Shown here: positions 1 to 64,000 of the stretch, piece by piece
Layout of the letters: every line of letters begins with the position of its first letter
How positions within the stretch are numbered: position 1 is the first letter of the stretch
Assembly (NCBI RefSeq): GCF_003130585.1
Contig: NZ_QFKX01000004.1
Span: 1-64,000 of the forward strand
Reading direction: 5' to 3'
Source of the DNA: Brachybacterium endophyticum
GTDB taxonomy: Bacteria; Actinomycetota; Actinomycetes; Actinomycetales; Dermabacteraceae
DNA: 64,000 nt
Made by a program: the position numbers and the translations under genes
The notes under the pieces: generated by a model
The model's input: only the letters and a program-made list of their open reading frames with translations
Database searches by the model: none
Told to the model about the DNA's origin: nothing

Positions 1-567
1 CTGCAGACGCTCGGCCCATTCCTCCCACGAGAGCTCCTCGCGCTCGCGCACCGAGTCCGCCACGTACTTCTCGTAGCTGTCACCCTCGTAGAGGACGTGG
101 CCGAGCTCGGTGTTGGGCACCAGCTCGCCGTCGTTGAACAGGGCGCTGCCGACGCCGGTGCCGAGCGTGGTCATCAGCACCACGCCCCGGGCGTCCGCAC
201 CGACGCCGAACTCCATCTCGGCGATGCCCGCGGCATCCGCGTCGTTGACCACGAAGACGTCGTGGCCGGTGCGCTCGGTCAGCAGCGCGTCCACGTCGGT
301 GCCGATCCAGGAGGGGTCGACGTTCGCGGCGGTCTGGGCGACCCCGTGCTGGATGACGGCCGGGAAGGTGACGCCCACGGGCATGTCGTCGGCCACGCCG
401 AAGGAGTCGATCAGCTGGGCGACGGTGTCGGCGACCGCATCGGGGACCGAGGGCTGCGGGGTCGGGATCCGCAGCCGGTCCTGGGAGAACTTGCCCTTCT
501 TGAGGTCCACCGGCGCGCCCTTGATGCCGCTGCCACCGATGTCGATCCCGAATGCTTCCTTGCTCAT
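1..567 (-). CDS. ppgK: Polyphosphate glucokinase, 3' part cut by window edge
   Basis: The protein phosphorylates glucose with inorganic polyphosphate (or ATP), giving glucose 6-phosphate in the cytosol. The first 189 codons are present. The N-terminus reads MSKEAFGIDIGGSGIKGAPV, the phosphate-binding loop typical of the ROK-type PpgK family. Further on are LMTTLGTGVGSALF, a second glycine-rich phosphate motif, and NDADAAG with the catalytic aspartate region. The visible end SWEEWAERLQ matches the conserved tryptophan-rich C-terminal part, so only some 60-70 residues should be missing. The ATG has an AGGAGAG ribosome site just upstream. It lies 128 bases downstream of map on the same strand. 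Identification is from family motifs and is strong. Confidence 0.93.
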   Translation of the reverse strand, partial: MSKEAFGIDIGGSGIKGAPVDLKKGKFSQDRLRIPTPQPSVPDAVADTVAQLIDSFGVADDMPVGVTFPAVIQHGVAQTAANVDPSWIGTDVDALLTERTGHDVFVVNDADAAGIAEMEFGVGADARGVVLMTTLGTGVGSALFNDGELVPNTELGHVLYEGDSYEKYVADSVREREELSWEEWAERLQ

Positions 568-695
568 GGTCTCTCCTCTCGCGCCCGGCGATCTGCCGGT
601 CGCGGGCTCCTGGAGGCGACGCTGCAGGAGGCGGCCGGTGCGGGCAGGTGCCCGCGAGCCGAGGACATTCTGACAGAGGGACGGCGGGCGAGGGA

Positions 696-1583
696 TCAGA
701 GCGCGGTGAGCAGCTCGTACCCGTCGTCGGTGATCACCAGCGTGTGCTCGAACTGAGCGGTGAAGGAGCCGTCGGCCGTCACCACCGTCCAGCCGTCGTC
801 CCACTGCTCCCACTCCTGGGACCCGAGGGTGACCATGGGCTCGACGGTGAAGGTCATGTCCTTCTGGATGACGTCGTCGAAGAGGGGCGCGGAATCGTAG
901 TGCGGGATCACGAGACCGTTGTGGAAGCCCTCGGCGACCCCGTGCCCCGTGTAGTCGCGCACGGACTCGTAGCCGAAGCGCGCGACGTACTTCTCGATCA
1001 CGCGCCCGATCACGTTGACCTCGCGCCCGGCGCGGCCGGCACGGATGCCGCGCATCATCGCCTCGTGGCTGCGCTCGACGAGCTCGGCCGCCCGCGGGTC
1101 GACGTCCCCGACCAGGAAGGTCGCGTTGGTGTCACCGTGGACGCCGTTCTTGAAGGCCGTGACGTCGACGTTGAGGATGTCGCCCGAGCGCATCACCGTG
1201 GAATCGGGGATGCCGTGGCAGATGACCTCGTTCAGGCTCGTGCACACGGACTTCGGGAAGCCCAGGTACCCCAGCGGGGAGGGGTAGGCGCCGTGGGAGA
1301 CGATCACGTCGTGGACCACGGCGTCGATGTCGTCGGTGGTCGCCCCCGGGACGGCGGCCTCGCCGGCTGCCTGCAGGGCGAGAGCGGCGATGCGGGAGGG
1401 CTCGCGCATCCGCTCGATCACGTCGCGACTCTGCACGTGCGGCCCGGAGTCGGAGACCGCCTGGTCCTTGCCCACGTACTCAGGACGCTCGATCGAGGCG
1501 GGCACCGTGCGTGCCGGGCCCACGGTCCCCGGGGTGAGGAGCTCACGGCCCTCCGGACGGATCCATCGCTGCTCTACAGTCAT
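696..1583 (-). CDS. map: Methionine aminopeptidase, type I
   Basis: This cytosolic metalloenzyme removes the initiator methionine from new proteins. At 295 residues it has the roughly 40-residue N-terminal extension of actinobacterial MetAP1c enzymes, with a PxxP-like stretch before the pita-bread fold. All five metal ligands are visible: D140 (ILNVDVT), D151 (HGDTN), H214 (YTGHGV), E248 (FTVEPM) and E279 (QFEHTL). H123 in CHGIP is the substrate-contacting histidine. The ATG at 1583 sits six bases after GACACT, a plausible -10 box, so the mRNA may be leaderless. It is divergent from the small SPOR-like gene and followed by ppgK. Confidence 0.95.
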   Translation of the reverse strand: MTVEQRWIRPEGRELLTPGTVGPARTVPASIERPEYVGKDQAVSDSGPHVQSRDVIERMREPSRIAALALQAAGEAAVPGATTDDIDAVVHDVIVSHGAYPSPLGYLGFPKSVCTSLNEVICHGIPDSTVMRSGDILNVDVTAFKNGVHGDTNATFLVGDVDPRAAELVERSHEAMMRGIRAGRAGREVNVIGRVIEKYVARFGYESVRDYTGHGVAEGFHNGLVIPHYDSAPLFDDVIQKDMTFTVEPMVTLGSQEWEQWDDGWTVVTADGSFTAQFEHTLVITDDGYELLTAL

Positions 1584-1589
1584 GGGTGC

Positions 1590-1595
1590 AGTGTC
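1590..1595 (-). promoter_or_regulatory. Possible leaderless -10 box of map
   Basis: Minus-strand GACACT lies six bases before the map ATG. It keeps the two most conserved -10 positions (A2 and T6) but not T1, so it is a weaker example of the window's leaderless pattern. Confidence 0.4.
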
Positions 1596-1722
1596 TCACC
1601 GGGTCCTCGCGCCCAGCGGCCCCGCGCGGGGTCGACGTGGCGAGGTCGACGGAGAGGCCGTGCACCCCGGCCGGAAGCGGCCCACGACGAGAGCGCAGAC
1701 GACACCAGAGGAGAGTAGCGCG

Positions 1723-1905
1723 ATGACCACGAGCGAGTTCTACTACAACGTCGACACCGGTCAGGTGGAGGAGGGGCACCAGTCCCCGGGGGCGTCGCTG
1801 ATGGGTCCGTACTCCAGCCGCGAGCAGGCCCAGGGCGCGCTCAAGGGTGCCCAGGAGCGCAACCAGGCCTGGGACCGCCAGGACCAGGAGTGGGACGAGG
1901 ACTGA
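1723..1905 (+). CDS. Small SPOR-like conserved protein, 60 aa
   Basis: A 60-residue soluble protein that starts MTTSEFYYNVDTGQVEEG and ends WDRQDQEWDED. The pattern F-[FY]-N-x-x-T-G-x-V-E, then GPYSSREQA, is the compact SPOR-like fold found in many Micrococcales between map and panB. SPOR domains of larger proteins bind denuded peptidoglycan, but this protein has no signal peptide or membrane segment, so that role cannot be assumed here. A GAGGAGAG ribosome site precedes the ATG. The gene is divergent from map and ends 21 bases before the convergent panB stop. Confidence 0.8.
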   Translation: MTTSEFYYNVDTGQVEEGHQSPGASLMGPYSSREQAQGALKGAQERNQAWDRQDQEWDED

Positions 1906-1926
1906 GTCCGCGACGCCCCGCGGCCG

Positions 1927-2766
1927 TCACTCGAAGGAGTGCTCGGCCGTGGGGTACTCCTTGGTCTCGACGGCCTCGCGGTACTCGGTGGCCGCCCGCA
2001 GCAGCTCCCCCCGCAGGTCGGCGAAGCGTCGCACGAAACGGCCCTCGAAGCCGGAGAGCCCTGCCATGTCCTGCCACACCAGCACCTGGCCGTCGCAGTC
2101 GGGCCCGGCGCCGATGCCGATCGTGGGGATCTCGAGGAACTCGGTGATGCGTCCGGAGACCTCGCTGGGCAGCAGCTCGAGGACGACGGCGAAGGCGCCG
2201 GCCTCCTGGAGGGCCTGGGCGTCCTCCGCGAGGCGGTCCGCGGCTGCATGATCGCGGCCCTGCACGCGGTGACCGGAGAGCACGTTGACCGACTGTGGGG
2301 TGAAGCCGAGGTGCCCCATCACCGGGATGCCGGCGTCCACCAGGGCTCGCACCGTCTCCGAGCGCGCTGCGCCACCCTCGAGCTTGACCGCCTCGGCGCC
2401 TGCGCGCAGGAGCTCGACGCCGTTGCGCACGGCCTCGGCCACGTCGACCTGGTAGCTGCCGAAGGCGAGATCCGCGACCACGAGGGGCCGGGACACGGAT
2501 CGGGCCACGGCGGCGGTGAAGGTCACGATGTCCTGGTGGGTGGTGTGGACCGTCGACTCGAACCCGAGCACCGTCGTGCCCGCCGAGTCGCCCGCCAGCA
2601 GCACGTCGATACCGGCCTCCTCGAAGACACGCGCGCTGAGGGCGTCGTACGAGGTGAGCATCGAGAAGCTGCGACCTGCGTCCTTCGCCTCCTGCAGGTG
2701 GCGCAGCCGGACCTTCGCGGGACGGTGCGACCGCTCGGGCGGCATCGGGACGGCGGCGGTGTTCAT
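1927..2766 (-). CDS. panB: 3-methyl-2-oxobutanoate hydroxymethyltransferase
   Basis: Catalyses the first committed step of pantothenate synthesis, adding the hydroxymethyl group of 5,10-methylene-tetrahydrofolate to ketoisovalerate. The 279 residues form the usual TIM barrel. LLAGDSAG (D60) and VVADLAFGSY (D99) carry the Mg ligands, and VVLELLPSEV has the catalytic glutamate. TVHTTHQDIV and LVWQDMAGL are further family signatures. A GGAGGACC ribosome site lies upstream of the ATG and a TAGGCT -10 box about 58 bases upstream. No panC or panD is nearby. Confidence 0.95.
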   Translation of the reverse strand: MNTAAVPMPPERSHRPAKVRLRHLQEAKDAGRSFSMLTSYDALSARVFEEAGIDVLLAGDSAGTTVLGFESTVHTTHQDIVTFTAAVARSVSRPLVVADLAFGSYQVDVAEAVRNGVELLRAGAEAVKLEGGAARSETVRALVDAGIPVMGHLGFTPQSVNVLSGHRVQGRDHAAADRLAEDAQALQEAGAFAVVLELLPSEVSGRITEFLEIPTIGIGAGPDCDGQVLVWQDMAGLSGFEGRFVRRFADLRGELLRAATEYREAVETKEYPTAEHSFE

Positions 2767-2823
2767 GGGGGTCCTCCACGGGGCGAGAGCTGCGGTGCCG
2801 GCGGTCGCCGGCAGGGCCGTCCC

Positions 2824-2829
2824 AGCCTA
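2824..2829 (-). promoter_or_regulatory. -10 box for panB
   Basis: Minus-strand TAGGCT, giving a predicted start of transcription near 2817 and a leader of about 50 bases that ends in the panB ribosome site. Confidence 0.5.
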
Positions 2830-2955
2830 GCGGGCTGGTCGGCCACCCGGCGTACATGGGGACTCCTCCCCATGGAAGGTCCTCGACGACCGTGCCAGTA
2901 TTCGTTCCCACAGGGACGCCGACGGAGGCGCCCGCCTGGATCGAGGGGAGACGTC

Positions 2956-3633
2956 ATGAGGACCAGCAATCGTGGATGGGGCAGAGGTCTCGCCGTCGGC
3001 GCGGGATCGCTCGCACTGACGTTCGCGCTGACGGGATGCGGGACCCTGATCGGGCCGCTGCTCGGGGGTGCGAGGAGTGAGGAGCCCACTGCGGAGACAG
3101 CGACCGAGCAGGCGACGACCGCGGAGGAGTCGACGGCGGACGAGGAGGCCGACCCCTCGACCCAGGAGGAGGCGACCTCGGAGGAGACCGCCGACGAGGA
3201 GTCGGTCTCCGACGATGCGACGTCCGAGGTTTCCGCTGCCTCGGACGAGGACGCCTCGGGGGCCGGCGGGGACGACTCCGAGAGCTCGGGCTCGGAGGAG
3301 GACGTCACCGAGGGCGATCTCAGCGCCGCCAAGGGACAGTTCATCGACTTCATGAAGGCTCTCGGCGACAAGGACGCCGAGAAAGCCTGCGGCTTCACGA
3401 TGGATCCGTCGACGGGCGAACCGATCGACGGGATGGCCCGCAAGGTCTGCGCGAAGCAGATCGAGAAGTCCGAACAGATGGACCAGTTCACTCCGGAGCT
3501 CGTGAGCATGCTCGATGCGTCGATGATCGACGCGAAGGCGGAGGACGACGGCACGATCACTCTCAGCTTCGACGGCTCGAACGACACCACGATGGCGAAG
3601 GCCGACGACGGCCAGTGGTACTTCAAGCTGTGA
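2956..3633 (+). CDS. Lipoprotein with acidic linker and small C-terminal domain
   Basis: A 225-residue secreted lipoprotein of unknown role. The signal peptide is basic (MRTSNRGWGRG) with a hydrophobic core and the lipobox LTGC, so C28 is the expected lipidated cysteine. Residues about 38-120 are a low-complexity spacer made almost only of Glu, Asp, Ser, Thr and Ala. The C-terminal ~100 residues (from SAAKGQFIDFMKALGDKDAE) form a compact domain with C-terminal LSFDG and DDGQWYFKL. This resembles the DUF4878/NTF2-like domains common on actinobacterial lipoproteins. The start was chosen because it gives the signal peptide and has GAGGGGAG upstream. A strong terminator follows. Confidence 0.8.
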   Translation: MRTSNRGWGRGLAVGAGSLALTFALTGCGTLIGPLLGGARSEEPTAETATEQATTAEESTADEEADPSTQEEATSEETADEESVSDDATSEVSAASDEDASGAGGDDSESSGSEEDVTEGDLSAAKGQFIDFMKALGDKDAEKACGFTMDPSTGEPIDGMARKVCAKQIEKSEQMDQFTPELVSMLDASMIDAKAEDDGTITLSFDGSNDTTMAKADDGQWYFKL

Positions 3634-3664
3634 CGAGCACGCGGACGCTCCCGGCTCCACGCCT

Positions 3665-3707
3665 CGTCGGACGGCCTGCCACCCCCGCGGTGGCAGGCCG
3701 TCCGACG
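3665..3707 (+). terminator. Strong hairpin terminator after the lipoprotein gene
   Basis: A perfect 19-bp stem (3665-3683 with 3689-3707) with a five-base loop, starting 31 bases after the lipoprotein stop. It lacks a long U tract, as is common in GC-rich actinobacteria. Confidence 0.8.
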
Positions 3708-3745
3708 TCCGCGGCCGTATCCGCTCGATGCGGCACACTGGACCC

Positions 3746-5083
3746 ATGGAACGCCATCATGATGCTGTCCTGCGCACGGTCGCCGAGAAGGACGTGCGGT
3801 TCATCCGCCTGTGGTTCTGCGACGTGGTCGGGACGCTGAAGTCCATCGCGATCTCCCCGGAGGACCTCGAGACGGCCTTCGACGAGGGCATCGGCATCGA
3901 CGGCTCCACGATCGAAGGCTTCACCCGGGCCTACGAGTCGGACATGCTGCTGCGTCCCGACCCCGCGACCTTCCAGACCCTGCCCTGGCGCGGTGAGGTC
4001 GAGGGCACGGGACGGATGATGTGCGACGTCCTCACGCCCGACGGCGAGCCGGCCGCCTCCGACCCCCGCCGCGTGCTGCGCTCGGTCTCCGAACGCGCCG
4101 CCGACAAGGGCCTGGACCTGTTCGCCCACCCGGAGATCGAGTTCTACCTCTTCAAGGAGGGCTACGAGCCCGGGAGGACGCTCACCCCGGTGGACACGGC
4201 GGGCTACTTCGACCACGTCCACAAGGGGCAGGGACAGGACTTCCGCCGCACGGTCATCCAGTACCTCGAGCAGATGAACATCCAGGTCGAGTTCTCCCAC
4301 CACGAGAACGGACCGGGCCAGAACGAGATCGACCTGCGGTACGCGGACGCCCTCACCACGGCCGACAACATCCTCAGCTTCCGCACCGTGGTCAAGGAGG
4401 TGGCCCTGGGCATGGACCAGGTCGCGACCTTCATGCCCAAGCCGATGATCGAGCATCCCGGCTCGGGCATGCACACCCACCTGTCGATGTTCCAGGGCGG
4501 GCGCAACGCCTTCCACGAGCCCGGCGCCGAGTTCGGACTCTCCCGCACCGGCCGCCAGTTCATCGCGGGCCTGCTGCGCCATGCCGCCGAGTACTGCGCG
4601 GTGACCAACCAGTTCGTGAACTCCTACAAGCGCCTGTGGGGTGCACAGGAGGCCCCGAGCTTCATCACCTGGGGGCACAACAACCGCTCGGCGCTGGTGC
4701 GTGTCCCCTTCCACAAGCCCACCAAGGGCACGAGCTCGCGCGTCGAGTTCCGCGGGACGGACTCCGCGTGCAACCCCTACCTCGCCTTCGCGGTGCTGTT
4801 CGCGGCCGGGCTCAAGGGGGTCGAGGAGGAGTACGAGCTGCCCGAGGGCGCCGAGGACACCGTCTGGGAGCTCACGGACCGCGAGCGCCGCACGATGGGC
4901 ATCGAGCCCCTGCCCACCGATCTCTACCGTGCCCTCGAGGTCTTCGAGAGCAGTGAGCTGATGGCGGAGACGCTCGGCGAGCAGGTCTTCGAGTTCTTCC
5001 TGCGCAACAAGCACGACGAGTGGCGTCGCTACCGCGAGCAGGTCACCTCCCGCGAGTTCGAGACGTCGTTCTTCGCCGGATGA
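3746..5083 (+). CDS. glnA2: Type I glutamine synthetase homologue GlnA2
   Basis: A 445-residue GSI-alpha-type enzyme, the same length as mycobacterial GlnA2 (446). The glutamine synthetase fold is clear: FDEGIGIDGSTIEGF, HPEIEFYLF (metal glutamates), GPGQNEIDL, GSGMHTHLSMF and NNRSALVRVP. The Tyr-containing adenylylation loop of GlnA1 is absent; the region reads ELTDRERRTMGIEPLPTDLY, so GlnE should not modify it. Streptomyces GlnA2/GlnA3 proteins have been shown to act as gamma-glutamylpolyamine synthetases, so glutamine synthesis should not be taken as its certain job. The start at 3746 fits family length and follows CACACT by six bases. Its stop overlaps the glnE start (ATGA). Confidence 0.9.
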   Translation: MERHHDAVLRTVAEKDVRFIRLWFCDVVGTLKSIAISPEDLETAFDEGIGIDGSTIEGFTRAYESDMLLRPDPATFQTLPWRGEVEGTGRMMCDVLTPDGEPAASDPRRVLRSVSERAADKGLDLFAHPEIEFYLFKEGYEPGRTLTPVDTAGYFDHVHKGQGQDFRRTVIQYLEQMNIQVEFSHHENGPGQNEIDLRYADALTTADNILSFRTVVKEVALGMDQVATFMPKPMIEHPGSGMHTHLSMFQGGRNAFHEPGAEFGLSRTGRQFIAGLLRHAAEYCAVTNQFVNSYKRLWGAQEAPSFITWGHNNRSALVRVPFHKPTKGTSSRVEFRGTDSACNPYLAFAVLFAAGLKGVEEEYELPEGAEDTVWELTDRERRTMGIEPLPTDLYRALEVFESSELMAETLGEQVFEFFLRNKHDEWRRYREQVTSREFETSFFAG

Positions 5084-8000
5084 GCCCCGCACCCCCGCGC
5101 CGCCCCGGCCCCGGCAGCGAGCCCCCGACCACGACCGGCGCGCTCGCCCGCCTCGGATACGCGCGCCCGGACCGCGTCCGCTCCTTCCTCGACGAACCGG
5201 CGCTGGCGGGCCTGGGGCGAGGTGCCGCCGAGGCGATCGGTCGCGTCGCGGACCCCGACGAGGCCGTGCTCGGGCTGCTGCGTTTCGCCGAGGCCTCGCG
5301 CGAGGCCGGGCGCGACCGCGAGCTGGAGGACCTGCTCGGCGACATCGGTCGGCCCGACGGGCCGGGGGAGCGGCTGATCCGGGTGCTGGGCACCTCGGTG
5401 GCGCTGGGGGACTTCCTGACCCGGCACCCCGACCGCGCGGTCGCCCTCGAGGCAGGACCGGACGCGCTCACCATGGACTCCGCCGACGTCCGCTCGCGAC
5501 TGCTGGGAGCGGTGGGAGCGGTGGCCGGCGCGGAGATCCCGCTCGCCTCGCTCAGCGGCCGCGAGGGACGCGACGCGCTGCGCATCGCCTATCACGAGCG
5601 CTTGCTGCAGATCGCCGCTGCCGACGTCACCGCCCCCGACCCCACCGCCGTGCAGCCCTTGGTCTCCACGGCCCTGGCCGATCTCGCCGGCGCCTCCCTG
5701 GAGGCAGCCCTCGCGATCGCGCGCACGGCCGTGGAGGACCAGCAGAAGGTGCGGCTGGCCGTGGTGGCGATGGGCAAGACCGGCGCCCGCGAGCTGAACT
5801 TCATCTCCGACGTCGACGTCGTCTACGTCGCCGAGGCCGCTTCCGAGGCAGCTGCGGCGCCGACGGAGCCGTCTGCCGGACAGCGCTCCGGCTCCACGGC
5901 GACGGGCTCCGATCCGGACGAGGAGCGAACCGTGGTCGAGATCGGGGCCGCTCTGTGCCGGGAGCTCGCCCGGGTGTGCGCCGATCGCACGGCCGAGGGG
6001 TCCCTGTGGCAGGTCGACGCGAACCTGCGGCCCGAGGGCAAGGACGGTGAGCTGGTCCGGACGTTGGACTCCTACCGGCGCTACTACCGGCGCTGGGCCG
6101 ATTCCTGGGAGTTCCAGGCACTGCTGAAGGCGCGGTTCGTCGCCGGTGACCGGGAACTGGGGAAGGCCTTCGAGGAGATGGTCGAGCCCTGGATCTGGCA
6201 GGCCTCCACGCGGGAGGGGTTCGTCGAGGACACCCGGGCGATGCGCCGCCGCGTGATCGCCCACATCCCCCGTGCCGAGGCCGATCGCAACATCAAGCTG
6301 GGCCCCGGCGGCCTGCGCGACGTCGAGTTCACGGTCCAGCTGCTGCAGATGGTCCACGGGCGCACCGACGAGACGCTGCACGTGCGTGGGACCCTGCCCG
6401 CTCTCGAGCGCCTGGGTGCGGGCGGCTTCATCTCGCGTCGGCACGTCGTGGAGCTCGACTCGGCCTATCGCTTCCTGCGCACCGTCGAGCACCGCCTCCA
6501 GCTGCACCGCATGCGCCGGACCCAGGTGCTGCCCACGGCCGAGGCGGACCTGCGCCGACTGGCCCGCAGCGTGGGCCTGACGCCGCAGGACTTCACACCC
6601 CGCTACGAACGCACGCGCCGCCGCGTGCGCCAGCTCCACGAGGAGATCTTCTACCGCCCGCTGCTGCTCACGAACTCGCAGCTCAGCGACGACGAGGTCA
6701 TGCTCTCCAGCGAGTCCGCGCAGGCGCGGCTGGCGGCGATCGGCTACCGCGATCCGCGTCGGGCGATCGACCACATCCGTGCCCTGACGGACGGCATCTC
6801 CCGCCGCGCGGCGATCCAGCGCCAGCTGATGCCGGCCCTGCTCGAATGGTTCGCCGACGGGATCGACCCGGACATGGGCCTGCTCGCCTTCCGCCGGCTC
6901 TCCGACACCATCGGCTCCGCGCACTGGTACCTGGCGCTGCTGCGCGACAGCGGGGTCGCCGCGCGCCGTCTCACCCGTGTCCTCTCGAGCTCGCGCTTCG
7001 TCGGCGAACAGCTCGAGAAGGTCCCCGAGGCGGTGCGCTGGCTGAGCCGCGACGAGACCCTGCGGCCGCTGGGCCGGGAGAAGCTCCACGAGGAGTTCCT
7101 GGCGGTGATCCGCCGCGTGGACTCGATCGAATCGGCCCAGGACCTGCTGCGCCGCGCGCGACTGCGGGAGCTGCTGCGGATCTCGATGGCGCACCTGCTG
7201 GGGCTCGTGGACTCCCGCCAGGCCGCCCGGGGGCTCACCGACCTCGCCGAGGCCGTTCTCGAGGCGGGACTGCTGGTCGCGTACCACGCGGTGGCGCGGG
7301 AGCGCGGCGCGATCGGCGAGGACGTCGCCCCGGTGCGCGAGGACCTCGAGCTCAGCGCGAGCGACCTGCGCGAGCGCCGCAGCGATCCCTCCCGCGCTCT
7401 CGGGGTGGAGATGGCGCTGGTGGCGATGGGCAGCTTCGGGGCGCGCGAGATGGGATACGCCTCCGACGCCGACGTCCAGTTCCTGTTCACCGATCGCGGG
7501 GCGGGGCAGGAGGCCGGCGCGATCGCCGTCAAGGTCGCCACCCAGGTCCAGCGGATCCTCAACGCCCCCTCCACCGGGGCCGACATGAAGGTGAACGCCG
7601 ATCTGCGGCCCGAGGGTCGCAACGGCGTGCTCGCCCGCAGCATCGAGAGCTGGAGCGTCTACTACCGCCGCGACGCCCTCACCTGGGAGCGTCAGGCGTT
7701 GGTGCGGGCGCGCGTCGTGGTGGCCTCCAGGGACCTGCAGTCGCAGATCGAGAGCGCGATGGACCACGAGCGCTATCCGTCGGGCGGCCTCGGCGAGTCC
7801 GCCCACCGTGAGATCGCCACCATGAAGGCCCGCGTCGAGTCCGAGCGGCTGCCGCGCGGCACCGACCCCGCCCGGCACCTGAAGCTCGGCCGGGGCAGCA
7901 TGAGCGACGTCGAGTGGGTCTCGCAGCTGATCGTCCTGCGGCATGCGCACGAGATCCCTGAGCTGCGCACGACCACCACCCTGGAGATCCTCGAGCGGGC

Positions 8001-8268
8001 GCGCGCCGCCGAGCTGCTCACGGTGCGCCAGCAGGAGGAGCTGGAGGCCGCGTGGCGCCTCTCCTGGCAGATCCGTCGCGCGATCTTCCTGTGGCGCGGT
8101 CGCGAGGGGGACGTCCTGCCGAAGGACCGCATCGACCTCTATGCCGCCGCCGTCCTCGTCGAGGGGGACGAGGCCAGCGCCTCCGAGCTCGAGGACAGCT
8201 ACCTGCGCGCCACCCGCCACGCCCGCACCGTCGCCGAGGAGATCATCTTCGGCGACGCCGCCGACTGA
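5080..8268 (+). CDS. glnE: Bifunctional glutamine synthetase adenylyltransferase/deadenylylase
   Basis: Adds AMP to and removes it from the regulatory tyrosine of GlnA1 (present in this window at 11.3-12.7 kb), tuning nitrogen assimilation. The 1062 residues show the expected tandem nucleotidyltransferase domains. The N-terminal (removing) half has GKTGARELNFISDVDV at about residue 235 and LGPGGLRDVEFTVQLL. The C-terminal (adding) half has GSFGAREMGYASDADVQFLF at about residue 785 and LGRGSMSDVEWVSQL. Each half repeats DLRPEG or NLRPEG and an ALxxARxVxxxxxL helix. The ATG overlaps the glnA2 stop by ATGA, so the two are translationally coupled. Confidence 0.96.
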   Translation: MSPAPPRRPGPGSEPPTTTGALARLGYARPDRVRSFLDEPALAGLGRGAAEAIGRVADPDEAVLGLLRFAEASREAGRDRELEDLLGDIGRPDGPGERLIRVLGTSVALGDFLTRHPDRAVALEAGPDALTMDSADVRSRLLGAVGAVAGAEIPLASLSGREGRDALRIAYHERLLQIAAADVTAPDPTAVQPLVSTALADLAGASLEAALAIARTAVEDQQKVRLAVVAMGKTGARELNFISDVDVVYVAEAASEAAAAPTEPSAGQRSGSTATGSDPDEERTVVEIGAALCRELARVCADRTAEGSLWQVDANLRPEGKDGELVRTLDSYRRYYRRWADSWEFQALLKARFVAGDRELGKAFEEMVEPWIWQASTREGFVEDTRAMRRRVIAHIPRAEADRNIKLGPGGLRDVEFTVQLLQMVHGRTDETLHVRGTLPALERLGAGGFISRRHVVELDSAYRFLRTVEHRLQLHRMRRTQVLPTAEADLRRLARSVGLTPQDFTPRYERTRRRVRQLHEEIFYRPLLLTNSQLSDDEVMLSSESAQARLAAIGYRDPRRAIDHIRALTDGISRRAAIQRQLMPALLEWFADGIDPDMGLLAFRRLSDTIGSAHWYLALLRDSGVAARRLTRVLSSSRFVGEQLEKVPEAVRWLSRDETLRPLGREKLHEEFLAVIRRVDSIESAQDLLRRARLRELLRISMAHLLGLVDSRQAARGLTDLAEAVLEAGLLVAYHAVARERGAIGEDVAPVREDLELSASDLRERRSDPSRALGVEMALVAMGSFGAREMGYASDADVQFLFTDRGAGQEAGAIAVKVATQVQRILNAPSTGADMKVNADLRPEGRNGVLARSIESWSVYYRRDALTWERQALVRARVVVASRDLQSQIESAMDHERYPSGGLGESAHREIATMKARVESERLPRGTDPARHLKLGRGSMSDVEWVSQLIVLRHAHEIPELRTTTTLEILERARAAELLTVRQQEELEAAWRLSWQIRRAIFLWRGREGDVLPKDRIDLYAAAVLVEGDEASASELEDSYLRATRHARTVAEEIIFGDAAD

Positions 8269-8313
8269 CCGCGCCCGACGGCGACTGAGCACGCCCCGTC
8301 GCCTTCCGCGCCG

Positions 8314-8319
8314 TACCCT
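8314..8319 (+). promoter_or_regulatory. -10 box for the RecB-like nuclease gene
   Basis: TACCCT in the 119-base gap between glnE and the next gene. Transcription would start near 8326, leaving a leader of about 60 bases before the ATG. Confidence 0.4.
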
Positions 8320-8387
8320 GGTCCGGGCCGTCGACCACCGGCGCCGGCCCGCGGACCCCGCCCTGACGTATCCCCACCCGAGGAGCC

Positions 8388-9305
8388 ATGACCACACCCA
8401 CGCTGAGCGAGCAGACACCGCGCGGACGCATGTACCGCATCGAGCCCGACGGGCCGGTCGTCTACCCCTCGATCACGACCGTCGCCGGCATGCGCGCGAA
8501 GGACCATCTGCAGGGCTGGTACGCGACCATGGCCTCCAAGCGGGCTCTGGAGATGTACGCCTGGCTGGATCGCAACCCCGACCGCGCCGCCTCGGAGATC
8601 TCCCGGGTCTCGCAGGACCGCTGGGGGGCACAGAAGCGGATCGCGGCGGCCGCGGAGGAGCACACCCGCATCGCCTCCGAGTTCGGCACCCTCGTCCACG
8701 CGGCCTGCGAGGACTGGGGCCGCAGCGGGGAGCGTCCCTCCCGGGACCACGTGGCCGGGATCGCCGAGTCGATGCGGGGGAGCGAGGGCGCCTTCGCGCG
8801 CGAGCCCGACGCCGGGGCGCTGCTGGACCGGGCCGCGGTGCGGCTCGACGGCTACGGACGCTTCCTCGAGGAGTTCCAGCCCGAGTTCGTCGAGGTCGAG
8901 CAGACGGTCGTGAACCACAGCGTGGGCTACGCGGGGACCACCGACTGCATCGTGCGGATCGGCGGAGCGCTGCTCAGCGGTGACATCAAGACCTCGAAGA
9001 AGGTGCGCGGGGACTACGCCCTGCAGGGCGTCGCCGTCGTGAACGCCGAGGCGCTGCTGGACGAGGACGGCACCGTGCGGGAGATGCCGGACCTGACCGG
9101 GGCCTTCATCATCCACCTGCCGGAGGCCGGTGGGTACTCGGTGGTGCCGCTGAGGACGGGGCCCGAGGAGTTCGAGACCTTCACGGCGCTGCGGAGGGTC
9201 TGGGGCTTCGAGGCCGAGGACTGCGTGCTCGAGAGCTGCACCCAGCCCCAGCAGCTGCTGGTGAACCTGCTGAAGTCCAAGGGCGGTCTCGACGCGATCG
9301 GGTGA
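8388..9305 (+). CDS. RecB-like PD-(D/E)XK nuclease-fold protein
   Basis: A 305-residue protein whose motif order matches RecB-type and phage-exonuclease members of the PD-(D/E)XK superfamily. FGTLVHAACED (H104, E108) is the helical Gx3HxxxE motif, VEQTVV holds E171, and GYAGTTDCIV holds D186. LLSGDIKTSK is the D199-x-K201 catalytic core, and YALQGVAV holds Q213. There is no four-cysteine cluster, so it is not a typical Cas4. Substrate and partners are unknown: a DNA processing role is likely from the fold, but no helicase or recombinase adjoins it. A short AGGAG precedes the ATG. Its stop abuts the convergent response regulator gene. Confidence 0.65.
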   Translation: MTTPTLSEQTPRGRMYRIEPDGPVVYPSITTVAGMRAKDHLQGWYATMASKRALEMYAWLDRNPDRAASEISRVSQDRWGAQKRIAAAAEEHTRIASEFGTLVHAACEDWGRSGERPSRDHVAGIAESMRGSEGAFAREPDAGALLDRAAVRLDGYGRFLEEFQPEFVEVEQTVVNHSVGYAGTTDCIVRIGGALLSGDIKTSKKVRGDYALQGVAVVNAEALLDEDGTVREMPDLTGAFIIHLPEAGGYSVVPLRTGPEEFETFTALRRVWGFEAEDCVLESCTQPQQLLVNLLKSKGGLDAIG

Positions 9306-9929
9306 TCAGCCCTCGGGCCGCAGGATCCCTCGCGAACGCGCCCGGGCGACCGCATCCGTACGGCTGGCGGCGCCGAGCTTGTCGAAGACGTGCACCAGGT
9401 GGGTCTTCACGGTCGCCTGCGAGAGGAACAGCTCGGCGGCGATGGCGGCATTGGTGCGACCCTCTGCCACCAGACGCAGCACCTCCCGCTCGCGCTCGCT
9501 GAGCTCATCGGATCCGCGCCCGCCCAGTCGTGAGCGCACCCGCGGATCCATCACGCGCGTCCCGGACGCGGCGCCGCGCACCGCGCGCACCAGCTCCTCG
9601 GGCGGGGAGTCCTTCAGCAGGTAGCCCGCGGCCCCGGCCTCCATCGCCTCGAGCACGTCCTGGTCGTTGTCGTAGGTGGTCAGCACCACCACGGCGGGCG
9701 GCTCCGGAAGGGCGAGCAGATCGGGGATGATCGCGCTCCCGCGCAGCGGGGAGGTCGTGTACTGCAGGTCCAGCAGCACGACGTCGACGTCGCCCAGTCG
9801 GACGCGGTCCCTCGCCGCCTCCGGGGTGCTCGCCTCGGCGACCACCCGCAGGTCGTCCTCGGCGTCGAGGACCCAGACCAGCCCTCGCCGCACGATCGCG
9901 TGGTCGTCGGCCACCAGGACATCGATCAT
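9306..9929 (-). CDS. NarL/LuxR-family response regulator
   Basis: A 207-residue two-component regulator. The receiver domain (about 1-118) has the acidic pair in VADDH, the phosphoacceptor D54 in VLLDLQY, T84 and K106 in LLKDSPP. The C-terminal LuxR-type helix-turn-helix (about 141-200) reads LSEREREVLRLVAEGRTNAA and SQATVKTHLVHVFDKL. Its ATG overlaps the stop of the sensor kinase gene by four bases, so the two form a cognate pair. The target genes are not evident; many pairs of this family sense envelope stress and regulate neighbouring transporters, but none is adjacent here. Confidence 0.92.
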   Translation of the reverse strand: MIDVLVADDHAIVRRGLVWVLDAEDDLRVVAEASTPEAARDRVRLGDVDVVLLDLQYTTSPLRGSAIIPDLLALPEPPAVVVLTTYDNDQDVLEAMEAGAAGYLLKDSPPEELVRAVRGAASGTRVMDPRVRSRLGGRGSDELSEREREVLRLVAEGRTNAAIAAELFLSQATVKTHLVHVFDKLGAASRTDAVARARSRGILRPEG

Positions 9930-11203
9930 CCCTGCTCCTCCCGGATGTCTGCCGCCGGTGCCTCCTGCACGACGTGTGTAGCCGCCGTGCCCCGTCCCGG
10001 GGCCGCGCCCACCGGCAGACGCACCTGCACCGCGGTGCCCTCCCCGGGCGCGGACTCGACCGTGACGTCACCACCGGCGGCACGGGCCCGGGCGCGCACG
10101 GTGCGCAGCCCGAATCCCTCGGCGGTCGACGGGTCGAAGCCGAGCCCGTCGTCCACGACGTCGAGCACCAGGTCCCCGTCCTGCGCGCCCACCGTGAGCA
10201 CGGCGCGGGACGCATCGGCGTGCTGCAGGACGTTGCCCACGAGCGAGCGGGTGATGCGCTCCAGCGCCGAGGCCGCCCGTTCCGGGACCTGACCGTCCTC
10301 GCCCTCCGCCAGCTCCCAGCGCAACTGCACCCGGGGCGAGTCTGCGGAGCTCGGCGCCATCTCGGTCAGCACCTCCTGGAGTCGCTCGTGCAGCGGCGTG
10401 CCCGACGCGGAGGCGCCGTCGGCGTCGACGAACGCGCGGGTCTGACGGCTGGTGAGCGCCGCGGCCCCGCGGGCCTGGGCGAGGTGACCCGAGGCGGTCT
10501 CGAGGTCGGAGGCCTCGAGCGCGGTGCGCGCGGCGTCGAGCAGCATCTGGATCGACAGGGCCGACTGCGCGACCGTGTCGTGCAGGTCGCGGGCGATGCG
10601 CTCGCGTTCCTCGGCGCGCGCCGTCTCCCGTTGGGTGCGCGCGATCTGATCCTGCGCATCGAGCAGGTCCTGGGCGAGCTGAGTGCGCTCGTCGATCACG
10701 TCCTGCAGGGTCCGCACCACGAGCACGACGGCGAGGGCGACCAGAGCCCCCAGGACGGGGCCGAGGATCCCTGCTGCGCCCGCGGGCCCCTCCCAGAGCG
10801 CGAAGCCTCCCGCAGCGACCGCGGTGACCACGACGAGCGCGCTCACGCCGCCCACGAGCGGGAGGGCGTAGAGGACGGCGAAGTCCAGGCCGAAGGCGAT
10901 CCAGACGGCGTCCCCGGACAGCGTGAAGCAGCAGGCCCAGAGCAGGAGGACGGGGACCAGGTATCGCAGGGCCCACCATGAGCCCCGGTGACCGATTCCC
11001 CGTGCGGAGGCCATTCGGGCGCCGATCGAGTAGACGCTCACGAGGGCCACCAGCAGGACGAGGCGGAGGCTCGCTGCGGTCTCCGGGAGCTGCGGCAGGG
11101 TGCGCAGGGCGGCGATCGCCACCAGCAGGTACACGAGCGCATGCACGAGCCAGCGCAGAGCCTGCGCGTACGGCGCGCGCTGCGGTCCTGCCGGCGAGGT
11201 CAT
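9926..11203 (-). CDS. Membrane sensor histidine kinase (HisKA_3 type)
   Basis: A 425-residue kinase partner of the downstream response regulator. Residues about 15-165 contain five or six hydrophobic segments with very short loops and no separate extracellular sensor domain. A coiled linker follows, then the dimerisation/phosphoacceptor helix ERERIARDLHDTVAQS with H208. The ATPase domain shows SLVGNVLQHAD (N box) and VVDDGLGFD (G1 box). The short loops suggest sensing within or close to the membrane. The ATG lies exactly six bases after a TAGACT box, so the operon is probably transcribed as a leaderless mRNA. Confidence 0.9.
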   Translation of the reverse strand: MTSPAGPQRAPYAQALRWLVHALVYLLVAIAALRTLPQLPETAASLRLVLLVALVSVYSIGARMASARGIGHRGSWWALRYLVPVLLLWACCFTLSGDAVWIAFGLDFAVLYALPLVGGVSALVVVTAVAAGGFALWEGPAGAAGILGPVLGALVALAVVLVVRTLQDVIDERTQLAQDLLDAQDQIARTQRETARAEERERIARDLHDTVAQSALSIQMLLDAARTALEASDLETASGHLAQARGAAALTSRQTRAFVDADGASASGTPLHERLQEVLTEMAPSSADSPRVQLRWELAEGEDGQVPERAASALERITRSLVGNVLQHADASRAVLTVGAQDGDLVLDVVDDGLGFDPSTAEGFGLRTVRARARAAGGDVTVESAPGEGTAVQVRLPVGAAPGRGTAATHVVQEAPAADIREEQG

Positions 11204-11209
11204 GACCCG

Positions 11210-11215
11210 AGTCTA
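11210..11215 (-). promoter_or_regulatory. Leaderless -10 box of the two-component operon
   Basis: Minus-strand TAGACT, six bases before the histidine kinase ATG at 11203. Confidence 0.65.
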
Positions 11216-11227
11216 GGGAAGAGCGAG

Positions 11228-11269
11228 GAAGAGCCCCCGATCCGCGTCACGGCGGGTCGGGGGCTCTTC
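11228..11269 (-). terminator. Hairpin terminator of glnA1
   Basis: Inverted repeat of about 16 bp with one G:T pair (arms 11228-11243 and 11254-11269), beginning 16 bases after the glnA1 stop on the minus strand. It separates glnA1 from the kinase promoter. Confidence 0.75.
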
Positions 11270-11284
11270 GTCCGAGGGAACGGC

Positions 11285-12715
11285 TCAGATGTCGTAGTAG
11301 AGCTCGAACTCGAAGGGGTGCGGACGGAACCGGAAGGGATCGATCTCGTTCTCGCGCTTGTAGCTGATCCAGGTCTCGATCAGGTCCTCGGGGAACACGT
11401 CGCCCTCGGTGAGGTAGTCGTGATCGGCCTCGAGCGCGTCCAGCGCGCCGCCGAGCGACTCGGGCAGCTGCTTGATCTGCGCGTGCTCCTCGGGCGGCAG
11501 CTCGTAGAGGTCCTTGTCGATGGGCTCGGGCGGCTCGATCCGGTTGCGGATGCCGTCCAGGCCGGCCATCAGCTGTGCGGCGAAGGACAGGTAGGGGTTC
11601 GCCGACGGGTCGGGCGCGCGGAACTCCAGACGCTTGGCCTTCGGCGAGGTGCCCGTGACGGGGATGCGGATCGCCGCGGAGCGGTTGCGCGCCGAGTAGA
11701 CCATGTTCACGGGGGCCTCGAAGCCCGGCACCAGGCGCTTGAAGGAGTTCACCGTGGGGTTGGTGAAGGCCACCAGCGAGGGTGCGTGCTCGATGAGCCC
11801 GCCGATGTACCAGCGGGCCATGTCCGAGAGGCCGCCGTAGCCACGCTCGTCGTAGAACAGCGGCTCGCCATCCTTCCACAGCGACTGGTGGGTGTGCATG
11901 CCCGAGCCGTTGTCGCCGAACAGGGGCTTGGGCATGAAGGTCGCGGTCTTGCCGTTCTCCCAGGCCGAGTTCTTGATGACGTACTTGAACTTCATGACGT
12001 CGTCGGCGGCCTTGCGCAGCGTGTCGAAGGTGTAGTTGACCTCCTGCTGGCCGGCGGTGCCCACCTCGTGGTGCGCACGCTCGACGTTCAGCCCCACCTC
12101 GGCCAGACGCACGACCATCTCGTCGCGCAGATCGGCCATCTGATCGTTGGGGGAGACGGGGAAGTAGCCGCCCTTGACGCGGGTCTTGTAGCCCTGGTTG
12201 CCGCCGAAGGCCGACTCGTCGCGGTCGGAGTTCCAGACTGCCTCGTCGGAGTCGATCTGGTAGCTCGCGCCCTGCATCTCGGTCTTGAAGCGGATGTCGT
12301 CGAAGATGTAGAACTCCGCCTCGGCCGCGAAGAACGCGGTGTCCGCGATCCCGGTCGAGCGCATGTACTCCTCGGCCTTGGTGGCGACGGTGCGCGGGTC
12401 GCGGGAGTAGGGCTCGTCGGTGAACGGGTCGACGATCGAGAAGTTGACGACGAGCGTCTTGTGCTCGCGGAAGGGATCGATGTAGGCGGTGTCGAGGTCC
12501 GGCACGAGCTTCATGTCGGACTCGTGGATGGCCTGGAAGCCACGGATCGACGAGCCGTCGAAGAGCTGGCCGGTGGCGATGGCGTCCTCGTCGAAGGTGC
12601 TCGCCGGCACGTTGAAGTGCTGCATGACACCGGGGAGGTCGCAGAAGCGGATGTCGACGAACTCGACGCCCTCCTCCTCGATGTACTTGATGGCCTCGCT
12701 GGGATTGCTGAACAC
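11285..12715 (-). CDS. glnA1: Glutamine synthetase type I (adenylylation-regulated)
   Basis: Main ammonium-assimilating glutamine synthetase, a dodecamer that makes glutamine from glutamate, ammonia and ATP. It has 476 residues with [46 protein letters not shown] and [19 protein letters not shown] contains Tyr404, the expected GlnE adenylylation site (Y397 in E. coli). The GTG at 12715 was chosen over an upstream ATG at 12742 because GGAGGAG sits directly before it and family members begin at this point. A TAGACT box at 12840-12835 gives a 110-base leader, leaving room for nitrogen control. Confidence 0.95.
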
Positions 12716-13020
12716 GTCTCCTCCATCCGCATGCTCACGCATGCGCTGCTGATCCCCTGGGGGCGGTCATCGGCCGCGGACGGGACGCGACCCGCCCACG
12801 GTCCGGCTGCGGGATGCCCGCAGCCCGTGCCAGCAGTCTAGGACGATGCGCGGACCCTTCCGCGCAGAGGTCCGGGCCGCCGGGTCGGCCCTCACGGGGC
12901 CTCACGCACAGCTCTCCGGACGGGGATCCCTGCGCAGCCGCAGGAGCCGCGTGGCCGGACTCACGACCCGTGGGCGCAGCGCGCGGTGCCCTCGCCTCTG
13001 GTGATCAGTAGGCTGGAGCG
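12716..13020. promoter_or_regulatory. Divergent promoter region, glnA1 and RDD gene
   Basis: A 305-base gap with no gene. On the minus strand TAGACT (12840-12835) is the likely glnA1 -10 box. On the plus strand TAGGCT (13009-13014) lies six bases before the RDD GTG, a leaderless promoter. I looked for an actinobacterial GlnR-type pattern (GTnAC-n6-GaAAC) and saw no convincing copy. Confidence 0.5.
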
Positions 13021-13455
13021 GTGATCGAACGCAAGGATCTGGGAGCCTGGCTCGAGGGGCCTCCGACCGACGAGGAGTACGTGCGCGGCTCCCGGCTGGG
13101 GCTGCCCGCGGAGGGCTCGGGATCGGTCGCTCCCATCGGCCGACGGATCCTCTCCCTGCTCATCGACTGGGCCCTGTGCCTGCTCGTCTCGCAGCTGTTC
13201 ACCGGCGGTGACCCCGCGATGACGCTGGGACTCTTCGCTGTCGAGAACCTGCTGCTGATCAGCCTTTTCGGCATCACGATCGGACAGTTCGCGATGGCCG
13301 TGCGGGTCACCCCCGTGCGTGGCCGTCAGCCGATCCTGCTGCGCTCCCTGATCAGGATCGTCCTGATGCTCCTGCTGCTGCCGGCGATCATCTGGAACCG
13401 CGACGCCCAGCCCCTGCACGACGTCGCCGCGGGCACCGCGGTGGTCCGCCGCTGA
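13021..13455 (+). CDS. RDD-family membrane protein
   Basis: A 144-residue integral membrane protein with the RDD signature: IGRRILSLLIDWALC places the Arg and Asp in the first membrane helix, and NRDAQPLHDVAAGT is the conserved C-terminal DxxxGT. Three hydrophobic helices lie at about 40-58, 68-88 and 105-125. The gene sits next to glnA1 in many Actinobacteria, but its function is not established; transport or stress roles have been suggested for other RDD proteins. It starts with GTG, six bases after TAGGCT. Confidence 0.85.
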   Translation: MIERKDLGAWLEGPPTDEEYVRGSRLGLPAEGSGSVAPIGRRILSLLIDWALCLLVSQLFTGGDPAMTLGLFAVENLLLISLFGITIGQFAMAVRVTPVRGRQPILLRSLIRIVLMLLLLPAIIWNRDAQPLHDVAAGTAVVRR

Positions 13456-13713
13456 GCGGAGGGCTCGCTCCCGGGCGGTGACGCAGCCGTCGGGCCCTGC
13501 GCCCGTGACCTCACGGATCCAGGTCGTCACCTCGCGACGTCCTCGCTGACGCCCGTGCCGGATCGGGCATGACGAAGCCGATGGCACGCAGCGCCACCTC
13601 CCTGCTCCGGAGAGACTCCTCCTGTTCGCGACCTGGCGGTACGCACGTGCCGAACACGCTCGCCGTCCTCCCGTAAAACCCTCTGACCTGCGACGACATA
13701 AGATCACGTTTAG

Positions 13714-13738
13714 ATAACGAATATAACGGAATGGTAAC
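13714..13738. repeat. Three spaced TAAC repeats
   Basis: ATAAC at 13714-13718 and 13723-13727 and GTAAC at 13734-13738, spaced 9 and 11 bases, each followed by G. Direct repeats about one helical turn apart look like a site for a dimeric response regulator. The last pair has the GTnAC-type spacing used by MtrA/GlnR proteins, but only partly fits the consensus. Confidence 0.4.
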
Positions 13739-13771
13739 GGCACGCGTTCGGCAGCCTCGCGACCGCATGCG

Positions 13772-13815
13772 AGAGCCCCCGCGGCGCCGGCGGGACCGGC
13801 ACTCACGGGGGCTCT
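13772..13815 (-). terminator. Hairpin terminator of the lipB-lipA-DUF4191 group
   Basis: A 10-bp outer stem (13772-13781 with 13806-13815) enclosing GC-rich inner pairs, 35 bases after the DUF4191 stop on the minus strand. Confidence 0.6.
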
Positions 13816-13849
13816 GCGCCGCACGGGACGGCAGCGGCATCGAGGTGTC

Positions 13850-14584
13850 TCAGCGACCTCCGCGCATCATCGCCTTCTTGCTGACACCGCGCGTCCGGGT
13901 GGGATCCATGCCCTTGGGCACGGCGCTGCGGACCGAGGGGGTCAGGGCGGCCAGACGACGGCTGACCGCAGCCGACTCGTCCTTCGTCAGCGACTTCTTC
14001 ATCCGCGTCATGTAGGAGGGGAGCTTGTGCAGCGGGGTCTCGTCCTCGCCGTCGCCGACGACGATCCGGTGCACCGGGATCGGCTCGTTGTTCAGCACGC
14101 GCTTGACGCGACGCGTCTCCTTGTCGAGCAGCTTCATCGAGGGCCCCGAGCCGTCCTCGGCGACCAGGACCACGCCCGCACGCCCGGAGGCGCGGAAGAT
14201 CATCCGCTGCGAGCGCGGGTCCATCTGCACGGGCTCGTCCTCGACGTTCCATCCGCGACGGATCGACTGCATGGCCGCGAGCGGGGCGCCGGACTGGCCC
14301 TTGATGCGGTTGAAGGCCGCCGATTCCGCCTTGCGGGCGAGGATGAACATCGCGGCGAGCAGGCCGACGGCCAGACCCAGGAAGATGCCGTACCAGATCA
14401 TCCCCAGGATCAGCTTGCTGAGGATCGTCAGCACGACGATGGCGGCGACGAAGGCGCCGAGCATCCAGGGCAGGGTGGAGCGGTCGGCCGCCTGGGTGAC
14501 CTTGAAGACCTCCACCATCTGCTTGAGGCGGCCCTGCTTCTTGGGCGTCGCCTCGGTGGTGTCCGTGTCCTTGGTACGTGCCAT
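13850..14584 (-). CDS. DUF4191 membrane protein
   Basis: A 244-residue protein of the actinobacterial DUF4191 family. A charged N-terminus is followed by two closely spaced membrane helices at about 41-60 and 62-83 and a cytoplasmic C-terminal domain with GRAGVVLVAED and a basic tail. Its fixed position downstream of lipA suggests a link to lipoate metabolism or the membrane, but no activity is known. It starts 15 bases after the lipA stop with AGGAAG as ribosome site, so it is co-transcribed with lipA. Confidence 0.88.
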   Translation of the reverse strand: MARTKDTDTTEATPKKQGRLKQMVEVFKVTQAADRSTLPWMLGAFVAAIVVLTILSKLILGMIWYGIFLGLAVGLLAAMFILARKAESAAFNRIKGQSGAPLAAMQSIRRGWNVEDEPVQMDPRSQRMIFRASGRAGVVLVAEDGSGPSMKLLDKETRRVKRVLNNEPIPVHRIVVGDGEDETPLHKLPSYMTRMKKSLTKDESAAVSRRLAALTPSVRSAVPKGMDPTRTRGVSKKAMMRGGR

Positions 14585-14599
14585 GGTTCTTCCTGTGTC

Positions 14600-15622
14600 T
14601 CAGCCCGCCTGCGCGGCGGACATGCGAGCGACCACGCTCGAGGCCTCCTGCCGGGCGGGGGTGTTCTGGTCGAGGTGGCGGAGATTCTCGGGGATCTCGC
14701 GGCCGAGCTTCTTCATCGCCTGCGCCCACAGCCGTCCCGAACGGTAGGAGGAGCGCACCATCGGGCCGGCCATGACCCCGAGGAAGCCCATCTGCTCCGC
14801 GGTCTCGGAGAGCTCGACGAACTCCTGGGGCTTGAGCCAACGATCGATCGGGTGGTGCATCTTGGAGGGCCGCAGGTACTGCGTGATGGTGATGATGTCG
14901 CAGCCGGAGTCGTGCAGGCGCTGCAGGGAGTCGATGACCTCGTCGGGCGTCTCGCCCATCCCCAGGATCAGGTTCGACTTGGTGATCATCCCGGCGTCCT
15001 TCGCCATCTCGAGCACTGAGAGGCTGCGCTCGTAGCGGAAGGCCGGTCGGATCTGCTTGAAGATCCGGGGGACGGTCTCGAGGTTGTGGGCGAACACCTC
15101 GGGCTGGGCGTCGAAGACCTGCTCGAGGGCCTCACCACGTCCCTTGATGTCGTCGATCAGGAGCTCCACCCCGCAGCCGGGGTTCAGCGCATGGACCTGC
15201 CTGCAGGTCTCGGCGAACAGGCCGGCGGCGCCGTCGGCGAGGTCATCGCGGGCGACACCGGTGATGGTGGAGTAGCGCAGACCCATCTCCTGCACCGACT
15301 GGGCGACCTTGAAGGGCTCCATCGGATCCAGCGGTTCGGGCTTGCCGGTGGCGATGTCGCAGAAGTCGCAGCGACGGGTGCAGCGGTCGCCACCGATGAG
15401 GAAGGAGGCCTCGCGGTCCTCCCAGCACTCGAAGATGTTCGGGCAGCCGGCTTCCTCGCACACGGTGTGCAGGCCGCGGCCGTGCACGCGCTTCTTCATG
15501 GCGGAGTACTCCGGGCCCATGACGGCGCGGGTCTTGATCCACTCGGGCTTGCGCTCGATCGGGGTCTCGGCGTTGCGAGCCTCGACACGGAGCATCTTGC
15601 GCCCCTCGGGAGCGATCGTCAC
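14600..15622 (-). CDS. lipA: Lipoyl synthase
   Basis: Radical-SAM enzyme that inserts two sulfurs into protein-bound octanoyl groups, producing the lipoyl cofactor used by the SucB-type E2 in this window. In 340 residues it has both iron-sulfur clusters: C55, C60 and C66 ([12 protein letters not shown]) for the auxiliary cluster, and C81, C85 and C88 (CTRRCDFC) for the SAM cluster. The C-terminal RSSYR serine is present (VRSSYRSG). It starts with GTG preceded by GAGGAGG. The gene lies between lipB and DUF4191. Confidence 0.97.
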
Positions 15623-15652
15623 GCGTTCCTCCTCGTATCGCGGTTCCCGGCC

Positions 15653-15658
15653 AGTCTA
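15653..15658 (-). promoter_or_regulatory. -10 box of lipA
   Basis: Minus-strand TAGACT in the 61-base gap after lipB. It gives a leader of about 25 bases ending in the lipA ribosome site, so lipA can be expressed apart from lipB. Confidence 0.5.
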
Positions 15659-15683
15659 CGGGCCGGGAGGGGTCACGGCCGTG

Positions 15684-16382
15684 TCAGCGTGAGCGCGCCG
15701 ACGTGCGCTCCGCCACGAGGTCACCCATGGCGGCCTCGACGGTGTCGATGACGTCGGCCACGCGGACGCTGCGGCCCAGCTCGGAGCTGAGGCTCGTCAC
15801 CCCGGCGTCGTCGATGCCGCAGGGGATCACGTTCTGCGCCCAGTTCAGATCGTTCGCGCAGTTCAGGGCGAAGCCGTGCATCGTGGTGCGCTTGGAGACC
15901 CGCAGGCCGATCGCCGCCAGCTTCCGGTCGTCCTCGCCCTCGCGGACCACCCAGACGCCGCTGCGGCCCTCGACCGGGCGGGTCTCGAGACCCAGATCGG
16001 CCGCGACGCCGATCAGCGTGCTCTCGAGGGCGCGGACGAAGCCCACCACGTCGATGGGCGCGGGAAGGGTGACGATCGGGTAGCCGACCAACTGCTGGGG
16101 ACCGTGCCAGGTGATCTTGCCGCCCCGGTCGATGTCGACGACGGGGGCGCCGTCCCGAGGGCGCTCCTCCTCGGCGGTGAGCTTGCCGGCCGTGTAGACG
16201 GGCTCGTGCTCGAGGAGGATCAGCGTGTTCGGCCGACGCCCCGCGACCACGTCGGCATGCACCTGACGCTGGACGTCCCAGGCGGCGTTGAACTCGACAG
16301 GACCGGGCGGGAGGCCGAACTCCTGATGGCGGTCCCCACCGGGGAGCGGGTCGCTGAAACCGAGGCGGATGACGTCGAGCAC
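15684..16382 (-). CDS. lipB: Octanoyl-ACP: protein N-octanoyltransferase
   Basis: Transfers octanoate from acyl carrier protein to lipoyl domains, the step before LipA. The 232 residues include LLEHEPVYTAGK, RGGKITWHGPQQLVGYPI, the catalytic lysine in KLAAIG and the acyl-carrying cysteine in IPCGIDDAGVTSL. An upstream in-frame GTG at 16409 would add nine residues. I prefer the GTG at 16382 because it begins MLDVIRLGF, as in relatives, and follows a TAGTCT box by seven bases, indicating a leaderless start. Confidence 0.93.
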   Translation of the reverse strand: MLDVIRLGFSDPLPGGDRHQEFGLPPGPVEFNAAWDVQRQVHADVVAGRRPNTLILLEHEPVYTAGKLTAEEERPRDGAPVVDIDRGGKITWHGPQQLVGYPIVTLPAPIDVVGFVRALESTLIGVAADLGLETRPVEGRSGVWVVREGEDDRKLAAIGLRVSKRTTMHGFALNCANDLNWAQNVIPCGIDDAGVTSLSSELGRSVRVADVIDTVEAAMGDLVAERTSARSR

Positions 16383-16389
16383 GACCGAC

Positions 16390-16395
16390 AGACTA
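16390..16395 (-). promoter_or_regulatory. Leaderless -10 box of lipB
   Basis: Minus-strand TAGTCT, seven bases before the chosen lipB GTG. This site decides between the two candidate starts. Confidence 0.55.
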
Positions 16396-16494
16396 CCGCC
16401 GCAGCCCACCCGGGGAGCACACGCCCGGCGCCGGGGCCTGCACGTTGTGGATGAGTTCCGGGCCCTCCTCCATCACCGGTGTTCACTGTGCCCC

Positions 16495-17913
16495 ATGGGG
16501 CCGCGACGACAGGACCACCGGGAGCAGATCCGTGATGCCGGGACGCCGGGCCGGCGGGGGACGTCCGGGGACGAGCGCGTGCTGGAGGTGGCGCACAGGG
16601 ACGCGGACCGTGAGGTGCTGCTGGTGGAGCGGGCCGGCGATGTGGTGGTCCGTGTGCGTGCTCTGAGCGACAGGGAGTCGCAACGACTGCACCTGGTGGC
16701 CGGTCTGCTGACGGAGCTGAACGAGATTCCCGTGCGGGCCGCCCCGCGTCTGCTCGACGCGGGAGGGGGCGGCCTGCTGCTGGAGCGCTCGGTCCCCTTG
16801 CGTTCCGGGAGCGGGCGTCGTCGCGCCGAGGCGCACCGGGCCTCTCCCTCGAGCGCGGAACGTCGTGCGCTGGTCACGGCGCGGGAGGATCTCGACGCGT
16901 TGGTCGACGCGTTGCACGGCCGAGGCTGGGGTGTCGGGCTCGCGCCGGGCGGCGGGCTCGGGACCCGGCGCGACGGTTCCGTGGTGCTGGCCGATCTGCG
17001 CGGTCTCGCACCCGGACCCGCGGGACGCGAACGGCTCGCCGACCAGCACTGGGTGGATTCGGTCCTCGAGGACCAGGACCGGACGCTCCGTCGCCGTATC
17101 GACCAGGGCCCGGCAGCGGGGCCGAGGAGCGAGGCCGACGGGCCGCGACCCGCGGGATCCGCACGAGCCGATCCCGAGCCCCTCGGTCGCGGGATCCTCG
17201 GACCCGAGAGCATCGATCACCGCCATCGTGCCGCTCCCTCCGCTCGACCGCGGTCCCGCAACGGGGAGAGGTCGCTCGCCGGCCGACGACGAGGCGGTCA
17301 CCCTCCTGTGCCCCGACGACTCGCTCTCGTCCTGGCCGGCGGGCTCCTGGTCCTCGCGGGCGGCGCGACGGCTCTGGCCATGGGGTCCGAGCACCGGGCC
17401 GCCGAAGCTCCGCATCCCGGCACCGCGACCGGCGCGGATCACGGCACGGGGCCGGGTGCGACGAGGGAGACACGGTCGGGGACGAGCGCTGGCCCGCGCG
17501 GAGCCGTCCCTCGGAGCGACCCCGCGGGCGTCGAGGCGTCGATCACCGATCCGCGCGAGTTCGCCCAGGAACTCGCCACCATGCGGCACGGATACGTGAC
17601 CGGGGCGGGAGAGGAATCCGCGGCGCTCCCGGGGAGCCCGGCGGCGGACCAGGACGACCAGGTACGCGATGCCTACGCCGATGCGCAGGTCGCGGGGGAG
17701 GGGCCGCAGGTCACGGGCGCCGTTCTCGAGAAGATCGACGACGAGGAGGGGACGGCGCGTCTGCGGGTGAGCAGCGAGCAGGGTGAGCTGCGCGTGCGGA
17801 TGCCGGACGGAGTGGTCCGCGTGCGAGCCGCACACCCGGCCGCAGAGATCCGCCTGGAGCTCGAGCGCGGTGACGACGGCGCCTGGCGTGTGCGGGAGGT
17901 CGACCCGGTGTGA
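16495..17913 (+). CDS. Single-pass membrane protein with a possible pseudokinase domain
   Basis: I cannot name this 472-residue protein. Residues about 30-195 weakly resemble the C-lobe of protein kinases: DALHGRGWGVGLAPGGGLGT then DGSVVLADLRG aligns with the usual H-G-D-l-x-P-x-N-v-l and G-x-v-x-l-x-D-f order. The catalytic Asp and Asn are gone, so it would be a pseudokinase. A Pro/Arg-rich linker (about 200-275) leads to one membrane helix (LALVLAGGLLVLAGGATAL, 277-295). An outside region of about 175 residues ends in a beta-rich domain (VLEKIDDEEGTARLRV). The start is uncertain. The gene is divergent from lipB and convergent with sucB. Confidence 0.55.
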   Translation: MGPRRQDHREQIRDAGTPGRRGTSGDERVLEVAHRDADREVLLVERAGDVVVRVRALSDRESQRLHLVAGLLTELNEIPVRAAPRLLDAGGGGLLLERSVPLRSGSGRRRAEAHRASPSSAERRALVTAREDLDALVDALHGRGWGVGLAPGGGLGTRRDGSVVLADLRGLAPGPAGRERLADQHWVDSVLEDQDRTLRRRIDQGPAAGPRSEADGPRPAGSARADPEPLGRGILGPESIDHRHRAAPSARPRSRNGERSLAGRRRGGHPPVPRRLALVLAGGLLVLAGGATALAMGSEHRAAEAPHPGTATGADHGTGPGATRETRSGTSAGPRGAVPRSDPAGVEASITDPREFAQELATMRHGYVTGAGEESAALPGSPAADQDDQVRDAYADAQVAGEGPQVTGAVLEKIDDEEGTARLRVSSEQGELRVRMPDGVVRVRAAHPAAEIRLELERGDDGAWRVREVDPV

Positions 17914-17956
17914 CGGCTCCACCGGTCGTCGACGGCGATCCGCCCCGGACAGCGAA

Positions 17957-18001
17957 GAGCGTGGCGGCCCATGATCCCGGGGATCATGGGCCGCCACGCT
18001 C
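17957..18001. terminator. Perfect bidirectional terminator
   Basis: A perfect 21-bp stem (17957-17977 with 17981-18001) and a three-base loop, between two convergent genes: the membrane protein ending at 17913 and sucB ending at 18046. It can stop transcription from both sides. Confidence 0.85.
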
Positions 18002-18045
18002 AGATGCGCGCTGCTCGGAAGGCCTCTCGGCCGCCGCTCAGAGCA

Positions 18046-19959
18046 TCACAGGCCGAGCTCGGAGCCGAAGGCCCCTCCCTCCAGACGCTGCTTCATGAAG
18101 CTCAGGAACCGTGCGGCGTCCCCGCCGTCGACCAGGCGGTGGTCGTAGGAGAGGAACAGGTACATCATCGAGCGGACGGCGATGACCTCATCGCCCTCCT
18201 CCGTGGTGATCACGGCGGGCCGCTTGACGATGGTGCCGCATCCCAGGATGCCCACCTGCGGGTTCGGGACGATCGGGGTGTCGAACAGGGCACCGCCGGA
18301 GCCGGTGTTCGTGATCGTGAACGTCGCACCCTGGAGGTCGTCCGGGCCGAGCTTGTTGTCCTTGGCCTTCTTGCCGAGATCGCCGATCTGACGGGCCAGG
18401 CCCGCGAGGTTCAGGTCGCCGGCGTTCTTGATCACCGGGACCACGAGCCCGCGATCGGTGTCCGCAGCCATCCCGATGTTCTCGGAGCCGTGGTACTTGA
18501 TCAGGTCGCCGTCGATCTCCGCGTTCAGCTTCGGGAACGTCTTCAGCGCCTCGACGGCCGCCTGCATGATGAACGGCAGGAAGGTCAGCTTGGCACCCTC
18601 GCGCTGGGCGAAGGAGTCCTTGGCCTGGCCGCGCAGCTTCGCGATGCGCGTCATGTCGACCTCGACGGCGGTGGTCAGCTGCGCCTGCGTCTGCAGGGAC
18701 TCGACCATCCGGCTGGCCACGATCTTGCGCAGCCGCGACATCTTCTCCTCGGTGCCGCGCAGCGGGGAGACCTCGACCTTCGGGGCCTGCGCCGAGGCGC
18801 CGGCAGCAGGGGCCCCGGCGGGGGCGGAGGCCGCGGGAGCCTCTGCGGCCGACGACTTCGCGTCGATCGCCTTCTGCACGTCCTGCTTGCGGATGCGCCC
18901 ACCCAGGCCGGAACCGGTGACGGTCGACAGGTCGACGCCCGCCTCCGACGCCATCTTCCGCACCAGCGGCGTCACGTAGCCCGACGCCTCGGCGCCGGAG
19001 ACGGAATCAGCGGCCTTCGGCGCCGAACCCGAGGAGGCCGCAGGAGCGGCGGCGGACTCGGACGACGGGGCCGGAGCCTGCTCCGGTGCCTTCTCGGCCT
19101 GCTCCGGCTTCGACTCCGCCTTCGCGGGCGTGCTCTCGGCCGGCTTCTCCGAGGACCCGGACTTCTCCGAGGACTGGGCCGGCTTCTCCTCCGCCTTCTC
19201 CTCGCTCGCGGCAGCAGGCTTCTCCTGCGGGGAGTCGGAGGAGCCGGACGCAGCACCGGAGGCATCGCCGATCACGGCGATGACCGAGCCCACCTCGGCG
19301 TCCTCGTCCTCCTGGACGCGGACCTCGAGCAGGGTGCCGGCGACGGGGGAGGGGATCTCGGTGTCGACCTTGTCGGTCGAGACCTCGAGCAGCGGCTCGT
19401 CCTCCTCGACGGTGTCACCCACGGACTTCAGCCAGCGGGTGACCGTGCCCTCGGTGACGGACTCGCCGAGCGCGGGCATCTGCACATCGGTGCCGGAGGC
19501 GCCCCCGCCCGAACCGGAGCCGGCGTCGGAGGAGCCCTCGGCCGGCGCCTCGGACTGCTCGGACTTCTCGGAGGCCGGCTGCTCGTCGCTGCCCTGCTCG
19601 GTGGAGGGCGCCACGGTCTCGTCGGAGGCGAGGTCCTCGCCTCCGGAGGAGTCCTCGGCGGAGTCCTCGCTCGCCTCGGCGCTCGCGCCCGAGTCACCCG
19701 AATCCGAGCTCTCGGAGCCCGACCCGTCGCCGATCACGACGAGGTCCGCGCCGACATCGGCGTCCTCGTCCTCGTCGACCAGGATCTTCTCGATGGTTCC
19801 CGCGACGGGCGAGGGGACCTCGGTGTCGACCTTGTCGGTGGAGACCTCGAGCAGCGGCTCGTCGACCTCGACGGTGTCGCCCACGGACTTCAGCCAGCGG
19901 GTGACCGTGCCCTCGGTGACGGACTCGCCGAGTGCCGGCATCTTCACGGTTTCGGACAT
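18046..19959 (-). CDS. sucB: Dihydrolipoamide acyltransferase E2 with two lipoyl domains
   Basis: E2 core of a 2-oxo-acid dehydrogenase complex. In actinobacteria this protein serves pyruvate dehydrogenase and the mixed 2-oxoglutarate complex. The 637 residues are laid out as lipoyl domain 1 (about 1-78, K43 in TDKVDTE), an acidic Ser/Glu linker, lipoyl domain 2 (about 158-232, K197), a Lys/Glu/Ala/Pro linker, an E3-binding domain (about 326-364, YVTPLVRKMASEAGVDL) and the catalytic domain (about 403-637). The last carries the acyltransferase motif DHRLVDGGDAARFL with H607. GGAGGAG precedes the ATG. It is 23 bases downstream of lpd. Confidence 0.94.
   Translation of the reverse strand: MSETVKMPALGESVTEGTVTRWLKSVGDTVEVDEPLLEVSTDKVDTEVPSPVAGTIEKILVDEDEDADVGADLVVIGDGSGSESSDSGDSGASAEASEDSAEDSSGGEDLASDETVAPSTEQGSDEQPASEKSEQSEAPAEGSSDAGSGSGGGASGTDVQMPALGESVTEGTVTRWLKSVGDTVEEDEPLLEVSTDKVDTEIPSPVAGTLLEVRVQEDEDAEVGSVIAVIGDASGAASGSSDSPQEKPAAASEEKAEEKPAQSSEKSGSSEKPAESTPAKAESKPEQAEKAPEQAPAPSSESAAAPAASSGSAPKAADSVSGAEASGYVTPLVRKMASEAGVDLSTVTGSGLGGRIRKQDVQKAIDAKSSAAEAPAASAPAGAPAAGASAQAPKVEVSPLRGTEEKMSRLRKIVASRMVESLQTQAQLTTAVEVDMTRIAKLRGQAKDSFAQREGAKLTFLPFIMQAAVEALKTFPKLNAEIDGDLIKYHGSENIGMAADTDRGLVVPVIKNAGDLNLAGLARQIGDLGKKAKDNKLGPDDLQGATFTITNTGSGGALFDTPIVPNPQVGILGCGTIVKRPAVITTEEGDEVIAVRSMMYLFLSYDHRLVDGGDAARFLSFMKQRLEGGAFGSELGL
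19270..19941. repeat. Duplicated lipoyl-domain coding sequence within sucB
   Basis: Nucleotides 19732-19941 and 19270-19479 encode the two lipoyl domains. They are nearly identical over their first ~50 codons at DNA level, including third codon positions, then diverge. This points to a recent duplication or ongoing gene conversion. Confidence 0.8.
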
Positions 19960-19982
19960 GTTCTTCTCCTCCTGGGGGCGAC

Positions 19983-21386
19983 TCAGGCGTGGGCGTGCAG
20001 AGGCTTGCCGGCGAGCGCCAGATGCGCCTCACCCAGGGCCTCGTTCTGCGTGGGGTGGGCGTGGACGAGGGAGGCGACGTCCTCGGGGTAGGCCTCCCAG
20101 TTGACGATGAGCTGCGCCTCACCGATCTGCTCGGACATGTTGGTGCCGATCATGTGGACGCCCACGACGGGGCCGTCCTTCTCGCGCACGAGCTTGACGA
20201 AGCCCGTGGTCGCCAGGATCTGCGACTTGCCGTTGCCACCGAGGCCGTACTCGTAGGACTCGACGCCGTCGTCGCCGAACTGCTCCTTGGCCTGCTTCTC
20301 GGTGAGGCCCACGGAGCCCACCTGGGGCTCGCAGTAGGTGACGCGCGGGATCCCGGACTCGAGGATCGGGGCGGGGTTCAGGCCGGCGATGCGCTCGGCC
20401 ACGAAGATGCCCTGCTGGAAGCCGCGGTGGGCGAGCTGCAGGCCGGGCACGATGTCGCCCACGGCGTAGACGCCGGGGACGCTGGTCTCGAGGGTCTCGG
20501 TGTCCGCGAGCACGAAGCCGCGGTCCATCGTGATGCCCTGGTCCTCGTAGCCGAGGTCCTTCGTGTTCGGGCCGCGGCCCACGGCGACCAGCAGGTAGTC
20601 GCCCTCGTAGACGGTGCCGTCGGCCAGGGTGACCTTCACGCCGTTCTCGGTCTGCTCGCACTTCTCGAAGAAGATGCCGAGCGAGAAGGCGATGCCGCGC
20701 TTCTTGAAGGCGCGCTCGAGCGCCTTGGACAGCGACTCGTCCTCGTTGGCGATGAGGTGGGGCAGGCCCTCGACGATCGTGACCGACTCGGCGCCGAGCG
20801 ACTTCCACACCGAGGCGAACTCGACGCCGATCACGCCGCCGCCCAGGATGATGGGGTTCTTCGGGATCTCGGGCAGCTGCAGGGCGGTCTCGGAGTCGAG
20901 CACGCGCCCGCCCAGCTCGAGCCCCGGGAGGGACTTCGAGAAGGAGCCGGAGGCCAGGACGACGTTCTCCCCGGTCAGGGTGCGGGTCCCGTTCTCGGTC
21001 TCGACGGTGACGGTCTTCGGGCCGCTCAGGCGGCCGAAGCCCTCGACGTACTCGACCTTGCGGCTCTTCACCAGGCCCTGCAGGCCCTTGTACAGGCGAC
21101 CGATGACCTTGTCCTTGAAGCCGAGCATCTGCTCGACGTCCACGCCCTTGACGTCGATGTCCAGGCCGAAGGTGCTGCCTTCCTTGGCGTTGTCGGCGAC
21201 CTCGCCGACGTGCAGGAGGGCCTTGGTGGGCACGCAGCCGCGGTGCAGACAGGTGCCGCCCAACTTGTCCTTCTCGACGAGGGCGACGCTCTTGCCGAGC
21301 TCCGCGCCGCGCAGCGCGGCCGCATAGCCGCCGCTGCCGCCTCCGAGGATGACGATGTCGAACTGGTCAGTGGGTGATTCCGTCAC
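19983..21386 (-). CDS. lpd: Dihydrolipoyl dehydrogenase (E3)
   Basis: FAD flavoprotein that reoxidises the dihydrolipoyl arms of E2 using NAD. In 467 residues it has the FAD loop VILGGGSGGYAAA, the redox disulfide GGTCLHRGCVPTKALL, the NAD-binding ILGGGVIGVEFA and the C-terminal His-Glu pair in HAHPTQNEALGE. The GTG at 21386 (MTESPTDQFDIVILG) was preferred over an upstream ATG at 21452 because it gives the normal family N-terminus and follows GGGAG. It is transcribed with sucB and may have its own promoter at 21456-21451. Confidence 0.96.
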   Translation of the reverse strand: MTESPTDQFDIVILGGGSGGYAAALRGAELGKSVALVEKDKLGGTCLHRGCVPTKALLHVGEVADNAKEGSTFGLDIDVKGVDVEQMLGFKDKVIGRLYKGLQGLVKSRKVEYVEGFGRLSGPKTVTVETENGTRTLTGENVVLASGSFSKSLPGLELGGRVLDSETALQLPEIPKNPIILGGGVIGVEFASVWKSLGAESVTIVEGLPHLIANEDESLSKALERAFKKRGIAFSLGIFFEKCEQTENGVKVTLADGTVYEGDYLLVAVGRGPNTKDLGYEDQGITMDRGFVLADTETLETSVPGVYAVGDIVPGLQLAHRGFQQGIFVAERIAGLNPAPILESGIPRVTYCEPQVGSVGLTEKQAKEQFGDDGVESYEYGLGGNGKSQILATTGFVKLVREKDGPVVGVHMIGTNMSEQIGEAQLIVNWEAYPEDVASLVHAHPTQNEALGEAHLALAGKPLHAHA

Positions 21387-21450
21387 CGGTGAGCTCCCTC
21401 GGGTCGTCCGAACTGGCGCGGTCGATGGCGGCCACGCCGGATACCCCACC

Positions 21451-21456
21451 ATGCTA
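21451..21456 (-). promoter_or_regulatory. -10 box of the lpd-sucB operon
   Basis: Minus-strand TAGCAT about 65 bases before the lpd start, leaving a short leader with the lpd ribosome site. Confidence 0.45.
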
Positions 21457-21519
21457 GGCCACGTGGAGGCCCGGCGATGTCCGGAACCACGCGGCCGGCA
21501 CGGTGGGGTCGAGCACGTC

Positions 21520-22974
21520 TCAGCGGGCGCGGGCCTCCAGGGCCGCCAGCACGGTGCGCACGCTCATGCCGGTCGCCCCCTTGCCCATGTATCCCTGGGG
21601 CGAGTCGGCGAAACCGGGCCCCGCGATGTCGAGGTGCGCCCACGGCGTCTCGCCCACGAACTCCCGCAGGAAGATCCCGGCCGTGAGCGCGCCGCCGGAG
21701 CGACCCGCTCCGATGTTGCGCAGATCCGCCACGCGGCCGTCGATCCCGGCGCGCAGCTCCTCGGGGAAGGGCAGCGGCCAGAACGGCTCGCCGGCCGCCT
21801 CCGCGGCCTCCAGCAGCTCGGCCCGGGCGTCGTCGGTCCCCATCACGGCGCCCGTGCGGTCGCCGAGTGCGACCACGGCCGCCCCGGTCAGGGTGGCCAC
21901 GTCGATGACGAGGTCGGGCGACTCGGCGACGGCGTCCACGAGCGCGTCGGCCATCACCATGCGGCCCTCGGCGTCGGTGTTGAGCACCTCGACGGTGCGG
22001 CCGTCGCGCATCGTCACCACGTCACCGGGACGCTGCGCCCCGCCGCCGGGCATGTTCTCGGCGATCGCGAGGTAAGCGGTGACGGTGACCGGGAGCTCGA
22101 GACGGGCGGCGCCGACCACGGCGGCCAGCACGGTCGCCGCACCCGTCATGTCGGAGGTCATGTCGTCCATGCCGGGGCCGGGCTTGAGCGAGATGCCGCC
22201 GGTGTCGAAGGTGATGCCCTTGCCGACCAGGGCCACGTGGGAGCGGGCGTCGGACGGGGAGTAGCGCACCCGGACCAGCCGCGGCGGGCGGGCGGATCCC
22301 TTGCCGACGCCGACGATGCCGCCGTAGCCGCCCTCGGCGAGCTCCTTCTCGTCCAGCACGCTCACCTCGAGCGGGAGCCCGGAGGCGGCCTCCCGGGCGC
22401 GCGCCGCGAAGGACTCGGGGTACAGCAGGTTCGGGGGAGTGTTCACGAGGTCCCGGGTGATGTCGACGACCTCGGCGAGGGTCGCCGCGCGCTGGGCCGT
22501 GGCGGCGGCGTCGCCCTCGGCGATCAGCTGGATCCGCGCGAGAGCTGCGGTGCTCGCCGAGGCGTCGGACTTGTGGGAGGTGAAGGCGTAGGCCCCGAGG
22601 GCCGCGCCCTCGGCCGCGGCGGCGAGCTGCTCGGCATCGCCGCCCGGGAGCGCGACGGCCGCATCGCCCACGCCCACCAGCGAACGGGTGGCGGCACCGA
22701 AGGCACGACGCAGGGTGACGGCATCGGCCTGATCGAGGGACTCGACGCCCAGACCCGTCAGCAGAACGGAACCGGCGGCCACTCCCTCGGGAGCCGGCAC
22801 ACGGGTGAGCTCGTCACGGCTGCCGCGGACCCCGACGGCCGCGAGGGTGGCATCCAGCGCGGGCACGTCCGGCACGGACGGACCGGCGTCCCCCTCGCCC
22901 GTGAGCACGGGCAGGACCAGGACGTCGGCAGTGACGGAGGTGACGGCTGAGGAGGATGTGGTGATGGAGGCCAT
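21520..22974 (-). CDS. pepA: Leucyl aminopeptidase (M17 family)
   Basis: Cytosolic, two-metal aminopeptidase that recycles peptides. At 484 residues it has the M17 signatures GKGITFDTGGISLKPG (metal lysine and aspartate) and NTDAEGRMVMADAL (metal aspartate and glutamate plus the catalytic arginine). A less conserved N-terminal domain covers about 1-165. The ATG follows a TACGAT box by six bases. The intervening AGAGGA could look like a ribosome site but fits a leaderless start equally well. PepA homologues in some bacteria also bind DNA; nothing here tests that. Confidence 0.94.
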   Translation of the reverse strand: MASITTSSSAVTSVTADVLVLPVLTGEGDAGPSVPDVPALDATLAAVGVRGSRDELTRVPAPEGVAAGSVLLTGLGVESLDQADAVTLRRAFGAATRSLVGVGDAAVALPGGDAEQLAAAAEGAALGAYAFTSHKSDASASTAALARIQLIAEGDAAATAQRAATLAEVVDITRDLVNTPPNLLYPESFAARAREAASGLPLEVSVLDEKELAEGGYGGIVGVGKGSARPPRLVRVRYSPSDARSHVALVGKGITFDTGGISLKPGPGMDDMTSDMTGAATVLAAVVGAARLELPVTVTAYLAIAENMPGGGAQRPGDVVTMRDGRTVEVLNTDAEGRMVMADALVDAVAESPDLVIDVATLTGAAVVALGDRTGAVMGTDDARAELLEAAEAAGEPFWPLPFPEELRAGIDGRVADLRNIGAGRSGGALTAGIFLREFVGETPWAHLDIAGPGFADSPQGYMGKGATGMSVRTVLAALEARAR

Positions 22975-22980
22975 TCCTCT

Positions 22981-22986
22981 ATCGTA
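22981..22986 (-). promoter_or_regulatory. Leaderless -10 box of pepA
   Basis: Minus-strand TACGAT, six bases before the pepA ATG. Confidence 0.6.
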
Positions 22987-23080
22987 GGGGGCGCTTCGCG
23001 GCCCTCCGACCGAGCCGGCCGCGGACCGTGATCCGCAGGTTCGTTGTGCGGTGCCGCCGGGCGCCGGGAGGGGAGCGCTC

Positions 23081-23443
23081 GTGGCGGTGCTCGCCGTTCT
23101 CGTCTACGTCGCCTCGGGGATCACGGCAGCGCTCGCCCTGCTCTACGTCGCCAAGCAGCTCGCCGCGGACCTGCTGCTGCTCGCCGGGCCCGCCCTGATC
23201 ATGCTGCTGTGGCTGCTCGAGGGCCTCGTCATCGCCTGGAGCGATCTGAGCGCCGGCCCCGCACCCGATCGCATCACCCTGTACGGCTACCTGGCCACCG
23301 GCTTCGTGATGCCGCTCGGCGCCGCCTGGCTGGGCGCGACCGAGCGCAGCAGATGGGGGAGCGCCGGGATCGCGATCGCCGCGCTGACCCAGTTCGTCCT
23401 GCAGATGCGTCTGCCCCAGATCTGGCCCGGAGGCCCCCTATGA
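23081..23443 (+). CDS. Small conserved membrane protein, 120 aa
   Basis: Four predicted hydrophobic helices fill this 120-residue protein (VAVLVYVASGITAALALLY-like first helix, then about 28-50, 67-88 and 95-110), with a short basic loop RITLYGY. No catalytic motif is visible and I do not recognise a named family; small proteins of this kind near pyrD are common in Micrococcales. The GTG at 23081 was chosen because GGGAGGGGAG lies five bases upstream; an in-frame GTG at 23051 has no such site. The stop overlaps the next gene (ATGA). Confidence 0.6.
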   Translation: MAVLAVLVYVASGITAALALLYVAKQLAADLLLLAGPALIMLLWLLEGLVIAWSDLSAGPAPDRITLYGYLATGFVMPLGAAWLGATERSRWGSAGIAIAALTQFVLQMRLPQIWPGGPL

Positions 23444-23982
23444 GCCCGACCGACACGCCCCCGCCTCGACCCGCGACGGGAGAGGGCGTCGCCCTCCCGT
23501 CGGCCACCACGACGCGAGGGGACGAGGAGCCCGGCGTGGATCCCACCGGGAGCGTGCACCGGCGCGAGCGTGGCTTCGCGACGCTGCTGATCGTCGTCTA
23601 CGGGATCCTCGCCCTGGCCGCGACGGGCAGGGCCGCCTTCGAGCTCGCCACGAAGTTCACAGAGGCTCCGCTGCCCTACACGCTCTCCGTGCTCTCGGCC
23701 GCGACCTACCTGCTGGTGACGATCCTCCTGGTGCGCCGCGGCGGGCGGTCGCGGGCAGCGCTCTGGGTGTGCGCGATCGAGCTGGCGGGCATCCTCGTGG
23801 TCGGCACGCTCTCCGCCCTCGTCCCGGGGATCTTCCCGGTCACGACCGTGTGGTCGCACTTCGGATCCGGCTACGGGTTCGTGCCGCTGGTCCTGCCGAT
23901 CGTCGCGATCGTCTACCTGCTCGTCCACCGGCGCGCCGAGGTCCGCGAGGCCTCCGCCGCAGGAACTACGGTTGCCCCGTGA
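23440..23982 (+). CDS. Four-helix membrane protein
   Basis: A 180-residue protein with a disordered, Pro/Asp-rich N-terminus (about 1-45) and four membrane helices: about 46-66 (FATLLIVVYGILALAATG), 80-98, 107-125 and 143-160. The ends are basic (VRRGGRSR, VHRRAEVREA). It is translationally coupled to the small membrane protein before it, so the two may form one complex. No family motif gives a function. The pyrD start overlaps its stop. Confidence 0.65.
   Translation: MSPTDTPPPRPATGEGVALPSATTTRGDEEPGVDPTGSVHRRERGFATLLIVVYGILALAATGRAAFELATKFTEAPLPYTLSVLSAATYLLVTILLVRRGGRSRAALWVCAIELAGILVVGTLSALVPGIFPVTTVWSHFGSGYGFVPLVLPIVAIVYLLVHRRAEVREASAAGTTVAP
23967..23972 (+). promoter_or_regulatory. Leaderless -10 box of pyrD inside the preceding gene
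   Basis: TACGGT lies in the last codons of the upstream membrane protein gene, six bases before the pyrD GTG. pyrD can therefore be transcribed on its own although it overlaps its neighbour. Confidence 0.55.
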
Positions 23983-25079
23983 GCACGTCCAGACTCCTGC
24001 GCCCGTATGCACTGCTGTTCGACCATGTGCTGACGCGCACGGACCCCGAGTGGGCCCATCGCGCGACCGTCCAGGCCCTGCGCCTGGCGCAGTCGGTCCC
24101 GAGCGGCACGGCGGTCCTGCGCGCCCTGTTCCGGACGCCTGCGCCGCTCGGATCCGGCACCGCTCCCGTCCACGCCCTGGGTCTGGACCACCCCACGCCC
24201 TTCGGTCTGGCCGCGGGGTTCGACAAGGACGCCGAGGTGCCGCTGGCCCTGCTCGACCTCGGCTTCGGCCACGTCGAGGTCGGGACCGTGACGGCGAAGC
24301 CGCAGCCCGGAAATCCCCGTCCCCGTTCCTTCCGGCTGCTCGCGGACAGGGCGCTGGTGAACCGGATGGGCTTCAACAACCACGGGGCGGCCGCGGCCGC
24401 CAAGCGTCTGAGCTCGGTGCGTCGCACCGAGCGGGGCCAGCGCGCGGTCATCGGCGTGAACATCGGCAAGACCAAGGCGACGCTCCTGCCCGACGCCGCG
24501 GAGGACTACCGCTTCAGCGCGCGCACGCTCGCCCCCTACGCCTCCTACCTCGCGATCAACGTCTCCAGTCCCAACACGCCGGGGCTGCGGGACCTGCAGG
24601 CGACCGACGCGCTCCGCCCGATCCTCACCGCCGTCCTCGAGGAGGCTCGCTCGGTCGGCTCGCGGCTCGGCAGGAGCATCCCCGTCCTGGTGAAGATCGC
24701 CCCCGATCTGCACGACGACGACGTGCGCGCGGTCGCCTCCCTGGCGCGGGACCTCGGCCTCGACGGCGTGATCGCGACGAACACGACCATCGATCGCCCG
24801 CGCGACCTGCGCACGGCTCGGCATCGCATCGAGAGGATCGGCGCGGGCGGCCTCTCGGGCCCGATGCTCGCCGCCCGCTCCCGGGAGATCCTGCGGATCC
24901 TGCGGGAGACCCTGCCGGCCGAGATGACGATCATCAGCTGCGGCGGCATCGTCACCGCCGCGGACGTCCGTGAGCGACTCGAGGCCGGCGCGGACCTCGT
25001 CCAGGGGTACACCTCACTCATCTACGAGGGTCCGTCCTGGCCCGGCCGGATCGCCCGCGGTCTGGCCCGTCGGTCCTGA
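23979..25079 (+). CDS. pyrD: Dihydroorotate dehydrogenase, quinone-dependent (class 2)
   Basis: Membrane-associated flavoenzyme of pyrimidine synthesis that oxidises dihydroorotate with quinone. The 366 residues carry the class 2 N-terminal amphipathic segment (LLRPYALLFDHVLTR), then AAGFDKDAEVPLALLDLGFG, GTVTAKPQPGNPRPR, NRMGFNNHG, the catalytic-serine motif NVSSPNTPGLRDLQ and SCGGI near the FMN phosphate. The GTG overlaps the previous stop (GTGA). Other pyr genes are not in the window. Confidence 0.95.
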   Translation: MSTSRLLRPYALLFDHVLTRTDPEWAHRATVQALRLAQSVPSGTAVLRALFRTPAPLGSGTAPVHALGLDHPTPFGLAAGFDKDAEVPLALLDLGFGHVEVGTVTAKPQPGNPRPRSFRLLADRALVNRMGFNNHGAAAAAKRLSSVRRTERGQRAVIGVNIGKTKATLLPDAAEDYRFSARTLAPYASYLAINVSSPNTPGLRDLQATDALRPILTAVLEEARSVGSRLGRSIPVLVKIAPDLHDDDVRAVASLARDLGLDGVIATNTTIDRPRDLRTARHRIERIGAGGLSGPMLAARSREILRILRETLPAEMTIISCGGIVTAADVRERLEAGADLVQGYTSLIYEGPSWPGRIARGLARRS

Positions 25080-25083
25080 CGCC

Positions 25084-25089
25084 TACGCT
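25084..25089 (+). promoter_or_regulatory. Leaderless -10 box of rarA
   Basis: TACGCT, six bases before the rarA ATG, in the 16-base gap after pyrD. Confidence 0.6.
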
Positions 25090-25095
25090 GGAGCG

Positions 25096-26466
25096 ATGGA
25101 GGAGGACCTGTTCAGCCTCTCGGGGGATGCGCCCGCGCCGCGCACCCTGAGCGAGGGCAACCGCGACCATCGGGCACCGCTGGCCGTCCGCATGCGACCG
25201 CGGACCCTCGAGGAGGTCGTCGGCCAGCACAAGGTGCTCGATCCGGGCAGCCCGCTGCGCCGCCTGGTCGCGGCCGACGACGCCCGCACCGCTCCCGCCT
25301 CGGTGATCCTGTGGGGTCCGCCGGGCACCGGGAAGACCACCCTCGCCTATGTCGTGGCGACCTCCGGGGACCGCGAGTTCGTCGAGGTCAGCGCCGTGCA
25401 GGCGGGCGTCAAGGAGCTGCGCGACGTGGTCGACCGCGCCCGTTCGCGCCTGCGCACCACGGGCAAGGAGACCGTGCTCTTCGTCGACGAGGTGCACCGC
25501 TTCTCGAAGTCCCAGCAGGACGCCCTGCTGCCCAGCGTCGAGAACCGCTGGGTCACCCTGATCGCCGCCACCACCGAGAACCCCTTCTTCTCGGTGATCT
25601 CCCCGCTGCTCTCGCGCTCGATCGTGCTCACTCTCGAGTCCCTCGAGCAGTCCGATCTCGAGCAGCTGATCGAGAGGGCGCTCACGGACGAGCGCGGACT
25701 GGGCGGCACCATCACGCTCACCGACGACGCCCGCGCCGCCCTGCTCCGACTGGGCGGCGGGGACGCCCGCAAGATCCTGACCTCGCTCGAGGCCGCCGCG
25801 GGAGCGGCGCTGATGAAGGGCGAGGAGGTCGTCGACGCCGACACCCTCGCCCAGGCCGTGGACCGCGCGGCCCTGCGCTACGACCGCGCCGGCGACCAGC
25901 ACTACGACGTCACCAGCGCCTTCATCAAGTCCATGCGCGGCTCGGATCCCGATGCGGCCCTGCACTACCTGGCTCGGATGATCGAGGCGGGGGAGGACCC
26001 GCGGTTCATCGCCCGCCGGGTCGTGATCGCCGCGAGCGAGGAGGTCGGGATGGCCGATCCGCAGGCGCTCCAGGTCGCTGTCGCCGCGATGCAGGCGGTG
26101 CAGATGCTCGGGATGCCCGAGGGTCGGATCCCACTGGCCCAGGCCGTCGTGCACATCGCCACCGCGCCCAAGTCCAACCGCTCCCATCGTGCCCTGGACG
26201 CCGCCATCGCCGATGTCCGCTCGGGTCGCGGTGCCGGGGTCCCGGCGCACCTGCGTGACGCCCACTACGCCGGAGCGACCTCGATCGGTCACGGCGAGGG
26301 ATACCGGTACGCGCACGACGAGCCCCACGGGGTCGCCGCCCAGCAGTACCTGCCCGACGACCTCGCCGAGGACGGCACCGTCTACTACGAGCCGACCACC
26401 CGGGGTGCCGAGGCCGCGATCGCCCGCAGCCTCCCGGAGCTGCGCCGCATCGTCCGGGGTTCCTGA
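25096..26466 (+). CDS. rarA: Replication-associated recombination protein A (AAA+ ATPase)
   Basis: Clamp-loader-like AAA+ ATPase (RarA/MgsA/Mgs1 family) that acts at stalled replication forks and interacts with single-strand binding protein. The 456 residues contain Walker A GPPGTGKTT, Walker B VLFVDEVHRF, sensor 1 (AATTENPFFSV), the arginine finger region SPLLSRS, and the C-terminal MgsA domain with EAGEDPRFIARRVVIAASEE and PKSNRSHRALDAAI. The start follows a leaderless promoter by six bases. It precedes rpsD and alaS, as in many Actinobacteria. Confidence 0.94.
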   Translation: MEEDLFSLSGDAPAPRTLSEGNRDHRAPLAVRMRPRTLEEVVGQHKVLDPGSPLRRLVAADDARTAPASVILWGPPGTGKTTLAYVVATSGDREFVEVSAVQAGVKELRDVVDRARSRLRTTGKETVLFVDEVHRFSKSQQDALLPSVENRWVTLIAATTENPFFSVISPLLSRSIVLTLESLEQSDLEQLIERALTDERGLGGTITLTDDARAALLRLGGGDARKILTSLEAAAGAALMKGEEVVDADTLAQAVDRAALRYDRAGDQHYDVTSAFIKSMRGSDPDAALHYLARMIEAGEDPRFIARRVVIAASEEVGMADPQALQVAVAAMQAVQMLGMPEGRIPLAQAVVHIATAPKSNRSHRALDAAIADVRSGRGAGVPAHLRDAHYAGATSIGHGEGYRYAHDEPHGVAAQQYLPDDLAEDGTVYYEPTTRGAEAAIARSLPELRRIVRGS

Positions 26467-26552
26467 GCTCGTCGCCGGCGGGATCGTGGGACCCGGCCCC
26501 GTCGCCGTGACCGACTCCACAGCCCTGCGGGCGTGACATCGGCGCAGGTGAG

Positions 26553-26581
26553 TTGAGGGGGATCGAGCACCCCGATAGAGT
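26553..26581 (+). promoter_or_regulatory. Strong promoter of rpsD
   Basis: TTGAGG (26553-26558) and TAGAGT (26576-26581) with a 17-base spacer, the best sigma-70-like promoter in the window. Transcription would start near 26588. Confidence 0.65.
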
Positions 26582-26588
26582 GGGCCGC

Positions 26589-26616
26589 TGAATCCGCGGC
26601 TGCCTTACTGGATTCA
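26589..26616 (+). promoter_or_regulatory. Leader hairpin of rpsD
   Basis: A 7-bp stem (26589-26595 with 26610-26616) at the very 5' end of the predicted rpsD mRNA. It could stabilise the transcript or be an autoregulatory target of S4; the latter is only inference. Confidence 0.4.
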
Positions 26617-26641
26617 CACCACGCGAACAGAGGTATTCCTC

Positions 26642-27268
26642 GTGACCAACGTCACCCGCGCGCGTCGCCAGGCGCGCCTGTCCCGAGCCCTCGGGCTCCC
26701 GCTCACCCCGAAGTCGGTCAAGTACTTCGAGAAGCGTCCCTACCCTCCGGGCGAGCACGGCCGTGCTCGCCGCCGCACCGAGTCCGACTACGCGGTGCGT
26801 CTGAAGGAGAAGCAGCGTCTGCGTGCGCAGTACGCCCTGCGCGAGAAGCAGCTCCACCGCATCTACCTGGATGCGCGCAAGGAGGCCGGCCTGACCGGCG
26901 AGAGCATGGTCGAGCTACTGGAGATGCGTCTGGACTCGCTGATCCTGCGCTCGGGCTTCGCCCGCACCATCCTGCAGGCCCGTCAGGCCGTGAGCCACCG
27001 CCACATCATGGTCGACGGCAAGATCGTGGATCGCCCCTCCTACCGCGTGAAGGTCGGGCAGACCCTCCAGGTCAAGCCGCGCTCCCAGGCCTCCGAGTTC
27101 TTCCAGATCGCCGCAGAGGGGGGCAACAGCGACGTCCTCGCCGCCACGCCCTCCTACCTGTCGGTCGAGCTGGATCAGCTCAAGTCGAAGTTGGTCTCGC
27201 GTCCCAAGCGCTCCGAGGTCCCCGTGACCTGCGAGGTCCAGCTGGTCGTCGAGTACTACGCTCGCTGA
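26642..27268 (+). CDS. rpsD: 30S ribosomal protein S4
   Basis: Primary 16S rRNA-binding protein that nucleates assembly of the small-subunit body. The 208 residues match the usual length. The N-terminus (ARRQARLSRALGLPL) has no cysteines, so this is the zinc-free form of S4. The S4 RNA-binding domain (about 96-160) contains MRLDSLILRSGFARTI and RQAVSHRHIMVDGKIVD. It starts with GTG preceded by AGAGGT. It stands alone, outside the alpha-type ribosomal operon, next to alaS. Confidence 0.96.
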   Translation: MTNVTRARRQARLSRALGLPLTPKSVKYFEKRPYPPGEHGRARRRTESDYAVRLKEKQRLRAQYALREKQLHRIYLDARKEAGLTGESMVELLEMRLDSLILRSGFARTILQARQAVSHRHIMVDGKIVDRPSYRVKVGQTLQVKPRSQASEFFQIAAEGGNSDVLAATPSYLSVELDQLKSKLVSRPKRSEVPVTCEVQLVVEYYAR

Positions 27269-27284
27269 CCCCTCGCGACGAACA

Positions 27285-27310
27285 CCCGCGCGGCCGGTGA
27301 GCCGCGCGGG
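27285..27310 (+). terminator. Hairpin terminator of rpsD
   Basis: A 10-bp GC-rich stem (27285-27294 with 27301-27310) and six-base loop, 17 bases after the rpsD stop. Confidence 0.7.
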
Positions 27311-27336
27311 ACGTGCCCCGGCAGGTGTGCTCCACG

Positions 27337-27342
27337 TACCCT
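27337..27342 (+). promoter_or_regulatory. -10 box of the alaS operon
   Basis: TACCCT between the rpsD terminator and alaS, giving a leader of roughly 80 bases. I see no T-box-like structure in that leader. Confidence 0.5.
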
Positions 27343-27427
27343 GACCGGGGCTTCGTCGTCCGCGCCCCGCTTCCTCCACGCCCATCCCGTCCCTCGTCCG
27401 GACGGCCCAGGAAGGACCCCGCCCCCC

Positions 27428-30126
<2,699 letters not shown>

Positions 30127-30127
<1 letters not shown>

Positions 30128-30669
30128 TGCCGCCGACCGGGCTGGGACCGGGAGCCGACGCGGACGGCGCGACACAGCCGCCTGCGCGTTTCGTCCGTCT
30201 CGGCGTCGACGTCGGCGACGTGCGGGTGGGCCTCGCGCGCAGCGATCTGGACGGGCTGCTCGCCACACCGGTCGAGACGCTGCCGCGGGAGGAGGCGGTC
30301 GCCGCCGTCGTGTCGTCGGCCCGGGAGCTGGAGGCGCGTGCCATCATGGTCGGGCTTCCGCGCTCCCTGAGCGGTCAGGAGGGACCTGCCGCGGCGAAGG
30401 CACGCGCCTTCGCCACGGACCTGCAGGCGGCCCTGCTCTCGCAGGACGTCGAGGCCGAGATCCGCTTCGTCGACGAGCGGCTGACGACCGTCACGGCCCA
30501 TCAGGCTCTCCATCGTTCGGGCCGGAAGGGCCGCCGCCACCGCACGGTCGTCGACCAGGTGGCCGCGGTGATGATCCTGCAGCAGGCGCTGGATCTCGAG
30601 CGCAGCACGGGCCGTGCGCCCGGCGAACTGCTCGAGGCGGACACCGACGTCGAGGGAGATGACGCATGA
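30127..30669 (+). CDS. ruvX: YqgF/RuvX, pre-16S rRNA processing nuclease family
   Basis: RNase-H-like nuclease implicated in maturation of the 16S rRNA 5' end, with an older proposal as a Holliday-junction resolvase. The 180 residues show GVDVGDVRVGLARSD, IMVGLPRSLSG, RFVDERLTTVTA and VDQVAAVMILQQ, carrying the expected acidic residues. The first ~20 residues are a non-conserved Gly/Ala extension. It lies between alaS and mltG with overlapping ends on both sides (TGATG and ATGA), the standard actinobacterial arrangement. Confidence 0.93.
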
Positions 30670-32393
30670 GCGAGGGCGAGTCGGAGGACAGCACGCGAGC
30701 CCATCCCTCTCCGCACGTGCGACGGCCCCGGACCCACGGCCGCCGCGCCCGACGCGACGAGGACGGCTCCGCCCAGCAGTCGATCGACAGACCCGAGCAG
30801 GGCGAGGAGGCCCAGCCCGCCGCGGCCGGGAGCCGACGGGCCTCGCTCGAGCGGGACCCGGAGCACCAGCGGGCGCTCGAGGAGGCCCGCCGCTCCTTGA
30901 GGGCGCTGCGCGAGGACGCCGACGAGGACACAGCGTCCACGCCCGAACGAGCCGCCGGCATCGCCGCCGCGGCCCCGTCGGAACGGCACGAGGAGACTGA
31001 GGAACCGTCCGAGCAGGACGGGCGCCAAGGTCACGATGACGACCCTCGCGCCACCGTCGCCGCCACCGCCACCGCCACCGCCACCGACGAGCGTCGGCCC
31101 GTCGGCGACGTCGAGCACAACGAGCACAACGAGCACAACGAGCACGGCGACCACGAGGACGGCGCGGAGCAGCACGACGAGTACCACCACGAGGACTTCG
31201 ACGACGCGGACGATGACCGTCACGACGTCGCGGAGGACGACGAACGCGACGAGTACGAGGACGACGAGGACGACCGCCACCCCCTGGCGGGCGCGGGCCT
31301 CGAGCCGGAGCGCCGGAGGCGGTCCCCGCTGCACGTGCTGCCGATCCTGCTGGTGCTGATCGTCGTCGGCGCCCTCGGCGTCGGCGCCGTCTACGGCTAC
31401 TCCTGGCTGAGCGGCCACGTGAGCATCGGGCAGGCGAAGGAGGAGGACTACACGGGCTCGGGCAGCGACAAGGAGACCGTCGTCGAGGTCTCCGAGGGCG
31501 ATTCCGGCTCGGACATCGCCGCGACGCTCGTCGACCACGACGTCATCAAGTCCTCCCCACCCTTCGTGCGGCTGTTCGGCTCGACCCAGGAGGCCAGTCA
31601 GATCCAGCCCGGCTCCTACCGCCTGAACACGAAGATGTCCTCGTCCTCCGCTCTCGACGCGCTGATGGATCCCTCGAGTCTCACGGGTGCCCGCGTGACG
31701 ATCCCGGAGGGCATGCGGATGAAGGAGATCTTCGAGCGCATGTCGAAGTCCACCGGGATCCCGGTGAAGGACTTCGAGAAGGCCGCCTCCCACTACACCG
31801 ACTACGGCATCCCGAAGAACGCGGCGAACAGCCCCGAGGGATACCTGTGGCCGGGCCGCTACGACATCCCGGAGGATGCGACGGCCGGCGACGTGCTGAC
31901 GATGATGTGGGAGCGGATGGACGGCCAGCTCGACGAGCTCGGCGTGAAGGACCAGGACCGGGTCAAGGTCCTCACCCTGGCCTCGATCACGGAGAAGGAG
32001 GTCAGCGACCCGCACGACTACGGCATGGCCGTGCGCACCATGGAGAACCGTCTGGAGGGCGCAGGCGACGCCCACGGCGGGTCCATGAAGCTCCAGCTGG
32101 ACTCGACGGTCAGCTACGTCTCGGACAGCGACTCGGTCTCCACGACGCACGAGCAGCGCGCGAAGGACAGCCCGTACAACACCTACCTCCACGAGGGTCT
32201 TCCGATCGGGCCGATCTCCAACCCCGGCCGCGAGACCCTCGAGGCCGCCGTGCATCCACCCAAGGGCGAGTGGCTGTACTGGGTCACGGTCGACACCAAG
32301 ACCGGGGAGACGAAGTTCGCCGACACCTACTCCGAGCACGAGAAGTATGTCCAGGAGTGGAAGGACCGTTCGGCACAGAAGACGGACGGCTGA
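30666..32393 (+). CDS. mltG: Endolytic murein transglycosylase with long charged N-terminal region
   Basis: Membrane-anchored YceG/MltG enzyme that cuts nascent glycan strands and so sets their length. The 575 residues begin with a cytoplasmic tail of about 215 residues rich in Glu, Asp, His and Arg, including EHN repeats. One membrane helix follows (about 219-245, VLPILLVLIVVGALGVGAVY), then the periplasm-side domain. The catalytic glutamate is E443 in ASITEKEVSD; LPIGPISNPG and FADTYSEHEKYV are family signatures. The cytoplasmic tail is much longer than in E. coli. It overlaps ruvX (ATGA). Confidence 0.93.
   Translation: MSEGESEDSTRAHPSPHVRRPRTHGRRARRDEDGSAQQSIDRPEQGEEAQPAAAGSRRASLERDPEHQRALEEARRSLRALREDADEDTASTPERAAGIAAAAPSERHEETEEPSEQDGRQGHDDDPRATVAATATATATDERRPVGDVEHNEHNEHNEHGDHEDGAEQHDEYHHEDFDDADDDRHDVAEDDERDEYEDDEDDRHPLAGAGLEPERRRRSPLHVLPILLVLIVVGALGVGAVYGYSWLSGHVSIGQAKEEDYTGSGSDKETVVEVSEGDSGSDIAATLVDHDVIKSSPPFVRLFGSTQEASQIQPGSYRLNTKMSSSSALDALMDPSSLTGARVTIPEGMRMKEIFERMSKSTGIPVKDFEKAASHYTDYGIPKNAANSPEGYLWPGRYDIPEDATAGDVLTMMWERMDGQLDELGVKDQDRVKVLTLASITEKEVSDPHDYGMAVRTMENRLEGAGDAHGGSMKLQLDSTVSYVSDSDSVSTTHEQRAKDSPYNTYLHEGLPIGPISNPGRETLEAAVHPPKGEWLYWVTVDTKTGETKFADTYSEHEKYVQEWKDRSAQKTDG
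31113..31148 (+). repeat. 9-bp tandem repeat in mltG
   Basis: GAGCACAAC occurs three times in a row, then once as GAGCACGGC, encoding E-H-N units. A run of GCCACC hexamers just upstream (about 31055-31085) encodes Ala-Thr pairs. Such units can change copy number by slippage without breaking the frame. Confidence 0.85.
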
Positions 32394-32397
32394 GGTC

Positions 32398-33255
32398 ATG
32401 CGTCGCTTCGCCGTGGTGGGCTCGCCGATCGCCCACTCCCTCTCCCCGGTGTTGCACACCGCCGCGTACCGCAGCCTCGGCGTCACCGACGCCGACTACG
32501 AGCGCTTCGACGTGCCCGCGGGGACGCTCGGCGCCTTCCTGCGGGACGGCGAGGGGACACGCCTCCAAGGCCTGAGCGTGACCATGCCCGACAAGGTCGA
32601 GGCGCACGACCTCGCCGACGAGCACGATGCGACGTCCCGCGAGCTGGGCATCGCCAACACGCTCCTGCGCACCGGCGAGGACAGCTGGCGGGCCGAGAAC
32701 CACGACGTCCACGGGATCACGGCCGCCCTCCGCGACCATCTGCCGGGCTCCACGCCAGGGCGGGCGACGGATCCCACCGTCGCCGGAATCCTGGGATCGG
32801 GGGCGACCGCCCTCTCGGCCGTCGCCGCGGCCGCCGAGCTCGGAGTGCGCCGGGTGCTGCTGAGTGCCCGCAGCCCCGGGAAGCTCGCCCCGCTCCGCCA
32901 GCTCGCCGAACACCGGGGCATCGCCATCACCGAGATCCCCTGGTCGGGCAGCGAGCAGGTCCTCGAGGCCGACGTCGTCATCAGCGCCCTCGCGATCGAG
33001 GGCGCGCATGCCCTCGCGGAGTCCTGGTCCGAGCGCTCGCTGCCCCCGATGCCGCTGGTCCTGCTCGATGCCCTCTACGATCCCTGGCCCGCGCCGCTCT
33101 CGGCGCTCGTCGGCGCACACGGGGGAGAGGTCGCGAGCGGGCTGGAGATGCTGATCCACCAGGCCGACCTGCAGCTGCGTTCGATGCTCGGGATCGAGGC
33201 AGCGCCGCTCGACGCCATGCGGGACGCGGCACTCGAGGCCCTGGGGAGCCGCTGA
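32398..33255 (+). CDS. aroE: Divergent shikimate dehydrogenase
   Basis: Shikimate dehydrogenase family (3-dehydroshikimate to shikimate). The 285 residues keep the substrate motif SPIAHSLSP, the catalytic lysine region (VTMPDKVEA), the Rossmann loop GSGATALSA and the C-terminal LIHQADLQL. Differences from classical AroE: the lysine motif has Asp before Lys, NTD is NHD in AENHDVHGI, and the NADP-phosphate signature NRT is SARS. These could mean altered cofactor or substrate use, as in the YdiB/AroE-like groups. The ATG is five bases after the mltG stop. Confidence 0.82.
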   Translation: MRRFAVVGSPIAHSLSPVLHTAAYRSLGVTDADYERFDVPAGTLGAFLRDGEGTRLQGLSVTMPDKVEAHDLADEHDATSRELGIANTLLRTGEDSWRAENHDVHGITAALRDHLPGSTPGRATDPTVAGILGSGATALSAVAAAAELGVRRVLLSARSPGKLAPLRQLAEHRGIAITEIPWSGSEQVLEADVVISALAIEGAHALAESWSERSLPPMPLVLLDALYDPWPAPLSALVGAHGGEVASGLEMLIHQADLQLRSMLGIEAAPLDAMRDAALEALGSR

Positions 33256-33352
33256 ATCTCCCACGGCGCCGTCCTGGGGACGGTGACGTGGTGCCGTCGG
33301 GGAGCCGGAGCGTGCCGGGGCTCGGCCCGGGTGCAGCAGCGGGCGTGAACCA

Positions 33353-33389
33353 GAAGGCCCCCGATCCGCTGAGCGGATCGGGGGCCTTC
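33353..33389. terminator. Shared terminator of aroE and tRNA-Leu
   Basis: A perfect 16-bp stem (33353-33368 with 33374-33389) and five-base loop, lying between aroE (plus) and the 3' end of tRNA-Leu (minus), able to serve both. Confidence 0.85.
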
Positions 33390-33394
33390 GTCGG

Positions 33395-33480
33395 TGTCCG
33401 AGGGGGGACTTGAACCCCCACGACCTAATACGGTCACTAGCACCTCAAGCTAGCGCGTCTACCAATTCCGCCACCCGGAC
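33395..33480 (-). tRNA. tRNA-Leu, anticodon GAG
   Basis: The minus strand folds as an 86-base class II tRNA. The acceptor GTCCGGG pairs with CTCGGAC (one G:T pair). The anticodon stem CTAGC/GCTAG encloses loop TTGAGGT with anticodon GAG (reads CUC and CUU). A long variable arm TGACC..GGTCG and a T arm GGGGG-TTCAAGT-CCCCC follow. The discriminator is A and the CCA end is not encoded. It is the only tRNA in the window. Confidence 0.96.
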
Positions 33481-33508
33481 GAGGTGGTCGCGCTGTTGCG
33501 ACATGGCG

Positions 33509-33514
33509 ACTCTA
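33509..33514 (-). promoter_or_regulatory. -10 box of tRNA-Leu
   Basis: Minus-strand TAGAGT about 29 bases before the mature tRNA 5' end. No good -35 match was seen. Confidence 0.45.
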
Positions 33515-33574
33515 GCACGCACAAAGCACGGCTCCACCACCGAGAACGCTCCCCACGGTCGATCGTGAACAGAG

Positions 33575-34084
33575 TCACGCGCGGACGATCGGCGGGGTGG
33601 GCCGCAGCAGGGAGAGAGCGAGATCCACGTCCTGCAGCGCTTCGTGCACGGGGAGGGGCGCCGGGTGCTCGGCGAGCTGGTGGCGGAGGTCCTCGAGGGC
33701 GGCGACGGCGAGCGTCGGCAGGTGGCCCTCGGCGAGATGATCCAGCGGAGCCTCCAGGGCGAACAGCGAGGCGATCACCTCCCGCAGCTCCGCGAGGGAG
33801 TGGGCGCCCGGGGTGGAGATCACGTCGACCCGGGCACGAGCGGACAGCGCCGCACAACGGCGCAGCAGGTCCTCGACCGGATCCGGACGTCGGCGGGTGA
33901 CGGCGCCCGGCTCGGCGGCGGGAACGGCCGCTGCGGCCGACGGGGCGACGAGCGCGGGCGATGAGGGCAGGGGAGGGGAGGTCGCGGCGCCCGGTTCCGA
34001 CATCTCGATCGTCGGCGGGGCAGGATCGAGCGGCTGCTCGACGGGTGTGAGCGACTCCTCGTGGGTCGTCGCGCTCGCGGACAT
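33575..34084 (-). CDS. Hypothetical protein with Pro/Ala-rich N-terminus
   Basis: A 169-residue protein that I do not recognise. Residues about 1-75 are a disordered Pro, Ala, Ser and Glu region. The remainder (from DPVEDLLRRCAALSARARVD) is predicted to be helical with a repeated Leu/Ala pattern and ends LALSLLRPTPPIVRA. There is no signal peptide, membrane helix or catalytic motif. The ATG at 34084 was preferred over one 72 bases upstream because GGAGGTGGAG directly precedes it. It is divergent from trmL. Confidence 0.55.
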   Translation of the reverse strand: MSASATTHEESLTPVEQPLDPAPPTIEMSEPGAATSPPLPSSPALVAPSAAAAVPAAEPGAVTRRRPDPVEDLLRRCAALSARARVDVISTPGAHSLAELREVIASLFALEAPLDHLAEGHLPTLAVAALEDLRHQLAEHPAPLPVHEALQDVDLALSLLRPTPPIVRA

Positions 34085-34257
34085 CTCCACCTCCCTGTGG
34101 ACTTTCGGACGCCGGGCCCGGATCCCCGCGGAGAGGGACGGCGGTCGCCGCAGCATCGCGAACAGCTCCGTACTTTACCCACCCTTTACTGGGAAGTCCA
34201 TGGACGTGAGGACCCCTCCGCGCGCCATCTGCAGGTCCGGGGTGAAAAGATCGGTCC
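34085..34257. promoter_or_regulatory. Divergent promoter region of the hypothetical gene and trmL
   Basis: Minus-strand TAAAGT (34177-34172) is a likely -10 box for the hypothetical gene. On the plus strand AAAGAT (34246-34251) lies six bases before the trmL ATG, a weaker leaderless signal. Confidence 0.4.
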
Positions 34258-34770
34258 ATGGTCCATGTCTTCTTCCACGAGCCCAGGATCGCCGGGAACA
34301 CCGGCAGCGCGATCCGGCTCTCCGCCGTCACCGGCGCCCCGCTCCACCTCGTCGAGCCGCTGGGCTTCGATCTCGAGGACTCCAAGCTGCGGAGAGCCGG
34401 CCTGGACTATCACGACCTCGCGACCACCACGGTCCATCCGGACCTCGAGCATGCACTGAGCGCCCTGCCGCACTCGCGGGTCTTCGCCTTCACTGCGCAC
34501 ACCGACGACTCCTTCGCCGACGTCGAGTACCAGGAGGACGACATCCTCCTGTTCGGCGCCGAGCCGACCGGGCTGCCCGAGGACGTGCTCGCGCATCCGC
34601 GGATCACCTCACGGGTGCGCATCCCGATGCTGCCCGCCCGGCGTTCGCTGAACCTGGCGTCTGCGGCGTCGATCGCGGTGTACGAGGCGTGGCGGCAGGC
34701 CGGCTACCCCGGCGCCGGCGCCTCCCCCGCGCAGCAGCCGCGCACGGACGAGGGATCCGAGGGCCGCTAG
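34258..34770 (+). CDS. trmL: tRNA (cytidine/uridine-34 2'-O)-methyltransferase, SPOUT family
   Basis: SPOUT-fold methyltransferase that 2'-O-methylates the wobble base of certain tRNA-Leu species. The three motifs of the trefoil knot are clear: PRIAGNTGSAIRL, LLFGAEPTGLP and IPMLPARRSLNLASAAS. The 170 residues end in a short disordered tail. A substrate such as tRNA-Leu is known for E. coli TrmL, but the anticodon-GAG tRNA next door is not a proven target. The stop overlaps the convergent peptidase stop by three bases. Confidence 0.9.
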   Translation: MVHVFFHEPRIAGNTGSAIRLSAVTGAPLHLVEPLGFDLEDSKLRRAGLDYHDLATTTVHPDLEHALSALPHSRVFAFTAHTDDSFADVEYQEDDILLFGAEPTGLPEDVLAHPRITSRVRIPMLPARRSLNLASAASIAVYEAWRQAGYPGAGASPAQQPRTDEGSEGR

Positions 34771-35267
34771 GTCCCCAGGGCAGCACGCACCGCATCGGCA
34801 CCCAGCAGGCCCAGGAACGGGCCGGCCAGCAGCAGGGGACCGAAGGCGAAGCGGGTGCCGGCCGAACGGGTCGCTGCCATCACCACGATCCCCACGAGCC
34901 CACCGAGGACGGCGGTCGCGAGCGCCCCGGCGATCAGCACCTCCGGCCCCATCGCCGCGCTCATCAGCACCACGGCCGGGGCGGTCTTCGCATCGCCCAT
35001 CCCGATCAGGCGCGGCGCGACGAGAGCGACGGCGACGCCCAGCGCGGCCACCACGACCGCGATCACGGCAGCAGCACCGATCAGGGGGCGCAGCTCCACC
35101 TGCAGCGCCGCCAGCAGAGCGAGCGCCGCCGCCAGCAGCAGCGTGAGCGAGGCGACCCAGCGGTTGGGCAGCCGGTGCTCGGCACCGTCGATCGCACTGA
35201 GGACGACGGCATGGGGGAGGTAGACCGCGAGCAGAGGCAGGAGCAGCAGGGCGGGGACGTGGCTCAC
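34767..35267 (-). CDS. Short A24-type prepilin peptidase
   Basis: A 166-residue aspartic membrane peptidase of the prepilin-peptidase/TadV type, without the N-terminal cysteine-rich methylase domain of PilD. Both catalytic aspartates are visible: D in SAIDGAEHRLPNRWV and the GxGD motif GMGDAKTAPAV. Five or so hydrophobic helices make up the rest. No pilin or secretion ATPase gene is nearby, so its substrates are elsewhere or it is a leftover. The GTG at 35267 is the best start for a complete first helix. Confidence 0.82.
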   Translation of the reverse strand: MSHVPALLLLPLLAVYLPHAVVLSAIDGAEHRLPNRWVASLTLLLAAALALLAALQVELRPLIGAAAVIAVVVAALGVAVALVAPRLIGMGDAKTAPAVVLMSAAMGPEVLIAGALATAVLGGLVGIVVMAATRSAGTRFAFGPLLLAGPFLGLLGADAVRAALGT

Positions 35268-35392
35268 GCGAGCATTCCAGCAGAGTCCGCCGTGGCGCGC
35301 AGCGATCCTCGCCAGTCTGTGGACGAGCCCGCGGTGGGGAGGGCCTGGTGCGTGCCGGAACCGCCCGAGCGGACCGTCCGGCGCGCGCCGGC

Positions 35393-35677
35393 TCAGCGCG
35401 GCAGGCTCGAGCGCACCCGGATGATCCGTCGACGCATCCACACGCGTCTCTCGCCTCCCATGTACAGCCGCGTGCGCACGAGGTCCCAGCGCCCGTACTC
35501 GGACTCGGCCGCGAGCGCGCTGCGCACGCTCCCCAACGAGGTGCCACGCGGCACGGCGAGGACCTGGAACTCGTAGTCCTCCGGCGTGCGGCCACGCTCC
35601 ACGGGCAGGTCGCCCCGTGTACGCGCGGCGGGGAGCGGCAGTCGGCGGAACGGCGGGGGTCCCTGCGGCCTGGGCAC
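35393..35677 (-). CDS. DUF5703 family protein
   Basis: A 94-residue soluble protein. The C-terminal 65 residues match the DUF5703 pattern: DYEFQVLAVPRGTS, then SEYGRWDLVRTRLYMGGERR and a basic end VWMRRRIIRV. The alternating hydrophobic pattern suggests a small beta-rich fold; no function is known for the family. An AGGAGGT site lies about nine bases before the GTG chosen as start. It is divergent from the acidic protein gene, an arrangement seen across Micrococcales. Confidence 0.75.
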   Translation of the reverse strand: MPRPQGPPPFRRLPLPAARTRGDLPVERGRTPEDYEFQVLAVPRGTSLGSVRSALAAESEYGRWDLVRTRLYMGGERRVWMRRRIIRVRSSLPR

Positions 35678-35770
35678 GGGGGCACACCTCCTGAGCAGCG
35701 AGAGGGAGGTCCGAGCACGGAATGACCCGAGCCCGGGATCGAGGTCTGTCCATTGTGCCCATCGACGCGG

Positions 35771-35776
35771 TACCGT
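35771..35776 (+). promoter_or_regulatory. Leaderless -10 box of the acidic protein gene
   Basis: TACCGT, six bases before the ATG at 35783. Confidence 0.6.
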
Positions 35777-35782
35777 CCAACC

Positions 35783-36109
35783 ATGAACACGGATCCGCGT
35801 TCGGCCCTCGCCGCACTCATCGCAGCTCTGGAACGGCACTACGAGGCCGCCGCCTCCTCGCGCGGCGACGACGACCCCGCCCTCGAGGCGGCCACGGAGG
35901 GCCTGACCACGGCCTTCGACGCATACGACGACGCCCTGTTCGACGCCTACGACATCGCCACGCCCCTGATCGTCTTCGACGGCGAGGACGATGACGACGA
36001 CTTCGACGACGATGACGACGACTACGACGACCTCGACGTCGAGGGCGACGACGACGGATTCGAGGACGAGGACACCGACGAGGACGAGGCGGACTTCCCC
36101 ACCCGCTGA
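35783..36109 (+). CDS. Small acidic protein with poly-Asp tail
   Basis: A 108-residue protein. Residues 1-62 form a helical, conserved part (ALAALIAALERHYEAA, then LTTAFDAYDDALFDAYDIAT). The rest is almost all Asp and Glu, with a run of Asp around residues 70-85. Proteins of this pattern are conserved in Micrococcales, but no function is assigned. An acidic tail could mimic nucleic acid or bind cations; this is inference. The gene starts six bases after a leaderless promoter and ends at a strong hairpin. Confidence 0.7.
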   Translation: MNTDPRSALAALIAALERHYEAAASSRGDDDPALEAATEGLTTAFDAYDDALFDAYDIATPLIVFDGEDDDDDFDDDDDDYDDLDVEGDDDGFEDEDTDEDEADFPTR

Positions 36110-36171
36110 CGGATCCGCCACCGAGGCCCTGATCAGAGCCTCACACCCGAGATCTTCGCCTCGAGCACCTG

Positions 36172-36202
36172 CGCGGCGCCCGCCACAGCGGCGGGCGCCG
36201 CG
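36172..36202 (+). terminator. Terminator after the acidic protein gene
   Basis: A perfect 13-bp stem (36172-36184 with 36190-36202) and a five-base loop, 62 bases after the stop. The uppP -10 box begins immediately after it. Confidence 0.7.
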
Positions 36203-36208
36203 TACTGT
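36203..36208 (+). promoter_or_regulatory. -10 box of uppP
   Basis: TACTGT, abutting the preceding terminator. The uppP leader would be about 60 bases. Confidence 0.45.
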
Positions 36209-36273
36209 GTGCGGGGCTCGGCGTCCGCGTCGGGCCCACCTGTCCGCCGCCCCCGCCGCCCTCAGGAGCCGAA

Positions 36274-37152
36274 GTGTCCGTCCTCGACGCGATCATCCTG
36301 GGCATCGTCCAGGGACTCACCGAGTTCCTGCCCGTCTCCTCCAGCGCACACCTGCGTGTGGTGGGGGAGCTGCTGATGCCCGGCGCCGATCCCGGCGCCG
36401 CCTTCACCGCCATCGTGCAGCTCGGCACGGAGACCGCCGTCCTGCTCTACTTCCGCAAGGACATCTCGCGGATCATCGGCCGCTGGTGCCGCGCCCTCGC
36501 GGGCCGGGTGCCGCAGTCGGACCCGGACGTGCGCATGGGCTGGCTCGTGATCGTGGGCTCCATCCCGATCGGCGTCCTGGGGCTGGCCTTCGAGGACCAG
36601 ATCGACCACGGCCTGCGCAATCTCTACATCACCGCCGCGATGCTGATCGGCTTCGGCATCCTGCTCGCCCTCGCTGACCGCCTCGGACCCCAGCGCAAGG
36701 AGCTCGATCGCCTCAGCTGGCGCGACGGCATCCTGTTCGGACTGGCGCAGGCGCTCGCGCTGATCCCGGGCGTCTCCCGGTCAGGCGGCACGATCACGGC
36801 GGGACTGGCGATGGGCTACACCCGTCGTGCCTCGGCCCGCTACGCCTTCCTGCTCGCGGTGCCCGCCGTCTTCGCCTCGGGTCTCTACAAGGCCGCGAAG
36901 GAGCTCCCGCCCCTGCTGAGCGCTCGGGGCAGCGCGGAGGCCGCTGCGGCCGGCCAGCCCTCGCTGCTCGCGATCATCATCGCGACCCTCGTCGCCTTCG
37001 GCATCGGCTACGCGGTCATCGTGTGGTTCATGCGGCTCATCGAGAACCGCTCCTACCTGCCGTTCGTGGTCTACCGCGTCGGCGCCGGGCTGCTGCTCAT
37101 CGTGCTGCTGACGACCGGCGTCCTGGATCCGCTCGCGGGGTCCACGGCCTGA
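36274..37152 (+). CDS. uppP: Undecaprenyl-diphosphate phosphatase
   Basis: Integral membrane phosphatase of the BacA/UppP family that recycles the lipid carrier of cell-wall synthesis; overexpression gives bacitracin resistance. The 292 residues have the two hallmark motifs [18 protein letters not shown] (catalytic glutamate and serines) and [10 protein letters not shown] (catalytic arginine), with about eight membrane helices. It starts with GTG after AGGAG. It precedes mshC as in many Actinobacteria. Confidence 0.95.
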
Positions 37153-37199
37153 TCGCGTGAGGCATGCCTCCCAGGCATCCCGCGCGGCCCGGGGGTCCG

Positions 37200-37205
37200 T
37201 ATGAT
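37200..37205 (+). promoter_or_regulatory. Leaderless -10 box of mshC
   Basis: TATGAT, six bases before the mshC GTG at 37212. Confidence 0.65.
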
Positions 37206-37211
37206 CGACGG

Positions 37212-38486
37212 GTGCGCTCCTGGAACTCGCCCCTGATCAGCCCGCTTCCCGCCTCCGGACTCCCGGTGCGGCTGCACGACTCGCGCACCGACCGGATCGC
37301 CCCCGTCCCCGTGCTGACGCAGAGCCGCGCCCGCCTCTACGTCTGCGGCATCACGCCGTACGACGCCACCCACCTCGGGCATGCCGCGACCTACCACGCG
37401 GCCGATCTCATGCGCCGTGCCTTCCTCGACCAGGGTCTCGAGGTCGAGGTCGCCCAGAACGTCACCGACGTCGACGATCCGCTGCTCGAGCGGGCCGCGC
37501 GCGACGGCATCGACTGGAAGGACCTCGCCGAGCGCGAGACCGACCTGTTCCGCGAGGACATGGAGCACCTGCGGATCCTCGCCCCGCAGACCTATCGCTC
37601 GGTCAGCGAGTCCATGGACGAGATCATCGACCTGGTGCAGGAGCTGCGGGCCTCCGGCCGCGCCTACCGGGTCCCCACGGCCGACGCCTCCGGCGACGAC
37701 TGGTACCTCGACCTGGCGATGGACGGCTCCCTCGGCGCCGTCTGCGGATGGGACCAGGAGCAGATGCTCGAGGTGTTCGCCGATCGCGGGGGAGACCCCG
37801 AGCGCGAGGGCAAGCGGGGCATCTTCGATCCGCTGCTGTGGCGCGCGGAGCGCGAGGGCGAGCCCGCCTGGGACGCCGCGGAGCTCGGCCGGGGCCGTCC
37901 CGGATGGCACGTGGAGTGCGTGTGCATCTCGCGCGGCGCGCTCGGCCTCCCCTTCGACGTCCAGGCCGGCGGTCGCGACCTGGTCTTCCCCCATCACGAC
38001 ATGTGCGCCGCCCACGCGACGGCGCTCGGACGCCCCTTCGCCGGCACCTACCCGCACACCGGGATGGTCGCCTATGAGGGCGAGAAGATGAGCAAGTCCC
38101 TGGGGAACCTGGTGTTCGTCTCCCGCCTGGTCGCGCGCGGGGTCGACCCGATGGCCATCCGTCTGGTCCTGATGGACCACCACTACCGCTCGGACTGGGA
38201 GTGGACGGACGAGGACCTCGAGCACGCGCAGCGCCGTCTCGACGCCTACCGCGCCGCCGCTCGACGGGAGGCTGGCGACCAGGCCGACGCCTACGTGGTC
38301 GCGGGTCTGCGCGCGGCCCTGCGCGAGGACCTCGACACCCCGCAGGCGCTCGTGCTGCTCGACGCGTGGGCCGCCGGCGAGTCCGTGCCGAGCAGCGCCG
38401 TCCCGACCGAGGACCCCGGCGCGGAGCGTCCGGCCGACGTGCCCGCCGCGCTGGACGCCCTCTTCGGCATCACGCTGACGGCCTGA
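37212..38486 (+). CDS. mshC: Mycothiol ligase (Cys: GlcN-Ins ligase)
   Basis: ATP-dependent ligase that joins cysteine to glucosaminyl-inositol, the third step of mycothiol synthesis; a paralogue of cysteinyl-tRNA synthetase. The 424 residues show CGITPYDATHLGHAATY (a HIGH-type ATP site with a zinc cysteine), NVTDVDDPLLERA, WHVECVCIS and HHDMCAAHA (further zinc ligands), and the KMSKS loop. It is shorter than CysRS because the anticodon-binding part is missing, and it has the conserved N-terminal WNSP...LPVRLHDS. The GTG start follows a leaderless promoter. Confidence 0.95.
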   Translation: MRSWNSPLISPLPASGLPVRLHDSRTDRIAPVPVLTQSRARLYVCGITPYDATHLGHAATYHAADLMRRAFLDQGLEVEVAQNVTDVDDPLLERAARDGIDWKDLAERETDLFREDMEHLRILAPQTYRSVSESMDEIIDLVQELRASGRAYRVPTADASGDDWYLDLAMDGSLGAVCGWDQEQMLEVFADRGGDPEREGKRGIFDPLLWRAEREGEPAWDAAELGRGRPGWHVECVCISRGALGLPFDVQAGGRDLVFPHHDMCAAHATALGRPFAGTYPHTGMVAYEGEKMSKSLGNLVFVSRLVARGVDPMAIRLVLMDHHYRSDWEWTDEDLEHAQRRLDAYRAAARREAGDQADAYVVAGLRAALREDLDTPQALVLLDAWAAGESVPSSAVPTEDPGAERPADVPAALDALFGITLTA

Positions 38487-38514
38487 CGGCGAGCCTCACG
38501 GCCTGACCGGAGGT

Positions 38515-39321
38515 TCAGTCCTCGCCCTCGCGTCGGCGCAGGAATCGCTCGAACTCCTTGGCGATCGCATCGCCCGACGCCTCGGGGAGGTCCTCGGCGT
38601 CCTGCGCCTCCTCGAGACGTGCGACGTACTCGGAGATGTCGGGATCGTTGCGCGAGAGCTCCTCGACGCCCCGCTCCCAGGCCTCCGCGTCCTCTTCGAG
38701 CTCGCGCACCGGGATCGGCGCGCTGACGTGGTCCTGCAGCGCGCGCACCAGAGCCAGGACGGCCTTGGGGGAGGCGTTCTGCGAGACGTAGTGGGGGACC
38801 TGCACCCAGATGCTGGAGGTGCGCACGCCCAGGGAGACGGCGGCGCGGGCGAGGACCGTCGGGATCCCGATCGGCCCTTCGTAGGTCTCGGGGTCGGCCG
38901 ATTCCGCTCGGCCGGGTTCGACCTGGTCGCTGATCGGCAGCGGGCGCGTGTGCGGGGCGTCGCCGAGCAGGGCGCCCAGGGAGATCAGGCGTGAGGCGTC
39001 GGCCCCGAGCAGCCGGTCCAGGACCTGCCGGCAGAACGCGTTCCAGCGCAGGGACGGCTCCGCGCCGTGGACGAGCAGCAGCTCGGGGCCCTGGGGCGGG
39101 GTCACCAGGTCGATGCGGGTGTCGGGCCAGTCGATGACCTTGCGACCGTCGGCGTCCAGCCGGGTCTCGGGTCGGTGCACCTGGAAGTCGACGAACTCCT
39201 CGGCCGGGATCCGCGCGATGGTGTGCGAGGGCCACGCCTCCAGCAGCAGCTCGAGGGCTCCCGTCGCCGCCTCGCCGGCGTCGTTCCAGCCGCTGAATGC
39301 ACAGATGGCGATGCGGGTCAT
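38515..39321 (-). CDS. PAC2 family protein
   Basis: A 268-residue cytosolic protein with the PAC2 (proteasome assembly chaperone 2-like) fold: CAFSGWNDAGEAATGALELL at the N-terminus, DWPDTRIDLV, LLLVHGAEPSLRW and TSSIWVQVPHYVSQNASPKA. The family is constant beside mshC in Actinobacteria. Despite the name, no role in proteasome assembly is shown for the bacterial members, and this genome segment lacks proteasome genes. The ATG lies six bases after TAGACT. Confidence 0.88.
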   Translation of the reverse strand: MTRIAICAFSGWNDAGEAATGALELLLEAWPSHTIARIPAEEFVDFQVHRPETRLDADGRKVIDWPDTRIDLVTPPQGPELLLVHGAEPSLRWNAFCRQVLDRLLGADASRLISLGALLGDAPHTRPLPISDQVEPGRAESADPETYEGPIGIPTVLARAAVSLGVRTSSIWVQVPHYVSQNASPKAVLALVRALQDHVSAPIPVRELEEDAEAWERGVEELSRNDPDISEYVARLEEAQDAEDLPEASGDAIAKEFERFLRRREGED

Positions 39322-39327
39322 CGCATC

Positions 39328-39360
39328 AGTCTAGGTCTCCCCAGGTGGGCCGCGTAGGGT
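39328..39360. promoter_or_regulatory. Divergent promoters of the PAC2 and M50 genes
   Basis: Minus-strand TAGACT (39333-39328) is six bases before the PAC2 ATG (leaderless). Plus-strand TAGGGT (39355-39360) gives the M50 gene a leader of about 34 bases with a GGAGG ribosome site. Confidence 0.55.
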
Positions 39361-39400
39361 GCGGTGACCCCGTGATCATCCGCGAGTGCCCGGAGGACGA

Positions 39401-40486
39401 ATGCCCGCGCCCAGACTGCGCCTGCCCGGTCTTCCACCCATCCAGCTGTCCGCCGCGACGCTGGTCATGATCGCCGTGGTCGCGCTGCTGGTCGCACCGG
39501 GCTTCCAGTCGATCCCGGGCATCTCCTCGGGGGCGGCTCTCGCGCTGTCCGTCGGCGTGGCTCTCGCGCTCGTGCTCTCGGTGGCCCTGCACGAGATCGG
39601 CCACGCGGTGGTCGCACGGGCCTCGGGAGCGCACGTGGACCACATCGCGCTCACGCTCTGGGGCGGGCACACGACGTACCGCGCGCGACGCGTGGGAGCT
39701 CTCTCCTCGGTCCTGATCTCGCTCGCCGGACCGGCGGTGAACCTCGTTCTCGCGATCGCCGCCGGCCTGCTCGGGAACGGCGTCGGCCAGGAGGGGGCGA
39801 CGGCGCATCTGCTGACGATGATCTCGAGCCTGAACTGGGCGCTCGCGGTCTTCAACCTGCTGCCCGGCCTGCCGATGGACGGCGGGCGCGCCGTCGAAGC
39901 GGGTTTGGGAGCGCTCCTGCGCCGCCCGGCGTCGGCCACCCGCATCACCGCCTGGGCGGGCCGCGTGATCGCCGTGATCGTGGTGGCCGGCCCGCTGCTG
40001 ACCGCCTTGCGCTTCCCCTCCACCACCAGCCTCATCCTGGTGATGTGGGGCTTCATGATCGCCGCCATGCTGTGGCGCGGAGCCGGCGAGGCCCTGCACG
40101 ACGCCGGCCTGCACGAGCGCGTACGCACGCTCCGGGTGCGCGAGGTGATGAGCCCCGTCGCCCTGGTCCGCTCGGACGCCGTCCTCTCGCAGCTGCCCGC
40201 CCAGGGCCCGCAGGTTCTCGTGCTCGACCCCGCGCACGGCGCCGGGCTGCTGGACGAGGACGCCGTGCGCTCCGTCCCGTCCCAGGAGCACGAGAGGGTG
40301 CCCGTCGGCGCGGTCACCACCTGGCTCGGTCCCCCCGGTCGCCTCGCCGTCACCCTCGAGGGCGACGAGCTGGTCGCCGAGATCCAAGAGCAGCGTCGCG
40401 CCCTGCACCTGGTGGTCGACGAGCGCGGCGACGTCGTCGGCGTCGTCACCACCGCGATGGTCGATCGTGCCCTCCAGCAGCGCTGA
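39401..40486 (+). CDS. Site-2-type M50 metalloprotease with CBS-like C-terminus
   Basis: A 361-residue intramembrane zinc protease of the SpoIVFB-like M50 group. The zinc motif HEIGHAVVA (H64, E65, H68) lies in the second helix, and NLLPGLPMDGGRAVEA supplies the third ligand aspartate. About five or six membrane helices are followed from about residue 245 by a CBS-like cytoplasmic domain (VREVMSPVALV... DERGDVVGVVTTAMVD), which may sense nucleotides. Substrates are unknown. It is regularly found before trmI and the Pup genes in Actinobacteria. Confidence 0.9.
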   Translation: MPAPRLRLPGLPPIQLSAATLVMIAVVALLVAPGFQSIPGISSGAALALSVGVALALVLSVALHEIGHAVVARASGAHVDHIALTLWGGHTTYRARRVGALSSVLISLAGPAVNLVLAIAAGLLGNGVGQEGATAHLLTMISSLNWALAVFNLLPGLPMDGGRAVEAGLGALLRRPASATRITAWAGRVIAVIVVAGPLLTALRFPSTTSLILVMWGFMIAAMLWRGAGEALHDAGLHERVRTLRVREVMSPVALVRSDAVLSQLPAQGPQVLVLDPAHGAGLLDEDAVRSVPSQEHERVPVGAVTTWLGPPGRLAVTLEGDELVAEIQEQRRALHLVVDERGDVVGVVTTAMVDRALQQR

Positions 40487-40490
40487 CGCC

Positions 40491-40496
40491 TAGACT
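40491..40496 (+). promoter_or_regulatory. Leaderless -10 box of the trmI-arc-dop-pup-pafA run
   Basis: TAGACT in the 17-base gap after the M50 gene, seven bases before the trmI ATG. The genes downstream are packed tightly enough to be one transcript. Confidence 0.6.
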
Positions 40497-40503
40497 GGTG
40501 AGC

Positions 40504-41598
40504 ATGACCCCAGTTGCCGATGAGACTCCCCTTCCTGACACCGGTCAGGAGTCCGCGATCCCGGCGGCGCAGGTGCCCGCCCCGCCCGCCGCGCGACCGG
40601 GACTCGACCGCACGGGCCCCTTCGTGCTCGGGGACAAGGTGCAGCTCGCCGACGTCAAGAACCGGCTGCACACCATCACCCTCCGTGAGGGCGGCGAGTT
40701 CCACACCCATCGGGGGGTCCTGCGGCACACGGACCTGATCGGTGCCCGGGACGGCGTCGTCGTCCACGACTCCCACGGCAACGCGTTCCAGGCGCTGCGT
40801 CCGCTGTACTCCGACTACATGCTCTCGATGCCCCGCGGTGCCGCGATCATCTACCCCAAGGACTCCGCCCAGATCCTCATGTGGGGCGACATCTTCCCGG
40901 GCGCCCGCGTGCTCGAGGCCGGCGTCGGCTCGGGAGGTCTGACCACCGCCCTGCTGCGGGCCGTCGGCGAGCACGGCAGCGTGCACTCGATCGAACGCCG
41001 CGAGGAGTTCGCCGAGGTCGCCCGCGAGAACGTCGACACCTTCTTCGGCGGCACGCCGGAGACCTGGACCCTGAGCGTCGGTGACTTCCAGGAGGTCGCC
41101 GCGAGCATGGCCGACGAGGGCGAGAGCGCCGACCGCGTGGTCCTGGACATGCTCGCCCCCTGGGAGTGCGTGGACGCCGCGGCCGGCGTGCTCGTCTCCG
41201 GGGGCGTCTACCTCGCCTACGTCGCGACCGTCACCCAGCTCTCCCGAACCGCGGAGGCCCTGCGCGACCACGGGGAGTTCACCGAGCCCTCCGCATGGGA
41301 ATCCTTCGTGCGTCCCTGGCACCTCGAGGGGCTCGCCGTGCGGCCCGAGCACCGGATGAACGCCCACACGGGCTTCCTCCTGACCGCCCGCCGCACCGCC
41401 CACGGCACCCAGGCCCTGCGTCGCACCCGCCGACCGGCACCGGGCTCCCAGGACGAGGCCGAGCTGAACCATCCGGACAACGAGGGTTTCGGCGGCTCCA
41501 CGGGCGAGTGGAGCAGCCAGGACATCGGGGAGCGCGGTGTCGCCCCCCGCAAGATCAAGCGAGCCCTGCGCGACATCCGCCAGGGCCGGGACCGGTGA
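40504..41598 (+). CDS. trmI: tRNA (adenine-58-N1)-methyltransferase
   Basis: Makes m1A58 in the T loop of tRNAs, which stabilises them. The 364 residues contain a TrmI-type N-terminal beta domain ([19 protein letters not shown]), the SAM-binding motif [32 protein letters not shown] and [10 protein letters not shown] (motif IV). A C-terminal tail of about 70 residues is basic and Ser/Gly-rich. TrmI directly upstream of arc is an arrangement shared with mycobacteria. Confidence 0.93.
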
Positions 41599-41600
41599 GA

Positions 41601-43178
41601 ATGAAGACCTACCAGGAGATGACCGAGGAGCTCGATCGCTACGTCGCGCAGAACGACCGACTGGTCGCCAGCCTGCGGTCGGCCCGCGCCCAGATCGTCG
41701 ATCTCAAGAACGACCTCGAGCGGGTCGGCGACCCACCGAACTCCTATGCGACCTTCCTGCGCCGCACCGAGGGCACCACGGTGGACGTGCTGCACAACGG
41801 TCGACGCCTCCGCGTGGCCACGAGCGCCGAGATCGACCTCGAGGCCCTGCGACCGGGTGCCGAGCTGCGCCTGAACGAGGGGCTCGCCGTCGTGGACGTC
41901 GTCCCCACCCAGGAGACGGGCAGCGTGATCGTCGTCGAGGAGTCCCTCGAGGACGGCCGCGTGCTCGTCCAGGTGGGCCCGGACGACCTGCGCGCCTTCC
42001 GCCGCTCCGGCGCGGTCGAGGAGGTCTCGCTGGACGCCGGGGACCACGTGCTCGCCGATCTGCGCGCCCAGCTCGTCCTCGAGCGCATCGACCGGGCCGA
42101 GATCACCGACCTCGTGCTCGAGCAGGTCCCCGACACCTCCTTCGCCCGGATCGGCGGGCTGGGGGAGCAGATCGAGGCGATCCGCGACGCCGTCGAGCTG
42201 CCCTTCCTGCAGCAGGACCTCTATCGCGAGTACGGGCTGCGCCCGCCCAAGGGCGTGCTGCTGTACGGCCCTCCCGGCTGCGGCAAGACGATGATCGCCA
42301 AGGCCGTCGCCCACGAGCTCGCGGTGCGCTCGGCGGAGGCCAGGGGAGTGAGCGTCGAGCAGGCGCTCCAGCGCTCCTTCTTCCTCAACGTCAAGGGCCC
42401 CGAGCTGCTCAACAAGTACGTGGGGGAGACCGAGCGGTCGATCCGCCTGGTCTTCGAGCGCGCCCGGGAGGCGGCCGAGTCGGGTCATCCCGTCGTCGTC
42501 TTCTTCGACGAGATGGAGTCGCTGTTCCGCACCCGCGGCACGGGCCTCTCGAGCGACGTGGAGACCACCATCGTCCCGCAGCTGCTCGCGGAGATCGACG
42601 GCGTCGAGTCCCTCGAGAACGTGATCGTGATCGGCGCCTCCAACCGTGAGGACATGATCGATCCGGCGATCCTGCGCCCGGGCCGACTGGACGTGAAGAT
42701 CCGGATCCGCCGGCCCGACGCGGCCGCGGCCCGCGAGATCCTCGCGCTCTACCTCGACCGGAGCGTCCCTGTCCGCGAGGACCACGAGGCTCTTCTCGAT
42801 GTCGCCGTCGACCGGATCTATGCGGAGGGCGAGGACACCGCCTTCGTGCGGCTGGAGTACTCCGACGGCAGCTCCGAGACCCTCCACTTCCGTGACTTCG
42901 TCTCCGGGGCGACGCTGCGCAACATCGCCGATCGTGCGAAGAAGTACGCGGTCAAGGATTACCTGAACACGGGGACCAGCGGCATCGGCCGTGAGCATCT
43001 CGAGCAGGCGGTGGCCCAGGAGTTCACCGAGAACGAGGACCTGCCCTCGGGGGCGCATCCCGACGACTGGGCCCGGATCTCGGGCCGGCGCGGACGCCGT
43101 GTGGAGCACGTGGTGCCGCTGCGCGCCGGCGGCATCCTCGCCGCACAGGACGAGCAGGAGGGAGCCCGGGATGTCTGA
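41601..43178 (+). CDS. arc: AAA+ unfoldase ARC (Mpa), without proteasome-docking tail
   Basis: Hexameric ATPase that recognises pupylated proteins through its coiled coil and unfolds them. The 525 residues start with the coiled coil (about 5-45, [20 protein letters not shown]), followed by tandem OB folds (about 60-190) and the AAA module. That module has Walker A GPPGCGKT at about residue 223, Walker [12 protein letters not shown] and [17 protein letters not shown]. The C-terminus is DEQEGARDV. The Gly-Gln-Tyr-Leu end that docks mycobacterial Mpa to the 20S proteasome is absent. A GTG six bases upstream (overlapping the trmI stop) is an alternative start. Its stop overlaps dop. Confidence 0.95.
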
Positions 43179-44916
43179 CCAGGCCCCCGACGCCCGCCGC
43201 GGACTGGTGACCGAGCGCGTGATGGGCATCGAGACCGAGTTCGGGATCCTGGACGCCGCGCTCGATGCGCGCACCGGAGAGGCCAGCAGCTCGATCGCGC
43301 TCTCTCACCTGGTGGTCGGCGCCTACGGGCTCCTGCACCCCGCCGAGGGCACCCGCGGCCGGCGCGTGCGCTGGGACTACGGGGACGAGTCGCCGCTGCG
43401 CGACGCCCGCGGCTTCGAGATCCGCCGGGCCGCCGCCCATCCCACGCAGCTCACCGATCAGGTGCACGACGCGCACCTGCCCAGCATCGACATGGACATG
43501 CCGCTGCAGGCGCCCGAGATCGCCCCCGAGGGCAGCGACGCCGAGGTGCTCGCCTGGGCCGCGCGACGCTCGATCGGGAACACCGTGCTGAGCAACGGCG
43601 CGCGCCTCTACGTCGACCACGCCCACCCCGAGTACTCCTCACCCGAGGTGACGAGCGCCCGCGAGGCCGTCCTGCAGGACCGGGCGGGCGAGGTGGTGGC
43701 CCAGCGCGCGATGGAGCTCCTCGCCGCCGCCGACGGCGTCCCCGAGGTCGCCCTGTACAAGAACAACACCGACGGCAAGGGCGCCTCCTACGGCACCCAC
43801 GAGAACTACCTGCTCGCGCGCGACGTGCCCTTCGAACGGGTCGTCCAGGCGCTGCTGCCCTTCTTCGCCACCCGGCAGATCCTGGTCGGCGCCGGCCGCG
43901 TGGGGCTGGGCACCCGTGGCACCGAGCCCGGGTTCCAGATCTCCTCGCGGGCCGACTTCTTCGAGGAGAAGGTGGGGCTGGAGACCACCCTGGACCGCCC
44001 GATCGTCAACACCCGCGACGAGCCCCACGCCGACGCCGAGCGCCACCGCCGTCTCCACGTCATCATCGGCGACGCGAACCTGCTGGAGACCTCGACGTTC
44101 CTGAAGATGGGCATGACCTCGCTCGTCCTCGCCGCGCTCGAGGCCGAGCAGGAGAGCGGGGCGCGGATCCTCCCCGTGCTCGAGCTCGCCGACCCCGTGC
44201 AGGCCCTGCGGGACATCAGCCACGACCCCACACTGACGCGGACGGTCCCGCTCGCGGACGGACGCGAGCTCACGGCCCTGCAGATCCAGCGCGCCCATCT
44301 CGAAGCGGTGAGCGCGCACGCCGATCGGACCGATCCGGAGACCGCCGAGGTGCTGGACCTGTGGTCGGAGCTGCTCCAGGCCCTGGAGACCGAGCCGGCA
44401 CGCGCGGCCGACCGCATCGAGTGGGTCGCCAAGCACCAGCTCCTCGAGAGCTACCGCGCTCGCGCGGGCCTGGACTGGGGCGATGCCCGGCTGCGGGCGA
44501 TCGACCTCCAGTTCGGCGACCTCCGCCCCCAGCGCAGCCTGTTCACGAAGCTCCGCAGTGCCGGCCGCGTCGCCACCCTGGTGAGCGACCAGGAGGTGGA
44601 GGAGGCCGTGGGCACGCCGCCGGCGAGCACCCGCGCCTACCTGCGCGGCCGCCTGGTCCGTCACCATCGGGGTGAGGTCGCCTCCACCGGCTGGGACGTG
44701 ATCACACTGGCCGCCGAGGACGGCTCGACCACCCGGGTGCGCCTGGCCGATCCCCGCATCGGCTCCCGCCCCTGGTGCGAGGCACTGGGCCTCGACCCCG
44801 AGGCCGCCCTGCCCGATGTGCTCGAGGCCCTTGCCCGCGCCGCGGCGGACACGGCCACCGTCCCCGGCCCCGACGCCGACGCCGGCAGCGCCGTCGGCAC
44901 CGACCCGTCCCACTGA
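43171..44916 (+). CDS. dop: Pup deamidase/depupylase
   Basis: Glutamine-synthetase-fold enzyme that deamidates the C-terminal Gln of Pup to Glu and also removes Pup from targets. GIETEFGIL carries the metal glutamates. The Dop-specific loop follows the first strand, then [15 protein letters not shown] with the catalytic aspartate region, [20 protein letters not shown] and [19 protein letters not shown]. At 581 residues it is longer than mycobacterial Dop (about 500), with an Ala/Asp-rich C-terminal tail. Its ATG overlaps the arc stop. Confidence 0.95.
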
Positions 44917-44939
44917 TCCCACGACCCCGAGGAGACACC

Positions 44940-45128
44940 ATGTCCCAGCAGAGCCTGCACGGTTCCGGCCCGTCGGACGACGAGAACAGCAGCGAGGAGA
45001 CCGCCGCCGGTGGTCAGGTCTTCGCCTCCGCACAGGGCGCCGACGACCTCCTGGACGAGATCGACTCCGTCCTGGAGTCGAACTCCGAAGAGTTCGTGCG
45101 CTCCTTCGTCCAGAAGGGCGGTCAGTGA
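44940..45128 (+). CDS. pup: Prokaryotic ubiquitin-like protein Pup
   Basis: The 62-residue protein tag. It is disordered and acidic at the N-terminus (PSDDENSSEE). The ARC-binding helix region is ADDLLDEIDSVLESNSEEFV and the end is FVQKGGQ. The terminal GGQ means Dop must convert Gln to Glu before PafA can ligate it to lysines. A GAGGAG site precedes the ATG, 23 bases after dop. The PafA start is only four bases beyond the stop, so no prcB or prcA lies between. Confidence 0.97.
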   Translation: MSQQSLHGSGPSDDENSSEETAAGGQVFASAQGADDLLDEIDSVLESNSEEFVRSFVQKGGQ

Positions 45129-45132
45129 TCTG

Positions 45133-46527
45133 ATGGAGCGCCGCATCGGCGGACTGGAGACCGAGTTCGGACTCGTGTGCGTGCGCGGGGACGGCACCCG
45201 CGCCCTCGAGCCCGAGGCAGCCGCGCGGGAGCTGTTCAAGCCGGTCGTGGCCAAGGGCCGTTCCTCGAACGTGTTCCTGCGCAATGCCGCCCGGCTGTAC
45301 CTCGACGTCGGCTCCCACCCGGAGTACGCGACGGCCGAGTGCGACGACTGGTGGGAGCTGGTCGCCCAGGACCGTGCCGGCGAGCGTCTGCTGGCCGAAC
45401 TGATGGCCCAGGCCAACGCGCGCTTCGCCGAGCGCGGGGAGGACGCCCGCATCCACCTGCTCAAGAACAACGTGGACCACGAGGGCAATGCCTTCGGCAG
45501 CCACGAGAACTACCTCGTGGACCGACGCGGGGAGTTCACCCGGCTGCCGCGGATCCTGCTGCCCTTCCTGGTCACCCGCCAGATCGTCACCGGTGCGGGC
45601 GGCGTCGTGACCGAGGCCGACGGCACCTCCCGCTTCGTCTTCTCCCGCCGCAGCGACCACATGTTCGAGGCGGTCTCCTCGGCGACGACGCGCACACGCC
45701 CCCTGATCAACACCCGGGACGAGCCGCACGGCGATCCGAACCGCTTCCGGCGTCTGCACGTCATCGTGGGCGACTCGACGATGTCGGAGGTCTCCACCTG
45801 GCTGCGGTTCGCGACCACCGACCTGGTGCTGCGCCTGATCGAGTCCGGTCGAGCCGCCGACGTCCCCGAGCTCGAGGACACCATCAGCTCTATCCGCGCC
45901 GTCTCTCGCGACCTCAGCGGGATCGAGCCGCTGCCCCTGGAAGGTGGGCGGACCGCGAGCGCGCTCCAGGTCCAGCAGCGCTACCTCGACCTCGTCGCGC
46001 CGCTCGCGCGCCCCGAGGAGCACGAGGTCCTCGAGACCTGGCAGCGGGCCCTGGACGCGGTGCTCACCGGGGATCGCAGCTGGGCCTCGCGCACTCTGGA
46101 CTGGGCGATCAAGGAGAAGATGGTCGGGCAGGTCGCGCAGCGGCACGCCCTCGACCTCGGTGACCCGCGCATCGAACGCCTCGACCTCGCCTACCACGAC
46201 ATCGATCCCGCCCAGGGCCTGCACGCCTCGCTGCAGCGTCGGGGCCTGGCGCCGCGCGTCCTCGCGGACGCCGACGTCGAGGCCGCGAGGACCACGGCGC
46301 CCACGAGCACCCGCGCGCACCTGCGGGGGCGCTTCATCGCCGCCGCGGAGGACGCCGGGGTCGACCACGTGGCGGACTGGACCACGATGCGGCTCGTGCG
46401 CCAGGGCGCCATGCCCGTCAGTGTCATGGACCCCTTCGCGACCACGTCGTCCCAGGTCGACGCCCTGATCGAGAGGGTCCGCGCCGAAGGCGGGGGACAG
46501 GGCACGAACGCCGCACATCCCGCCTGA
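45133..46527 (+). CDS. pafA: Pup ligase
   Basis: Forms the isopeptide bond between the C-terminal glutamate of deamidated Pup and substrate lysines, using ATP. It is a 464-residue homologue of Dop without the Dop loop: MERRIGGLETEFGLVCV (metal glutamates) leads into AARELFKPVV. LLKNNVDHEGNAFGSHENYL and NTRDEPHGDPNRFRRLHVI are shared with Dop, and the C-terminal domain has SVMDPFAT. The ATG at 45133 fits the family N-terminus exactly. It follows pup by four bases, so translation is likely coupled. Confidence 0.96.
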   Translation: MERRIGGLETEFGLVCVRGDGTRALEPEAAARELFKPVVAKGRSSNVFLRNAARLYLDVGSHPEYATAECDDWWELVAQDRAGERLLAELMAQANARFAERGEDARIHLLKNNVDHEGNAFGSHENYLVDRRGEFTRLPRILLPFLVTRQIVTGAGGVVTEADGTSRFVFSRRSDHMFEAVSSATTRTRPLINTRDEPHGDPNRFRRLHVIVGDSTMSEVSTWLRFATTDLVLRLIESGRAADVPELEDTISSIRAVSRDLSGIEPLPLEGGRTASALQVQQRYLDLVAPLARPEEHEVLETWQRALDAVLTGDRSWASRTLDWAIKEKMVGQVAQRHALDLGDPRIERLDLAYHDIDPAQGLHASLQRRGLAPRVLADADVEAARTTAPTSTRAHLRGRFIAAAEDAGVDHVADWTTMRLVRQGAMPVSVMDPFATTSSQVDALIERVRAEGGGQGTNAAHPA

Positions 46528-46578
46528 GACGTTCGCGGGCGGGGCGCCGGCGTCCAGACGTGCCCCATCTGAACCCCG

Positions 46579-46584
46579 TACCCT
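46579..46584 (+). promoter_or_regulatory. -10 box of the FKBP lipoprotein gene
   Basis: TACCCT in the 102-base gap after pafA, with a leader of about 40 bases ending in the AAAGG ribosome site. Confidence 0.5.
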
Positions 46585-46629
46585 GGAGGGAGTGGGCCAT
46601 CTCGCCCTCCCGCTACGAAAGGCCACCTG

Positions 46630-47586
46630 GTGATCAGTCGCCGAAACCTGCTCAGCTCCGCGCTGGCGGCATCCGCCGCCATCGGCCTCGCCGCCTGCTC
46701 CGATGACGACTCGTCGTCGAAGGCCTCCGACGGCGGCGGCTCCGACAGCGCGAAGCCGGCGCTGGATGCCGTGACCATCAGCGAGGACCTCGGGAAGGCG
46801 CCGACGGTGAAGTTCACGGCGCCGCTGAACATCGAGGAGCCGGACGCGCGCACGATCGTCGCCGGCAAGGGCGATCAGATCTCGGAGGGCGACACCCTGA
46901 TCTGGCGCACGCTCTACGTCGACGCCAGCAGCGGCAAGACCAAGCAGTCCTGGTGGGACGGCGCCCCGGCCGGCAGCATCACGGTCACCTCCGACGACAT
47001 CGGCGCGAAGGCCAAGGACTTCCTGACCACCGCGACCGTGAAGTCCCGCGTCGCCCTCGCCGGCTGGCAGCAGGACTCCAAGGGCTCCATGGTCTCCCTC
47101 GTCCAGGTCTCCGACATCGACCGGATCGTCTCCCCTCTGCGGGCGAAGGGGAAGCAGGAGAAGCCCTCCGGCGACCTCCCCGCCGTGAAGCTCGGCAAGG
47201 ACGGCGCCCCCTCGTTGTCCGGGAAGCCGGAGGGCGACCCGCCCTCGAAGACCACCGTCGAGATGCTGATCCGCGGCGGCGGCAGGAAGACGAAGAAGGG
47301 CGATCACCTGGTCATGCAGTACACCGGGTGGACGTGGGACGACGCCAAGCAGTTCGACTCCTCGTGGGAGCGCGGCACGCCCTTCGGGTTCACCCAGGGC
47401 CAGGGCGACGTGATCAAGGGCTGGGACGAGCACCTCACGGATCTGCCCGTCGGCAGCCAGGTGATGCTCGTGATCCCGCCGAAGGACGCCTACGGCACGG
47501 ACGAGAAGAGCGGCGGCGAGCTCGCGGGCAAGACCCTCGTGTTCGTCGTCGACGTCCTGGACGCCGCGTCGCCGAAGGGCTCCTGA
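46630..47586 (+). CDS. Tat-exported FKBP-type peptidyl-prolyl isomerase lipoprotein
   Basis: A 318-residue cell-surface foldase. The N-terminus ISRRNLLSSALAASAAIG followed by LAAC combines a twin-arginine motif with a lipobox, so it should leave by the Tat pathway and be lipidated. Residues about 40-195 look like a degenerate first FKBP-like domain. The C-terminal domain (about 205-318) is clear FKBP: HLVMQYTGWTWD, FDSSWERGTPFGFTQGQG, VIKGWDEHL and GSQVMLVIPPKDAYG. It starts with GTG. Its position after pafA is common in Micrococcales. Confidence 0.88.
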   Translation: MISRRNLLSSALAASAAIGLAACSDDDSSSKASDGGGSDSAKPALDAVTISEDLGKAPTVKFTAPLNIEEPDARTIVAGKGDQISEGDTLIWRTLYVDASSGKTKQSWWDGAPAGSITVTSDDIGAKAKDFLTTATVKSRVALAGWQQDSKGSMVSLVQVSDIDRIVSPLRAKGKQEKPSGDLPAVKLGKDGAPSLSGKPEGDPPSKTTVEMLIRGGGRKTKKGDHLVMQYTGWTWDDAKQFDSSWERGTPFGFTQGQGDVIKGWDEHLTDLPVGSQVMLVIPPKDAYGTDEKSGGELAGKTLVFVVDVLDAASPKGS

Positions 47587-47633
47587 CGGCCCGCCGTCCA
47601 CCAGAACACCCATCCCCACCCCCAGGAGGACCC

Positions 47634-48014
47634 ATGGACCGCAGCAAGCCCGAGATCGAGTTCCCCGGCACCGAGACGCCCACCGAGCTGACCTCGCACG
47701 ACGAGATCGTCGGCGACGGCGCCGAGGCGAAGGCGGGGGACGTCGTCGACGTCCACTACGTGGGCGTCGCCCATTCCTCCGGCGAGGAGTTCGACGCCTC
47801 CTGGAACCGCGGCGAGCCCCTGCGCTTCCAGCTCGGCGTCGGCCAGGTGATCAGCGGCTGGGACCAGGGCGTGCAGGGCATGCGGGTCGGTGGTCGTCGT
47901 CGCCTCGAGATCCCCGCCTCGCTCGCCTACGGCGACCGCGGAGCCCCGCCGGTGATTGCGCCCGGTGAGGCGCTGATCTTCGTGTGCGACCTGGTGGCGG
48001 TCCATTCCCGCTGA
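47634..48014 (+). CDS. Cytosolic FKBP-type peptidyl-prolyl isomerase
   Basis: A 126-residue single-domain FKBP without signal peptide. VVDVHYVGVAHSSGEEFDAS, RFQLGVGQVISGWDQGVQGM and GGRRRLEIPASLAYGDRGA cover the whole FK506-binding fold; the WDQ tryptophan and Tyr/Asp of the active pocket are present. AGGAGG precedes the ATG. It lies 47 bases after the lipoprotein FKBP and may be co-transcribed, giving a pair acting inside and outside the membrane. Confidence 0.92.
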   Translation: MDRSKPEIEFPGTETPTELTSHDEIVGDGAEAKAGDVVDVHYVGVAHSSGEEFDASWNRGEPLRFQLGVGQVISGWDQGVQGMRVGGRRRLEIPASLAYGDRGAPPVIAPGEALIFVCDLVAVHSR

Positions 48015-48035
48015 GCCGCCGATGACGCCCGCGAG

Positions 48036-50246
48036 ATGAGCAGCGCACAGGAGGGGCTCTTCGAGGCCCCCGCTCCCGCCTCCGGATCCGCTCCCGCCCC
48101 GCGCGACAGCACGGGGGAGGGGGCGGATCCGTCGTCGCGCCCGGCGACGCGTCCCCGCACGACCGCGGGGTTCGCCGTCGCCGACGAGCTGCCCGTGGCC
48201 TCCGTCCGGCTGATCGGCACCCTTCCGCACCTCGACCGCCCCTTCGACTACGCCGTTCCCGCGGAACTCGCCGCCGCCGGTCCCGGCATGCGCGTGAAGG
48301 TCCGCTTCTCGGGACGGGAGCACGACGGCATCGTCCTGGAGCGCCGCGAGCACGCCTCGACCGACCGGCCGCTCGCGCCCCTGGCCCGGCTGGTCTCCAC
48401 CGACGTGGTCATCTCCCCGGCGATGCTGCGGGTGTGCGGCGAGATCGCCGAGCGCTGCGCAGGGAGCGTCGGCGACGTGCTGCGCCTGGCGATCCCGCCG
48501 CGTCACGCGCGGGCGGAGAAGGCGGACCGCGCCGCCGCCGAGAAGCAGCAGGCCGTGGAGGAGTCCGGGAGCAGCGACCTCGACGCGGACGTCGCACCCG
48601 ACCCCGCGCCCGACTCCGCACCCGAGTCCGATCCGGACGGTGATCCGGAGGCCGGCCCCGACGCTGAGGCCGATGCCGAGTCCACCGTCGACGGCCTGCT
48701 CGCCGCCTATGCAGGGCTGCCGGCGCTGCTCTCCCGTGCCGGGGAACCCGAGGGCCCCGTCCCGCGGGCGGGGATCGTCCTCGAGCCCGCCCACTCCTGG
48801 GACGAGCTCACCGCACAGGCCGTCGCCGCGCTGCCGGAGGGCGCCGGAGCCCTCGTGATCGCCCCCGACCAGCGCGACGTCCAGCGCCTCTCGCGCTGCC
48901 TCGGGGCCCATGGCATCGAGCACGAGGTGCTCGCGAGCGCCGACGGCCCCGAGAAGCGCTACCGCGCCTTCCGACGGATACTGCGCGGCGCGTCCCGCGT
49001 GGTGATCGGCAACCGCTCGGCCGCCTTCGCCCCGGTGCGCGACCTCGCGCTGGCCATCTGCCTGGACCCGGCCGACGACCTGCTCGTCGAACCCCGCGCC
49101 CCGTACCCGCACCTGCGGACGATCCTGCAGTGCCGCTCCGCCGAGGAGCGCGCCGCCCTGCTGCTGGTGAGCCGTTCGCTGGACCCCCAGACCGATGCCC
49201 TTGCCGAGAGCGGGTACCTGCATCTGCTGCCGCCCGCACCGGCACCGCTGACCACGCTGCGCCCGCACATCGAGGCCATGGACGAGTACCTGCGGGAGCG
49301 GGAAGGTCCCAGCGGGCGCTCGCGGATCCCGCAGCAGGCGATGCGGGTGCTGCGCGAGGGGATCGAGCGCGGCCCCGTCCTCGTGCAGGTCCCGCGCAGC
49401 GGGTACGTCCCGGCGGTCGCGTGCACCTTCTGCGGGACCCGCTGCCGCTGTCCGCAGTGCTCCGCGCCGCTCGTGCTGCGCGGACGCGGCGGAGGGCTGC
49501 ACTGCGTGGTGTGCGGCAGGCGGGAGGACGCCTACCGCTGCCCCGAGTGCTCGCGCACACAGGTGCGCGCCCTGGTGATCGGGTCCGCCCGCACCGCCGA
49601 GGAGCTCCGGCGCGCCTTCCCCTCCGCGCCCTTCCGCGTGGCCGGGGGTGCGCAGGGGCCGGTCCCGGACGACGACGTGCCCGACGGCGCGATCGTGGTC
49701 GCGACCCCGGGCGCCGAGCCCGCGCCGGGATCGCGCTACGCCGCCGCGCTCCTGCTCGATGCCGACGCGATGCTCGCCCGCGCCGCCTTCGACGCCGACG
49801 TCGAGGCCGTGCGGCGGTGGTCCAACGCGATCGCCCTGGTGAGGCCCCAGGCCGAGGGCGGCAGGGTTCTCGTCGTCGGCACGGCGACGCTGCCGGCCAT
49901 CCGCGACCTCGTCGCCCACCGCTCGCGGGTGTTCATCGACCGGGTGCTCACCGACCGGCAGTCTCTCGACCTCCCGCCGCTGACCAAGGTCGCCGAGGTG
50001 GTGGGGGACAGGACCGCCGTGCGCTCCTTCCTCGAGGGCACCGACCTGCCCGACGGGACCGAGGTCTTCGGCCCGCTCGACGTCGCCGACGAGGAGGACC
50101 GCATCCGCTCCCGGGCCGTACTGCGCCTGCCCGTCACCCGCTCACGAGAACTGGCCGCTGCGCTGCGGGCCGGGGTGGCCGCGCGCAGCGCCCACAAGAA
50201 TCCCGGCAGCCTCCGCGTGCGCCTGGATCCCCCCGACGTCTTCTGA
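48036..50246 (+). CDS. priA: PriA-like primosomal protein with inactive helicase motifs
   Basis: A 736-residue PriA homologue for replication restart. The 3' DNA-binding domain is at the start (VRLIGTLPHLDRPFDYAVP). The zinc-binding region (about 463-510) has CTFCGTRCRCPQCSAP and CVVCGRREDAYRCPEC, eight cysteines in four CxxC pairs. Where Walker A should be, the text is LEPAHSWDELTAQA, with no GxGKT, and no DEAH box is visible. It is therefore probably not a helicase, as noted for other actinobacterial PriA proteins. An acidic Asp/Pro insert lies at about residues 180-225. Confidence 0.9.
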   Translation: MSSAQEGLFEAPAPASGSAPAPRDSTGEGADPSSRPATRPRTTAGFAVADELPVASVRLIGTLPHLDRPFDYAVPAELAAAGPGMRVKVRFSGREHDGIVLERREHASTDRPLAPLARLVSTDVVISPAMLRVCGEIAERCAGSVGDVLRLAIPPRHARAEKADRAAAEKQQAVEESGSSDLDADVAPDPAPDSAPESDPDGDPEAGPDAEADAESTVDGLLAAYAGLPALLSRAGEPEGPVPRAGIVLEPAHSWDELTAQAVAALPEGAGALVIAPDQRDVQRLSRCLGAHGIEHEVLASADGPEKRYRAFRRILRGASRVVIGNRSAAFAPVRDLALAICLDPADDLLVEPRAPYPHLRTILQCRSAEERAALLLVSRSLDPQTDALAESGYLHLLPPAPAPLTTLRPHIEAMDEYLREREGPSGRSRIPQQAMRVLREGIERGPVLVQVPRSGYVPAVACTFCGTRCRCPQCSAPLVLRGRGGGLHCVVCGRREDAYRCPECSRTQVRALVIGSARTAEELRRAFPSAPFRVAGGAQGPVPDDDVPDGAIVVATPGAEPAPGSRYAAALLLDADAMLARAAFDADVEAVRRWSNAIALVRPQAEGGRVLVVGTATLPAIRDLVAHRSRVFIDRVLTDRQSLDLPPLTKVAEVVGDRTAVRSFLEGTDLPDGTEVFGPLDVADEEDRIRSRAVLRLPVTRSRELAAALRAGVAARSAHKNPGSLRVRLDPPDVF

Positions 50247-50271
50247 CCCCGACCCCGGCGCCGCGCGCCCG

Positions 50272-50277
50272 TAGAAT
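50272..50277 (+). promoter_or_regulatory. Leaderless -10 box of fmt
   Basis: TAGAAT, eight bases before the fmt ATG, the closest match to the -10 consensus among the leaderless genes here. Confidence 0.55.
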
Positions 50278-50285
50278 GGCTGATC

Positions 50286-51266
50286 ATGCGCATCCTCTTC
50301 GCCGGCACCCCCGAGGTGGCCGTTCCCTCGCTCCGCGCCCTGCTGGACTCCTCCCACGAGGTCGTCGCCGTGCTCACCCGTCCCGACGCGCCGTCGGGCC
50401 GCGGGCGCACGCTGCGTCCCAGCCCCGTGCGTGAGCTCGCCGAGCAGGCCGGCATCGAGGTGCTCACCCCGAAGGGTCTGCGCGGGGAGGACGTCCAGGA
50501 CCGTCTGCGCGGGCTCGAGCTCGATGCCGCGGCAGTGGTCGCCTACGGCAGCATCGTCCCCCCGGCGGCGCTGGCGATCCCCGCCCAAGGGTGGGTGAAC
50601 CTGCACTTCTCGCTGCTGCCCGCGTGGCGCGGTGCCGCCCCCGCCCAGCGCGCCGTCCTCGCCGGCCAGGAATGCACCGGCATGACCACCTTCCTGCTCG
50701 AGGAGGGGATGGACACCGGACCGATCCTCGCGACGCAGGAGGTCGCGATCGATCCCTTCGATACCGCGGGCACGCTGCTGTCGCGCATGGCCGAGGACGG
50801 CGCACCGCTGCTGGTGCGCACCTTCGACGACCTCGCGGCGGGGCGGGCACGGCCCCGCGTCCAGGACGAGGACGGTGCCACGCACGCCGCGAAGCTCACC
50901 CCGGCCGAGGCCGAGATCGACCTCGCACGTCCGGCTACGGAGGTCTCGGCGCACATCCGCGGGATGAGCCCCGCCCCGGGTGCCTGGACCACCTGGGAAG
51001 GAGCGCGGATGAAGGTGCTCGCCCTCGAGCCCGTGCACGCCGAGGGGCCGCCGCTCGCGCCCGGTCAGCTGCACGCCACACGGAAGCAGCTGCTGATGGG
51101 CACGGGCACCGGACCCCTCGCCCTGGCCGAGCTCGGTCCCGCCGGTCGGCGGCCGATGCGCGCGGCGGACTGGGCACGCGGCGCCGGGCTGTCCGAGGGC
51201 GCGGCCTTCGGCAGTGCCACGACGAACGACCACGGTGGCGAGCAGACGCAGGAGGAGGAGCGATGA
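50286..51266 (+). CDS. fmt: Methionyl-tRNA formyltransferase
   Basis: Formylates initiator Met-tRNA with 10-formyl-tetrahydrofolate. The 326 residues carry MRILFAGTPEVAVPSL, GWVNLHFSLLPAWRGAAP (catalytic Asn-His region and the SLLP motif), LEEGMDTGPIL (catalytic aspartate) and the C-terminal tRNA-binding barrel (about 205-310). Its stop overlaps the rsmB start by ATGA. The priA-fmt-rsmB-rpe order is typical for Actinobacteria. Confidence 0.96.
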   Translation: MRILFAGTPEVAVPSLRALLDSSHEVVAVLTRPDAPSGRGRTLRPSPVRELAEQAGIEVLTPKGLRGEDVQDRLRGLELDAAAVVAYGSIVPPAALAIPAQGWVNLHFSLLPAWRGAAPAQRAVLAGQECTGMTTFLLEEGMDTGPILATQEVAIDPFDTAGTLLSRMAEDGAPLLVRTFDDLAAGRARPRVQDEDGATHAAKLTPAEAEIDLARPATEVSAHIRGMSPAPGAWTTWEGARMKVLALEPVHAEGPPLAPGQLHATRKQLLMGTGTGPLALAELGPAGRRPMRAADWARGAGLSEGAAFGSATTNDHGGEQTQEEER

Positions 51267-52951
51267 GCCCGCAGCAGGGTCAGGGACACGGCCGGCGCGA
51301 CGAGAACGGACCGCGCGGAGGCGGCCGCCCGGGCGACCGGCGCGGCGGCGACCATCGAGGCGGCGACCATCGAGGCGGCGACCGGCGCGATGACCGCGGC
51401 GCACCCCGCCACGGCCGGGACGAGAAGGGACGCGAGCGCTCGGGCTCCCGCGGCCGCGGCGGCCCCCGCCGCGGCTGGTCCGAGAGCCGTCCGTCCGAAC
51501 GCCGCAGGTCCTCCACCTCCTCCCGCAGCGTCGCCTACGACTCGCTGCGCGCCGTGCACGAGGACGACGCCTACGCGAACCTCGTGCTGCCCCATCAGCT
51601 GCGCCGCTCCCGCCTGCACGGCCGGGACGCCGCCTTCGCGACCGAGCTGTTCTACGGGACCCTGCGCGCTCAGGGCCGGCTCGACGCGATCCTCGCTCTG
51701 TGCATCGACCGGCCGCTCGAGGACGTCGAGGACGCCGTGCGCGACGTGCTGCGTCTGGGCGCCTACCAGCTCCTGGACATGGAGGTCGCCCCGCATGCGG
51801 CCACCTCCGAGACGGTGGCGCTGGCCCGACAGACCGTCGGGGCCGGCGCCGCGAGCTTCGTCAACGCGGTGCTGCGACGGATCGGCGAGAAGGACCTCGA
51901 GGCCTGGGTCGCCGACGCGGCCCCCGCGCGCTCCGAGGACGAGGTGGGCCATCTAGCGATCACGCACTCGCACCCGGCGTGGGTGGTGCGGGCCCTGTCC
52001 GACTCGCTCGCCGGCCACGGACGCGATCGCAGCGAGATCGACGACCTGCTGGCCGCGCAGAACACCGCGCCCTCGGTCTCGCTGGTGATGCGGCCCGGGC
52101 TGACCGACGCCGACGAGCTCGCCGCCGCGGGCGCCGAGCCCGGTCGTCTGAGCATCTTCGCGGCCTCCTGGCCGGGCGGGGACCCCGGCACCGCCGCCCC
52201 GGTCGCCGAGGGCCGCGCCGCCGTCCAGGACGAGGGCTCCCAGCTGATGGCGCTCGCGCTCGGGATCGGGGCCGACGACGCCGTGCGGTCCGCCGACGCC
52301 CACTGGCTGGACCTCTGCTCGGGCCCCGGCGGGAAGACCGCCCTGCTCGCAGGCCTCGCCGTCGAGCACGACGCCGACCTGCTCGCCCTCGAGATCCAGC
52401 CCCACCGCGTGGATCTCGTCCGCCGCGCCGTCGGCACCCTCGTCGACGCGGGGGCCGAGGTCGAGGTGCGCGCGGGCGACGGCACCGAGATCGGCGGGAA
52501 GAGCCCGTCGAGCTTCTCGCGCGTGCTGGCCGACGTGCCCTGCACGGGCATGGGAGCGCTGCGGCGCCGCCCCGAGTCCCGCTGGCGTCGCAGCCCCGGC
52601 GACGTCGCGGCGCTGGGCCGTCTGCAGCGCGACCTGCTCGCCAGCGCCCTCGATGCCACCGAGCCCGGGGGAGTGGTCGCCTACGTGACCTGCTCCCCGC
52701 ACGTGGCCGAGACCCTGCTGGTCGTCCGCGACGTCCTGCGCAGGCGCGAGGACGTCGAGCAGCTCGACGCCCGCGACGCCGTGCGCGCCGGCCTCCGGGC
52801 CGATGCGGCCGACATCGACCTCGGCGCCGGCCCCAGCGTGCAGCTGTGGCCGCACGTGCACGGCACCGACGGCATGTTCATCGCCCTGCTGCGCCGCCTG
52901 CCCGAGGCCCACCCCGATCACGACGACCCGAGCGAAGGGACGCACCGGTGA
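51263..52951 (+). CDS. rsmB: 16S rRNA (cytosine-967-C5)-methyltransferase with RG-rich N-tail
   Basis: SAM-dependent methyltransferase (RsmB/Sun). The 562 residues start with about 90 residues of Arg, Gly and Asp/His (RGG-like). A NusB-like RNA-binding domain follows (about 92-225, [15 protein letters not shown] is near its start), then the catalytic domain. The latter has [14 protein letters not shown], the releasing cysteine in [15 protein letters not shown] (about residue 426) and the catalytic cysteine in [11 protein letters not shown] (about 476). The arginine-rich tail is unusually long and contains a 15-bp tandem repeat. It overlaps fmt and rpe. Confidence 0.92.
51346..51383 (+). repeat. 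15-bp tandem repeat in rsmB
   Basis: CGGCGACCATCGAGG occurs twice in a row, followed by half of a third copy, encoding Gly-Gly-Asp-His-Arg units in the N-terminal RG-rich tail. Confidence 0.85.
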
Positions 52952-53631
52952 CCTATTCGACCGACGCGGAGTTCATCCACCCCAGCATCCTGAACGCCGA
53001 CTTCCTGGAGATCGGCAGCGAGCTCGACCGCATCTCCGCGGCCGACAGCGTCCACGTGGACATCATGGACGGCCACTTCGTCCCCAACCTCAGCTTCGGG
53101 GTCGACATGGTCTCGCAGATCGTGCGCCACGGGCCGATCCCGGTGGACGCCCACCTGATGATCGAGGACGCCGACCGCAACGCCCCCGCCTACGCGGAGG
53201 CCGGGGCCGACTCGGTGACCTTCCATCTCGAGGCCGCCAGCGCCCCGATCCGTCTGGCCCGTGAGCTGCGGGCCAAGAGCACGCGCGCCGGTGTGGCGCT
53301 GCGCCCGGCGACACCCGTCGACAGCCTGCTGGACGTGATCGGCGAGTTCGACATGCTGCTGATCATGACCGTCGAGCCGGGGTTCGGCGGTCAGAGCTTC
53401 CTCGAATCGATGCTCCCCAAGATCCGGCGCGCCCGGAAGGCCATCAGCGCATCGCACCTGGAGGTGTCGATCCAGGTGGACGGCGGCGTGAACCGCGAGA
53501 CCATCGAACGCTGCTCCGAGGCCGGGGCCAACGTGTTCGTCGCCGGCTCGGCGATCTACCGCGCGCAGGACGCCGCCGAGGAGATCGGGACGCTGCGCTC
53601 CCTGGCGTCCGGGCACGGCCACGGCAACTGA
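52948..53631 (+). CDS. rpe: Ribulose-phosphate 3-epimerase
   Basis: TIM-barrel, metal-dependent enzyme of the pentose phosphate pathway that interconverts ribulose 5-phosphate and xylulose 5-phosphate. The 227 residues show [33 protein letters not shown] (metal His and Asp), [22 protein letters not shown] and [14 protein letters not shown]. The GTG start overlaps the rsmB stop (GTGA). The first residues [10 protein letters not shown] are an ordinary N-terminal extension. Confidence 0.96.
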
Positions 53632-53658
53632 CCCCTCGCTGCGGGAGGAAGGAAGCTG

Positions 53659-54369
53659 ATGGGATTCGCGCACTGGCTCTTCGACGCCAGGATCGAGTTC
53701 TCCGGCGGGCAGTTCCTGCTCTGGCGGGAGGTGATCGGGAACGTCTTCGGCCTGCTGAGCGCCCTGGGCGGGATGCGGCGCAAGGTCTGGGCGTGGCCGA
53801 TCGGGATCCTCGGCAACCTGCTCCTGCTCACCGTCTTCCTGGGCACCGTCTTCGGGACGCCGAACCCCGTGGACCTGCTGGGGCAGGCGGGCCGCCAGGT
53901 CATGTTCATCGTCGCCAGCGTCTACGGCTGGTGGCGCTGGCGCGCGGCACGCGGCGACGGCGGCACCGCCGTGGCACCGCGGTGGGCGGGATGGCGCACC
54001 CGGATCCTGCTCGCGCTCGCCCTCGTGGGCGGCACCGCCGCCCTCACCCCGCTGTTCCGCGCGCTGGGCTCCTACGAGCCGGTCTGGGCCGACGCCTGGA
54101 TCTTCATGGGCAGCCTGCTGGCCACCTATGGCATGGCCAAGGGCTGGGTCGAGTTCTGGCTGATCTGGGTGGCGGTGGACATCGTCGGCGTCCCGCTGCT
54201 GTTCTCCGCGGGGTACTACGCGAGCGGGCTGATGTACGTCGTCTACGGCCTCTTCACCCTCACGGGCTTCTTCGTGTGGTGGCGGGTGCGTTCGCGCGCC
54301 GAGGGGTCGGTGACGGTCGAGACCGCTCACCTGGACCCGACCGTCGGCCGCGAGGACCGCGGTCGCTGA
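53659..54369 (+). CDS. pnuC: PnuC-family vitamin transporter
   Basis: A 236-residue membrane carrier of the PnuC family, which takes up nicotinamide riboside or, in some members, other vitamin nucleosides. Seven hydrophobic helices are evident. The family signatures are [12 protein letters not shown] and [15 protein letters not shown] in the first half, and a matching ANGMAKG-like repeat ([18 protein letters not shown]) in the second. I see no riboswitch in the 27-base gap after rpe; GGGAGGAAGG is the ribosome site. The exact substrate cannot be told from sequence alone. Confidence 0.85.
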
Positions 54370-54455
54370 CCGGGCCCGTCGGGCACCGAGCTCACGCCGT
54401 CGCTCCGGGCGGGCCCCGGCCCCGGACCGCGGTCCGCAACCCTCCGCAGGACCGA

Positions 54456-54461
54456 TACCCT
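54456..54461 (+). promoter_or_regulatory. Leaderless -10 box of hisE-hisG
   Basis: TACCCT, six bases before the hisE GTG. Confidence 0.65.
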
Positions 54462-54467
54462 GGTGCC

Positions 54468-54731
54468 GTGAAGGATTTCGAGACGCTGCACGCGGAGCTC
54501 ATGAGGAAGGTCGCCGAACGCCCCGAGGGGTCCGGCACCGTCGCGGAGCTCGACGCGGGAGTGCACGCCATCGGCAAGAAGATCGTCGAGGAGGCCGCCG
54601 AGGTCTGGATGGCCTGCGAGCACGAGTCGCACGAGGCCGCCGCCGAGGAGATCTCCCAGCTGCTCTACCACCTGCAGGTGATGATGATCGCGAAGGGCAT
54701 CTCGCTGGAGGACGTCTACCGACATCTGTGA
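54468..54731 (+). CDS. hisE: Phosphoribosyl-ATP pyrophosphatase
   Basis: Second step of histidine synthesis, hydrolysing phosphoribosyl-ATP. The 87 residues are the standard helical MazG-like fold: [16 protein letters not shown], then [18 protein letters not shown] with the metal-binding EExxE pattern and [19 protein letters not shown] start, directly after a leaderless promoter. It is paired with hisG, as in mycobacteria; the remaining his genes are elsewhere. Confidence 0.95.
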
Positions 54732-54801
54732 GGCGTCGGCCGACGAGCCCGGCCCGGCGCCCCCTACCGCCCTCCGCCGCCCCGCCCGAAAGGGAATCCC
54801 C

Positions 54802-55659
54802 ATGCTCCGCATCGCCGTGCCCAACAAGGGCGCCCTGTCCGAACCCACCGCCGCCCTGCTGGCCGAGGCCGGCTACCGCCGCCGCAGCAACGCCAAGGAG
54901 CTCGTCCTGGTCGACGAGCCCAACGACGTCGAGCTCTTCTTCCTGCGTCCCCGGGACATCGCCGTGTACGTCGGCTCGGGGACGGTCGACGTCGGCATCA
55001 CCGGCCAGGACATGCTCGCCGACTCCCGCACCGTCGGCGAGGTGATCCTGCCGCTCGGGTTCGCCCGCTCCACCTTCCGCTTCGCCGCCCCGGACGGCGC
55101 CGATCGCACCCTGGAGAGCCTCCAGGGGGCCCGCATCGCGACCTCCTACGAGAACCTCGTCGAGGACCACCTGGCCGAGCACGGCGTGGACGCGACCGTG
55201 GTCCACCTCGACGGCGCCGTGGAGAGCTCGATCCGACTGGGCGTGGCCGAGGTGATCGCCGACGTGGTGGAGACCGGCACCACCCTTCGCCAGGCGGGTC
55301 TGGACGTGTTCGGCGACCCGATCATGACCAGCGAGGCCGTGCTCTTCTCCCGGGTCGACCTCGAGCTCGAGGACGACGCCGCCCACACGCTCGAGGTGCT
55401 GGTGCGCAGGATCCGCGGGGTGCTGGTGGCCCGGGAGTACGTGCTGATCGACTACGACATCCCCACCGAGAAGCTCGAGGGCGCCGTCGCCGTGACCCCG
55501 GGCTTCGAGGCCCCCACGGTCTCCGAGCTGCATCGCAGCGGCTGGTCCGCCGTGCGCTCGATGGTCGCGGTCTCGGACACCAACCACGTCATGGACGCGC
55601 TGTACGAGGCGGGTGCCCGCGCCATCCTCGTCACCGCGATCCAGGCGTGCCGGATGTGA
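54802..55659 (+). CDS. hisG: ATP phosphoribosyltransferase, long form
   Basis: First, histidine-inhibited step of histidine synthesis. The 285 residues are the long HisG form, which does not need His[58 protein letters not shown], the PRPP loop [18 protein letters not shown] and the C-terminal regulatory ACT-like domain (about 212-285). An AAAGGGAA ribosome site lies upstream. It is 70 bases after hisE in the same transcript. Confidence 0.96.
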
Positions 55660-55678
55660 GCGAGCGGGACGTGGACCG

Positions 55679-56155
55679 ATGAGCATCAGCGAACCCCAGG
55701 GCGAGGTCGGGCCGATCGTCTTCCGGCCCCGGCTGACACGCGTCGTCGCCTACGTGATCGGCGTGCTGGTCCTGCTGTCCGCCGTGCTGCTCTCGGTGCT
55801 CACCCGCTTCGGGCTGTTCGACACCGTCGGGTTCATCGCCTTCGGTCTGGCCGTGCTGTGGTTCTGCCACCGCGAAGGATCGGTGCGCGCGACCGCCCAC
55901 GCGGACCGTCTGGTGGTGCGCAACCTGATGACCACGCGCGAGCTCGAGTGGGCCGAGATCATCGGCGTGATCTTCCCTCCCGGAGACCCCTGGGCGACTC
56001 TCGACCTGGCCGACGGCGACACCATCTCCGTGATGGCCGTGCAGCGCACCGACGGGGCGAGCGGCATGCGCGCGGCCCGTCGACTGGCCGGGCTGATCAC
56101 CGAACGCGGCGAGGGAACGGGCACCCTCGACGGCGGCTCCTCGACGGAGGCCTGA
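55679..56155 (+). CDS. Bacterial PH-domain membrane protein
   Basis: A 158-residue protein with two close membrane helices (about 21-42 and 50-65, VVAYVIGVLVLLSAVLLSVL then a second). A bacterial PH-like domain of the bPH6 type follows: ATAHADRLVVRNLMTTRELE and EIIGVIFPPGDPWATLDLADGD. The tail is Gly/Thr-rich. The role is unknown; neighbours in histidine synthesis suggest only shared transcription. It starts 19 bases after hisG. Confidence 0.8.
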   Translation: MSISEPQGEVGPIVFRPRLTRVVAYVIGVLVLLSAVLLSVLTRFGLFDTVGFIAFGLAVLWFCHREGSVRATAHADRLVVRNLMTTRELEWAEIIGVIFPPGDPWATLDLADGDTISVMAVQRTDGASGMRAARRLAGLITERGEGTGTLDGGSSTEA

Positions 56156-56179
56156 GGCCCCCGTGCCGCAGGGCGCGCG

Positions 56180-57349
56180 TCAGTCGCGCTCGTCGGCCTC
56201 GGCACCGGTGCCGATCGACGGCACCACCTGCGCTGCCCGCCGTCCGGCCACCGCCGCGTAGACGAACGGCGCGGGATCCTCGGAGAGCCCTCGGCCCATC
56301 GTCCGCAGCGGGACGCTCGACCCGCCCAGCACCTCGAGCAGATCCTCCGCCGGGACCTCCACGCGCCGATGCCGGACACCTCGCGCCAGCGCACGTCGGA
56401 GAACTGCTGTTTCCAGCTGTCCCTCAACTGACAGCTCTTCAGCGCTGTTTCGACGAGCGGATCCCGCCACGTGGGCGTCGGCGTGCCGCCGCGGCACAGG
56501 GATGTCCGCAGGGGCCAGGGCCGCCCGCCCGAGCAGGGTCGCGCTGTGGTGGGAGAGTCCGACGTGCCGGGACCGCGCATCCGCGCCCGAGACCCGCAGG
56601 GCCGCGATCGGCGCGCCACCCAGCGCGGTGGCCGCGTGCAGCGCCTCCGCCGCCTGGATCCCGGAGAACCCCCAGGTCGTGTCGGTGCCCAGATTGCCGG
56701 GACCCTGGGTGACGACGGCGACGTCGGCCCCGACCACGGCCTTCGCACCCAGCAGCGCCGAGTGCACGGTGACTGCTTCGAGGTCGCCGCCGAAGGCCTG
56801 GCCGGAGCTGATGCAAGCGGCGAGCTCCCCGTTCGCGCGCAGCTGGGCGACCGTGCGGGAGTACGCCGCCGGGAGCGCGGCGGCATCGCTCATCACGTAG
56901 GCGATCCGGGCATCGGGGCGGGTCGCACGGATGCCGGCCACGATCGCGGGCAGCGCGGAGTGCAGGTCCGCCAGGACCACCGGCATCCCGCCGAGGTCCT
57001 CGACCTGCTCGAGGGCCTCGCGATGCGGGGAGGCCGGGTCGTCGAGGGCGTCGACCAGCGTCTGCATCGGTGTGTAGCGGGCCTTGACCATGTGGCCGTG
57101 GGGCTCGGCGTCCCGCGGGAGCTCGTCCGTGCGGGCGACCACGAGGGCCTGCCCGCCGGTGCCGAGGCCGCGACGCAGCGCGTTGGAGTTCACGAGCACG
57201 CCCTCGCCCACGGCGATCTCGCCCAGGAGCTCGGGATAGGACAGCGCCGGCACTTCGCCCTCGACGCCCTCGACCTCCAGTCGCAGGGTCTGCACCCCGG
57301 CCCACGGGGCCCTCACGTCGAGGACACGACCCCGCTCCCACTGCAGCAT
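56180..57349 (-). CDS. DUF3866 family protein
   Basis: A 389-residue cytosolic protein of the DUF3866 family. Hallmarks are QTLRLEVEGVEGEVPALSYP, VLVNSNALRRGLGTGG, HGHMVKARYTPMQTLV, YVMSDAAALPAAYS, QAFGGDLEAVTVHSALLGA and VTQGPGNLGTDTTWGFSG. The family is conserved in Actinobacteria and Firmicutes, but no activity has been assigned to it. Residues about 295-320 are coded by a locally AT-richer stretch (56405-56460). The ATG is six bases after TACGCT (leaderless). It is divergent from pafBC. Confidence 0.88.
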   Translation of the reverse strand: MLQWERGRVLDVRAPWAGVQTLRLEVEGVEGEVPALSYPELLGEIAVGEGVLVNSNALRRGLGTGGQALVVARTDELPRDAEPHGHMVKARYTPMQTLVDALDDPASPHREALEQVEDLGGMPVVLADLHSALPAIVAGIRATRPDARIAYVMSDAAALPAAYSRTVAQLRANGELAACISSGQAFGGDLEAVTVHSALLGAKAVVGADVAVVTQGPGNLGTDTTWGFSGIQAAEALHAATALGGAPIAALRVSGADARSRHVGLSHHSATLLGRAALAPADIPVPRRHADAHVAGSARRNSAEELSVEGQLETAVLRRALARGVRHRRVEVPAEDLLEVLGGSSVPLRTMGRGLSEDPAPFVYAAVAGRRAAQVVPSIGTGAEADERD

Positions 57350-57386
57350 GCGCCCAGCGTAGCCGCCGTGCCGCTACGGTGGAGCG
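57350..57386. promoter_or_regulatory. Back-to-back leaderless promoters of DUF3866 and pafBC
   Basis: In 37 bases there are two -10 boxes: minus-strand TACGCT (57361-57356), six bases from the DUF3866 ATG, and plus-strand TACGGT (57375-57380), six bases from the pafBC GTG. The two promoters face away from each other with 13 bases between the hexamers. Confidence 0.7.
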
Positions 57387-59432
57387 GTGGCTGCTCGAGG
57401 TGTGGAACGACTGCTCAACGTCATCATGACCATCGGGTCGCGGTCCCGGATCGACCGCGCCCAGCTGTTCGACGTCATCCCCGACTACGCGAACGCCGAG
57501 AGCGACGACGCGGCGGAGAAGATGTTCGAGCGCGACAAGGCCGCGATCCTCGAGCTGGGACTGCCGCTGGTCTCCGAGCGCGACACGTGGGACGAGTCGC
57601 GCGTGCTCTACCGGATCGCGGGCGGCGAGAGCACCGGTGCTCTCGACGTCACCCCGCAGGAGTACACGGTCCTGCTCGCGGCGAGCCGTGCCTGGGACGA
57701 CGCCGCGGCCGGGGGAGCGGCCCGCCGAGTGCGCTCGAAGCTGCTGAGCCTGGGCATCGAGGCGGACCCGGACCTGCTGCGCCGCACACCTCGAGGATCC
57801 CTCGAGTCGCTGCCCGTCCTGACACCTCTGCTCGAGGCCGTCACCCAGTCCCGACGCGTCCAGTTCTCCTACCGCACGGCCGACGGCCGCCTCTCCGACC
57901 GCACCCTGGAGCCGTGGGTGGTCGCCGTCCACGAGGGCCGCTGGTACGCGTGGGGGCACGACGTCGACCGCGCCGAGGCCCGGCTCTTCCGCGCCTCCCG
58001 CGTCGAGACCTATCCGCGTCTGAAGGGGCGGGCCACGGCGGACAGGCCACGGCACACCTCCATCGCGGAGGCGCTCGAGCGCGCCGACGCCGGTGCGGAC
58101 ACCGCGCGCGCCGTGCTCGACGTCGAGCCGTTCAAGGCTCTCGCCCTGCGCGACCAGCTGGGCGCCCCTCTCGAGGAGCGTCGGATCGAGCTCCCCGAGC
58201 TCCCGCGCACACAGGTGCGCCGCCGGGTCCTCGCCGAGACCCGCTGGATCACCCTGCTCTCCCCGCAGCCGTGGCGGCGCGAGCTCGCGGGGGTGCTGAC
58301 GGGTGTCGCGCGCGTCCACGAGGGGCCCGCCGAGCTCGCCGCCCTCGAGAGCGCGACCCCGCGCAGCGGCCCTCGCATCCGCGTCAGCCCGAGCGGCACC
58401 GATCATCTCTCGCGACTGATCGGGGAGGCCTCCTACGTCCTCAGCCGCGGCGAGGTCGAGCTCGAGCAGATCGCCGAGGAGTTCGCCATCAGCACCGAAC
58501 AGGTCATCACCGACCTGCAGGTGCTGTTCGTGTGCGGCGACCTCGGGACCGGCTGGGAGGACCTCATCGAGGCCGAGTGGGATTCCGGGATCGTGCGCGT
58601 GCGCAACGCCGATGCACTGCGCCGGCCGCTGCGCCTGAGCGCACCCGAGAGCACCGCGCTGCTCGCAGGACTCGCCACCCTCGACCCCGCGGCGGGGGAG
58701 GAGAGCGAGGTCGTCGACTCGGCGCGCCGCAAGCTCTCCGCCCACCTCGGCGAGGAGGAGCGCGAGGAAGTCGGACGGGCGCAGGAGCCGGCCCCGTCCG
58801 AGCAGCCCTCCGGCGTGCCGGACGACGGTTCCGCCGCCCCCGCACCCGCCGGGGCGCACGAGGTCGGCGGCGGCACGGGTGCGGCGCGTCGGCAGGGGGT
58901 GCTGCGGGCCGTCCGCGAGGCCCTCGCCGAGGGCGACTCGCTCGTCATCCGGTACTCACCGCCGACGACGCCGGGCACCACCGTGCGTGTCGTCCGTCCC
59001 CTCGAGCTGCTCACCGTCGGCACGCGCAGCTACGTTCGCGCCCACTGCGAGCTCGCGGGGGAGGAGCGCCGCTTCCGGCTGGACCGCATCGTCGAGGTGC
59101 TGCCCGACGACGCCGCGACCAGCGACCCCGGATCGGTGTCCCAGGAGGCGGGAGCCTCCTCGTCCGGGCGCGTCGCGGGCGGCTCGTGGCTGCGGCTGCA
59201 GGGAGGCGGCCGCTGGATCGCGGAGGCCTTCGAGGCCGACGAGATCCGCGACGGCGAGAGCGGGGAGTCCTTCGCGCACCTGCCCGACCCCGTGCGCTCG
59301 GCGCTCGTGGACGCGGTGATCGAGGCCGGCGGCTCCGCGGAGGTGCTCGAACCCGCCGAGCTCAGAGATGAGATCGTGACCATTTCCTGGGGCGCTGCTG
59401 AGCGTCACGGGGACGGGCAGTCGGTAGGCTGA
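57387..59432 (+). CDS. pafBC: Single-chain PafBC, WYL-domain transcription regulator
   Basis: A natural fusion of PafB and PafC, the activator of the LexA-independent DNA-damage response in Actinobacteria. The 681 residues hold a winged helix (about 1-80, RGVERLLNVIMTIGSRSRID), a WYL domain (about 145-215, VQFSYRTADGRLSDRTLEPW then WYAWGHD) and a C-terminal WCX part. A second, more degenerate set follows: winged helix about 335-400, LSRGEVELEQIAEEFAIST; WYL about 495-570. A linker of about 45 residues rich in Pro, Glu and Gly lies near 455-500. In mycobacteria the two halves are separate genes. GTG start, leaderless. Confidence 0.93.
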   Translation: MAARGVERLLNVIMTIGSRSRIDRAQLFDVIPDYANAESDDAAEKMFERDKAAILELGLPLVSERDTWDESRVLYRIAGGESTGALDVTPQEYTVLLAASRAWDDAAAGGAARRVRSKLLSLGIEADPDLLRRTPRGSLESLPVLTPLLEAVTQSRRVQFSYRTADGRLSDRTLEPWVVAVHEGRWYAWGHDVDRAEARLFRASRVETYPRLKGRATADRPRHTSIAEALERADAGADTARAVLDVEPFKALALRDQLGAPLEERRIELPELPRTQVRRRVLAETRWITLLSPQPWRRELAGVLTGVARVHEGPAELAALESATPRSGPRIRVSPSGTDHLSRLIGEASYVLSRGEVELEQIAEEFAISTEQVITDLQVLFVCGDLGTGWEDLIEAEWDSGIVRVRNADALRRPLRLSAPESTALLAGLATLDPAAGEESEVVDSARRKLSAHLGEEEREEVGRAQEPAPSEQPSGVPDDGSAAPAPAGAHEVGGGTGAARRQGVLRAVREALAEGDSLVIRYSPPTTPGTTVRVVRPLELLTVGTRSYVRAHCELAGEERRFRLDRIVEVLPDDAATSDPGSVSQEAGASSSGRVAGGSWLRLQGGGRWIAEAFEADEIRDGESGESFAHLPDPVRSALVDAVIEAGGSAEVLEPAELRDEIVTISWGAAERHGDGQSVG

Positions 59433-59513
59433 CCACGAGCGTGCGCATCGCAGCGACGTCGTCGCCGTGGACTGCGCGTCCGCGCTCCACGGACTCCCGT
59501 CCCGCTGTGGGAC

Positions 59514-59519
59514 GATAAT
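59514..59519 (+). promoter_or_regulatory. -10 box of tatA
   Basis: GATAAT about 41 bases before the tatA ATG, in an otherwise gene-free gap of 127 bases after pafBC. GAAAGG is the ribosome site. Confidence 0.5.
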
Positions 59520-59559
59520 GAGGCCGCTTCCCGGCGCGGCCCCGACGAAAGGACTGACC

Positions 59560-59943
59560 ATGGGTGCGATCAAGCCCTGGCACATCATCATCCTCGTCCT
59601 GGTGGTGCTGCTTCTCTTCGGTGCGGGCAAGCTCCCGAGCCTCGCCCGCAACGTGGGCAAGTCGATGCGCATCTTCAAGAGCGAGGTCGACGAGCTGCGC
59701 GGTGACGAGCAGGAGGACGACGAGGACGGCGAGGATCGCCGCGACCGCTCCTCGCGCGAGGGTCGCCGTCGTGACGACTCCCGCGACACCCGCGAGCGCG
59801 AGACGCGCAGCAGCCGTGAGGACGAGCGGGGAGAGCGCTCCCGCCGCGACGAGCGCGACTACGACCCCCGTGACGACCGGGACCGGGACCGCGACGTCGT
59901 GCACACCCGCGAACGCGGCGAGGACGACTACCGTCGCGACTGA
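59560..59943 (+). CDS. tatA: Twin-arginine translocase subunit TatA
   Basis: Pore-forming component of the Tat export system for folded proteins. The 127 residues start GAIKPWHIIILVLVVLLLFG, one membrane helix, followed by the hinge GAGKLP and the amphipathic helix ARNVGKSMRIFKSEVDELR. The C-terminal ~80 residues are almost only Asp, Glu and Arg (mixed-charge repeats such as RDDSRDTRERE), long for TatA. It lies between pafBC and tatC, the usual actinobacterial order; a TatB is not in this window. Confidence 0.94.
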   Translation: MGAIKPWHIIILVLVVLLLFGAGKLPSLARNVGKSMRIFKSEVDELRGDEQEDDEDGEDRRDRSSREGRRRDDSRDTRERETRSSREDERGERSRRDERDYDPRDDRDRDRDVVHTRERGEDDYRRD

Positions 59944-60001
59944 GTCGCACCACCTCCGTGCGGACGGCCCCCGTACCGGGCCGGACCGCATCTCTCGCTG
60001 A

Positions 60002-60032
60002 CGGGTCCGGGCGTCCAGGACGCCCGGACCCG
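60002..60032 (+). terminator. Hairpin between tatA and tatC
   Basis: Two 15-base arms (60002-60016 and 60018-60032) form a perfect inverted repeat; in practice the stem is about 13 bp with a short loop. It starts 58 bases after tatA and ends 23 bases before tatC, so it may act as a partial terminator or as an mRNA 3' stabiliser. Confidence 0.65.
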
Positions 60033-60055
60033 CATGCCGGAAGGACGAACCACCC

Positions 60056-60982
60056 GTGGCGCAAGACCGCATCTCCGACGAGGACACCGAGCCCTCGAAG
60101 GGTCGCAGGGGACGTGTGAGGACCAAGCGTCGTGCCCGTGACCCCGAGGGGCGCATGGCGCTCAACGAGCACCTCGTCGAGCTGCGGAACCGCCTCGTGG
60201 TCTGCGCCGTCGTCATCCTGCTGATGGCGATCGTGGGCTGGTTCGTCTTCGACTACGTGTACAGCTTCCTGCAGCAGCCCTTCAACGCCGCCAAGTCCCA
60301 GAACCCCGATCTGCAGGCCGGCATCAGCTACGGCAAGGTCGGCAGCTTCCTGGGCACGAAGATGCAGATCTCGGCCTACATCGGCCTGATCCTCGCGGCC
60401 CCGGTCGTGATCTACGAGATCTGGATGTTCCTCGTCCCCGGGCTGCACAGGAACGAGCGCCGCTACGCGATCGGGTTCTTCGGCTCGGCGATCCCGCTGT
60501 TCTTCATCGGCTGCGTCGCCGGCTACTGGATCATGGACAAGGCCGTCCCGATCCTGCTGGGCTTCGCGCCGAACAGCGAGGCCGTGATCGCGAACATCGA
60601 CTTCGGCGAGTACCTGAAGCTGTTCATCAAGACCATGCTCGCCTTCGGGATCGCCTTCGACCTGCCGGTCGTGCTGGTGCTGCTGAACTTCCTGGGCATC
60701 CTCTCGGGCCGCAGCATGCTCAAGGCCTGGCGCTGGGTCATCTTCCTGTGCTTCGCCTTCACCGCCGTGATGGTGCCGACGCCAGATCCTTTCTCGATGA
60801 TCGCGATGACGGCCCCGATGATCGCGCTCTACTTCGCCGCCGTCCTGGTCAGCCTCTGGAACGACAGGCGACGCGCGAAGCTCGAGGACACCGATCTCGA
60901 CGACGAGCGGGCCAGCACCATCGACGACGCCCCGGAGGCCGTGGACGGGCCCTCGTCCCTCGACGAGGACGACGACCGGTGA
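60056..60982 (+). CDS. tatC: Twin-arginine translocase subunit TatC
   Basis: Receptor for twin-arginine signal peptides, with six membrane helices. After a charged ~30-residue N-terminus come ALNEHLVELRNRLVVC (signal-peptide contact site), AYIGLILAAPVVIYEIWMFL, LPVVLVLLNFLGILSGR and the conserved PTPDPFSMIAM before the last helices. The 308 residues include an acidic C-terminal tail. GTG start with GGAAGGACG upstream. Its stop overlaps the lipid-kinase gene (GTGA). An in-window substrate candidate is the FKBP lipoprotein at 46.6 kb. Confidence 0.96.
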   Translation: MAQDRISDEDTEPSKGRRGRVRTKRRARDPEGRMALNEHLVELRNRLVVCAVVILLMAIVGWFVFDYVYSFLQQPFNAAKSQNPDLQAGISYGKVGSFLGTKMQISAYIGLILAAPVVIYEIWMFLVPGLHRNERRYAIGFFGSAIPLFFIGCVAGYWIMDKAVPILLGFAPNSEAVIANIDFGEYLKLFIKTMLAFGIAFDLPVVLVLLNFLGILSGRSMLKAWRWVIFLCFAFTAVMVPTPDPFSMIAMTAPMIALYFAAVLVSLWNDRRRAKLEDTDLDDERASTIDDAPEAVDGPSSLDEDDDR

Positions 60983-61938
60983 GCCGGCTGCGGATCGGAT
61001 TGCTGACGAATCCGTCCGCCGCGAGTGGTGCCGCCCAGCGCACGGGACGCCAGGTGGCGCACCTGCTGCGGATCGCGGGCATCTCCGTCGTCGAGCTCAC
61101 CGCCGTCAGCGCCGCCGTCGCCAGGGCCCGCGCGATGGAGGTCCGGGACACGCTCACCGCACTGGTGGTCGTCGGCGGCGACGGAACGGTCTCGCTCGGG
61201 GCGGGGATCGTCGCCGAGACCCCGGTGCGCCTCGGCGTCGTCCCCGCCGGCAGCGGCAACGACTTCGCGCGCGCCCTGGGGATGGAGGAGGCCGACGTCG
61301 AGGGATCGGTGCGCCGACTTCTGCAGGCGCTCTCACGTCCCGTGGTCGCGATCGACGCGATCGAGCTGCGATCCGGTGTCGACGGCGACCCCACGGGCAT
61401 CGACCGCAGCATCGCCCTGGGCAACGTCTCCCTGGGCTTCGACGCCCTGGTCAACGCCCGTGCCAACGACTCCCGTCTGTCCCCGCGGATGCGCTACACC
61501 GGCGCCCTGGTGCGCGAGATCTCGGCGTTCCGCTCGCGGCGCTACTGGATCGAGGTCGACGGCGGGCCGCGCGAGGACATCGACGCGAGCCTGCTGACCC
61601 TGTGCAACACCGGCGTGCTCGGGGGTGGCATGCGCCTGGTGCCCGATGCCCGCGTGGACGACGGCCGTCTCGACCTCGCCGTCGTCGCGGGCCTCTCCCG
61701 CACGGGGCTGCTGCGCCTGTTCCCGCGCGTCTTCCGGGGCACCCACACCGACCTCTCCGTCTTCAGCACCCGCCCGGTGCACCAGATCCGCGTCGGCCTG
61801 CACGAGAGCACTCTCCTGCGCGCCTACGCCGACGGGGAGGCTCGCAACCAGCTGCCCGTGCGCGCACGCGTCCTGCCAGGAGCGGTGCGCATTCTCGCCG
61901 ACCTCCCCGCTGCCGCGGATACCAGGGGGAACACCTGA
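60979..61938 (+). CDS. Diacylglycerol/lipid kinase family protein
   Basis: A 319-residue cytosolic DagK-like kinase. The nucleotide site is VVVGGDGTVSLGAGIV with the GGDGT motif, then VVPAGSGNDFARALG. The second domain begins near IALGNVSLGFDALVN and has LTLCNTGVLGGGMRLVPDARVDDG. Family members phosphorylate diacylglycerol, undecaprenol or sphingoid lipids; the true substrate cannot be read from the sequence. Its ends overlap tatC (GTGA) and the helicase gene (TGATG), so all three are coupled. Confidence 0.88.
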   Translation: MSRLRIGLLTNPSAASGAAQRTGRQVAHLLRIAGISVVELTAVSAAVARARAMEVRDTLTALVVVGGDGTVSLGAGIVAETPVRLGVVPAGSGNDFARALGMEEADVEGSVRRLLQALSRPVVAIDAIELRSGVDGDPTGIDRSIALGNVSLGFDALVNARANDSRLSPRMRYTGALVREISAFRSRRYWIEVDGGPREDIDASLLTLCNTGVLGGGMRLVPDARVDDGRLDLAVVAGLSRTGLLRLFPRVFRGTHTDLSVFSTRPVHQIRVGLHESTLLRAYADGEARNQLPVRARVLPGAVRILADLPAAADTRGNT

Positions 61939-64000
61939 TGCCGTCGCCGTCCGAGGCCTACGCCGACTTCCGCGCGGAGCAGCGCCGCCAGGGCACGCCC
62001 TTCGCGCAGTTCCGCGAGCGCTTCGACTTCGCCCTGGACCCCTTCCAGGTCGACGGGTGCGAAGCGCTCCAGGACGGTCAGTCCGCGCTGGTGGCCGCGC
62101 CCACCGGGGCCGGGAAGACCATCGTCGGCGAGTTCGCCGTGCACCTGGCCCTGGCCCAGGGCCGCAAGGTCTTCTACACGGCCCCGATCAAGGCGCTGTC
62201 CAACCAGAAGCACGACGAGCTGCGCGAGTGGCTGGGACACGAGCGGGTGGGTCTGCTGACCGGCGACGTCAGCATCCGCCCCGAGGCCGACGTGGTCGTG
62301 ATGACCACCGAGGTGCTGCGCAACATGCTGTACGCCTCCTCGCCCCTGCTGGACGGACTCGGCTTCGTGGTCATGGACGAGGTGCACTACCTCGCCGACC
62401 GGATGCGCGGACCGGTGTGGGAGGAGGTCATCATCCACCTCGATCCCGCCGTGCAGCTTGTGGCGCTCTCGGCGACGGTCTCGAACGCCGAGGAGTTCGG
62501 CACCTGGCTGCAGGAGGTGCGCGGCAGCACCCGCACGATCGTCTCCGAGACCCGCCCCATCCCGCTGTTCCAGCACGTGCTGGTGGGCGAGGAGATGCTC
62601 GACCTCTTCGTCGACGAGGACGGCGAGCCCGCGCTCTCGCCCGGCACCCGGGCCGCCTCGCGACCCGTCGTGAACCCCGATCTCGAGCAGGTCGGCTCGC
62701 TCTCCGTCCCCGTGGACGGCCACCGCGGCTCGCGGGGATCGCCACGACACGGAGGCGGTCGGGGTGATCGCGGGGGCCATGGCGGCCGCGGCCCCGGGGG
62801 CGGCGGCCGGGGCTCGGCGAAGGGACGTCACGGACACGGCGGACGCGGACCGCGCGGAGGGACCGGTGGCCGCGATCGACGCGGCACCGCCGGGCATCAT
62901 CGTCTGCGCGGGCACGGCGGGGACCGCGGGGGCCGCCCGCAGGGGCCCCGCCCGCCCCAGCAGGCGGACGTCGTGCGCATCCTCGAGCAGGAGGCCCTGC
63001 TCCCCGCGATCTTCTTCATCTTCTCCCGGGCGGGCTGCGACGCCTCCGTCCGACGGCTCGATCGCTCCCACCTGCGGCTGACCACCGACGAGGAACGAAC
63101 CCGCATCAGGGCCCTGCTCGACGAGAGGCTCAGCGTGATCGGCGTCGAGGACGAGCAGATCCTGGACCTCGCCCACTTCCGTCGGGCGGCCGAGAACGGC
63201 TACGCGGCCCACCACGCGGGCATGCTGCCGCTGCTCAAGGCCTGTGTGGAGGACCTGTTCGAGGCGGCCCTGATCAAGGTCGTGTTCGCGACCGAGACCC
63301 TGGCGCTGGGGATCAACATGCCGGCCCGCTCGGTCGTGCTGGACAAGCTCACGAAGTTCAACGGGGTCGAGCACGCGGACCTCACCCCGGGGGAGTACAC
63401 CCAGCTCACCGGCCGTGCCGGGCGGCGCGGCATCGACATCGAGGGGCACGCGATCGTCGTCGCCTCGGCGGGGTTCGACGCCCACGCGGTGGCGGCGCTG
63501 GCCTCCCGGCGCACCTTCCCCCTGCGCTCCGCCTTCCATCCCACCGCGAACATGGCCGTCAACCTGCTCGCGCGCTTCGACCTCGAGCGCGCACGCGAGA
63601 CCCTCGAGATGAGCTTCGCCCAGTTCCAGAGCGACCGCAGCGTGGTGGGACTGGCCCGGCGCGCCCACGAGCTCGAGGAGACCGCGGCCTCCTACCGCGA
63701 GGCGGCGGTCTGCGAGCGCGGCGACCTGCGCGAGTACGCCGACATCCGCGCCCGCATGACCGCGCGCGAGAAGGAGCTCTCCCAGGCGCGCTCCGCCGCC
63801 GCCCGCGACAGCACGCGATCGACCCTGCGCTCCCTGCGGCGCGGGGAGATCCTGGCCCTGCCCGGGGGTCGGCGGCAGGGGTACGCGGTCGTCCTGGACG
63901 TGGACCGCGAGGTGCTCGGCGGCCCACAGGTCCAGGTGCTCACCACGGAGGGACGCACCCGCAGCCTGCGACCGGGCGACGTGCCGAGCGCCCCGGCGGT
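61938..64000 (+). CDS. helY: HelY/Ski2-like DEAD-box helicase with Gly/Arg/His-rich insert, 3' part missing
   Basis: An RNA helicase related to mycobacterial HelY and yeast Ski2/Mtr4. The first 687 codons are present and the frame runs off the window. Motifs: LDPFQVDGCEALQDG (Q-like), APTGAGKTIV (Walker A), MTTEVLRNMLY, MDEVHYL (DEVH box), LSATVSN (III), VFATETLALGINMPAR (V) and QLTGRAGRRGIDIEG (VI). Between the two RecA-like domains, at about residues 262-340, lies an insert that is nearly all Gly, Arg and His, unlike HelY. The reading frame through it is open. The missing end should hold the DSHCT domain. tatC-kinase-helY order is common. Confidence 0.9.
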   Translation, partial: MPSPSEAYADFRAEQRRQGTPFAQFRERFDFALDPFQVDGCEALQDGQSALVAAPTGAGKTIVGEFAVHLALAQGRKVFYTAPIKALSNQKHDELREWLGHERVGLLTGDVSIRPEADVVVMTTEVLRNMLYASSPLLDGLGFVVMDEVHYLADRMRGPVWEEVIIHLDPAVQLVALSATVSNAEEFGTWLQEVRGSTRTIVSETRPIPLFQHVLVGEEMLDLFVDEDGEPALSPGTRAASRPVVNPDLEQVGSLSVPVDGHRGSRGSPRHGGGRGDRGGHGGRGPGGGGRGSAKGRHGHGGRGPRGGTGGRDRRGTAGHHRLRGHGGDRGGRPQGPRPPQQADVVRILEQEALLPAIFFIFSRAGCDASVRRLDRSHLRLTTDEERTRIRALLDERLSVIGVEDEQILDLAHFRRAAENGYAAHHAGMLPLLKACVEDLFEAALIKVVFATETLALGINMPARSVVLDKLTKFNGVEHADLTPGEYTQLTGRAGRRGIDIEGHAIVVASAGFDAHAVAALASRRTFPLRSAFHPTANMAVNLLARFDLERARETLEMSFAQFQSDRSVVGLARRAHELEETAASYREAAVCERGDLREYADIRARMTAREKELSQARSAAARDSTRSTLRSLRRGEILALPGGRRQGYAVVLDVDREVLGGPQVQVLTTEGRTRSLRPGDVPSAPA

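Follow-up and report, generated by a model that had tools for sequence, protein, structure and literature searches.

A complete pupylation locus without 20S proteasome genes in Brachybacterium, within a graded series of Dermabacteraceae

Does a pupylation locus that stands without proteasome genes still serve protein degradation, or has the tag been put to another use? In the mycobacterial Pup-proteasome system, as presented in the available text of PMC8223512, prcBA lies between pup and pafA, the ATPase Mpa ends in GQYL and Bpa is present. The same four pupylation genes, but no prcBA, are found in the window analyzed here, a 64,000-nt stretch of Brachybacterium endophyticum DNA, in the following arrangement:

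40504..41598, + strand: trmI-like tRNA methyltransferase (PF14801, PF08704), the upstream neighbour, outside the pathway
41601..43178, + strand: arc, AAA ATPase (Mpa/ARC), 525 aa (TIGR03689)
43104..43175, + strand: ARC C-terminal tail, last 24 residues, without GQYL or a penultimate Tyr, ending EGARDV
43171..44916, + strand: dop, Pup deamidase/depupylase, 581 aa (TIGR03688)
44940..45128, + strand: pup, 62 aa, C-terminal GGQ (PF05639, TIGR03687)
45129..45132, + strand: pup-pafA gap of four bases, the prcB-prcA site in proteasome-bearing relatives
45133..46527, + strand: pafA, Pup ligase, 464 aa, start ATG at 45133 (TIGR03686)

The start of dop overlaps the end of arc by 8 nt. Gene identities were assigned with NCBIfam equivalog models, each with its own curated cut-off, and all four proteins scored above it: ARC with 697 bits against TIGR03689 (cut-off 505), Dop with 609 against TIGR03688 (492), Pup with 72 against TIGR03687 (41) and PafA with 578 against TIGR03686 (551). 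Together with the re-derived coordinates, these scores bear out the first-pass annotation, which had described the four genes as complete and intact, with pup and pafA four bases apart. Since Pup ends in GGQ, its deamidation by Dop is needed. In five 20S-bearing genomes of the Dermabacteraceae the prcB-prcA site measures 1431-1659 nt; the window has neither prcB-prcA between pup and pafA nor the GQYL docking tail that mark the canonical Pup-proteasome system.

The absence of the 20S holds well beyond the locus. PF00227, which covers 20S subunits and HslV, had no match in the window's own genome, a Brachybacterium assembly of 17 contigs that is 99.89% complete, and none in the 38 Brachybacterium genomes searched, 33 of which are at least 90% complete and at most 5% contaminated. 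Among 14 named control genomes, Corynebacterium glutamicum lacked a PF00227 match and was the only one with a Pup match, both as expected. A PrcB profile built from five relatives and run over the genus at E<=1 gave no match in any of the 38 genomes at E<=0.001, and nothing in the window's genome even at E<=1. At the looser threshold nine of the 38 genomes were matched (best E 0.047). Five of these matches (G003, G013, G022, G025, G035) fall on the 3' end of pup, read in a different frame and with an internal stop, and were rejected as artefacts: the relatives' PrcB frames used for the profile ran between stop codons and included, at their start, residues that overlap pup. The other four cover 54-71 model positions inside longer frames (256-808 aa) and give no evidence of a remnant. 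The earlier claim that prcA and prcB are missing therefore holds across the genome and the genus, and the search for them elsewhere in the genome, where the first-pass annotation had said that their presence would refute it, found none. That the 20S genes lie hidden in an unassembled part of the genome is barely credible: the assembly is indeed in 17 contigs, but its completeness, the contiguity of pup and pafA, and the uniform absence in the genus, where nine genomes are listed as one contig, all argue against it.

The remaining genes appear fit to work. Alignment showed that ARC keeps K229, D303/E304, Y273/G275 and R362, of which we take K229 to be the Walker A lysine, D303/E304 the Walker B pair and Y273/G275 pore-loop residues. 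Dop keeps D149 in YVDHAHPEY and PafA keeps D58 in YLDVGSHPEY. The catalytic motifs and the GGQ end of Pup, both reported earlier from the sequence, are indeed present. Among the 36 proteasome-less Dermabacteraceae examined, window included, the catalytic columns are retained in all 36 for ARC and Dop and in 35 for PafA, with one gap. Strict motif patterns had scored losses in genomes of both classes; because the alignment columns show the key residues to be kept, we judged the patterns too narrow and rejected these losses. In close Brachybacterium pairs among G010, G012 and G034 (dS 0.07-0.25), dN/dS was 0.09-0.10 for arc, 0.11-0.14 for dop, 0.07-0.19 for pup and 0.13-0.16 for pafA, alongside 0.07-0.11 for the neighbour trmI; pup was higher in other pairs (0.28 for the window and G010, 0.37 for G005 and G016). 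By these estimates the pupylation genes are under purifying selection, and the module is complete and selectively maintained.

Such constraint bears on whether the module is a relic, heading for loss once prcBA was gone. Complete loss does happen, as the Pup-less genomes of the order sample attest (30 of 297 without a Pup match, 15 of the 20 listed belonging to a single family, f19). The low dN/dS in close pairs and the intact catalytic columns nevertheless make a relic very improbable, as does the presence of Pup in 46 of 47 family genomes (37 of 38 in Brachybacterium), the sole miss being G026, which is 88% complete.

We then ask whether ARC could still deliver substrates to a proteasome. 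The GQYL-stop pattern and Bpa (PF10759) are both without a match in the window's genome; within the family Bpa was found in one of 47 genomes, G044, and in the order sample PF10759 matches 126 of 297 genomes, with no match in any named control genome. When 17 genomes were searched for proteins with a GQYL end, ARC and Bpa, and nothing else, were recovered from the positive control G044, and no such protein was found in G038, G039 or G041. The two hits in G042 and the single one in G179 close frames of 10-33 residues and look like chance, while the G205 and G043 hits have TGG at their end instead of a stop; all were set aside. The archaeal model TIGR01243 has six matches in the window's genome, which are ARC, a frame that is presumably FtsH-like and further, weaker AAA frames, with no evident two-ring, Cdc48-like Cpa. 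Two marks that go beyond the first-pass annotation, the missing ARC tail and the lack of a Bpa match, fit a non-degradative role.

Across the fetched loci, the penultimate Tyr is missing from ARC in 72 of the 73 readable loci from genomes without 20S and present in 51 of 65 from genomes with it, 33 of the 171 loci having an unreadable ARC end (11 without 20S, 22 with). These counts are not independent, as 35 of the 84 20S-less loci come from the window's own family, and the 14 tail-less loci among the 65 indicate that tail and 20S do not simply go together. On independent pairs, drawn from a tree of 112 of the 135 usable rows plus the window, the link fell short of significance (nine pairs, median p 0.06; on average 5.4 pairs the same way, 0 opposite and 3.6 without difference). 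Six of the 46 Pup-bearing family genomes were not among the fetched 12-kb loci, the window's own locus being read from the window; G248 (of 50 searched) and G112, G190 and G203 (of 40 with 20S and without Bpa) were likewise missing, and for family f20 ARC could be read in only two of the 12 20S-bearing loci fetched.

A proteasome is not the only conceivable partner, and pupylation could still be degradative if ARC passed the substrates it unfolds to a different protease, chambered or membrane-bound, such as Clp or FtsH. The pore residues of ARC are kept, and the CDC48 model matches other AAA frames in the genome, among them one of 695 aa at C10:935930 that, from its size and score, is presumably FtsH-like. 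The end of ARC, however, has no conserved motif, the tails differing from one Brachybacterium species to the next, and the accessible portions of the literature yielded no published report of ARC handing substrates to another protease. We regard such a hand-over as unlikely; tagged proteins would instead be remodelled or merely marked.

The relatives of Brachybacterium suggest how this state arose. Within the Dermabacteraceae, G044 has the 20S, Bpa and a GQYL-tailed ARC. Four genomes (G038, G039, G041, G042) carry 20S genes at the same site with intact catalytic residues, and in them ARC is tail-less and Bpa not matched; the remaining 42 of the 47 genomes lack the 20S. Judged from this series, ARC was probably uncoupled before prcBA disappeared, and this likely order of events, with the ARC tail lost before the proteasome, is the new element here. 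In the 20S genes of G038, G039 and G041 dN/dS is 0.05-0.12, which suggests that they are under constraint, although the estimate is rough at dS >1 and the values are higher than for arc in the same pairs (0.03). Family f7 likewise keeps the 20S with a tail-less ARC, and its Bpa is mostly tailed (GNYL).

In a tree of the locus's own genes, G044 is sister to a clade of tail-less rows (support 100) that mixes 20S-bearing and 20S-less genomes. Of the 31 fetched Brachybacterium loci, 18 entered this quick search, and G134 was left out (a clash of Dop and PafA assignments); the branching order among G042, G045/G046 and the remaining rows is uncertain in it. In the PrcBA tree, built without family f20, G042 joins the trio of G038, G039 and G041 (support 100); G044 falls among other families and some branches are very long (3.73 and 1.31), so that vertical descent is not proved. 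By undirected step count, one prcBA loss with two regains (3 steps) is shorter than four losses. On balance we lean towards pupylation having been freed from the proteasome before the latter's loss, with G038, G039, G041, G042 and f7 as intermediates. In these, the 20S may have a still unrecognized activator that uses the conserved alpha-pocket lysine, ARC may dock in an unseen way, or Pup signalling and the 20S may run as separate systems in one cell.

Taken together, the gene content, the absence of the 20S, the missing tail, the lack of a Bpa match, the constraint on the four genes and the placement in the tree are direct observations on the sequences. From them we infer all of the biochemistry, what becomes of tagged proteins and in which direction the changes ran, and we think it likely, with some confidence, that Brachybacterium has a complete, maintained pupylation module, that its 20S was lost, that ARC remodels without degradation, and that loss of the tail and of Bpa preceded that of prcBA. 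Dop would turn Pup-GGQ into Pup-GGE, which PafA would join to substrate lysines and from which Dop could remove it again. The tail-less ARC, its ATPase and pore residues kept, would pull on pupylated proteins, unfold or disassemble them, and then release them. On the stem of most Dermabacteraceae, loss of the ARC docking tail and of the Bpa gene would have freed pupylation from degradation; prcBA, dispensable once the two were uncoupled, would then have disappeared four times in the family, in Brachybacterium and in the lineages of G040, G043 and G045/G046, if never regained.

Pupylation without a proteasome is already published for corynebacteria and other actinobacteria, and the parallel drawn in the first-pass annotation is correct and in print, as far as the available text of PMC3511204, PMC8223512 and PMC12288473 goes. 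There, C. glutamicum likewise keeps arc-dop-pup-pafA with pup directly before pafA and no prcBA, its ATPase lacks the C-terminal docking motif and Bpa is absent; ARC is proposed to pull on pupylated ferritin. A ferritin substrate and an iron phenotype are known in C. glutamicum. In Brachybacterium ferritin would be a candidate substrate, two ferritin-family matches being present in the window's genome. Micrococcus luteus, Kocuria and Bifidobacterium, which we take each to lack the 20S, would show the same loss with pupylation kept, but in separate lineages. Legends to figures in PMC8223512 and PMC4254994 name all three. According to the available part of PMC4254994, Propionibacterium acnes has a 20S without ARC and Bpa, and as in G038, G039, G041 and G042 its 20S genes outlive the known activators; P. 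acnes has no ARC, however, whereas the Dermabacteraceae keep ARC and pupylation, with only the docking tail gone.

The window is a further case of known proteasome-free pupylation and adds a genus to it. The Dermabacteraceae give a graded series in close relatives, from coupled, through uncoupled with the 20S, to no 20S at all. By comparing such sister species one can test which task Pup performs where it does not mark proteins for destruction, and whether it was freed from the proteasome before the latter disappeared.

The pupylation locus and its neighbours are arranged as follows.

41601-46527, plus strand: arc, dop, pup and pafA, all four frames open from start to stop
ending at 45128, plus strand: pup, 62 residues, C-terminus GGQ
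ATG at 45133, plus strand: pafA
38515-39321, minus strand: PAC2-family gene, upstream, near the pupylation locus
upstream of arc-dop-pup-pafA: M50 peptidase gene
upstream of arc-dop-pup-pafA: trmI-like gene
downstream of arc-dop-pup-pafA: FKBP gene

Each of the four genes scored above the curated cut-off of its own NCBIfam equivalog, which, with the open frames, upholds the first-pass annotation in describing the pupylation genes as intact; the GGQ end of Pup was read as described there, and the spacing of four bases between pup and pafA is exact. The PAC2-family gene is retained beside the locus although the proteasome is absent. Eukaryotic proteasome-assembly chaperones are among the members of the PAC2 family. 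Every named relative of PafA (15/15 loci) comes from Brachybacterium, in agreement with the genus assignment.

The 20S genes had been reported missing, and searches for prcA and prcB elsewhere found none: PF00227, a model covering both 20S subunits and HslV, had no match in the organism's own genome (99.89% complete, 3.55 Mb in 17 contigs) or in any of 38 Brachybacterium genomes, and a PrcB profile built from the 20S-bearing members of Dermabacteraceae detected nothing in these 38 at E<=0.001. Across the family, PF00227 matched 5/47 genomes and Pup was present in 46/47. In an even sample of the order (297 genomes), PF00227 matched 166 and Pup 267; at least 101 carried Pup without 20S genes. 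This state is common in the order. Two genomes, G187 and G213, each had two Pup matches at separate places. The available text of PMC8223512 describes 20S subunits as missing in a subset of actinobacteria, likely through secondary loss.

Comparison of close relatives indicates that the Brachybacterium module is maintained at the sequence level. In three close pairs (dS 0.07-0.25), dN/dS was 0.07-0.19 for arc, dop, pup and pafA and 0.07-0.11 for the neighbouring trmI. Values for the four genes were 0.13-0.28 between the window and its relative G010 (trmI 0.18) and 0.08-0.37 between G005 and G016 (trmI 0.25), with pup highest in both. Alignment columns that we take to be the ATPase, pore, metal-binding and catalytic positions were conserved in ARC and Dop of 36/36 proteasome-less family members compared, the pore aromatic being Tyr in 34 and Phe in 2. 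PafA kept its columns in 35/36, with a gap in the remaining one, in line with the catalytic motifs noted at first pass. At three Brachybacterium loci, L014 (7001-9014), L015 (7001-9078) and L085 (genome G027), the PafA match was spread over ~2 kb or lacked the first motif; a frameshift, inserted DNA or misassembly may be the cause.

The C-terminal GQYL of Mpa/ARC is given in the available text of PMC8223512 as the docking element on the 20S ring. ARC of the window lacks this element, its last residues being EGARDV. We fetched 171 loci, 40 from the family and 131 from the order sample; the selection took one or a few per genus together with 20S-bearing genomes lacking Bpa. ARC ends were readable in 73/84 loci from 20S-less and 65/87 from 20S-bearing genomes. 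In the 20S-less group the penultimate Tyr was absent from 72/73. The exception, L189 (G271), ends in GTYL with no 20S match in its genome, perhaps a recent loss of prcBA. The 20S-bearing group comprised 48 GQYL ends, 3 other xxYx ends and 14 tail-less ARCs, the last in four Dermabacteraceae (G038, G039, G041, G042), all eight readable members of family f7 and two of family f20. Five additional f7 genomes were tail-less too, giving 13/13 (L110, L121, L125, L129, L143, L144, L156, L172, L248-L252). Since six of these 13 tails end in (S/P)DL(L/V), f7 ARC may make another kind of contact. In a separate case, L081 (G022), an Arg/Pro-rich ARC tail unlike its neighbours' resembled the product of a late frameshift.

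The Bpa model PF10759 matched 1/47 family genomes, G044, and 126/297 order genomes, every one with 20S genes. Twelve of twelve f7 Bpa proteins read (L233-L244) end in GNYL, so that in f7 Bpa keeps the penultimate Tyr and ARC does not; the f7 20S core thus seems, from these ends, to be served by Bpa alone. Three f7 genomes (G205, G280, G316) gave no Bpa match. Among the 166 20S-bearing order genomes 40 had no Bpa match, 32 of them listed with completeness >=90%. This differs from the published co-occurrence, which in the accessible text places Bpa in every proteasome-bearing actinobacterium except P. acnes (PMC4254994, PMC8223512); incomplete genomes and diverged Bpa copies may explain part of the discrepancy.

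In G038, G039, G041 and G042, catalytically intact-looking 20S genes lie between pup and pafA (L051, L052, L054, L055), ARC is tail-less and the genomes have no Bpa match; as predicted from sequence, these have a proteasome without a known activator dock. A GQYL-stop pattern found exactly two proteins in G044, ARC and Bpa, and nothing in G038, G039 or G041, and a Cdc48 model, a weak test, revealed no evident Cpa in the four tail-less genomes. The prcBA frames are open in all five 20S-bearing family members, with the N-terminal Thr, D17, R19, K33, GSG turn and later Asp conserved, columns whose functional meaning we presume. The alpha-subunit pocket lysine K52 was conserved in 4/4 tail-less family genomes and 8/8 of f7. 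For the trio G038/G039/G041, 20S dN/dS was 0.05-0.12 with dS saturated, two to four times arc's value. The family 20S genes thus look to be under constraint, weaker than that on arc.

In a 61-row tree built from PafA, Dop and the ARC core with its tail removed, G044, which has 20S, Bpa and GQYL, was the sister of a clade (27 rows, support 100) holding every other member of Dermabacteraceae in the tree, all of them tail-less. Inside this clade 20S genes occur in G042 and the trio and are absent from G040, G043, G045/G046 and Brachybacterium; the trio's closest relatives are G040 and next G043 (100). Without any regain of prcBA, this would mean a single loss of the tail and Bpa and four later losses of prcBA. 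One prcBA loss with two regains is one step shorter in an undirected count, but each of the five 20S-bearing genomes carries prcBA at the same site, flanked by pup and pafA, and for this reason we prefer repeated loss. A PrcB+PrcA tree grouped G042 with the trio (100) and placed G044 among other families, with very long branches; this would fit either fast change after uncoupling or another origin, without deciding between them.

Proteasome-less pupylation is already published in kind; what is new is its apparent occurrence in Brachybacterium. In the open-access literature covered, as far as its accessible text goes, one paper names B. faecium in a genome list only, and we found no account of 20S genes accompanied by a tail-less ARC or of the graded series in Dermabacteraceae. 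The corynebacterial precedent cited at first pass is sound: the accessible text of PMC12288473 describes ARC taking pupylated bacterioferritin apart in C. glutamicum, which shares with the window's genome a set of pupylation genes without 20S.

A ferritin-family match was present in 40/42 20S-less family genomes, in contrast to the 20S-bearing trio, which had none. Because the window's own genome has two such matches, an iron-release role like that in C. glutamicum is possible by analogy for the putative pupylation; G010, a close relative, has no ferritin-family match, which makes ferritin unlikely as the sole substrate across the genus. Putative pupylation would most likely serve as reversible tagging, with ARC acting as a free unfoldase.
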